Assembly (NCBI GenBank): GCA_031178475.1
Contig: JAPSIX010000002.1
Span: 1-37,548, forward strand
DNA length: 37,548 nt
Source: Microbacterium sp.
GTDB lineage: Bacteria > Actinomycetota > Actinomycetes > Actinomycetales > Microbacteriaceae
Reading direction: 5' to 3'
Part shown: positions 1 through 37,548 of the stretch, piece after piece
How the letters are laid out: every line of letters starts with the position of its first letter
Numbering within the stretch: position 1 is the stretch's first letter
Position numbers and translations under genes: made by a program
Notes under the pieces: model-generated
Database searches by the model: none
What the model saw: the letters and a program-made list of their open reading frames with translations, nothing else
What the model was told of the DNA's origin: nothing

Positions 1-64
1 CTGCCGGAGCGAGACGAAACGCATCGCCTCTTCCAATGTCGGTGGCCCGGTTCATCATGAAGGT

Positions 65-1519
65 ATGGCCTTCTTCTCCGAGATCGACGAGCACGTCACA
101 CGGATGCGCGACCTGCTCGGAGAAGAGTTGCGCGCCGAAGACCTGGTCGAGACCGCGGACGACCTGAGCGACGCCGGCATCCTGGAGATCATCTCGGCCG
201 CCGGATCCGTGCGGCGCCTCATGGAGCAGGTCGAGATCGTCGCCGCCGGGGTGGTCGCGGCGCGTTCGACTCGGGATGCCGGGCATGCCGGGTTCGCGCA
301 GTCGCGTGGCCACAGTTCGCCGGTGTCCTTCCTGCAGGAGATGACCGGCTCCAGTCGCGTGGAAGCTCAGAAGCAGGTCCGGCTGGGCGCGTCGCTGCGC
401 GAGAGCGCGTCCCAGGGCACGGGTGACGAACAACCCAATCGAGAGGGTCCTGGCGTGCTTCCGCAGCCGTGGCACGCATCGCTCGGAGCGGCGCTGCTCG
501 CCGGCACGCTGTCGTCCGCACAGCACGATGCGATCCTCCGCGGCCTGGGCGCGCCGACTGATGAGACCGACGACGCACGCGAGGCCTGGCGCGTCGCCGC
601 CGAACAGCTGGCCCTCGAGGCGCGCGAGCGCACCGTCGAAGAACTCGGGTCTGCGGCACGCGCGGTACGCGACCGACTCGACCCCGACGGGGCGGAGCGA
701 CGGTTCCTGGAGCGATTCGAACGACGCTCGTTCCGCACCTGGCGCGATCGGGACGGCATCAAGCATGCGTCCTGGGTGTTCGATGACGAAGGCGCCGCGT
801 TCCTGGAGGCCGTGCACGCCGCCGCCCTTCGGCCACGGCTGGGCCCGCGCTTCGTGGACGAGACGGAGAAGGCACAGGCCGATGACCTGACACGGGATCC
901 ACGGTCGAACGAGCAGCTCGCGTACGACCTCATGCTCGACATCATCCGCGCCGGCGTACTCGCCGAGCCGAAGAACGTGTTCGGCACCCGGCAGGCGGGC
1001 GTGCGGCTCGTCGCCACGAGTGCCCCCCGTGGCGGCGTCGGTCCCATCGGTCACACCGAGGACGGATTGCACACCGTCCCGGCGGCTGTGGTCGCGCAAC
1101 GGATCTGCGAAAGCGGAACCGTGGCGGTGACCGTCGACTCCTGCGGGAATCCGCTCAACGTCGGCAGGGAGCACAGGCTGTTCACTCCCGCTCAACGTGT
1201 CGCTCTCGCCATCCGCGACGGCGGATGCCGCTGGCGCGGCTGCGACCGTCCCGCCTTGTACTGTGAGGCGCATCACATCGACGAATGGGCCGCCGATCAG
1301 GGCCGCACCGACATCGATCGCGGCATCCTGCTCTGCAGGTTCCACCACGGCCAACTGCATCACGGCGGATGGCGCATCACAAGAACCGGCAAAGAGGAGT
1401 TCATGCTCCATCCGCCGGGCGGGGGCGCCGCCGTGCCTCTGCCGCCCCGCCTCGCCCTGAGATACGCGTGGGGCGACATCGACCCGCCGCCCCCACGCTT
1501 CCGACCAGTGGCTGCCTGA
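65..1519 (+). CDS. DUF222 / 13E12-repeat family protein with C-terminal HNH endonuclease domain
   Basis: 484-aa ORF; C-terminal HNH signature CRWRGCDRPALYCEAHHIDEWAADQGRTDIDRGILLCRFHHGQLHHGGW. Confidence 0.9.
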   Translation: MAFFSEIDEHVTRMRDLLGEELRAEDLVETADDLSDAGILEIISAAGSVRRLMEQVEIVAAGVVAARSTRDAGHAGFAQSRGHSSPVSFLQEMTGSSRVEAQKQVRLGASLRESASQGTGDEQPNREGPGVLPQPWHASLGAALLAGTLSSAQHDAILRGLGAPTDETDDAREAWRVAAEQLALEARERTVEELGSAARAVRDRLDPDGAERRFLERFERRSFRTWRDRDGIKHASWVFDDEGAAFLEAVHAAALRPRLGPRFVDETEKAQADDLTRDPRSNEQLAYDLMLDIIRAGVLAEPKNVFGTRQAGVRLVATSAPRGGVGPIGHTEDGLHTVPAAVVAQRICESGTVAVTVDSCGNPLNVGREHRLFTPAQRVALAIRDGGCRWRGCDRPALYCEAHHIDEWAADQGRTDIDRGILLCRFHHGQLHHGGWRITRTGKEEFMLHPPGGGAAVPLPPRLALRYAWGDIDPPPPRFRPVAA

Positions 1520-1527
1520 GGGGCGCG

Positions 1528-2247
1528 TCACACTTCGCCGAACAGCTCCGGCAACGTCCTGCAGAACTCGTCGAAGTGGCTGTACCAGACGGTGTGCGCG
1601 GCACCAGGGACACCGCGCACGTCGACGCCGAGAGATGACATCCGCCGCGCGTCCTCCTCCGAGACGAAGCCGCTCGGAACCGCCCGCACGAGGATGGCCC
1701 CGCTGCCCGGGTTCAGATCGACATTCGCACCCGCCGAGATTGAGGCGGCGGTCGCAGGATCGAACTGTTCCGCCGCACGCGCTTCAACAGCGGCGTCCTG
1801 CTCGCTGTAGAAGGGACGGCTCTCACGCAACCACGCAGGATTCCGGCGGCGCTGCCGATCCGCCTCGTATTGGGCGGTGAGAGCAACAGGATCCCGACCG
1901 CCCCGGAATGAGCAGGTCGTGTCGACGTAGATGGCGCCCTCGAGCGCCAGCGCATCCGCAGCCGCCGCGAGCACGGTGCCGCCGTAAGAGTGCCCGACCG
2001 CCCAGATGGGCCCGCCAGCAGCGCGCGACCGCACGGTCTCGACCACTGCCTCCGCGGCCGACAGCACACTGCAGCCGGTATCGCCATAAGACAGCCCGTG
2101 CCCGGGCAGATCCAGAGCCACCACGCGAAACCCACGGGCGACAAGCACCGGAGTCAACCGCCACCAGCTTTCGGCCGAGCCCATCATCCCGTGCAGCAGC
2201 AGAGCGACCCGCTCCCCTGTGCCGGTCTCGACCGCGTTGAGCCGCAT
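1528..2247 (-). CDS. alpha/beta hydrolase
   Basis: MRLNAVETGTGERVALLLHGMMGSAESWW...ALDLPGHGLSYGD...AVGHSYGGT nucleophile elbow; start trimmed from the longer track ORF to the internal ATG at 2247. Confidence 0.85.
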   Translation of the reverse strand: MRLNAVETGTGERVALLLHGMMGSAESWWRLTPVLVARGFRVVALDLPGHGLSYGDTGCSVLSAAEAVVETVRSRAAGGPIWAVGHSYGGTVLAAAADALALEGAIYVDTTCSFRGGRDPVALTAQYEADRQRRRNPAWLRESRPFYSEQDAAVEARAAEQFDPATAASISAGANVDLNPGSGAILVRAVPSGFVSEEDARRMSSLGVDVRGVPGAAHTVWYSHFDEFCRTLPELFGEV

Positions 2248-2255
2248 CGGACCGC

Positions 2256-3119
2256 TCAGGCCGGCTCCACCGTCGTCGTCATGACCAGCAGCTGCGAGTC
2301 GGGCATGTGCAGCGACACCCTGATCGACGCGAACTCCGCCAGCGAGCGCACATGCGTGCCGCCGCACAGGAATCCCACCTCGCCCTCCGGCAACGCGCAA
2401 CGCCACTGACGACGGTCGATGATCGACGGACCGTCCACATCGACACGACTGGAAGCCCCGGACGACACCCACTCGGCGAGACGCGCGTTGATGCGCTGCT
2501 CCCGCTCGGTGAGCGACCCAGCCAAACCCTCGGAGTCGAAACCCGCCTTGCGCAGGCTCTTGCCCAGCCGATACTCGTCGACGCTGCCGTCGATGTGGAT
2601 CCGGCTGTACTGGTTCGCGCGGCCCTCGAAGTCCGGGTTGCCCAGCGGGTCCGCGCCGATCGGCTTGCGCCACAGGTCGACGACCGCGGCATCCAGAGCG
2701 AGCGACGCGAGGTGGCACGCGGTGTGCCCGCGGCTCAGCCCGGCCCGCCGTCCGGCATCCACCCGCAGCTTCACCTCGGCGCCCGGCACCAGCCAGGCCG
2801 GAACCTCCCGAGCCGCGAGCCGATGCGCGACCAGCCAAGTCCACCCGTCGGCGCCACGCTTGACCGGGATGCTTTCGCCGATCGCCAACTCGCCATCATC
2901 GCTCGCCGCCGCCATCACGGCTTCGGCCACCGCCACAGTCTGCTCGCCGCAGATGACGACGCCGGAATCACCGGGCTGATCCGGCCAGGTGTGATCGACG
3001 GGATGAAAGGGCGTCGCGTCGACGATCACGAAGGCGGCGGAATCGACGGATCGCCCGTGCGTCACGACCCCACGTCCCGTCAGATCACCGGCGGGAAAGG
3101 AGACGTGAGTGCTCGACAT
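2256..3119 (-). CDS. AlaX-like alanyl-tRNA editing protein (freestanding AlaRS editing domain homolog)
   Basis: Metal-binding motifs GHTACHLASLA and CGGTHVRSL characteristic of AlaRS editing/AlaX proteins; no catalytic AlaRS core. Confidence 0.8.
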   Translation of the reverse strand: MSSTHVSFPAGDLTGRGVVTHGRSVDSAAFVIVDATPFHPVDHTWPDQPGDSGVVICGEQTVAVAEAVMAAASDDGELAIGESIPVKRGADGWTWLVAHRLAAREVPAWLVPGAEVKLRVDAGRRAGLSRGHTACHLASLALDAAVVDLWRKPIGADPLGNPDFEGRANQYSRIHIDGSVDEYRLGKSLRKAGFDSEGLAGSLTEREQRINARLAEWVSSGASSRVDVDGPSIIDRRQWRCALPEGEVGFLCGGTHVRSLAEFASIRVSLHMPDSQLLVMTTTVEPA

Positions 3120-3122
3120 GGA

Positions 3123-4274
3123 TCAGGCCGTCAGCACCTGAGCCGTGCCGATGGGAGCGTTCGGTCCCATCTCGGCGGCGATGCGGTTCGCCTCCTCGAT
3201 GAGCGTGGGGACGATGTCGGCCTCGGGCACGGTCTTGATGACCTCCCCCTTGACGAAGATCTGCCCCTTGCCGTTGCCGGAGGCGACGCCGAGATCGGCC
3301 TCTCGTGCCTCGCCCGGCCCGTTGACGACGCAGCCCATGACGGCGACCCGCAGCGGCACGGTCATGTCCTTCAGGCCCTCGGTCACGTTGTCGGCCAGTG
3401 AGTACACGTCGACCTGAGCGCGCCCGCACGAGGGGCACGACACGATCTCGAGCTTGCGCTCACGCAAGTTCAGCGACTGCAGGATCTGGTGGCCTACCTT
3501 GACCTCTTCGGCCGGCGGCGCCGACAGCGAGACGCGGATCGTGTCGCCGATCCCCTCGCCGAGCAGGATGCCGAACGCGGTGGCGCTCTTGATGGTGCCC
3601 TGGAACGCCGGGCCCGCCTCGGTCACGCCGAGGTGCAGCGGCCAGTCGCCGCGCTCTGCCAACATCCGGTACGCCTGCACCATCACGACCGGGTCGTTGT
3701 GCTTGACCGAGATCTTGAAGTCGTGGAAGTCGTGCTCCTCGAACAGCGACGCCTCCCACACCGCGCTCTCCACGAGCGCCTCCGGAGTCGCCTTGCCGTA
3801 CTTCTCGAGCAGGCGACGGTCGAGGGAGCCGGCGTTCACGCCGATGCGCAGCGACACTCCGGCGTCGGCCGCGGCCTTCGCGATCGCGCCGACCTGGTCG
3901 TCGAACTTGCGGATGTTGCCCGGGTTCACCCGCACGGCGGCACAGCCGGCGTCGATCGCCTGGAAGACGTACTTCGGCTGGAAGTGGATGTCGGCGATGA
4001 CCGGGATCTGGCTCTTCTTGGCGATGATGTGCAGCACATCGGCGTCATCCTGCGACGGGACGGCGACACGCACGATCTCGCAACCGGATGCCGTCAGCTC
4101 GGCGATCTGCTGCAGGGTGCCGTTGATGTCAGTGGTCTTCGTCGTGGTCATCGACTGGACGCTGACGGGGGCGTCGCCGCCGACGAGCACCTTGCCGACC
4201 CGAATCTGACGGGACTTGCGGCGAGGGGCGAGGACGGCGGGCACACGGGGCATCCCAAGGTTCACGGCTGGCAC
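3123..4274 (-). CDS. ispG: 4-hydroxy-3-methylbut-2-en-1-yl diphosphate synthase (flavodoxin)
   Basis: [31 protein letters not shown]..., C-terminal [11 protein letters not shown] and [15 protein letters not shown] Fe-S motifs; GTG start. Confidence 0.96.
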
Positions 4275-4280
4275 TCCTCC

Positions 4281-4286
4281 AGCCTA
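4281..4286 (-). promoter_or_regulatory. Putative -10 box (TAGGCT) 6 nt upstream of ispG start; predicted leaderless transcript
   Basis: Minus strand reads TAGGCT-GGAGGA-GTG(4274). Confidence 0.5.
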
Positions 4287-4341
4287 CGACGCCCGGATCG
4301 GCGCGGGCTGGATGCCAGCAGGGCGGACGCCGTCGATGTGG

Positions 4342-4347
4342 TAGTTT
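4342..4347 (+). promoter_or_regulatory. Putative -10 box (TAGTTT) of the trp leader transcript
   Basis: TAGTTT-CAGCGC-ATG(4354): TANNNT with a 6-nt spacer to the leader-peptide start. Confidence 0.5.
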
Positions 4348-4353
4348 CAGCGC

Positions 4354-4389
4354 ATGATCACGCACCGCAGCTGGTGGCCCGCCTGCTAG
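4354..4389 (+). CDS. trpL: trp operon leader peptide MITHRSWWPAC*
   Basis: Short ORF atg atc acg cac cgc agc tgg tgg ccc gcc tgc tag with tandem Trp codons, immediately upstream of an attenuator hairpin and an anthranilate-synthase-type gene. Confidence 0.85.
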   Translation: MITHRSWWPAC

Positions 4390-4442
4390 GCGGTGCGTTC
4401 GCGATCTCACAGAACACAGACCGCCCGCTGGGGCGGTCTTTT
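4361..4442 (+). promoter_or_regulatory. trp transcription attenuator with segments 1-4
   Basis: Segment 1 CGCACCGC (4361-4368) complements segment 2 GCGGTGCG (4390-4397); GGCGGT (4389-4394) complements segment 3 ACCGCC (4420-4425); segment 3 AGACCGCCC (4418-4426) complements segment 4 GGGCGGTCT (4431-4439). Confidence 0.85.
4418..4442 (+). terminator. Attenuator intrinsic terminator
   Basis: Perfect 9-bp stem AGACCGCCC/GGGCGGTCT with GCTG tetraloop, running into TTTT. Confidence 0.85.
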
Positions 4443-4472
4443 CGTCTGGCCGCCCGGAATCCAGGAGAACCG

Positions 4473-6353
4473 ATGAACCACCTGACGCCGGACACGCCCT
4501 TCGTGCTCATCGCGCGCCACGGCGCAGACACCGTCGAGCTGCTGACCGGCGACATCGTCGACGTCGAGCTCCTCGCAGACATCCCGCTCACCCGAAACGG
4601 GGAGCCGCAGGAGGTCTTCGCCATGGTTCCGTTCCGGCAGGTGCGCGAGCGCGGCTTCGAGGCGCGGGACGACAACGCGCCGCTGCGCTGCCTGCTCGTC
4701 GACCGCCACGAGCACCTCGACGCCGCCGCCCTCATCGCCGAGCTCCCCTCCGCGCGCATCCCCCTCCGCGACGGCGGATTCGACATCTCCGACGACGAGT
4801 ACGCCGAAATGGTGGAGCGGGTCATCTCCGACGAGATCGGCCGCGGCGAGGGCGCGAACTTCGTGATCCGCCGCGACTACACGGCCTCGTTCGACGCCGA
4901 CGACCGCACGGCTGCGCTGTCGTGGTTCCGCGCTCTGCTGGAGCACGAGCGCGGCGCGTACTGGACCTTCGCGGTCGTCACGCCCGGCCTCGTCGCCGTC
5001 GGCGCCAGCCCGGAAGCCCACGTCGTCGCGCGGGACGGGATCGTCACGATGAACCCGATCTCGGGCACGTTCCGGCATCCGGCCGGCGGCGCCACCCGCG
5101 AGACGCTGACCGAGTTCCTCTCCTCCACGAAGGAGACCGAGGAGCTGTTCATGGTCGTCGACGAGGAGCTGAAGATGATGAGCGCCGTCTGCTCGGACGG
5201 CGGCCGCATCACCGGCCCGCACCTGAAGGAGATGTCGCGCCTGACCCACACCGAGTACATGCTGCGGGGACGCAGCAGGCTCGATCCGCGCGAGATCCTG
5301 CGGGAGACCATGTTCGCGCCGACCGTGACCGGATCGCCGATGCAGAACGCCTGCACGGTCATCCGCCGGTACGAACGCGCACCGCGCGGCTACTACTCCG
5401 GCGTCGCGGCGCTCTTCACTCCGAACGGCGACGGCGGGCACGACCTCGACGCGCCGATCCTCATCCGCACCGCCTACCTCGACGGCGGCACGGTGCGCGT
5501 GCCGGTGGGCGCGACCCTCGTGCGCCACTCTGACCCGCTCGGAGAGGTCGGCGAGACACACGGCAAGGCGGCAGGCGTGCTCGGGGCGATCGGGGCCGTC
5601 GAGCGCGACCTCCCCGCAGACGTCGACCCTGACGCGCCCGTCGCACCCCGCTCCCTCGCCGGAGACCCCGCCATCGCCGCGCTGCTGGCATCGCGGAACA
5701 CCCGACTCGCCGAATTCTGGATTCAGCCGCAGGATGCCGATGGCGTCGGCCCGTTCGCGGGTCGCACCGCGCTGGTCGTCGACGCCGAGGACCGCTTCAC
5801 GACGATGCTCGCCCACCAGTTGCGCCACCTCGGGCTCGACGTTTGGATCGCCGGATGGGACGAGGTGACGGATGCCGCTGTCGATGACGCCGGGATCCTC
5901 GTCGCAGGCCCGGGCCCCGGCGACCCGCGGGACGCGAGCGCGGCGCGCATCCGCCGCATGCGGGAGGTCGTCGCGCGACGCCTGGACGCAGGCAGCCCGC
6001 TGCTGGCCGTCTGCCTGAGCCATCAGATCCTCGCCGACCGGCTCGGCATCGATCTCGTCCCGCTGGACGCGCCGCACCAGGGCGTGCAGAAAACGGTTCC
6101 GGTGTTCGGCGAGGACGCCTCGATCGGCTTCTACAACACGTTCACCGCGCGGGTCGCCCCCGGCAGCACCGCGGCCGGGTCAGCCGAGATCTCCGCCGAC
6201 CCGCTCACTGGAGACGTGTACGCGCTCCGCGGCGAAAGCTTCGCGAGCGTGCAGGGGCACCTCGAGTCGATCCTGTCGCGCGACGGCATCCGCACCCTGG
6301 AGCGGCTGGTGGCGCACGCCGTGAAGCTCAGCCCAGCAGATTCACCGGCTTGA
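4473..6353 (+). CDS. Fused anthranilate synthase-family protein (TrpEG / PhzE-like: chorismate-binding domain plus glutamine amidotransferase)
   Basis: Chorismate-binding domain (GASPEAHVV...MNPISGTFRHPAGG...ITGPHLKEMSRLTHTEYMLRG...TMFAPTVTGSPMQNA) followed by GATase-1 (AGPGPGDPRDAS...LLAVCLSHQILADRLG); ATG at 4473 chosen over the longer track start. Confidence 0.9.
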   Translation: MNHLTPDTPFVLIARHGADTVELLTGDIVDVELLADIPLTRNGEPQEVFAMVPFRQVRERGFEARDDNAPLRCLLVDRHEHLDAAALIAELPSARIPLRDGGFDISDDEYAEMVERVISDEIGRGEGANFVIRRDYTASFDADDRTAALSWFRALLEHERGAYWTFAVVTPGLVAVGASPEAHVVARDGIVTMNPISGTFRHPAGGATRETLTEFLSSTKETEELFMVVDEELKMMSAVCSDGGRITGPHLKEMSRLTHTEYMLRGRSRLDPREILRETMFAPTVTGSPMQNACTVIRRYERAPRGYYSGVAALFTPNGDGGHDLDAPILIRTAYLDGGTVRVPVGATLVRHSDPLGEVGETHGKAAGVLGAIGAVERDLPADVDPDAPVAPRSLAGDPAIAALLASRNTRLAEFWIQPQDADGVGPFAGRTALVVDAEDRFTTMLAHQLRHLGLDVWIAGWDEVTDAAVDDAGILVAGPGPGDPRDASAARIRRMREVVARRLDAGSPLLAVCLSHQILADRLGIDLVPLDAPHQGVQKTVPVFGEDASIGFYNTFTARVAPGSTAAGSAEISADPLTGDVYALRGESFASVQGHLESILSRDGIRTLERLVAHAVKLSPADSPA

Positions 6354-7617
6354 CCAGATCGGCGACAAGCAGCAGCGCCCCCATGCCGATCAGCAGCACG
6401 GCGACCACCACCGTCATCGGCACGAGCCGCGTGGCGTCCACGGGTGCCGGCTCCGGGCGCCGCAGCATCCGGGCCCATGTCCGCCGCAACCCGTCCCAGA
6501 GGGCGACCACCACATGCCCGCCGTCCAGCGGCAGCAGCGGGATGAGGTTGAACACGAACAGGGCGATGTTCAGCGCGCCCAGCAGGTTCAGCAGCACGAC
6601 GAGCCGGTTCAGCACCGGGGCGTCGGTCGCCGCGACCTCACCGGCGATGCGCCCCACCCCCACCACACTCAATGGCCCGTTCGGGTCGCGCTCCTGATCG
6701 GTGAACAACGTCACGCCGATGTCCCACAGCCGCACCGGCAGCGTCGCGATCATCGAGGCGACGGCGCCGGTCTGCTGCATCGCAAGCTCCGGCCCGGTGC
6801 TGAGCGGCTGGGGAACGTACGCCACCTGCGCGTAGACCCCCGCGTAGCCCACCTCGCGGACGACCTTCTGCCCCTCGGCGTCGAGGAACTCGCGTTCCGC
6901 GCTGACCGGGGTGAGCGTCAGCGACACCTCCTCGCCGTCGCGCCGCACCACCACGGCCAGCGGCTCCCCCGGGGAGTCCTGAATGATCGCCGCCGCCTCC
7001 GCGAAGGTGCCGACCTGCTTCCCGTCGACGCTCACCAACTCGTCGAGGGGACGGATGCCGGCCTCCGCGGCCGGCGCGGCCGGGTCGTCGGCGTCGCACT
7101 CGGTCTGCTGCGACCCAGCGGGCAGCACGCACTCGCTGACGGCGGAGACAGTTGTCGTGCCCTGCTGCACGCCGATCCCGGAGGCGAGGATCGTGAAGAC
7201 GAGGACGGCGAGCACGAGATTCATCAGCGGCCCACCGAGCATGACGATGATGCGCTTCCAGACCGGCAGCCGGTAGAACACGCGGCCCTCATCGCCCTCG
7301 GCGATGGTCTCGTCGTTGGCGGATCGCGCGTCTTGCACGAGCGCCCGGAAGACGCCCTTCGCCGGCCCGGCCTGCTGGGACGGCGGGTACATGCCCGACA
7401 TGGAGATGAAGCCGCCGAGCGGCAGCGCCTTGAAGCCGTATTCGGTCTCGCCGATCCGCCTCGACCACAGCCGGGGGCCGAAGCCGATCATGTACTGGCC
7501 GACGCGCACGCCGAACAGCTTCGCGGGCACCAGATGGCCCACCTCGTGCAGTCCGATCGATACGCCGAGGCCGACGAGCATGAACAGGATGCCGCCCAAG
7601 TACAGCAGTGTCTCCAC
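6328..7617 (-). CDS. rseP: Site-2 metalloprotease, M50 family (RseP/RIP-like) with PDZ domain
   Basis: VETLLYLGGILFMLVGLGVSIGLHEVGHLVPAKLFGVRVGQYMIGFGPRLWS: HEVGH zinc site, C-terminal NLIPLLPLDGGHV motif; GTG start at 7617. Confidence 0.92.
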   Translation of the reverse strand: METLLYLGGILFMLVGLGVSIGLHEVGHLVPAKLFGVRVGQYMIGFGPRLWSRRIGETEYGFKALPLGGFISMSGMYPPSQQAGPAKGVFRALVQDARSANDETIAEGDEGRVFYRLPVWKRIIVMLGGPLMNLVLAVLVFTILASGIGVQQGTTTVSAVSECVLPAGSQQTECDADDPAAPAAEAGIRPLDELVSVDGKQVGTFAEAAAIIQDSPGEPLAVVVRRDGEEVSLTLTPVSAEREFLDAEGQKVVREVGYAGVYAQVAYVPQPLSTGPELAMQQTGAVASMIATLPVRLWDIGVTLFTDQERDPNGPLSVVGVGRIAGEVAATDAPVLNRLVVLLNLLGALNIALFVFNLIPLLPLDGGHVVVALWDGLRRTWARMLRRPEPAPVDATRLVPMTVVVAVLLIGMGALLLVADLVKPVNLLG

Positions 7618-7624
7618 CGCCCCA

Positions 7625-7630
7625 ACGCTA
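7625..7630 (-). promoter_or_regulatory. Putative -10 box (TAGCGT) 7 nt upstream of rseP start
   Basis: Minus strand TAGCGT-TGGGGCG-GTG(7617). Confidence 0.4.
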
Positions 7631-7731
7631 GTGCCCCGGTGGTAGGAATCCGCTGTGCCGCCAGCGGTGCGCCGCGCGGTGTCGCCCACCGCCGCTGGGT
7701 GGCGCCTGACGCGTGAGATCATGGACGCAAC

Positions 7732-9345
7732 ATGACAGATCAGCCCGCCCTGCCTCCCGTGCTCCGTCCTGCAGACCCACCCCGTCGTTCGCTGACCGAG
7801 CTCGCCGACCGCTTCGCCCGTGACGTGCGCGGTGACCTCGCCGACGTCCATCTGAGCGGCATCACCCTCGCCACCGCCGACCTCCGCCGCGGCGAGGCCT
7901 TCGTCGCGATCCAGGGGGTGAACAAGCACGGGGCGGAGTTCACTCAGGTCGCCGCCGACCAGGGTGCCGTCGCCCTCATCACCGACGAGGCCGGGGCCGA
8001 CATCGCCGCCGCCGTCGGCCTGCCGACCGTGATCGTCGACGATCCGCGCGGCGTGCTCGGCGATCTGAGCGCCTGGGTGTACGGCACCGGCGCAGACGAT
8101 CGCCTGCCGCTGCTGCTGGGCACCACCGGCACCAACGGCAAGACCAGCGTGTCGCACCTGCTGCAGGGCATCCTCGACCAGATGGGCGTCGTCAACGGGC
8201 TCTCATCCACCGCAGAGCGTCACATCGCCGGGCAGGTGATCGTGTCGCGGCTCACCACGCCCGAGGCGTCCGAGATGCACGCGCTGCTCGCCCTGATGCG
8301 CGAGCGGCAGGTCGAGGCCGTCGCCGTCGAGGTCAGCGCCCAAGCGCTCTCGCGCCACCGCGTCGACGGCCTCGTCTTCGATGTCGCCGGGTTCACGAAC
8401 CTGTCGCACGACCATCTCGACGACTACGCCGACATGCAGGAGTACTTCGAGGCGAAGCTGGCCCTGTTCACGCCGGAGCGTGCACGCCGCGGCGTGATCA
8501 GCCTCGACTCCGCCGCCGGCGCACGGGTCGTCGAGCGCTCCGGCATCCCCGTCGTCACCATCGGGACGCCGGCGATCGCCGCCGATGCGGATGCCGCAGC
8601 GCGCGCCGACTGGGTCGTGACGATCGACGACGAGCGTCCCGACGGCACCGTGTTCACGCTCGCCGGGCCCGATGGTCGCCGATTGACCACCATGGTGCCG
8701 GTGATCGGGCCGCACATGGCCGCCAACGCGGGACTGGCGATCGTGATGCTGCTCGAGGCAGGATACGCGTGGGAGCGCGTCGCCGACCCACTCGACCGCG
8801 ACGGGCGCATCATCGCCCAGCTGCCGGGGCGGACGCAGTTCGTCTCGGGTGAGCGGGGGCCGGCCGTGTACGTCGACTTCGGGCACACCCCGGATGCCTT
8901 CGAGAAGACCCTCGCCGCGGTCAGGCGCGTGACCCCGGGCAAGGTGCTGATGCTGTTCGGCGCGGACGGAGACCGCGACGCGACCAAGCGGTTCGACATG
9001 GCCCGCACCGCCGTCGAGGGCAGCGACATCCTGGTGATCACCGACCACCACCCGCGTTTCGAGGACGCGGCGTCCATTCGCGCCACGCTCGTGGAAGGCG
9101 CCCGACGCACCCGGCCCGACGCCGAGATCCACGAGTTCTCACCGCCAGAGAAGGCGATCGTGGAAGCCGTCGGGATGGTCGGCGAGGGCGACGCGATCCT
9201 CTGGGCAGGCCCCGGACACCAGGACTACCGCGACATCCGCGGCGTGCGCACCCCGTACTCCGCGCGCGAGCTGGCCCGGCGTGCCCTGCGGGATGCCGGC
9301 TGGCCGGTGCCCGAGCCGAGCTGGCCCGTCCCGTACGACGACTGA
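7732..9345 (+). CDS. Mur ligase family protein, MurE-like (UDP-N-acetylmuramyl tripeptide synthase homolog)
   Basis: GTTGTNGKTSVSH P-loop, LTTPEASEMHALL, FTNLSHDHLDDYADMQEYFEAKLALF, VDFGHTPDAFEKTL, FGADGDRDATKRFDMA, DHHPRFED. Confidence 0.88.
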   Translation: MTDQPALPPVLRPADPPRRSLTELADRFARDVRGDLADVHLSGITLATADLRRGEAFVAIQGVNKHGAEFTQVAADQGAVALITDEAGADIAAAVGLPTVIVDDPRGVLGDLSAWVYGTGADDRLPLLLGTTGTNGKTSVSHLLQGILDQMGVVNGLSSTAERHIAGQVIVSRLTTPEASEMHALLALMRERQVEAVAVEVSAQALSRHRVDGLVFDVAGFTNLSHDHLDDYADMQEYFEAKLALFTPERARRGVISLDSAAGARVVERSGIPVVTIGTPAIAADADAAARADWVVTIDDERPDGTVFTLAGPDGRRLTTMVPVIGPHMAANAGLAIVMLLEAGYAWERVADPLDRDGRIIAQLPGRTQFVSGERGPAVYVDFGHTPDAFEKTLAAVRRVTPGKVLMLFGADGDRDATKRFDMARTAVEGSDILVITDHHPRFEDAASIRATLVEGARRTRPDAEIHEFSPPEKAIVEAVGMVGEGDAILWAGPGHQDYRDIRGVRTPYSARELARRALRDAGWPVPEPSWPVPYDD

Positions 9346-9351
9346 GTCAGC

Positions 9352-10434
9352 TCACGATGCGGCGATGAGGGCGTCGGCCTTCTCGCGCGCCCAGCGCTCG
9401 GCCTCGGCGAGGGCCTCCACCGTGAGGGCGTCGGGGGCGTCGTGTGCGTCGACCACCCGGTCGATCAGCTCGACGATGCCGAGGAACCCCAGCCGACCGT
9501 CGTGGAAGGCGTCGACGGCCTGCTCGTTCGCGGCGTTGTACACCGCGGGGAACGTCCCGCCGGCACGGCCGACGGCCTTCGCCAGCGTCACGGCGGGGAA
9601 GGCCGCGTCGTCGAGCGGCTCGAAAGTCCAGCTCGTCGCAGCCGTCCAGTCCAGCGGCCGGCCGACTCCCCCGACGCGGTGCGGCCAGTCCAGGCCGAGG
9701 GAGATGGGCAGGCGCATGTCGGGCGGCGACGCCTGGGCAATGGTCGACCCGTCCACGAATTCCACCATCGAGTGCACGATCGACTGCGGGTGTACGACCA
9801 CTTCGATGTCGTCGTAGGCGACGTCGAACAGCAGGTGCGCCTCGATCACCTCGAGTCCCTTGTTCACCAGGGTCGCCGAGTTGGTGGTGACCACCCGCCC
9901 CATGTTCCACGTCGGATGGGCGAGCGCCTGCTCGGGGGTGACCTCGGTCAGCTCCTCGCGGCGTCGCCCGCGGAACGGCCCACCGGAGGCGGTGACCACC
10001 AGGCGCCGCACCTCCCCCGGCCCGCCCGACCGCAGCGCCTGCGCGAGAGCGGAGTGCTCGGAGTCGACCGGGACGATCTGGTCTGGCGCGGCCGCAGCGA
10101 GCACCAGCTCACCGCCCACGATCAGTGACTCCTTGTTGGCCAGTGCCAGGGTCCGTCCGCTCTGCAGGGCAGCCAGGGTCGGGCCGAGGCCGATGGACCC
10201 GGTGATCGCGTTGAGGACGACATCCGCCTCGACATCCCGCACGAGCTGCTCGGCCTCCACCGCCCCGAGCGCCGTGTGCTCGACGTGGAACTGGGCGGCC
10301 TGCTGCGCGACGAGATCGCTGTTCGTGCCTGCGGCGATCCCGACCAGCTCGAAGCGGGTGGGATGCGCGCGGATGACCTCCAGCGCCTGAGTGCCGATGG
10401 AACCGGTGGAGCCGAGGACGATGACGCGACGCAT
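9352..10434 (-). CDS. dxr: 1-deoxy-D-xylulose-5-phosphate reductoisomerase
   Basis: [64 protein letters not shown]. Confidence 0.97.
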
Positions 10435-10440
10435 GTCGCC

Positions 10441-10446
10441 AGCCTA
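10441..10446 (-). promoter_or_regulatory. Putative -10 box (TAGGCT) 6 nt upstream of dxr start
   Basis: Minus strand TAGGCT-GGCGAC-ATG(10434), just past the stop codon of the upstream FKBP gene. Confidence 0.45.
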
Positions 10447-10447
10447 G

Positions 10448-11392
10448 CTACTGGGCCGGTGCGTGCTGCGTGGCGAGGATGTCGATCACGAACACGAGAG
10501 TCTTGCCGCCGAGCTCGTGGCCCTTCGGGTCGTCACCGTACGCGAGGGCCGGCGGGATGACGACCAGCACCTGCGAGCCGACCTTCTGCCCCGCGAGCGC
10601 CTGGACGAAGCCCGGCACGTACGTGTTGCCCGGCAGCGCCAGCGGCTCGCCCTTGCTCCACGACGAATCGAAGCTCTCGCCGCTCTCCCAGTCGACGCCG
10701 TAGTACTGCAGCAGCGTGGTGTCGCCATCGGCGACGGCCGGACCGTCGCCCTCCTTGAGGACGGCGATCTTCAGCTCCCCCGGAGCCTCGGCGTTGGGCA
10801 CCGCCACGTCGGGCTCACCGTCGTCGGCGAGCGTCACCTTCGGCATCCCCTCGGATGCCGGCTTCGCCGTCCCCCACGCCGCGGTCGGAACGACGCCCTG
10901 TACGTCGATGACGTAGATCGCGGCATCGCCCTGCTGGTCGCCGGGCAGCGCGACGGCGAGGCGCGATCCGGTGCTGACGCAGCCGATCACCTGGGCGAGG
11001 TTCGCGTCGGAGAGCACCTTCTGCGGCAGCAGTTCGCCCTCCGTGTAGCCGGCGTCGCCGAGCCGCTCTCCGGTCGTGGAGCTGAAGGCGCTGAGCGCGT
11101 AGTCGACGTAGTCGTTCTGGTCGATCTTCTCGCCGTCGCCTTCGATGACGACGCTGCGCTGGACCTCGTCGATCTTCTGCTCGAGGTCGAACGTGGCGGT
11201 GGATGCCGTGCCGAAGTCGCCCTCGACCTTCACCGACTCCGAGACGTCGCCCGGCTCGGCGGCCGTGCTGCACACATCCTTGTCGTCAGAGGCGGGTGTG
11301 GTCGGCTTCCCTTCCGGCTGGCCGGCGCAGCCGGACAGCAGCAGACCGGCGACGGCGACGGTGGACAGGAGGGCGAGGGGACGCAGGCGCAC
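10448..11392 (-). CDS. FKBP-type peptidyl-prolyl cis-trans isomerase, predicted lipoprotein
   Basis: Lipobox signal MRLRPLALLSTVAVAGLLLSGCAG; C-terminal FKBP fold TTLLQYYGVDWESGESFDSSWSKGEPLAL...VPGFVQALAGQKVGSQVLVVIPPALAYGDDPKG. Confidence 0.9.
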   Translation of the reverse strand: MRLRPLALLSTVAVAGLLLSGCAGQPEGKPTTPASDDKDVCSTAAEPGDVSESVKVEGDFGTASTATFDLEQKIDEVQRSVVIEGDGEKIDQNDYVDYALSAFSSTTGERLGDAGYTEGELLPQKVLSDANLAQVIGCVSTGSRLAVALPGDQQGDAAIYVIDVQGVVPTAAWGTAKPASEGMPKVTLADDGEPDVAVPNAEAPGELKIAVLKEGDGPAVADGDTTLLQYYGVDWESGESFDSSWSKGEPLALPGNTYVPGFVQALAGQKVGSQVLVVIPPALAYGDDPKGHELGGKTLVFVIDILATQHAPAQ

Positions 11393-11496
11393 AGTGAGAC
11401 CTCTGGATCGCGGACGGTGAATCCCCCATCTTCGCCCATCCTGCTTTGTCGTGGCTGAACGTGCACGTCATGCCCGATCCGGCATGCGGCGGTCGT

Positions 11497-11502
11497 TAGG
11501 AT
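11497..11502 (+). promoter_or_regulatory. Putative -10 box (TAGGAT) 6 nt upstream of plsC-like start
   Basis: TAGGAT-TCACGG-ATG(11509). Confidence 0.5.
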
Positions 11503-11508
11503 TCACGG

Positions 11509-12285
11509 ATGACCTCTGACGAACCGGTTGAGCCCGCAATCGTGTCACCGGAGCCGGGCCCGCGTCACGCGGGTCTGCGCTACCGGACCGGACGTCTCCT
11601 GGCCGCTGGGCTCGCTCGCGGCATCTACCGGCCGCGTGTGGAGGGCCGCGACAACGTCCCCCGCACTGGTGCGGTGATCCTCGCCAGCAATCATCTGTCG
11701 TTCATCGACTCGGTCGCGATACCGATCGCTGCGCCCCGGCCCGTGCACTTCCTCGCCAAGGCGAGCTACTTCGAGGGCACCGGTGTCAAGGGTGCACTCT
11801 CGCGGGATTTCTTCACCTCTGTGGGCGCCGTTCCGGTGCGACGCGGCGCCGGGCAGGCGGCGCTGGACGCACTCGATCAGCAGCGTCAGCTGCTGGAGGC
11901 GGGCCTGGCCGTTGCCCTTTATCCGGAGGGCACCCGGTCGACCGACGGCCGGCTGTACAGGGGCCGCACCGGCGTGGCGTTCCTTGCGCTGCAGACCGGG
12001 GCGCCGGTCGTGCCGGTGGGGCTGATCGGCACCGATCGAGTGATGCCGGTCGGTGCGAAGATGCCGTCCGTGCGCGAGCGGGTGACCGTGCGGTTCGGCC
12101 AGCCCCTGGATCTGTCGCGCCACGGCGCCGCCTCGAGCGGTCGGGCGCGCCGGCTCGCCACGGACGAGATCATGGCGGCGATCCATGCGCTCAGCGAGCA
12201 GGAGCTCGCGGGCGTCTACAACGAGCCACCCGCGCAGACGCCGATCGAGAAGATCAAGCAGGTCCTTCCCCACGAGCGACGCTGA
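11509..12285 (+). CDS. 1-acyl-sn-glycerol-3-phosphate acyltransferase (PlsC family)
   Basis: ASNHLSFIDSVAIP (HX4D), FLAKASYF, YPEGTRSTDGRLYRGRTGVAFLAL. Confidence 0.92.
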   Translation: MTSDEPVEPAIVSPEPGPRHAGLRYRTGRLLAAGLARGIYRPRVEGRDNVPRTGAVILASNHLSFIDSVAIPIAAPRPVHFLAKASYFEGTGVKGALSRDFFTSVGAVPVRRGAGQAALDALDQQRQLLEAGLAVALYPEGTRSTDGRLYRGRTGVAFLALQTGAPVVPVGLIGTDRVMPVGAKMPSVRERVTVRFGQPLDLSRHGAASSGRARRLATDEIMAAIHALSEQELAGVYNEPPAQTPIEKIKQVLPHERR

Positions 12286-12754
12286 TCGTCGCGTCGTGGT
12301 GCACCGGGAAGTTCACCGAGTTCGCGATGAAGCACCACTCGTGCGCCTGATCGTGAGCGCGCTCGGCCGCCTCGATCATCCCCGCCTCGGCCACGGTGAC
12401 CTGCGGCCGCAGCATCACCTCGGTGAACGCGCCGCCACCGGCGCCGTCCTCACGCATGACGCCTGTCGCCTCGTCACGATATGAGATGACGACGACCCCT
12501 GCCCGTACACAGGCATGCAGGTACGAGAGCAGGTGGCATTCCGAGAGCGCGGCGAGCAGCATGTCCTCGGGGTTCCACCGGGCCGGATCACCGCGGAACG
12601 GCTTATCGGATGACGCGAGCAGATCGGGCTTGCCGGCGACGCTGATGGTCACGTCCCTGGCGTAGTCGCGGTAGCCGCTGGTGCCGTTCCCCCGATTACC
12701 CGTCCAGATGGCGGTGAGCGCGTAACGGTGCTCGCCGAGCGGATGCTGAGCCAT
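12254..12754 (-). CDS. OsmC family protein
   Basis: AGKPDLLASSDKPFRGDPARWNPEDMLLAALSECHLLSYLHACVRAGVVVISYRDEA; convergent overlap with the acyltransferase 3' end. Confidence 0.88.
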   Translation of the reverse strand: MAQHPLGEHRYALTAIWTGNRGNGTSGYRDYARDVTISVAGKPDLLASSDKPFRGDPARWNPEDMLLAALSECHLLSYLHACVRAGVVVISYRDEATGVMREDGAGGGAFTEVMLRPQVTVAEAGMIEAAERAHDQAHEWCFIANSVNFPVHHDATISVARGEGPA

Positions 12755-12797
12755 GCCGACAGTCTGCCACGGCGACGTGGCGGCGCGTCGGCACCGT

Positions 12798-12803
12798 TAG
12801 GCT
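12798..12803 (+). promoter_or_regulatory. Putative -10 box (TAGGCT) upstream of asparaginase
   Basis: TAGGCT-GGTGTG-GTG(12810), 6-nt spacer if the second GTG is the start. Confidence 0.45.
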
Positions 12804-12806
12804 GGT

Positions 12807-13805
12807 GTGGTGCTGGAGACCCTGACTGTTGCGGATGCTGTCGAACTCGCGGTCGTGGAGCGCAGCGGATTCGTGGAATCCCGTCACGCCGGCGCCGCCG
12901 TGGTGCTCTCCGCCGACGGTGACGTCGTCGCCCGCCATGGGAACGCGGAGGCGCTGGTGCTGCCACGTTCCAGCCTGAAGCCGCTGCAGGCGGTGGCCTC
13001 GGTCACCGCGGGCGCGGCGCTCGAGGGCGAGCAGCTCGCACTCGGCACGGCCAGCCACTCGGGCACCGACCGCCACGTCGAGGTCGTCCGGGAGATGCTG
13101 ACCGCCGGCGGCCTCACCGAGGACGACCTGGGCTGCCCGCCCGCCTGGCCGTCGGACTCCGCCACCCGACGTGAGCTGATCCGCGATCACGCCGACAAGT
13201 CCCGCCTGCGCATGAACTGCTCGGGCAAGCACGCCCTCATGCTCCGCGCGTGCGTGGCGACCGGCTGGCCGACGCAGGGGTATCTCGCCCAAGATCACCC
13301 GCTGCAATCGCACATCCGCGAGGTCGTCGAGCGCCTGACCGGCGAGCGGATCGCGCACACCGCCGTGGACGGGTGCGGAGCCCCGGTGCACGCCATGACG
13401 CTGACCGGGCTGGCCCGCGCCGTCCACCGCATCGGTTCGGCGTCGGAACGTTCGCCGTTCGCGCTGCATCGCGTGGCGGGGACACTCGTGCGCGCCGTCC
13501 GCGAGAACCCGTGGACCATCGCCGGTCCCGGCCACCCGGACACGGTCGCCATCGAGTCGCTGGGCGTGTTCGCCAAGCACGGCGCGGAGGGCGTGATGGT
13601 GATGGTCGCCCCCGACGGCACCACGGTCGCGTTGAAGATGCTCGACGGATCTGGCCGCGCAGGCACGATCGTCGCGGCGACGCTGCTCGCTCGAGCGGGC
13701 GCCGTCGACGACGCGCGTGTCGCGGAGCTGACGGCGGCTCTGCCGCTGACCGTCTTCGGCGGCGGCGAGCCGGTCGGCACGATCCGCCCCGGCGCCGGCA
13801 TCTGA
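12807..13805 (+). CDS. Asparaginase family protein
   Basis: ELAVVERSGFVESRHAGAAVVL...PRSSLKPLQAV...NCSGKHALMLRAC...DGCGAPVHAMTL; start may be GTG 12810. Confidence 0.85.
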   Translation: MVLETLTVADAVELAVVERSGFVESRHAGAAVVLSADGDVVARHGNAEALVLPRSSLKPLQAVASVTAGAALEGEQLALGTASHSGTDRHVEVVREMLTAGGLTEDDLGCPPAWPSDSATRRELIRDHADKSRLRMNCSGKHALMLRACVATGWPTQGYLAQDHPLQSHIREVVERLTGERIAHTAVDGCGAPVHAMTLTGLARAVHRIGSASERSPFALHRVAGTLVRAVRENPWTIAGPGHPDTVAIESLGVFAKHGAEGVMVMVAPDGTTVALKMLDGSGRAGTIVAATLLARAGAVDDARVAELTAALPLTVFGGGEPVGTIRPGAGI

Positions 13806-13807
13806 AT

Positions 13808-16504
13808 TCACCCCAGCAGCACTCGGCGCGGCGGCCGGCCGGGCTCGGCCGCCCAGGCTCGTCCGGCATGGATGAGCGCGTACGGCGGCAGGTCGCGCAC
13901 TCCCAGCTGACGCAGCTCGGGCGCGCACTCCGCAGCCACGACGAACTCCCCTGCCGTGCGGATCCGCTGCAGCTGCGACCAGCGCGTCCGCCATTCCTCC
14001 GGATCAGCGACGAGGATGTCGCCGTCCGCCGGTTCGGTCTCGGCGGTGAGCGGGCGCACCCGACGCTCGGGGTGAGCGGCGGACAGTGCGATGATCGACG
14101 CCTCGACGGCGCTGGTGACGACACCGGCGAAAGAACGGCGCGGGGTCCATCGCGGCGTCGACGCCTCCGGCGTCCGGCGGAGCGCGCCATCTCCCGGCCA
14201 GCAGAGCTGCACCTCCCGACCGTCCATGAGCGCGCGCCCCGGGATGCGGTCCCGCTCGAACGACGACGGGTCGCCGCCGGCCGCGATGTGCTCCATCTTG
14301 CTGGGCATGCGCAGCAAGGCGCGCCGCGGCACGGCGTCGACGATGCGGCCGAGCGGTCCGCTCATCCGTGACAGCGTCAGCATCGCTCCGGCCGGCGAAC
14401 GCACGATGCTCTCCCACCGGCTGACGAACACCTGGGCGTACTCGGGCGGGTACGCGGCCACCAGCACGTCGAGATCGTCGCACAGAACGAATCCGTGCCG
14501 CCCGGAGGCGAGCTCGGCCACCGCGTCCCAGGCGCCCTCCGGATCCAGCGGCACGACGACGGCATCCGGCACCTGAGCCGCCAGCAGACGCACGGCACAC
14601 GACTTGCCCGCGCCGGGGCCGCCGAGCACGGCGAGCCCTTCGCCATCGACCAGCTGCACCCACGGCTGGCGCTGCCGCTCCGGCTCGTCCGCCCTGCCCA
14701 GCAGCACCGCTCCCACTCGCCGCGCCCCGCCCTGCTCCAGCGCGGCGGCGAGAGGCAGGCGATCCGGCAGCGGCGGCAACCACGGACTGTCCGGCACCGC
14801 ACTGCCCTGCCATCGGGTGGCGGCGGCCTGCACGTCGGAGGCCGCGGTGAGCGCCATCCGAACGGCATGGGCGTCGGTGTCTGACGGGCGGCGCACCAGC
14901 GCGAGACCGCGGGACTGCGCGTCACCCGGCAGGTGAGCCGCGGCATCCGTTCCGATCACCGAGCGGCTGTCGGCCGCCTCGGCGACACGCAGGCTGATCC
15001 GCAGCGGGCAGTTCGCCGCGAGCGCGTCACGGATGACGCCGTTCGCGCGCTGCGTGCCCAGCACCAGGTGCATGCCGAGCGCCCGGCCGCGAGCGGCGAC
15101 GTCGGTGAACACCGCGCCGAGGTCGGGATGCTCCTGCAGCAGCGCGGCGAACTCGTCGACGACGATGACCAGCCGGCCGAGCCCCGGGCACTCGCGCACA
15201 TCGCGCGCGCCGGCCTCAGCGAGCGCAGCCTCGCGGCGCCGCAATTCGGCGGCCAGGCTTCCCACGCCGCGGCGTGCGCCGTCGGCGTCGAGATCGGTGA
15301 CCACAGCGACCACATGCGGCAGCGCACGCAGCGGATCGAACGCCGTTCCGCCCTTGAAATCAACCAGGACGAACGCCACTTCCTCCGGCGAGCGGGCCGC
15401 CGCGAGGGCGGTGACCCAGGTGATGAGCAGCTCGCTCTTGCCGGTTCCGGTCATGCCGGTCACCACCGCGTGCGGACCGTCCTCCACGATGTCCAGGGTG
15501 AGGTCGCCCCGCTCGCCCCGTGCGATCACCGCGGCGAGCCCGTCGCCGCCCGCCCTGGGCAGTTCGGCCAGAGCGACCCGGTCAGGCACGACGGCCTCCA
15601 CCTCGCCCTTCGCCGCGCACCGCGCGGCCACCGCACGGGCCTGCTGGGCCGACAGCGCCTCGGCCGCCACGTCTCGCGCGCCCTCCGGGGTGCGCACCCT
15701 CGCCCGGAGCGGTTCGGTGCAGTCCAGGACTGTCGTCACCCCGTCCGGCGGTTCCTCTCCTGGTGCTCGCAGGCACACGACGGCGTCGGCAGGTTCGGTG
15801 CCGTCGCCCAGCCGCAGGCGGAACTCGGCACGCCGCCGGCGAGCATGCGGGAGTTCGTCGAGCGCCCATGCCTCGACGCCCTCGCCGTTCAGCGCGAGTT
15901 GACCGGCGCCGAACCGCAGGCACAGCTGGGCGACGAGCGCGCGCGCCACGGCCGCGCCGACCGGCCCGGAGGCGCGGATGCACACGCCACCGCCGAGCGG
16001 CACGGTGATCGGCGCATCCTCAAGGCTCTCGGCACGGTCGCGGAACGCACGTGAGCGGGCGTCGTCTCCTCCGCTGGTGTGCACGTTGCTGGACCGCGTG
16101 CCACGGCCGATCACGACGCGGGTCTCCCGGGTGAGGGGGGTGTGTCCGCGCAGCGGCGGCTCGATCAGGCATCGTGCGGCATCCGGATCCCGCTGCCACC
16201 GCGCGGCGTGCTCCTCGGCGTGCAGACGCAGCAGCTCAGCCTCGGCGCGCGCCCATGCCTCGTCGGAGTCGGCTTCGGCGAGCCGGCGCTCCTTCCGGCG
16301 GGTGCGCATCCCGTCCAGGAACGACGCCAGCAGCATGAGCGGGCCGAGCGCTGCGAAGCAGAGGGCGAACACGGAGCCGGTGATCAGCCACAGCGCCACG
16401 CCGCCGATGATCGGCACGATCGCCGCCAGCAGCGGCGTGCCTGGTCGACGCGGTTCGGCTGGTGCCGCGGGGAGGACGATGGTGGTGGCATCCATGCGCT
16501 CCAT
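13808..16504 (-). CDS. FtsK/SpoIIIE-domain ATPase, EccC-like, with two N-terminal TM segments
   Basis: Walker A VTGMTGTGKSELL, LVDFKGGTAFDPL, IVVDEFAALL, RGRALGMHLVLGTQR; second P-loop LGGPGAGKSCAVR; start may be internal ATG 16495. Confidence 0.88.
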   Translation of the reverse strand: MERMDATTIVLPAAPAEPRRPGTPLLAAIVPIIGGVALWLITGSVFALCFAALGPLMLLASFLDGMRTRRKERRLAEADSDEAWARAEAELLRLHAEEHAARWQRDPDAARCLIEPPLRGHTPLTRETRVVIGRGTRSSNVHTSGGDDARSRAFRDRAESLEDAPITVPLGGGVCIRASGPVGAAVARALVAQLCLRFGAGQLALNGEGVEAWALDELPHARRRRAEFRLRLGDGTEPADAVVCLRAPGEEPPDGVTTVLDCTEPLRARVRTPEGARDVAAEALSAQQARAVAARCAAKGEVEAVVPDRVALAELPRAGGDGLAAVIARGERGDLTLDIVEDGPHAVVTGMTGTGKSELLITWVTALAAARSPEEVAFVLVDFKGGTAFDPLRALPHVVAVVTDLDADGARRGVGSLAAELRRREAALAEAGARDVRECPGLGRLVIVVDEFAALLQEHPDLGAVFTDVAARGRALGMHLVLGTQRANGVIRDALAANCPLRISLRVAEAADSRSVIGTDAAAHLPGDAQSRGLALVRRPSDTDAHAVRMALTAASDVQAAATRWQGSAVPDSPWLPPLPDRLPLAAALEQGGARRVGAVLLGRADEPERQRQPWVQLVDGEGLAVLGGPGAGKSCAVRLLAAQVPDAVVVPLDPEGAWDAVAELASGRHGFVLCDDLDVLVAAYPPEYAQVFVSRWESIVRSPAGAMLTLSRMSGPLGRIVDAVPRRALLRMPSKMEHIAAGGDPSSFERDRIPGRALMDGREVQLCWPGDGALRRTPEASTPRWTPRRSFAGVVTSAVEASIIALSAAHPERRVRPLTAETEPADGDILVADPEEWRTRWSQLQRIRTAGEFVVAAECAPELRQLGVRDLPPYALIHAGRAWAAEPGRPPRRVLLG

Positions 16505-16529
16505 TCGAGCGCACCGCGACGTGCTGCAC

Positions 16530-16547
16530 CGGCCTGTCCACAGGCCG
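16530..16547 (-). terminator. Hairpin between the PP2C gene and the FtsK-like gene
   Basis: CGGCCTG-TCCA-CAGGCCG, 7-bp perfect stem; no T-tract, so termination is uncertain. Confidence 0.4.
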
Positions 16548-16556
16548 ATGCGCGGA

Positions 16557-17348
16557 TCAGTCGGACCGCTCGGCTGTGGAGGACGAATCGGCGGCGTCGA
16601 CGCGCAGCACGATCACGGTCACGTTGTCGCGCCCGCCGTTCTCGAGGGCGGCATCCATCATGGCGTCCACGGCCGCACCCGGGTCGGGGTGCTCGCGCAG
16701 GAAATGCAGGATGCCGTAATCGGTGAGCTCCTTGGTGAGCCCGTCCGAGCAGACCACGAGGTGATCGCCGGGGCGCAGGTCGATGGCGACGTAGTCCGGT
16801 GGGACGAGTTCGCTGGCGCCGACCGCGCGGGTGATGACATTGCTGTACGGATGCGCGTCCGCCTCCTCCGGGCTGATCTTGCCGGAGGTGATCAGCTCCT
16901 GCACGACGGAGTGGTCGGTGGTCACCTGCAGCAGGCGGTCATCGCGCTTCAGGTAGACCCGCGAATCGCCGATGTTCAGGGCGATCCAGCGCCATTCGCC
17001 CTCCTCGGTGCGGTCGAGGAAGACTCCCGTCAGGGTCGTGCCCGTTCCCTCGTCCGTCGTCTCCGGGTGGCTGTGGATGTCGTCCACCGCGAGCTGCAGG
17101 GCGCCCTCGATCGCACCGGGCGACACCTGCCCGGCATCCACCATCGCCTCGAGGCGAGCGATCGTGCTCTGGCTGGCGATCTCACCCCCGGCGTGCCCGC
17201 CCATGCCGTCGGCGACGACGAACAGCGGGTACTTGGCCAGGAACGCGTCCTGGTTGTTGTCGCGCCGGCGCCCGCGGTCGGTGGTGCCCGCCCAGGTCAC
17301 CTGCAGCTCGTCGCCGACGCGCTGCGTCTGCGTTGTCGTTTCAGGCAC
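16557..17348 (-). CDS. PP2C-family serine/threonine protein phosphatase
   Basis: TDRGRRRDNNQDAFLAK...VVADGMGGHAGGEIAS...ICSDGLTKEL-type motif (VVCSDGLTKELTD), GGRDNVTVIVL. Confidence 0.93.
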   Translation of the reverse strand: MPETTTQTQRVGDELQVTWAGTTDRGRRRDNNQDAFLAKYPLFVVADGMGGHAGGEIASQSTIARLEAMVDAGQVSPGAIEGALQLAVDDIHSHPETTDEGTGTTLTGVFLDRTEEGEWRWIALNIGDSRVYLKRDDRLLQVTTDHSVVQELITSGKISPEEADAHPYSNVITRAVGASELVPPDYVAIDLRPGDHLVVCSDGLTKELTDYGILHFLREHPDPGAAVDAMMDAALENGGRDNVTVIVLRVDAADSSSTAERSD

Positions 17349-17420
17349 GGGCGTTCTCCGTCGCGATGGCAGCCGTCGGTGCGACGGCGAGGTACCCAGT
17401 CATCGTAGTGGACGCGCCGC

Positions 17421-18404
17421 TCACATCCGCCCCGCCGGGTCTTCGGGCAGCGGGAAGAGCCGGTCGATCTCCGCGAGGTCGTCCGCTGTCGGCGTCCACG
17501 CCACGGCTGCCTGCGCGTTCGCCTCGACCTGAGCGGCGGAGGTGGCTCCGGCGATCACGCTCGCGACGGCCGGCTGCGCGAGCAGCCAGCCGAACGTCGC
17601 CTCCAGCATGGTGATGCCCCGCGCGCGGCAGAAATCGGCGTACCCGTCGAGCGCATCCCACGGCGCATCGGCCCAGATGTGCCGGCGGGTGGACATGATC
17701 CGACTGCCCTCGGGCCCTCCCTCGCGGGTGAACTTTCCGGTGAGCAGGCCGTTCTTCAGCGGGAAGTAGGGGAAGAACCCGAGGTCGTAGCGAACGGCGG
17801 CGGGCAGCACTTCGCGTTCGGATGCCCGTGCCAGCAGTGAGTAGTGGTTCTGTGCGGAGATGAAGCGTCCGCTCATGCGGGCGCGGGCGGTGAACTCCGC
17901 CTCGGCGATCTGCCAGCCGGTGAAGTTCGAGTGACCGTAGTAGCGGATCTTGCCCTCGTCCACGAGTTCATCGAGCGCGTCGAGGGTCTCGGCGATGGGG
18001 GTCTTCGGGTCGGGAAGGTGCAACTGGTACAGATCGATCCAGTCTGTGCGCAGCCTGCGCAGGGACTTCTCCACGGCGAGCCGCACGTACCGGCGCGAGC
18101 CGCGTCCTCCGGGGAAGTCGTAGCCCATGTCGCGATCGTGGCCGAACTTGGTCGCCAGCACCACGCGATCCCGCCGCCCCTGCAGCACTTCGCCCATCAG
18201 CGCCTCGCTGAGACCGGGGTCGGCGCCGTACATGTCGGCCGTGTCGAAGAAGAACACGCCGTTCGCCAGCGCCGCGTCGATCACCTCACGGGTGCCTTCG
18301 AGTGTCTGCGTGGACGTTCCGGAGCGACCGAAGTTGTTGCATCCCAAGCCGGCTGCGGAGACGACGAGACCCGATGCGCCGACGCGACGGTGCGATGTGA
18401 CCAT
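17421..18404 (-). CDS. Aldo/keto reductase
   Basis: FFDTADMYGADPGLSEALMGE, DWIDLYQLHLPDPKTPIAETLDALDELVDEGKIRYYGHSNFTGWQ. Confidence 0.93.
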   Translation of the reverse strand: MVTSHRRVGASGLVVSAAGLGCNNFGRSGTSTQTLEGTREVIDAALANGVFFFDTADMYGADPGLSEALMGEVLQGRRDRVVLATKFGHDRDMGYDFPGGRGSRRYVRLAVEKSLRRLRTDWIDLYQLHLPDPKTPIAETLDALDELVDEGKIRYYGHSNFTGWQIAEAEFTARARMSGRFISAQNHYSLLARASEREVLPAAVRYDLGFFPYFPLKNGLLTGKFTREGGPEGSRIMSTRRHIWADAPWDALDGYADFCRARGITMLEATFGWLLAQPAVASVIAGATSAAQVEANAQAAVAWTPTADDLAEIDRLFPLPEDPAGRM

Positions 18405-18410
18405 GCCTCC

Positions 18411-18416
18411 AACCTA
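18411..18416 (-). promoter_or_regulatory. Putative -10 box (TAGGTT) 6 nt upstream of the aldo/keto reductase start
   Basis: Minus strand TAGGTT-GGAGGC-ATG(18404). Confidence 0.45.
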
Positions 18417-18439
18417 TCGAATCCGCGCGGGCCGGAACG

Positions 18440-18475
18440 CCGTGAAGCCCCCGACCGGAGTCGAGGGCTTCACGG
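18440..18475 (-). terminator. Terminator-like hairpin downstream of the DUF5684-like gene
   Basis: CCGTGAAGCCC ... GGGCTTCACGG, 11-bp perfect inverted repeat just past the stop at 18478; no clear T-tract. Confidence 0.6.
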
Positions 18476-18477
18476 GT

Positions 18478-19254
18478 TCACGCCGATGGCTGGTCGCGGT
18501 CTGCGGGAGGCGCAGGCGGAGCAGGCGGCGCCGCGGGCGGCGGCACCTGAGCGCCGGTCGACGGCGCCTGCGGTGCCGCGTATCCGGGCTGCCCGCCGGG
18601 ATAGCCGGTCTGGCCCGGGGCTCCGTAACCGGGCTGCGCGGGAGGCGCGTACCCCTGCGGTGCCGGCGGCTGATATCCCTGCGAAGTGGGCGCGGCGTAC
18701 CCCTGACCGGGAGCGCCGTACCCGGGAGCGGGCGGGGCGACATTCTGCGAGGGCTGGACAGGGACACCGTCCCACGCGGTGCGGTCCTCGAGGAAGGCGT
18801 TGCCCGCCCACGGTGCGGGCGCGATGGCGGGGTTCCACCGGGACTTGTCGAAGGCGAGAATGCCCATCCACACCGGCGACAGGAACACGTAGAGGACGAC
18901 CCAGGCCGCCTCCTTCTGCAGCTTCAGACCCACACGCCATGCGGCCATGGCCGACAGCGCGAGCGTTGCGAGCGGAACAAGCCAGCCGATCACCGGAATC
19001 CAGGCGAGCAGCAGCGTCGCACCCAGCGAGTAGAGCACGAGCCAGGGGCTCATGTCGCCGAGCTTGAAGAGGATCATGCTGTTGTAGACGGGAACCCACG
19101 CCCGCCACTTGCCCTGCACCCCGGCCTTCTCGAAGATCTTCATGAGGAAGATCGAGAGCACCACGTACAGGATGGGGCCCACCACCAGCACGAGGAAGAA
19201 GATCAACCCCATCAAGGCTGCGATAGCACCGTAGCCGTAGTCGTCAGAACCCAT
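18478..19254 (-). CDS. Membrane protein, DUF5684-like, with Gly/Pro/Gln/Tyr-rich C-terminal tail
   Basis: Multiple hydrophobic helices (GLIFFLVLVVGPILYVVLSIFLMKIFEKAGVQGKWRAWVPVYNSMILFKLGD...) followed by YGAPGQGYAAPTSQGYQPPAPQGYAPPAQPGYGAPGQ repeats. Confidence 0.75.
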   Translation of the reverse strand: MGSDDYGYGAIAALMGLIFFLVLVVGPILYVVLSIFLMKIFEKAGVQGKWRAWVPVYNSMILFKLGDMSPWLVLYSLGATLLLAWIPVIGWLVPLATLALSAMAAWRVGLKLQKEAAWVVLYVFLSPVWMGILAFDKSRWNPAIAPAPWAGNAFLEDRTAWDGVPVQPSQNVAPPAPGYGAPGQGYAAPTSQGYQPPAPQGYAPPAQPGYGAPGQTGYPGGQPGYAAPQAPSTGAQVPPPAAPPAPPAPPADRDQPSA

Positions 19255-19329
19255 TGGTCATTCACTTCCGTCCATCGGGGGGGGGAAGCTGAATCGCTCC
19301 CCCGTGCGAACTGCGTCGCACCGGCAATG

Positions 19330-20073
19330 CTATCGGGGCTGGGCGGTCAGCTCCAGCACCTCGCCATCCGCGACGGCGCGGAGCCGGATGCCGTTCTCCC
19401 CGGCCCACGTCAGCAGACCCGCGACCGAGCGGACCCGCGGCCGAGTCGTCGCGATGGCGCGCACCAGCTCCCCCTTCGCCTTCTTGTTGAAGTGGTTGAG
19501 AGCGCGCCCGCTCTCGGTGACCACGCGCACGTACGCTCCGGGTACGGACCCCGGAAGCGGCCCGAGGGCGACGTAGGCCTCGCTGCGCAGGTCGAGCAGG
19601 AATCCGGCATCCGTCAACGCGGCGGAGGTGGCGTCCGCCCAGAGCCGGCGCAGCGGCGGGATGCCGGGCAGCGACGTCCCCGCCGCAAGGCGGTAAGCGG
19701 GGATGCAATCCAAGGCTCCCACGGGTCCGAACGGGGCCGAGTGGATGAGCACGTGGTCACCGAGCCAGCGCCGCGATGCGCGGTCGAGCTCGGTCGCACC
19801 GAGTGCGTCGTACAGCACCCCCGTGTAGCGATCGGCGGCCGGCATGGTGGGCGCGGTGCGCAGCATCCGGTTGTGTTCGATCTCGCCGACCTGACGATCG
19901 CTCAGCTTGAGCACACGCCGTGCCTCGGCGGGGTCTGCGGCGAGGTCGATCAGGGCATCGATCACTGCCGTCCGCTGCGGAAGCAGGGATGGCAGGGCGA
20001 GGGATGCCGGGTCGAGTGCGGCGCCCGTCCCCCCAGGGCGCTTGGTCTCAGACGGCGGGAGAAGGATCTTCAT
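19330..20073 (-). CDS. yaaA: YaaA family (peroxide stress protein / UPF0246)
   Basis: MKILLPPSETKRPGG N-terminus and HFNKKAKGELVRAI; start trimmed to ATG 20073. Confidence 0.88.
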   Translation of the reverse strand: MKILLPPSETKRPGGTGAALDPASLALPSLLPQRTAVIDALIDLAADPAEARRVLKLSDRQVGEIEHNRMLRTAPTMPAADRYTGVLYDALGATELDRASRRWLGDHVLIHSAPFGPVGALDCIPAYRLAAGTSLPGIPPLRRLWADATSAALTDAGFLLDLRSEAYVALGPLPGSVPGAYVRVVTESGRALNHFNKKAKGELVRAIATTRPRVRSVAGLLTWAGENGIRLRAVADGEVLELTAQPR

Positions 20074-20089
20074 GTGTGCTCCGGACACG

Positions 20090-20130
20090 ACGAGACGCAA
20101 GGCCCCTTCGACAAGGACCTTGCGTCTCGT
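20090..20130 (-). terminator. Hairpin downstream of the atp operon
   Basis: ACGAGACGCAAGG ... CCTTGCGTCTCGT, 13-bp perfect inverted repeat, 10 nt past the atpC stop, between atpC and yaaA; T-tract lacking. Confidence 0.7.
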
Positions 20131-20139
20131 GCGAGCGTC

Positions 20140-20400
20140 TCAGGCGATCAGCGCCGCGTTCCCCGCGACGATGGTGAGCTGGTCGCCCTCCATCGACAGG
20201 AAGCCGTCCTGGGCGTTGGCGAGCACCTTCGAGCCGTCGAGCTCGGTGATGCGAACCTCGCCCTGGGCGAGGATCGCGAGCACCGGCTCGTGACCCGGCA
20301 TGATGCCGATCTCGCCCTCGACGGTCCGTGCGACGACAAGGCTCGCCTGCCCCGACCAGACCTCCGCGTCCGCGGAGACGAGATGGACGTTGAGCGCCAT
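20140..20400 (-). CDS. atpC: F1Fo ATP synthase subunit epsilon
   Basis: MALNVHLVSADAEVWSGQASLVVARTVEGEIGIMPGHEPVLAIL; position after atpD. Confidence 0.95.
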   Translation of the reverse strand: MALNVHLVSADAEVWSGQASLVVARTVEGEIGIMPGHEPVLAILAQGEVRITELDGSKVLANAQDGFLSMEGDQLTIVAGNAALIA

Positions 20401-20402
20401 GA

Positions 20403-22779
<2,377 letters not shown>

Positions 22780-22797
22780 ATCAGTTCCTCAGCGGGC

Positions 22798-24438
22798 TCA
22801 GCCGCGGCGGCCCTTGACGATCTTCTCCTGGTTGACGTCCTCCGCCTCGGCGGCGTCGTGCTCCTCGTGGCCGGGGGCGCCGATGGCGTGGCCCTTGCCT
22901 CCCTGGAACTCCAGGATGAAAGCATCCGTCTGCTTCTCGAGCTCGGCGACCGTGTCGTCGTCGAGGACGTTGGTCTCGCGCAGCGTGTCCAGGACCTTCG
23001 TGTTGCGACGCAGGTAGTCCAGCAGCTCACGCTCGAAGCGCAGCACGTCCGACACCTCGATCGAGTCGAGCTTGCCGTTGGTACCGGCCCAGATCGAGAC
23101 GACCTGCTCCTCCACCGGGTACGGCGAGTACTGCGGCTGCTTGAGCAGCTCGGTCAGACGCGCACCACGCGCCAGCTGGCGACGCGACGCCTGGTCGAGG
23201 TCGGATGCGAACATCGCGAACGCCTCGAGGGAGCGATACTGAGCGAGCTCCAGCTTCAGCGTTCCGGAGACCTTCTTGATCGACTTCACCTGGGCGTCAC
23301 CGCCGACTCGCGACACCGAGATGCCGACGTCCACAGCAGGACGCTGGTTCGCGTTGAACAGGTCGGACTGCAGGAAGATCTGGCCGTCGGTGATCGAGAT
23401 CACGTTGGTCGGGATGTACGCCGAGACGTCGTTCGCCTTCGTCTCGATGATCGGCAGACCGGTCATCGAACCCGCGCCGAGCTCGTCGGACAGCTTCGCG
23501 CAGCGCTCGAGCAGACGCGAGTGCAGGTAGAAGACGTCACCCGGGTACGCCTCACGCCCCGGCGGGCGGCGCAGCAGCAGCGACACGGCGCGGTAGGCCT
23601 CGGCCTGCTTCGACAGGTCGTCGAAGATGATCAGCACGTGCTTGCCGCCGTACATCCAGTGCTGGCCGATGGCCGAGCCGGTGTACGGAGCGAGGTACTT
23701 GAAGCCTGCGGGGTCGGATGCGGGAGCCGCGACGATGGTGGTGTACTCCATCGCACCGGCCTCTTCGAGCGCACCGCGCACGCCGGCGATCGTCGAGCCC
23801 TTCTGCCCGATCGCGACGTAGATGCAGCGCACCTGCTTGTTCACGTCGCCCGAATCCCAGTTGGCCTTCTGGTTGATGATCGTGTCGATCGCGAGGGCCG
23901 TCTTGCCGGTCTGGCGGTCGCCGATGATCAGCTGACGCTGACCGCGACCGACCGGGATCATGGCGTCGATGGCCTTGATGCCCGTCTGCAGCGGCTCGTG
24001 CACGCTCTTTCGCTGCATCACGCCGGGTGCCTGCAGCTCGAGCTCGCGCGAGCCCTCGGCGGCGATGGTGCCGAGACCGTCGATCGGGTTGCCGAGCGGG
24101 TCGACGACGCGGCCGAGGTAGCCGTCGCCGACGGGAACCGAGAGGACCTCGCCGGTGCGGGTGACCTTCTGGCCCGCCTCGATGCCGGTGAAGTCGCCCA
24201 GGACGACCACGCCGATCTCGTGCTCGTCGAGGTTCAGGGCCAGGCCCTTGGTGCCGTCGCCGAAGGTGACGAGTTCGTTCGCCATGACCCCGGGCAGGCC
24301 CTCGACGTGCGCGATGCCGTCCGCGGCGTCGATGACGGTGCCGACCTCGGTCGCCGCGGCCCCGGTGGGCTCGTACGCGGCGGCGAAGTCCTTCAGCGCG
24401 TCACGAATGACGTCGGGGCTGATCGATAGTTCTGCCAT
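22798..24438 (-). CDS. atpA: F1Fo ATP synthase subunit alpha
   Basis: [46 protein letters not shown]. Confidence 0.99.
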
Positions 24439-24492
24439 TGTCTTCCCTTTGTATTCGAGAGAGTCCGCGCGGTTCCCCGCGCCAAGTCTTTG

Positions 24493-25281
24493 TCAGCTCG
24501 CGAGCTTCTGTCGAAGCTCGGCGAGGCGGGCGGAGATGCTGCCGTCGATGACGTCGTCGGCGATCTGCACGCGCAGGCCTCCGACGACACCCGGGTCGGT
24601 CACCACGTTGAGGGAGATCTCGCCACCGTATCGGCGCGAGAGTGCGTCGCGCAGGCGTTCCTGCTGCGCGGCGGTGAGCGGCGTGGCCGTATGCACCGTC
24701 GCAACGGTGCGTCCGGCCTGCGCGGAGACGATCCGGATCGCACGGCGCAGCAGCTGCCGCACTCGACGGTCACGCGGTTCCCGCACCAGCGAGGAGGCGA
24801 TGAGCACGGTCGCCGGCGACACCGAGCCGGCGAGCACCTTCTGCACCAGCGCGCTGCGCGCGTCGGCGCTTCCGAGCCGGCTGCCGAGCGCGAGCTCGAA
24901 CTCCGGGTTGTCGGCCACCGCACGAGAGAAGCCGAACAGCTCCCCGGCGACGTCGTCGTTCGGCGAGGCGATGGCTGCCGCACGGACCGCGAGCTCCTCG
25001 ATGCCGTCGATGAGGTCGGATGCCGAGGACCAGCGTTCCGCCACGGCGGCCGTCAGCACGGCACGCGTCGAGGCGGATGCTCCGGCGAACACGCCGGCGA
25101 CCAGCGCGGTGCGCGCCTCGGCCGGTGCGGTCGGATCTGCGAGCGCGCCGCTCAGCTGGGACGACTCCACCAGCGCGCGGGCTGCTGCGAACAGCTCCGC
25201 CGCGCTGTCGAGGGTGACGCCCGACGTCGCTGCGAGGGCGTTCGTCGACGCCTCCAGTGCCTGAGTGGTCGCGCTGCCCAT
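24493..25281 (-). CDS. atpH: F1Fo ATP synthase subunit delta
   Basis: 262-aa OSCP/delta-like; C-terminal RRYGGEISLNVVTDPGVVGGLRVQIADDVIDGSISARLAELRQKLAS. Confidence 0.95.
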   Translation of the reverse strand: MGSATTQALEASTNALAATSGVTLDSAAELFAAARALVESSQLSGALADPTAPAEARTALVAGVFAGASASTRAVLTAAVAERWSSASDLIDGIEELAVRAAAIASPNDDVAGELFGFSRAVADNPEFELALGSRLGSADARSALVQKVLAGSVSPATVLIASSLVREPRDRRVRQLLRRAIRIVSAQAGRTVATVHTATPLTAAQQERLRDALSRRYGGEISLNVVTDPGVVGGLRVQIADDVIDGSISARLAELRQKLAS

Positions 25282-25850
25282 CAGGCCACCGGTCCCTGAG
25301 CCTGCTGCACGGTCGAGGAGGCCTCCAGGTCCGCCAGGAAGCGGTCCACCACGGCGGCCGCGCGGGCGTCGTCGGAGAGCGTCTCACCGACCACGCCGCC
25401 GGCGAGGTCGATCGCCAGCGTGCCGACCTCGCTGCGAAGCGAGACGAACGCAGCCTGACGCTCCGCCTCGATCTGCGCGTGGGCCGCGGTGGTGATGCGA
25501 GCGGCCTCGGCCGCAGCGGTCTCCTTGGCCTCGGCGACGATCTTCTTGCCGTCCTCGCGGGCGGCCTCACGGATCTCGCCTGCCTCGACGCGGGCCTCGG
25601 CGAGCTGGCGGGTGTACTCCTCCAGCGCGGCCTCGGCCTGCTTCTGGGCCTCATCGGCCTTGGCGATGTTGCCCTCGATGGCGGCGGAGCGCTCGTCGAG
25701 GATCTTCGTCAGGCGCGGCAGGGCGACCTTCCACACGACGACGAGGATGATGAGGAACCACAGGCCCGACCAGATGATGTCGTACCAAGCGGGAATGAGC
25801 GGGTTCTGCTCGCCCTCCGCAGCCAGGTTCGTGACAAGAGCGTTCAGCAT
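25281..25850 (-). CDS. atpF: F1Fo ATP synthase subunit b
   Basis: Single N-terminal TM followed by a long charged coiled coil (LTKILDERSAAIEGNIAKADEAQKQAEAALEEYTRQL). Confidence 0.95.
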   Translation of the reverse strand: MLNALVTNLAAEGEQNPLIPAWYDIIWSGLWFLIILVVVWKVALPRLTKILDERSAAIEGNIAKADEAQKQAEAALEEYTRQLAEARVEAGEIREAAREDGKKIVAEAKETAAAEAARITTAAHAQIEAERQAAFVSLRSEVGTLAIDLAGGVVGETLSDDARAAAVVDRFLADLEASSTVQQAQGPVA

Positions 25851-25877
25851 CCTGTCTCCTTCGGAAGTCGGTGTGGC

Positions 25878-26964
<1,087 letters not shown>

Positions 26965-27064
26965 CAGCGCGGGCTCCAGCTTCGGGGCACCGGACAGAAC
27001 CGGTACGACGATGGACGGTGTGCTTCAGGCGCAAGCGCTCTCGACGAGCGGCGGGCACCACTCA

Positions 27065-27093
27065 ACCCTAGCAGAATCGGCTTCACCTTCGAA
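27065..27093 (-). promoter_or_regulatory. Candidate promoter for atpB operon
   Basis: Minus strand TTCGAA (27093-27088), 17-nt spacer, TAGGGT (27070-27065), in the gap between the AtpI-like gene and atpB. Confidence 0.4.
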
Positions 27094-27588
27094 TCAGCGC
27101 GGGTCCTCGTCGGCACCCTGGCCCGGTGCCCGGTCCTCGGGCGCCTGCGTCGGCAGCGAGACGTCGCTGACGTTCGGCAGACGCGTGCGGGTGAGCACGA
27201 TGACATCCACCACCAGCGACATCACGACCCCCGCGACGATCGACAGGAAGAACACCATCGGGGCGATCCACGGCTGCCCGCCGAGCACGATCATCACGAC
27301 GACGAAGATGCCCAGCTTCAGCAGCCAGCCACCGAGGACGATCGCGAAGAACAGCTGCACGTAGATCGGATCGCCGAACCACCGGTTCGCGAACAGGATG
27401 CTTCCCGCGGTGATGCCGAGGAAGACGACCGACAGCAGCACGCCGAGCAGGCCGCTGAGGAGTCCGTCGGTCCCCGCCACGGCGAAGCCGACACCGCCGG
27501 CGATGACGGCCAGCAGGAGGGCGCTCACCGCCGACCACACCAGCGTGCGCCGGAGGATGGGTGTGCTGGACACGGGATTCGGGGTCAT
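27094..27588 (-). CDS. Small multi-TM protein in the AtpI/ATP-synthase-associated position
   Basis: MTPNPVSSTPILRRTLVWSAVSALLLAVIAGGVGFAVAG..., about four TM helices, directly upstream of atpB; start set to ATG 27588. Confidence 0.75.
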   Translation of the reverse strand: MTPNPVSSTPILRRTLVWSAVSALLLAVIAGGVGFAVAGTDGLLSGLLGVLLSVVFLGITAGSILFANRWFGDPIYVQLFFAIVLGGWLLKLGIFVVVMIVLGGQPWIAPMVFFLSIVAGVVMSLVVDVIVLTRTRLPNVSDVSLPTQAPEDRAPGQGADEDPR

Positions 27589-28760
27589 CGGTGCTCCATA
27601 CGTGGGTGGGGGTCGTCGTCGCGCTCGTGACGTCGACGATCGCGGGGAGTCGGGCTGAGCGTGATGACCACGCAGGCGGCGATGCCGAGCACCCCGAAGC
27701 CGACGCCGACGAGGTATCCGCCGGGCCAGTCCTCGCGGCCGGCGATGTACATCAGCAGGACCGACAGCGAGATGATCGCGGTCCACGAGTAGAAGATCAG
27801 CACGGCGTCGCGCGCGTGATGGCCGAGATCCAGCATCCGGTGATGCAGGTGCTTGCGGTCGGGCGCAAAGGGGGACTTGCCTGCGCGCATGCGGCGGAAC
27901 ACCGCGAGACCGAAGTCGAGCAGCGGCAGCATGACGATCACCAGCGGGAGCACGATCGGGATGAACGCGCCGAGCAGCTGGGAGCGGCCGAACCGCTCCG
28001 CGTCGAAGGCGCTGACGTCTCCCTGACCGGTCAGGGCGATGGCCGAGGTCGCCATCAGCAGTCCGAGGACCAGCGCGCCCGAGTCACCCATGAACAGCTT
28101 GGCCGGGCTCCAGTTCAGCGGCAGGAACCCGACGCAGGCGCCGATGAGCACGGCGGCGAGGAAGGTCGCCAGGTTGAAGTAGCTGGTCGCCCCGGAGTCG
28201 CGCGTGAGGACGTACGCGTACACGAAGAAGACGCCGTTGGCGATGAGGCAGACCCCGGCGACCAGCCCGTCCAGCCCGTCGATGAAGTTCACCGCGTTCA
28301 TCACGACCACGATCGCGAACATCGTCACCGAGATGCTCACCCAGCTCGAAACGAGGATCATGTCGCCCACGGGCAGCGAGAGGATCTGCAGCCCGCCCCC
28401 GACCGTGATGATCCCAGCCGCGAGGAACTGCGCCGCGAGTTTGATCATCCAGTCCAGGTCCCACAGGTCGTCGATGACGCCGACCACCGCGATGAGTGCG
28501 GCGGCGGCGAGGATCGACCACAGCGTCTGCGGCGGGACCCACATCCGTTCGAAGAACGGGTTGGCGGCGGAGATGCCGATGGCGGCGGCGATGCCGAAGA
28601 ACATCGCCACCCCGCCCAGACGCGGGGTCGGAGTCTTGTGCACGTCCCGTTCACGGATGCCGGGGTAGAGCTTGAACCGCAGGCTCAACCGCCAGACCGC
28701 CCACGACAGCGCGAAGGTGATCGTCGCCGTCAGGATGATCGTGAACAGGTACTGCTTCAC
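27585..28760 (-). CDS. MraY/WecA-like undecaprenyl-phosphate glycosyl-1-phosphate transferase
   Basis: VKQYLFTIILTATITFALS...DVHKTPTPRLGGVAMF...NAVNFIDGLDGLVAG...NWSPAKLFMGDSGALVLG...PDRKHLHHRMLDLGH; GTG start at 28760. Confidence 0.93.
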   Translation of the reverse strand: MKQYLFTIILTATITFALSWAVWRLSLRFKLYPGIRERDVHKTPTPRLGGVAMFFGIAAAIGISAANPFFERMWVPPQTLWSILAAAALIAVVGVIDDLWDLDWMIKLAAQFLAAGIITVGGGLQILSLPVGDMILVSSWVSISVTMFAIVVVMNAVNFIDGLDGLVAGVCLIANGVFFVYAYVLTRDSGATSYFNLATFLAAVLIGACVGFLPLNWSPAKLFMGDSGALVLGLLMATSAIALTGQGDVSAFDAERFGRSQLLGAFIPIVLPLVIVMLPLLDFGLAVFRRMRAGKSPFAPDRKHLHHRMLDLGHHARDAVLIFYSWTAIISLSVLLMYIAGREDWPGGYLVGVGFGVLGIAACVVITLSPTPRDRRRHERDDDPHPRMEHR

Positions 28761-29479
28761 TCCGGGCCGTCCGCGCCCTCGTCGGGGGCGACTTCGCCGG
28801 GCTGCTCGGCAGGCTCCAGGAGTTCGCCGAGGACCTCCTCGAGCTGCTCCCGCGACACGGCGCCCTCGCGCAGGATCCGCACGGCCGGCTTCTCGTCTCC
28901 ACCGGGGCCGACCAGCGATGTCGCGTCGACGATCGTCGAGGGGACGCCGCTCTCGCTGTAGCCCTCCTCGAGGTACACCGCGACGCTGTCGCCCAGCATC
29001 GCCTCGGCGTCCGCGGCGATGATTGCGGCGTCGCGTCCGGTGAGATTGGCACTGGACACCGCCAACGGACCGGTCTCGGCCAGCAGTTCGAGCGCGATGC
29101 GCCGATCCGGCATCCGCACGGCGACCGTTCCCTTGGTCTCCCCCAGATCCCATGACAACGACGGCTGTGCAGGCAGCACGATGGTGAGCCCGCCCGGCCA
29201 GAACGTGTCGACCAGGCGCTGCACCGGCTCCGGGATCTCCTCCACGAGCGCCGCGAGGGTGTCCTGCCCGGCGACGAGCACCGGCGGCGGCATGTCACGT
29301 CCGCGGCCCTTGGCATCCAGCAGCCGTTGCACGGCGGCGGGCGAGAACGCGTCGGCGGCGACCCCGTAGACGGTGTCGGTGGGGAGCACGACGAGCTCGC
29401 CCCGGGCGATGGCCTGACGGGCGTGGCGCATGCCGGCGAGGAGCTGTGCCTCGTCGCGGCAATCGAAGACAGAAGACAT
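28757..29479 (-). CDS. L-threonylcarbamoyladenylate synthase (Sua5/YciO/YrdC family)
   Basis: ARGELVVLPTDTVYGVAADAFSPAAVQRLLDAKGRGRDMPPPVLV, SSANLTGRDA. Confidence 0.93.
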   Translation of the reverse strand: MSSVFDCRDEAQLLAGMRHARQAIARGELVVLPTDTVYGVAADAFSPAAVQRLLDAKGRGRDMPPPVLVAGQDTLAALVEEIPEPVQRLVDTFWPGGLTIVLPAQPSLSWDLGETKGTVAVRMPDRRIALELLAETGPLAVSSANLTGRDAAIIAADAEAMLGDSVAVYLEEGYSESGVPSTIVDATSLVGPGGDEKPAVRILREGAVSREQLEEVLGELLEPAEQPGEVAPDEGADGPE

Positions 29480-29537
29480 GGCGTGCCCATTCTACGGGGG
29501 TCGTGGGGGTCATCCCCGGCGCGAACCGGGCGCGCAG

Positions 29538-30395
29538 TCAGGCGCGCAGAGCGGTGGTCGCGCGGTCGCGCCGGGTGAGGTCCTGGTGGGTGGCCGGGGA
29601 GCGCCACCCGTCGGCGGAGAGGATGCCGCGGATCGCGTCGCCCTGCAGCTCACCGTGCTCGAGTACGAGCAGCCCGCCGGGGCGGAGCAGCCGCTGAGCG
29701 CGGGTGCTGATCACACGCACGACGTCGAGGCCGTCCGGGCCGCCGTACAGAGCCTGAGCAGGGTCGAACAGGCGCACCTCCGGGTCGCGCGGCACCGCGT
29801 CGTCGGGCACGTAGGGCGGGTTGGAGATCACCACGGCCACGGTGCCGGTGAGCTCGTCGAAGGCGGTGGCGAGGTCGCCGAGCAGCAGCGTGAGGTTCTC
29901 GGCCCGCGCCGTGTTGCGGGCGGCCCAGGCATGGGCCTGGGGGGACCGCTCGACGGCGAACACCCGCGCGTGCGGCACCTCGGTCGCCATGGCCAGCGCG
30001 ATCGCGCCGCTGCCGGTGCCCAGGTCGACTGCGATCGGCGACGGCTCGCCGCAGCTCAGCAGCGCGTCGATCGCGTACTGCACGACGGTCTCGGTCTCGG
30101 GGCGCGGGACGAACACGCCGGGGCCGACCGCGAGTTCCAGGTGCCGGAACGCCGCCGTGCCGATGATGTGCTGCAGCGGTTCGCGGGCGACCCGCCGGCG
30201 CAGCAGCGCGTCGAGCGCCTCCCCCGCCGCATCCGTGATCTCCTCCCCGCGCACCGCCGCGGCCTGCACCTCTCCCCTGCCTCGGCCGAGCACATGCCCC
30301 AGCAGCAGCTCGGAGTCGACGAGGGGGTCGGCAATGCCGGCGTCTGCGAGTTGCTGTGCGGCGGCGCGCAGCCGCGCGGCGATCGTCTCGGGCAT
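29538..30395 (-). CDS. prmC: Peptide chain release factor N(5)-glutamine methyltransferase
   Basis: FVPRPETETVVQYAID, AVDLGTGSGAIALAMA, VISNPPYVPDD; ATG at 30395. Confidence 0.95.
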   Translation of the reverse strand: MPETIAARLRAAAQQLADAGIADPLVDSELLLGHVLGRGRGEVQAAAVRGEEITDAAGEALDALLRRRVAREPLQHIIGTAAFRHLELAVGPGVFVPRPETETVVQYAIDALLSCGEPSPIAVDLGTGSGAIALAMATEVPHARVFAVERSPQAHAWAARNTARAENLTLLLGDLATAFDELTGTVAVVISNPPYVPDDAVPRDPEVRLFDPAQALYGGPDGLDVVRVISTRAQRLLRPGGLLVLEHGELQGDAIRGILSADGWRSPATHQDLTRRDRATTALRA

Positions 30396-30402
30396 GCTTC
30401 TC

Positions 30403-30408
30403 AGCGTA
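30403..30408 (-). promoter_or_regulatory. Putative -10 box (TACGCT) 7 nt upstream of prmC start
   Basis: Minus strand TACGCT-GAGAAGC-ATG(30395). Confidence 0.4.
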
Positions 30409-30488
30409 TGCGGATGATGACATATTGAGCGCCGTGGGAGCGCCGCGAAGTAGGCTGGCCCCATCGTCCGCCGAGGAAAGGTCCGTCA

Positions 30489-31427
30489 ATGGCCGGTATC
30501 CACTCCGACATCACCACCGCGTTCGGCAACACCCCGCTGGTGCGTCTGAATCGCATCGCGGAAGGACTGGACGCGACGGTGCTCGTCAAGCTCGAGTCCT
30601 ACAACCCGGCCTCCAGCGTCAAGGACCGCATCGGCATCGCGATGGTCGACGCGGCCGAGGCCGCCGGCGCGCTCCAGCCCGGCGGCACGATCGTCGAGTC
30701 CACGAGCGGCAACACCGGCATCGCCCTGGCGATGGTGGGCGCGGCGCGCGGCTACCGGGTGATCCTGACGATGCCCGCGTCGATGTCGAAGGAGCGCCGT
30801 GTGCTGCTGAAGGCCTTCGGTGCCGAAATCGTGCTGACCGACCCCACGAAGGGCATGTCGGGCTCGATCGAGGAGCTGCAGCGGATCATCGAGGAGACGC
30901 CGGGCGCCGTGTGGGTGCGCCAGTTCGAGAACGAGGCGAATCCCCGCATCCACCGCGAGACCACGGCACAGGAGATCCTCCGCGACACCGACGGTGCCGT
31001 CGACATCCTCGTTGCCGGGGTGGGAACCGGCGGCACGGTCACGGGAGTCGGCCAGGCGCTCAAGGCGGCCAAGCCCGGGGCGCAGGTCATCGCCGTGGAG
31101 CCCCAGGACTCCCCCGTTCTCACCGAGGGGCGCCCCGGCCCGCACAAGATCCAGGGCATCGGTCCGAACTTCGTTCCCGACGTGCTCGATCGTGACGTGC
31201 TCGACGAGGTGATCACGGTGGGTTTCGACGACTCCATCCGGGTGTCCCGTGAGCTCGCCGCGCGTGAGGGGATGCTGGTGGGCATGTCCTCCGGCGCTGC
31301 CGTGTGGGCGGCACTGCAGGTCGCCGCACGCCCGGAGAACGCCGGCAAGACGATCGTCGTGGTGGCGCCCGACACCGGTGAACGCTACATCTCCACCGCG
31401 CTGTTCGAGGATCTGCGCGAAGAGTGA
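30489..31427 (+). CDS. cysK: Cysteine synthase A
   Basis: [60 protein letters not shown]-like AGGAAAGG upstream. Confidence 0.97.
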
Positions 31428-31996
31428 TGGGCGCCTTCGGCCGCATCCGTGAGGACGTCGCGGCAGCCCGCCGCGGCGACCCCGCCGCGCGCAGCGGCCT
31501 GGAGATCGGGCTGCTGTACCCGGGGTTGCACGCCGTCTGGGCGCACCGGCTCTGGCACGCGCTGTGGCGGCGGCGGCTGCGCTTCGTCGCGCGGGCAGGC
31601 TCGCAGCTGACTCGTTGGCTCACCGGAATCGAGATCCACCCCGGTGCGCGGATCGGCCGGCGGCTGTTCATCGACCACGGCATGGGCGTGGTGATCGGCG
31701 AGACCGCCGAGATCGGTGACGATGTGCTGCTCTACCACGGCGTCACGCTGGGCGGCCGCACCCGCAACGCCGGCAAGCGGCATCCGACCCTCGAGGACGG
31801 CGTCGCCGTCGGAGCCGGGGCGAAGATCCTCGGCGCCGTGACCGTCGGCGCGCGCTCGGTGGTCGGCGCGAACGCCGTGGTGACCAAGGACGCGCCCGCC
31901 GACAGCATCCTGGTCGGGGTCCCCGCCAAACCGCGCGCACGCACTGGAGTTGATGACGCCCGTGCCCTGCTCACGCCCGCCGACTACGCGATCTGA
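31427..31996 (+). CDS. cysE: Serine O-acetyltransferase
   Basis: [44 protein letters not shown] hexapeptide repeats; overlaps the cysK stop. Confidence 0.95.
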
Positions 31997-32008
31997 GACC
32001 GCTCGCCG

Positions 32009-32518
32009 TCACAGCGTCCGGTGCATGACGTGCAGACCGACCAGACCGTGCCGGCGTGAGCGGAACGCGGCGGGCACGGTGCCGATGATCTCGAAGCCGA
32101 GCGATCGCCACAGTCGCACCGCTGCGGTGTTGGTCTCCACCACCGCGTTGAACTGGATCGCCGCGTAACCCTCCGACCGATGCCAGTCGATGACGTACCG
32201 GCCGAGTGCGCGCCCGACCCCAGCGCCTCGTGCCGAAGGATCGACCATGAACGACGCCGTGCCCACGTGCGCTCCCCGTCCGGGACGGTTCGGGCCCATC
32301 TTGGCGGAGCCGACGATCCGGCCGTCGAGCACCGCCACCACGGTCCGCGACGGCGTACGCTCCATCCACAGCGCAGCGGCCTGCTGCGAAGTCAGCCCCT
32401 CCGGGTAGGTGTAGGTCTCCCCGTCCTCGACGATGTCCGAGAAGAACGGGAAGATCGCCGTCCAGTCCTCGGCCGTCGCCTCGCGGATGATCACCGCGGC
32501 CGGGTCCTGCTGGCTCAC
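32009..32518 (-). CDS. GNAT family N-acetyltransferase
   Basis: [33 protein letters not shown]...[26 protein letters not shown] start at 32518 overlapping the prfA stop by 4 nt. Confidence 0.9.
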
Positions 32519-33597
32519 CGCTCGTCGCCGCCCAGTGAGGCGAGGCGCTCGGCCTCGTCCGCCTGGATGCACGAGTCGATGACCGGGGCGAGGGCGCCGT
32601 TCATCACCTGGTCGAGGTTGTACGCCTTGTACCCGGTGCGGTGGTCGGCGATGCGGTTCTCGGGGAAGTTATAGGTGCGGATCCGCTCGGAGCGGTCCAT
32701 GCCGCGGATCTGCGACCTGCGCACATCGGATGCCGCGGCCGCCATCTCCTCCTGCTGCTTGGCGAGCAGACGAGCGCGCAGCACGCGCATCCCGGCTTCC
32801 CGGTTCTGCAGCTGCGACTTCTCGTTCTGCATCGACACGACGATGCCGGTCGGAAGGTGTGTGATGCGCACAGCCGAGTCGGTCGTGTTCACCGACTGCC
32901 CGCCCGGGCCCGACGAGCGGAACACGTCGATCTTGAGGTCGTTCGGGTTGATCTCGATCTCGTCCGGCTCGTCGACCTCGGGGAACACGAGCACGCCGGT
33001 CGTGGAGGTGTGGATGCGCCCCTGCGACTCGGTCGCCGGCACGCGCTGCACACGGTGCACGCCGCCCTCGTACTTCAGGTGCGCCCAGACCCCCTGAGCG
33101 GGGTCGGTGGTGGACCCCTTGATCGCAATCTGAACGTCCTTGTAACCGCCCAGATCCGATTCGTTCCGCTCGAGCAGCTCGGCCTTCCAGCCCTGCGACG
33201 CGGCGTACTGCATGTACATCCGCAACAGGTCGGCGGCGAACAGCGCGCTCTCGGCACCGCCCTCCCCCGCCTTGATCTCCATGATCACGTCGCGGGCGTC
33301 ATCGGGGTCGCGCGGAATCAGCAGGCGCCGCAGGCGCTCCTGAGCGTCCTGCAGCCCCTCCTCCAGCGAGGGCACCTCCGCGGCGAACGCCTCGTCCTCC
33401 CTGGCGAGTTCGCGCGCGGCGTCCAAGTCATCGGCCGCCGCACGCCACACCTCGTACGCTGCGACGATTCGCGACAGCTCGGCGTACCGCCGGTTCACTC
33501 GCTTGGCGCGCCCGGCGTCGGCGTGCACCGCCGGGTCGGAGAGTTCCTCCTGCACCCGACGGTGCTCATCGAGCAGCGGCAGGACCGATTCGAACAC
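32515..33597 (-). CDS. prfA: Peptide chain release factor 1
   Basis: [40 protein letters not shown] motif and RF1-type context. Confidence 0.97.
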
Positions 33598-33613
33598 GGA
33601 AGGTCGCGCAGGC

Positions 33614-35617
33614 TCAGCGGATGCTGTTCTCGTGGCCGTTGCCGGCGGCCGGCGGCGCCGGGATCGACTTCTGCATCTGGAACAGGAACTCGACGTTCGA
33701 GCCGGTCTCCTTCAGCTTGCCGAGCACGACCTCCAGCGCCTGCTGCGGGTCGAGACCGGCCAGGGCACGGCGGAGCTTCCAGGTGATCTTGACCTCGTCG
33801 GGCGAGAGCAGCATCTCCTCCCGGCGGGTACTGGATGCGTTCACGTCCACCGCGGGGAAGATCCGCTTGTCGGCAAGCTGACGCGACAGGCGCAGCTCAC
33901 TGTTGCCTGTGCCCTTGAACTCCTCGAAGATGACCTCGTCCATCTTGGAGCCGGTCTCCACCAGCGCGGTGGCGAGAATTGTCAGCGAACCGCCGTTCTC
34001 GATGTTGCGCGCGGCACCGAAGAAGCGCTTGGGCGGGTAGAGCGCCGAGGCGTCCACACCGCCGGTGAGCACGCGGCCGGATGCCGGGGCGGAGATGTTG
34101 TACGCGCGGCCGAGGCGGGTGATCGAATCAAGCAGCACGACGACGTCGCGCCCCAGCTCGACGAGGCGCTTGGCGCGCTCGATGGCGAGCTCGGCGACCG
34201 TGGTGTGGTCCTCGGCGGGCCGGTCGAAGGTCGAGGCGATGACCTCGCCCTTGACGGTGCGCTCCATGTCGGTGACCTCTTCGGGGCGCTCGTCCACGAG
34301 TACGACCATCAGGTGCACCTCGGGGTTGTTCTGCGCGATCGCGTTGGCGATCTGCTGCAGGACGATGGTCTTGCCGGCCTTCGGCGGCGCGACGATGAGC
34401 CCGCGCTGCCCCTTGCCGATGGGGGCGACGAGGTCGATGATCCGCTGGGTCAGCTTCTCGGGCGCCGTCTCGAGGCGCAGTCGCTCCTGCGGGTACAGCG
34501 GGGTGAGCTTGCCGAACTCCACGCGGGTGCCGGCGTCTTCGGGCGAGAGTCCGTTGATCGAGTCGACCTTGACCAGCGCGTTGTACTTCTGGCGGCCCTG
34601 CGGCTCGCCCTCGCGGGGCTGCTTGATGGCGCCGACGATCGCGTCGCCCTTGCGCAGGTTGTACTTCTTCACCTGGCCGAGCGACACGTACACGTCGCTG
34701 GCTCCGGCGAGGTAACCGGTGGTGCGCACGAACGCGTAGTTGTCGAGCACATCGAGGATGCCGGCGACCGGGATGAGGACGTCGTCCTCGCCGATCTCGG
34801 TGTCGAACTCATCGGCGGTGACGTTTCCGCCGCCGCGGCGCTTGTTGCGCTGACGGGTGCGGCCGGAGCTCTGCTCCTCGTCGACTGCCGGCGCGTCCTG
34901 CCCGCCGCCGTTTCCGTTCTGGCCGCTGCTGTCCTTGCCGCGTCCGCGGCTGCGGTTGCGTCCACGGCCCCGTCCGCGTCCGGTGCCCTCTCCGTCACCG
35001 GAGTCGCCGCCGTCCTGGCCGGCGTCGGAGCGGTCGGATGCCGGAGCCTGCTGCTCGTCGCCGGACTGCGCGGGTGCGGACTCACCGGAGCCGCCGTTGC
35101 GGTCAGAGTCGTTCCCGGTGTCGGCCGACTTGGTTCGCTTGCCGCGAGTGGGGCGCTTGGCGGGCGCGTCGGCACCGGAGTCGGCGGACGGCTCGGTGCC
35201 GGCCTCGGCGGCGCTGTCCGCCGCTGAGCGAGAGGCGCGCTTGCGGGCGGGCTTCTTCGCCGGCTCGTCTGAGGCCGGGTCGGAAGAGGCGGCTGGCGTG
35301 CTGTCGGCGTCGTCGGATGCCGGGGCGGCGTCCTGCTCGGCGGGTGCGGCGCTCTCGGCGTCGGCCTTCTTGGCGCGGCTGCGGCGCGGCGCCTTCGCCT
35401 TCGGCTTCGTCTCGGCAGCCGAATCGTCAGCGGCGGCGGCCGGCGCCTCAGCGGCGGCGGGCGCGTCGTTAGCCTGGGCGGCGGGCGCTTCGGCGGCGGG
35501 CGTGCCGGCCGACGTCGCACGACGCGGTGCGCGCTTGCGCGGTGCGACCGCGACGGCCTCGGGTGCTGCAGCTTCAGCGGCAGGCGTGTCGTTCTGGGTC
35601 TCGGAGAAATTCTCCAC
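33614..35617 (-). CDS. rho: Transcription termination factor Rho with long low-complexity N-terminus
   Basis: [52 protein letters not shown] start at 35617; Ala/Glu/Lys- and RG-rich N-terminal region. Confidence 0.96.
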
Positions 35618-35780
35618 GAGTACTCCCTCATATGTCGTGGGAACGAGCAATCCGGAACGCACAGCAGAATGCTGCGCGCGTCACACGCGAGGGTGCTGAG
35701 CACCTGACGGCCAGCACCACGGAAGTTCTGGGGATCGCGTGCGGATTTCGCAGAAGTGCGACGGGGCGAGATTCACGAAG

Positions 35781-36776
35781 TTACGTGGAGCCCTCCGCTC
35801 GATCCCTAACTGTACCACCCCGCACGTCGACGGCGAGCATGTGAGCTTCCCACGGTGTGTCCGTGACGGCATCCGCCACCTCCACCGCCGACTGCCGCGC
35901 GGCGGGGCCGTCGGCGAGCACGAGGACGCTGGGGCCGGCGCCCGACACGACGGCGGCGAAGCCGGCGGCGCGCAGCGCCTGCACGAGCCGCAGCGTCTCG
36001 GGCATCGCGGCCCCGCGGTAGTCCTGGTGGAGCCGGTCGTCGGTGGCGTCCAGCAGCAGTTCGGGACTCTGCGTCAGTGCCGCGACGAGCAGTGCCGATC
36101 GCGACACGTTGAAGACCGCATCCTCCCTGGGCACCTGATGCGGCTGCAGGGAACGCGCGAGAGACGTCGACATCGTGAAGCCCGGTACGAAGACCACAGG
36201 GGCGACGCCGCGGTGCACCAGCAGCTTCTTGTGCTGCGGTCCTCGTTCAGCGGTCCACGCGATCGTGAGCCCCCCGAACAGCGCCGGAGCGACGTTGTCC
36301 GGATGTCCCTCCAGCTCCGTGGCGAGCCGCAGCAGCGCGTCGTCGTCCAGGTGCACGTCGCCGGCGAGCAGCCCCTTGGCGATCAGCACGCCCGCCGTGA
36401 CCGCGGCGCCGGACGACCCGAGGCCCCGACCGTGCGGCACGCCGTTCTCGGCGTGGATGCGCAGACCGGGCATCCGGCGCCCGGCGTCGGCGAAGACGTG
36501 TGCGATCGCGCGCACCACGAGGTTGCCCGCATCCCGCGGGATCTCCTCCGCACCGGATCCGGTGACCTCGATCTCCAGCCGCTCGTCGGCGAAGGACGAC
36601 ACGGTCAGCGAGTCGTAGATGCTGAGGGCGAGTCCCAGCGTGTCGAAGCCCGGCCCGAGGTTGGCGCTGGTGGCCGGCACCGTGACCGTCACGGTGCGCA
36701 GTGCGTTCTCGACGGTGCGGCGCTCGACGGCAGCGGGCGCCATCTCGGCCGGGACGACGGTGACGCCCACTCTCAC
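35781..36776 (-). CDS. thrB: Homoserine kinase
   Basis: VTVPATSANLGPGFDTLGLALSIYD, GRGLGSSGAAVTAGVL, VVSGAGPSVLVLAD. Confidence 0.95.
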   Translation of the reverse strand: MRVGVTVVPAEMAPAAVERRTVENALRTVTVTVPATSANLGPGFDTLGLALSIYDSLTVSSFADERLEIEVTGSGAEEIPRDAGNLVVRAIAHVFADAGRRMPGLRIHAENGVPHGRGLGSSGAAVTAGVLIAKGLLAGDVHLDDDALLRLATELEGHPDNVAPALFGGLTIAWTAERGPQHKKLLVHRGVAPVVFVPGFTMSTSLARSLQPHQVPREDAVFNVSRSALLVAALTQSPELLLDATDDRLHQDYRGAAMPETLRLVQALRAAGFAAVVSGAGPSVLVLADGPAARQSAVEVADAVTDTPWEAHMLAVDVRGGTVRDRAEGST

Positions 36777-37548
36777 TCCCCTTCGACGCGCAGGACCGAG
36801 ACGACCCGCTCGACGACATCGCTGTCTGCCAGGCGCTGCACCGTGGCGCTGAGTGCGCTGTCGGCCGCCCGGTGCGTACCGATGATCAACCGTGCGGTGT
36901 CGCCGTCCTCGCCCTCGACGGTCTGCACGAGGGTCGCGACCGACACGCCGCCTTCGCTGAGGATGCCGGCGATGGTGGCCAGCACGCCCGGCTCATCATC
37001 GACCTCGAGGGTGATCTGGTAGCGCGTGGTCACATGACCGATGGTGACGACCGGCAGGTTCGCGCGGGTGGACTCCCCGACGCCGACTCCGCCCGCGATG
37101 TGCCGCCGGGCGGCGGAGACCACGTCGCCGAGCACTGCAGAGGCGGTCTGCACGCCACCGGCACCTGCGCCGTAGAACATCAGCGACCCGGCGGCCTCCG
37201 CCTCGACGAACACGGCGTTGTTGGCGCCGTGCACCGAGGCAAGCGGGTGCGAGCGAGGGATCAGCGCCGGGTAGACGCGTACCGAGATGGACTCGCCGTC
37301 GTCGGTGCCCAGCCGCTCGCACACGGCGAGGAGCTTGATCACGAAGCCGGCGCTGCGCGCCTCCTCGATCATGTCGGCGCTGATCGAGGTGATCCCCTCG
37401 CGGTGGACCGCGTCGAGCGGAACGGCGGTGTGGAACGCGAGGCTGGCCAGGATCGCGGCCTTCTGCGCCGCGTCGAAGCCCTCGACATCCGCCGTCGGGT
37501 CGGCCTCGGCGTATCCGAGCCGCTGCGCGTCCGCGAGCACCTCGGCGA
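36773..37548 (-). CDS. hom: Homoserine dehydrogenase, 5' portion truncated by the window edge
   Basis: EADPTADVEGFDAAQKAAILASLAFHTAVPLDAVHREGI...; C-terminal ACT-like domain (YQITLEVDDEPGVLATIAGILSEGGVSVATLVQ). Confidence 0.95.
   Translation of the reverse strand, partial: AEVLADAQRLGYAEADPTADVEGFDAAQKAAILASLAFHTAVPLDAVHREGITSISADMIEEARSAGFVIKLLAVCERLGTDDGESISVRVYPALIPRSHPLASVHGANNAVFVEAEAAGSLMFYGAGAGGVQTASAVLGDVVSAARRHIAGGVGVGESTRANLPVVTIGHVTTRYQITLEVDDEPGVLATIAGILSEGGVSVATLVQTVEGEDGDTARLIIGTHRAADSALSATVQRLADSDVVERVVSVLRVEGE

Follow-up and report, generated by a model that had tools for sequence, protein, structure and literature searches.

The window, i.e. the whole stretch of 37,548 nucleotides of Microbacterium sp. 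DNA analysed here, carries an open reading frame of 626 amino acids that is predicted to encode a fused PhzE-type anthranilate synthase, termed trpEG. On one side trpEG has as its neighbour ispG (gcpE, positions 3123–4274, divergent), and on the other a converging gene that by reading is rseP-like. The region ahead of trpEG contains a small leader open reading frame and four segments with complementary sequences (Table 1). Elsewhere in the window, at positions 65–1519, there is an open reading frame that by eye resembles a DUF222/HNH nuclease-type protein.

Table 1. Features upstream of trpEG and the trpEG gene (positions are those of the window).
Feature	Position	Strand	Details and basis
Predicted extended −10 promoter element TGTGGTAGTTT	4337..4347	+	hexamer TAGTTT, 4342–4347
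trpL leader ORF, MITHRSWWPAC and stop	4354..4389	+	tandem Trp codons 4372–4377; predicted transcription start A4354, predicted leaderless
Segment 1	4356..4368	+	GATC 4356–4359 plus ACGCACCGC 4360–4368; MFE fold
Segment 2	4389..4398	+	GGCGGT 4389–4394 for 2:3; GCGGTGCGT 4390–4398 for 1:2; sequence and fold
Segment 3 AGACCGCCC	4418..4426	+	antiterminator with segment 2 or terminator with segment 4
Segment 4 GGGCGGTCT 4431–4439 and T run 4439–4442	4431..4442	+	3′ arm and tail of intrinsic terminator; terminator scan
trpEG, fused PhzE-type anthranilate synthase	4473..6353	+	Pfam Chorismate_bind and class I glutamine amidotransferase; Shine-Dalgarno AGGAG 4463–4467

The best PDB match of TrpEG is 3r74 (E-value = 2.8e-162), which we take to be PhzE. 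A Pfam search yields no match beyond Chorismate_bind and GATase even at an E-value of 10, and no TrpE N-terminal domain. Against every NCBIfam anthranilate synthase model the score of TrpEG falls far short of the cut-off, and the protein seems to belong to a clade that has no curated model. Because these cut-offs are far from reached, the name TrpEG rests on context. The 77%-complete genome to which the window belongs (G000) displays three chorismate-binding enzymes; one of the other two passes the PabB cut-off and one the isochorismate synthase cut-off. The trp operon of this genome (G000:C306, loci L127 and L129) has the order hisF-hisI-two small ORFs-trpC-trpB-trpA by ORF reading, with TrpC and TrpB confirmed. 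trpE is absent from this operon, as would be expected if the fused TrpEG, encoded at another site of the genome, had taken its place. Since the operon is without trpE and the other two enzymes fit PabB and isochorismate synthase, we infer that trpEG is probably the sole anthranilate synthase of the genome. Exactly three TrpE-model matches are present in 35/39 genomes of the genus, the same number as in the window genome; only the counts of such matches are informative, because not one of 14 control genomes reaches the TrpE-model cut-off. It is a tentative and rather doubtful proposal that in Microbacterium the PhzE-type fusion replaced canonical TrpE and, because no N-terminal TrpE regulatory domain is recognisable (no Pfam match), may rely mainly on the upstream attenuator for feedback by Trp.

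Fused TrpEG is present in 148/149 Microbacterium genomes, and its distribution in the family is patchy (9/84 genera at E ≤ 1e-150). Some genomes also have a second PhzE-type gene: G096 (C1:1315409-1317118), G371 (locus L141) and G457 (locus L151). There is no WW leader upstream of the L141 and L151 copies, and the other copy in the same genome has one.

The leader open reading frame, read directly from the window sequence, starts with ATG at position 4354 and ends with TAG at 4387–4389. Its translation matches the 11 aa peptide MITHRSWWPAC with tandem Trp codons that had been described in an earlier note on this DNA. In the same sequence CGCACCGC (4361–4368) is complementary to GCGGTGCG (4390–4397), and GGCGGT (4389–4394) is complementary to ACCGCC (4420–4425). 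Folding shows that the 1:2 stem is really 9 bp in length, with A4360:U4398 added, and has a GAUC:GAUC extension. Segments 3 and 4 form nine perfect pairs with a loop of 4. The T run that follows is short, with four Ts, the first of which doubles as the last base of the stem. Every coordinate that the earlier note gave for the 1:2, 2:3 and 3:4 pairings agrees with these data, the 1:2 stem being even longer than was claimed. The 9-bp terminator with TTTT is confirmed by the sequence and by a terminator scan, which detects the site at 4418–4442 (shuffled sequences average 0.1 sites).

The 93-nt window RNA has a minimum free energy of −48.2 kcal/mol, whereas 200 dinucleotide-shuffled versions average −33.7 ± 3.0 and none of them folds as well (0/200; z = −4.8). 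When a ribosome is placed on the Trp codons and segment 4 is still lacking, the free RNA from 4388 to 4430 folds into the 2:3 antiterminator (−14.1), and a ribosome placed on the stop codon gives the terminator fold; both folds agree with the logic of a switch. By complementarity and by folding, the 1:2, 2:3 and 3:4 pairings are mutually exclusive. Folding of the full-length RNA favours the terminator (−24.4) over a forced 2:3 pairing (−17.1). Thus antitermination must be kinetic, as is usual for attenuators. No Rfam family is matched at the gathering threshold anywhere in the window.

The best reading of these features, with a probability of about 0.92, is an attenuator of transcription that works through a translating ribosome, adjusts expression of the monocistronic trpEG to the level of charged tRNA-Trp and is very probably leaderless. 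Its predicted mode of action, from start site to Trp response, is as follows. RNA synthesis would start at the first base of the leader, A4354. With ample Trp-tRNA the ribosome would reach the UAG (4387–4389) and cover segment 2, so that the 3:4 terminator would form and transcription would end after ~90 nt. With scarce Trp-tRNA the ribosome would stall on the UGG pair (4372–4377) and cover segment 1; segment 2, left free, would then capture segment 3 while segment 4 is still to be transcribed, and the polymerase would read into trpEG. Without translation, 1:2 pairing would sequester segment 2 and the terminator would form.

Homologous upstream regions of relatives display the same arrangement. 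An ATG-started tandem-Trp leader positioned 6–7 nt after a TANNNT hexamer is found in 114/119 of these regions (a spacing of 4–8 nt was permitted in the scan). Three further loci (L100, L103 and L106) have a GTG-started leader, giving a tandem-Trp leader in 117/119 loci overall. The remaining two are L023, which is truncated, and L118, which has no leader. L118 (Microbacteriaceae, 1.4 Mb genome G175) is without the attenuator and has a TAGCAT hexamer ~7 nt ahead of the probable start codon (ATG) of trpEG; a deletion of the leader that left trpEG itself leaderless would give such a picture. The distance from WW to the stop is three codons in 113/114 leaders, and GGCGG of segment 2 starts 11–12 nt past the second Trp codon in 111/114. 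A hairpin is present downstream of the leader in 114/114 relatives, although L115 is a doubtful case and some outgroups have weak T tails. Thus the layout of peptide, stems and spacing recurs, in accordance with the earlier description of a complete attenuator in front of the TrpEG/PhzE-type gene, whose product is predicted, largely from its context, to act in Trp biosynthesis.

A covariance model, R1, was built from an alignment of 52 diverse sequences (A1). R1 shows one strong copy per genome, at trpEG, in 11/11 genomes, and thus no second copy is found at trpCBA. The next-best R1 match (L243, E-value = 0.0012) lies in what seems to be a coding region and is probably due to chance.

In alignment A1 the outer 1:2 helix and the terminator together display 50 cells changed on both sides, versus 25.1 ± 3.8 in shuffles. 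The covariation score for 1:2 plus 3:4 is 0.149 versus 0.093 when shuffled (0/500), and slid versions give 0.033–0.071; the shuffle and permutation controls correct for phylogeny only in part. In the terminator helix 93.6% of cells are paired and compensatory changes are present. Thus in relatives 1:2 and 3:4 taken together covary above shuffles, as the attenuator proposal would predict. The 2:3 helix is paired in 96.8% of cells. Within the family it varies too little to display covariation, and such near-invariance is to be expected where each base must keep two competing partners. In the Streptomyces group segments 2, 3 and 4 shift jointly, from GGCGGT/ACCGCC/GGCGGT to GGCGGCC/GGCCGCC/GGCGGCC (own-versus-foreign permutation 0.0026).

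The 1:2 pairing in relatives is often an outer helix, formed by codons 2–5 with a GTTCGC-type segment around a small hairpin at the stop codon. The CGCACCGC:GCGGTGCG stem of the window is a shifted-register version of it. Because the 1:2 register shifts between species, the outer helix escaped RNAalifold when run on the plain alignment, and 1:2 was therefore assessed by per-helix pair counts and by a register-free duplex test of own versus foreign partners. In that test segment 1 with its own downstream segment gives a mean of −14.94, versus −13.75 ± 0.22 with foreign ones. Column covariation of the stop-codon hairpin (CCGCC:GGCGG) is uninformative because one partner is invariant.

The two Trp codons are invariant in 85/85 distinct standard-architecture sequences of the genus, a set selected for WW. 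Conservation of amino acids outside WW is weak. The third position of codon 2 stays C, with the residue varying among S, L, F, H, R and I; positions 1 and 3 of codon 9 likewise stay C, with P, L, H or R as the residue. As the pairing wobble bases are fixed while the amino acids vary, the constraint on the leader points to the RNA rather than the peptide beyond Trp.

The earlier note had the transcript probably start at the leader ATG, as no Shine-Dalgarno sequence was seen and TAGTTT lies 6 nt ahead. Both features are present in the window and are kept in relatives; the start at A4354 itself is predicted from them. Leaders of the genus share the promoter consensus TGTGnTAGTTT, and TGTGnTAnnnT is found 6–7 nt before the ATG of 94/106 genus leaders. 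Information content reaches 1.5–2.0 bits at TGTG, TA and T, and is near background in the −35 region, which is not conserved. An attenuator whose transcript starts further upstream, with the leader translated from a 5′ untranslated region, would fit the window sequence in two respects, i.e. there is no recognisable −35 upstream of the leader and a simple sigma-70 scan finds no promoter there. It is nevertheless improbable: the TANNNT hexamer lies 6–7 nt ahead of the start codon in 114/119 loci, compared with a background of 120/4151 for any ATG in the genus loci (mostly the leaders themselves), the TGTG extension is conserved, an SD-like 4-mer is absent from 113/114 leaders (present in 1/114), and the Streptomyces lividans ortholog trpL1 is reported to be leaderless (PMC8079986). 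Because of the conserved TGTGnTAnnnT motif and the absent Shine-Dalgarno signals, leaderless transcription of the window trpL with a start at A4354 is very likely. That the region is only a terminator and read-through leader which responds to another signal, with the Trp codons in an open reading frame by chance, is the least probable of the alternatives. The poor conservation of the peptide outside WW would suit such a reading; the invariance of the Trp codons in the WW-selected genus set argues against it, as does the unselected presence of the leader in 117/119 loci. Leaders with WW or WWW also precede TrpEG in most of the other actinobacterial genera examined; genera with TrpEG include Agromyces, Plantibacter, Jiangella, Blastococcus, Kutzneria, Rhodococcus, Kitasatospora and Streptacidiphilus.

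The earlier note also raised the possibility that the attenuated RNA and/or the leader peptide acts in trans on other trp genes, like rnTrpL and peTrpL in Sinorhizobium meliloti. The arrangement is similar, with a monocistronic fused trpE(G) and a predicted leaderless trpL apart from the other trp genes. Complementarity between the attenuator RNA and the trpCBA region shows no excess over shuffled attenuators in seven genomes (a crude test), and the leader keeps pairing wobble bases while residues vary, so that the peptide is not visibly selected beyond Trp. Alphaproteobacterial peTrpL peptides are likewise poorly conserved in sequence (PMC7298713). Action in trans is thus quite improbable, and as neither the trpCBA duplexes nor the leader codons give it support, the parallel with S. 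meliloti is on present evidence one of layout only.

Attenuation of trpEG by translation of the leader thus remains the preferred reading. The classical 1:2/2:3/3:4 logic that had been proposed is backed by conservation, by covariation and by a homologous system studied in Streptomyces. It is well supported that the attenuator is real, conserved throughout Microbacterium, and of a kind already known from Streptomyces. It represents a compact example, found in more than 100 species, in which an RNA of ~90 nt, very probably leaderless, would combine a start codon at its very 5′ end with the codons for stalling and the two alternative hairpins. Initiation without a leader would be mechanistically important, since the first ribosome would load on a bare 5′ end and must reach the Trp codons with the polymerase only a few dozen nt ahead. 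For annotation, the R1 model finds exactly one clear copy per genome of an attenuator that Rfam misses.

No paper on a trp attenuator in Microbacterium was found in the literature searched. Classical trp attenuators have been described in Corynebacterium and Streptomyces (PMC1262725). The Corynebacterium trp operon attenuator is, like the one proposed for the window, a classical actinobacterial attenuator that has UGG repeats and depends on the ribosome (PMC1262725), but it precedes multi-gene trp operons, whereas the window attenuator precedes a monocistronic fused trpEG. In the trpLE(G) locus of S. meliloti a leaderless trpL precedes the fused, monocistronic trpE(G), a layout like that predicted for the window; however, its lineage is distant, and the trans functions that RNA and peptide have in that organism (PMC7298713) find no support in the present data. 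S. lividans leuL1, leuL2, trpL2, thrL and metL are, as predicted for the window, leaderless short open reading frames that contain the regulating amino acid and lie ahead of amino-acid genes, but they concern other amino acids or genes, and several are without a clear terminator (PMC8079986).

The Streptomyces trpE(G) attenuator shares with the window tandem Trp codons, competing hairpins and a terminator. For S. venezuelae trpE, experimental work on the attenuator is cited (Lin, Paradkar and Vining 1998; PMC1262725; PMC4833913). In S. lividans trpL1 (MFAHSTRNWWWTAHPAAH) is reported to be leaderless on the basis of RNA-seq start sites and precedes a monocistronic trpE (PMC8079986), as is predicted for the window leader. 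TrpEG orthologs in a group of large genomes (g89) are 51%–54% identical to that of the window and their leader peptide is nearly that of trpL1; the leader MFAHSTQNWWWTAHPAAH before the ortholog at L147 is one residue off it. There are also differences: Streptomyces leaders have three Trp codons and the window has two; the peptide is 18 aa in Streptomyces and 11 aa in the window; segment 2 lies inside the open reading frame in Streptomyces, but in the window its first base is the third base of the stop codon; and segments 2/3 are GGCGGCC/GGCCGCC in Streptomyces versus GGCGGT/ACCGCC in the window. The Sinorhizobium precedent to which the earlier note pointed holds for the layout. The closest precedent for the window attenuator, however, is that of Streptomyces.
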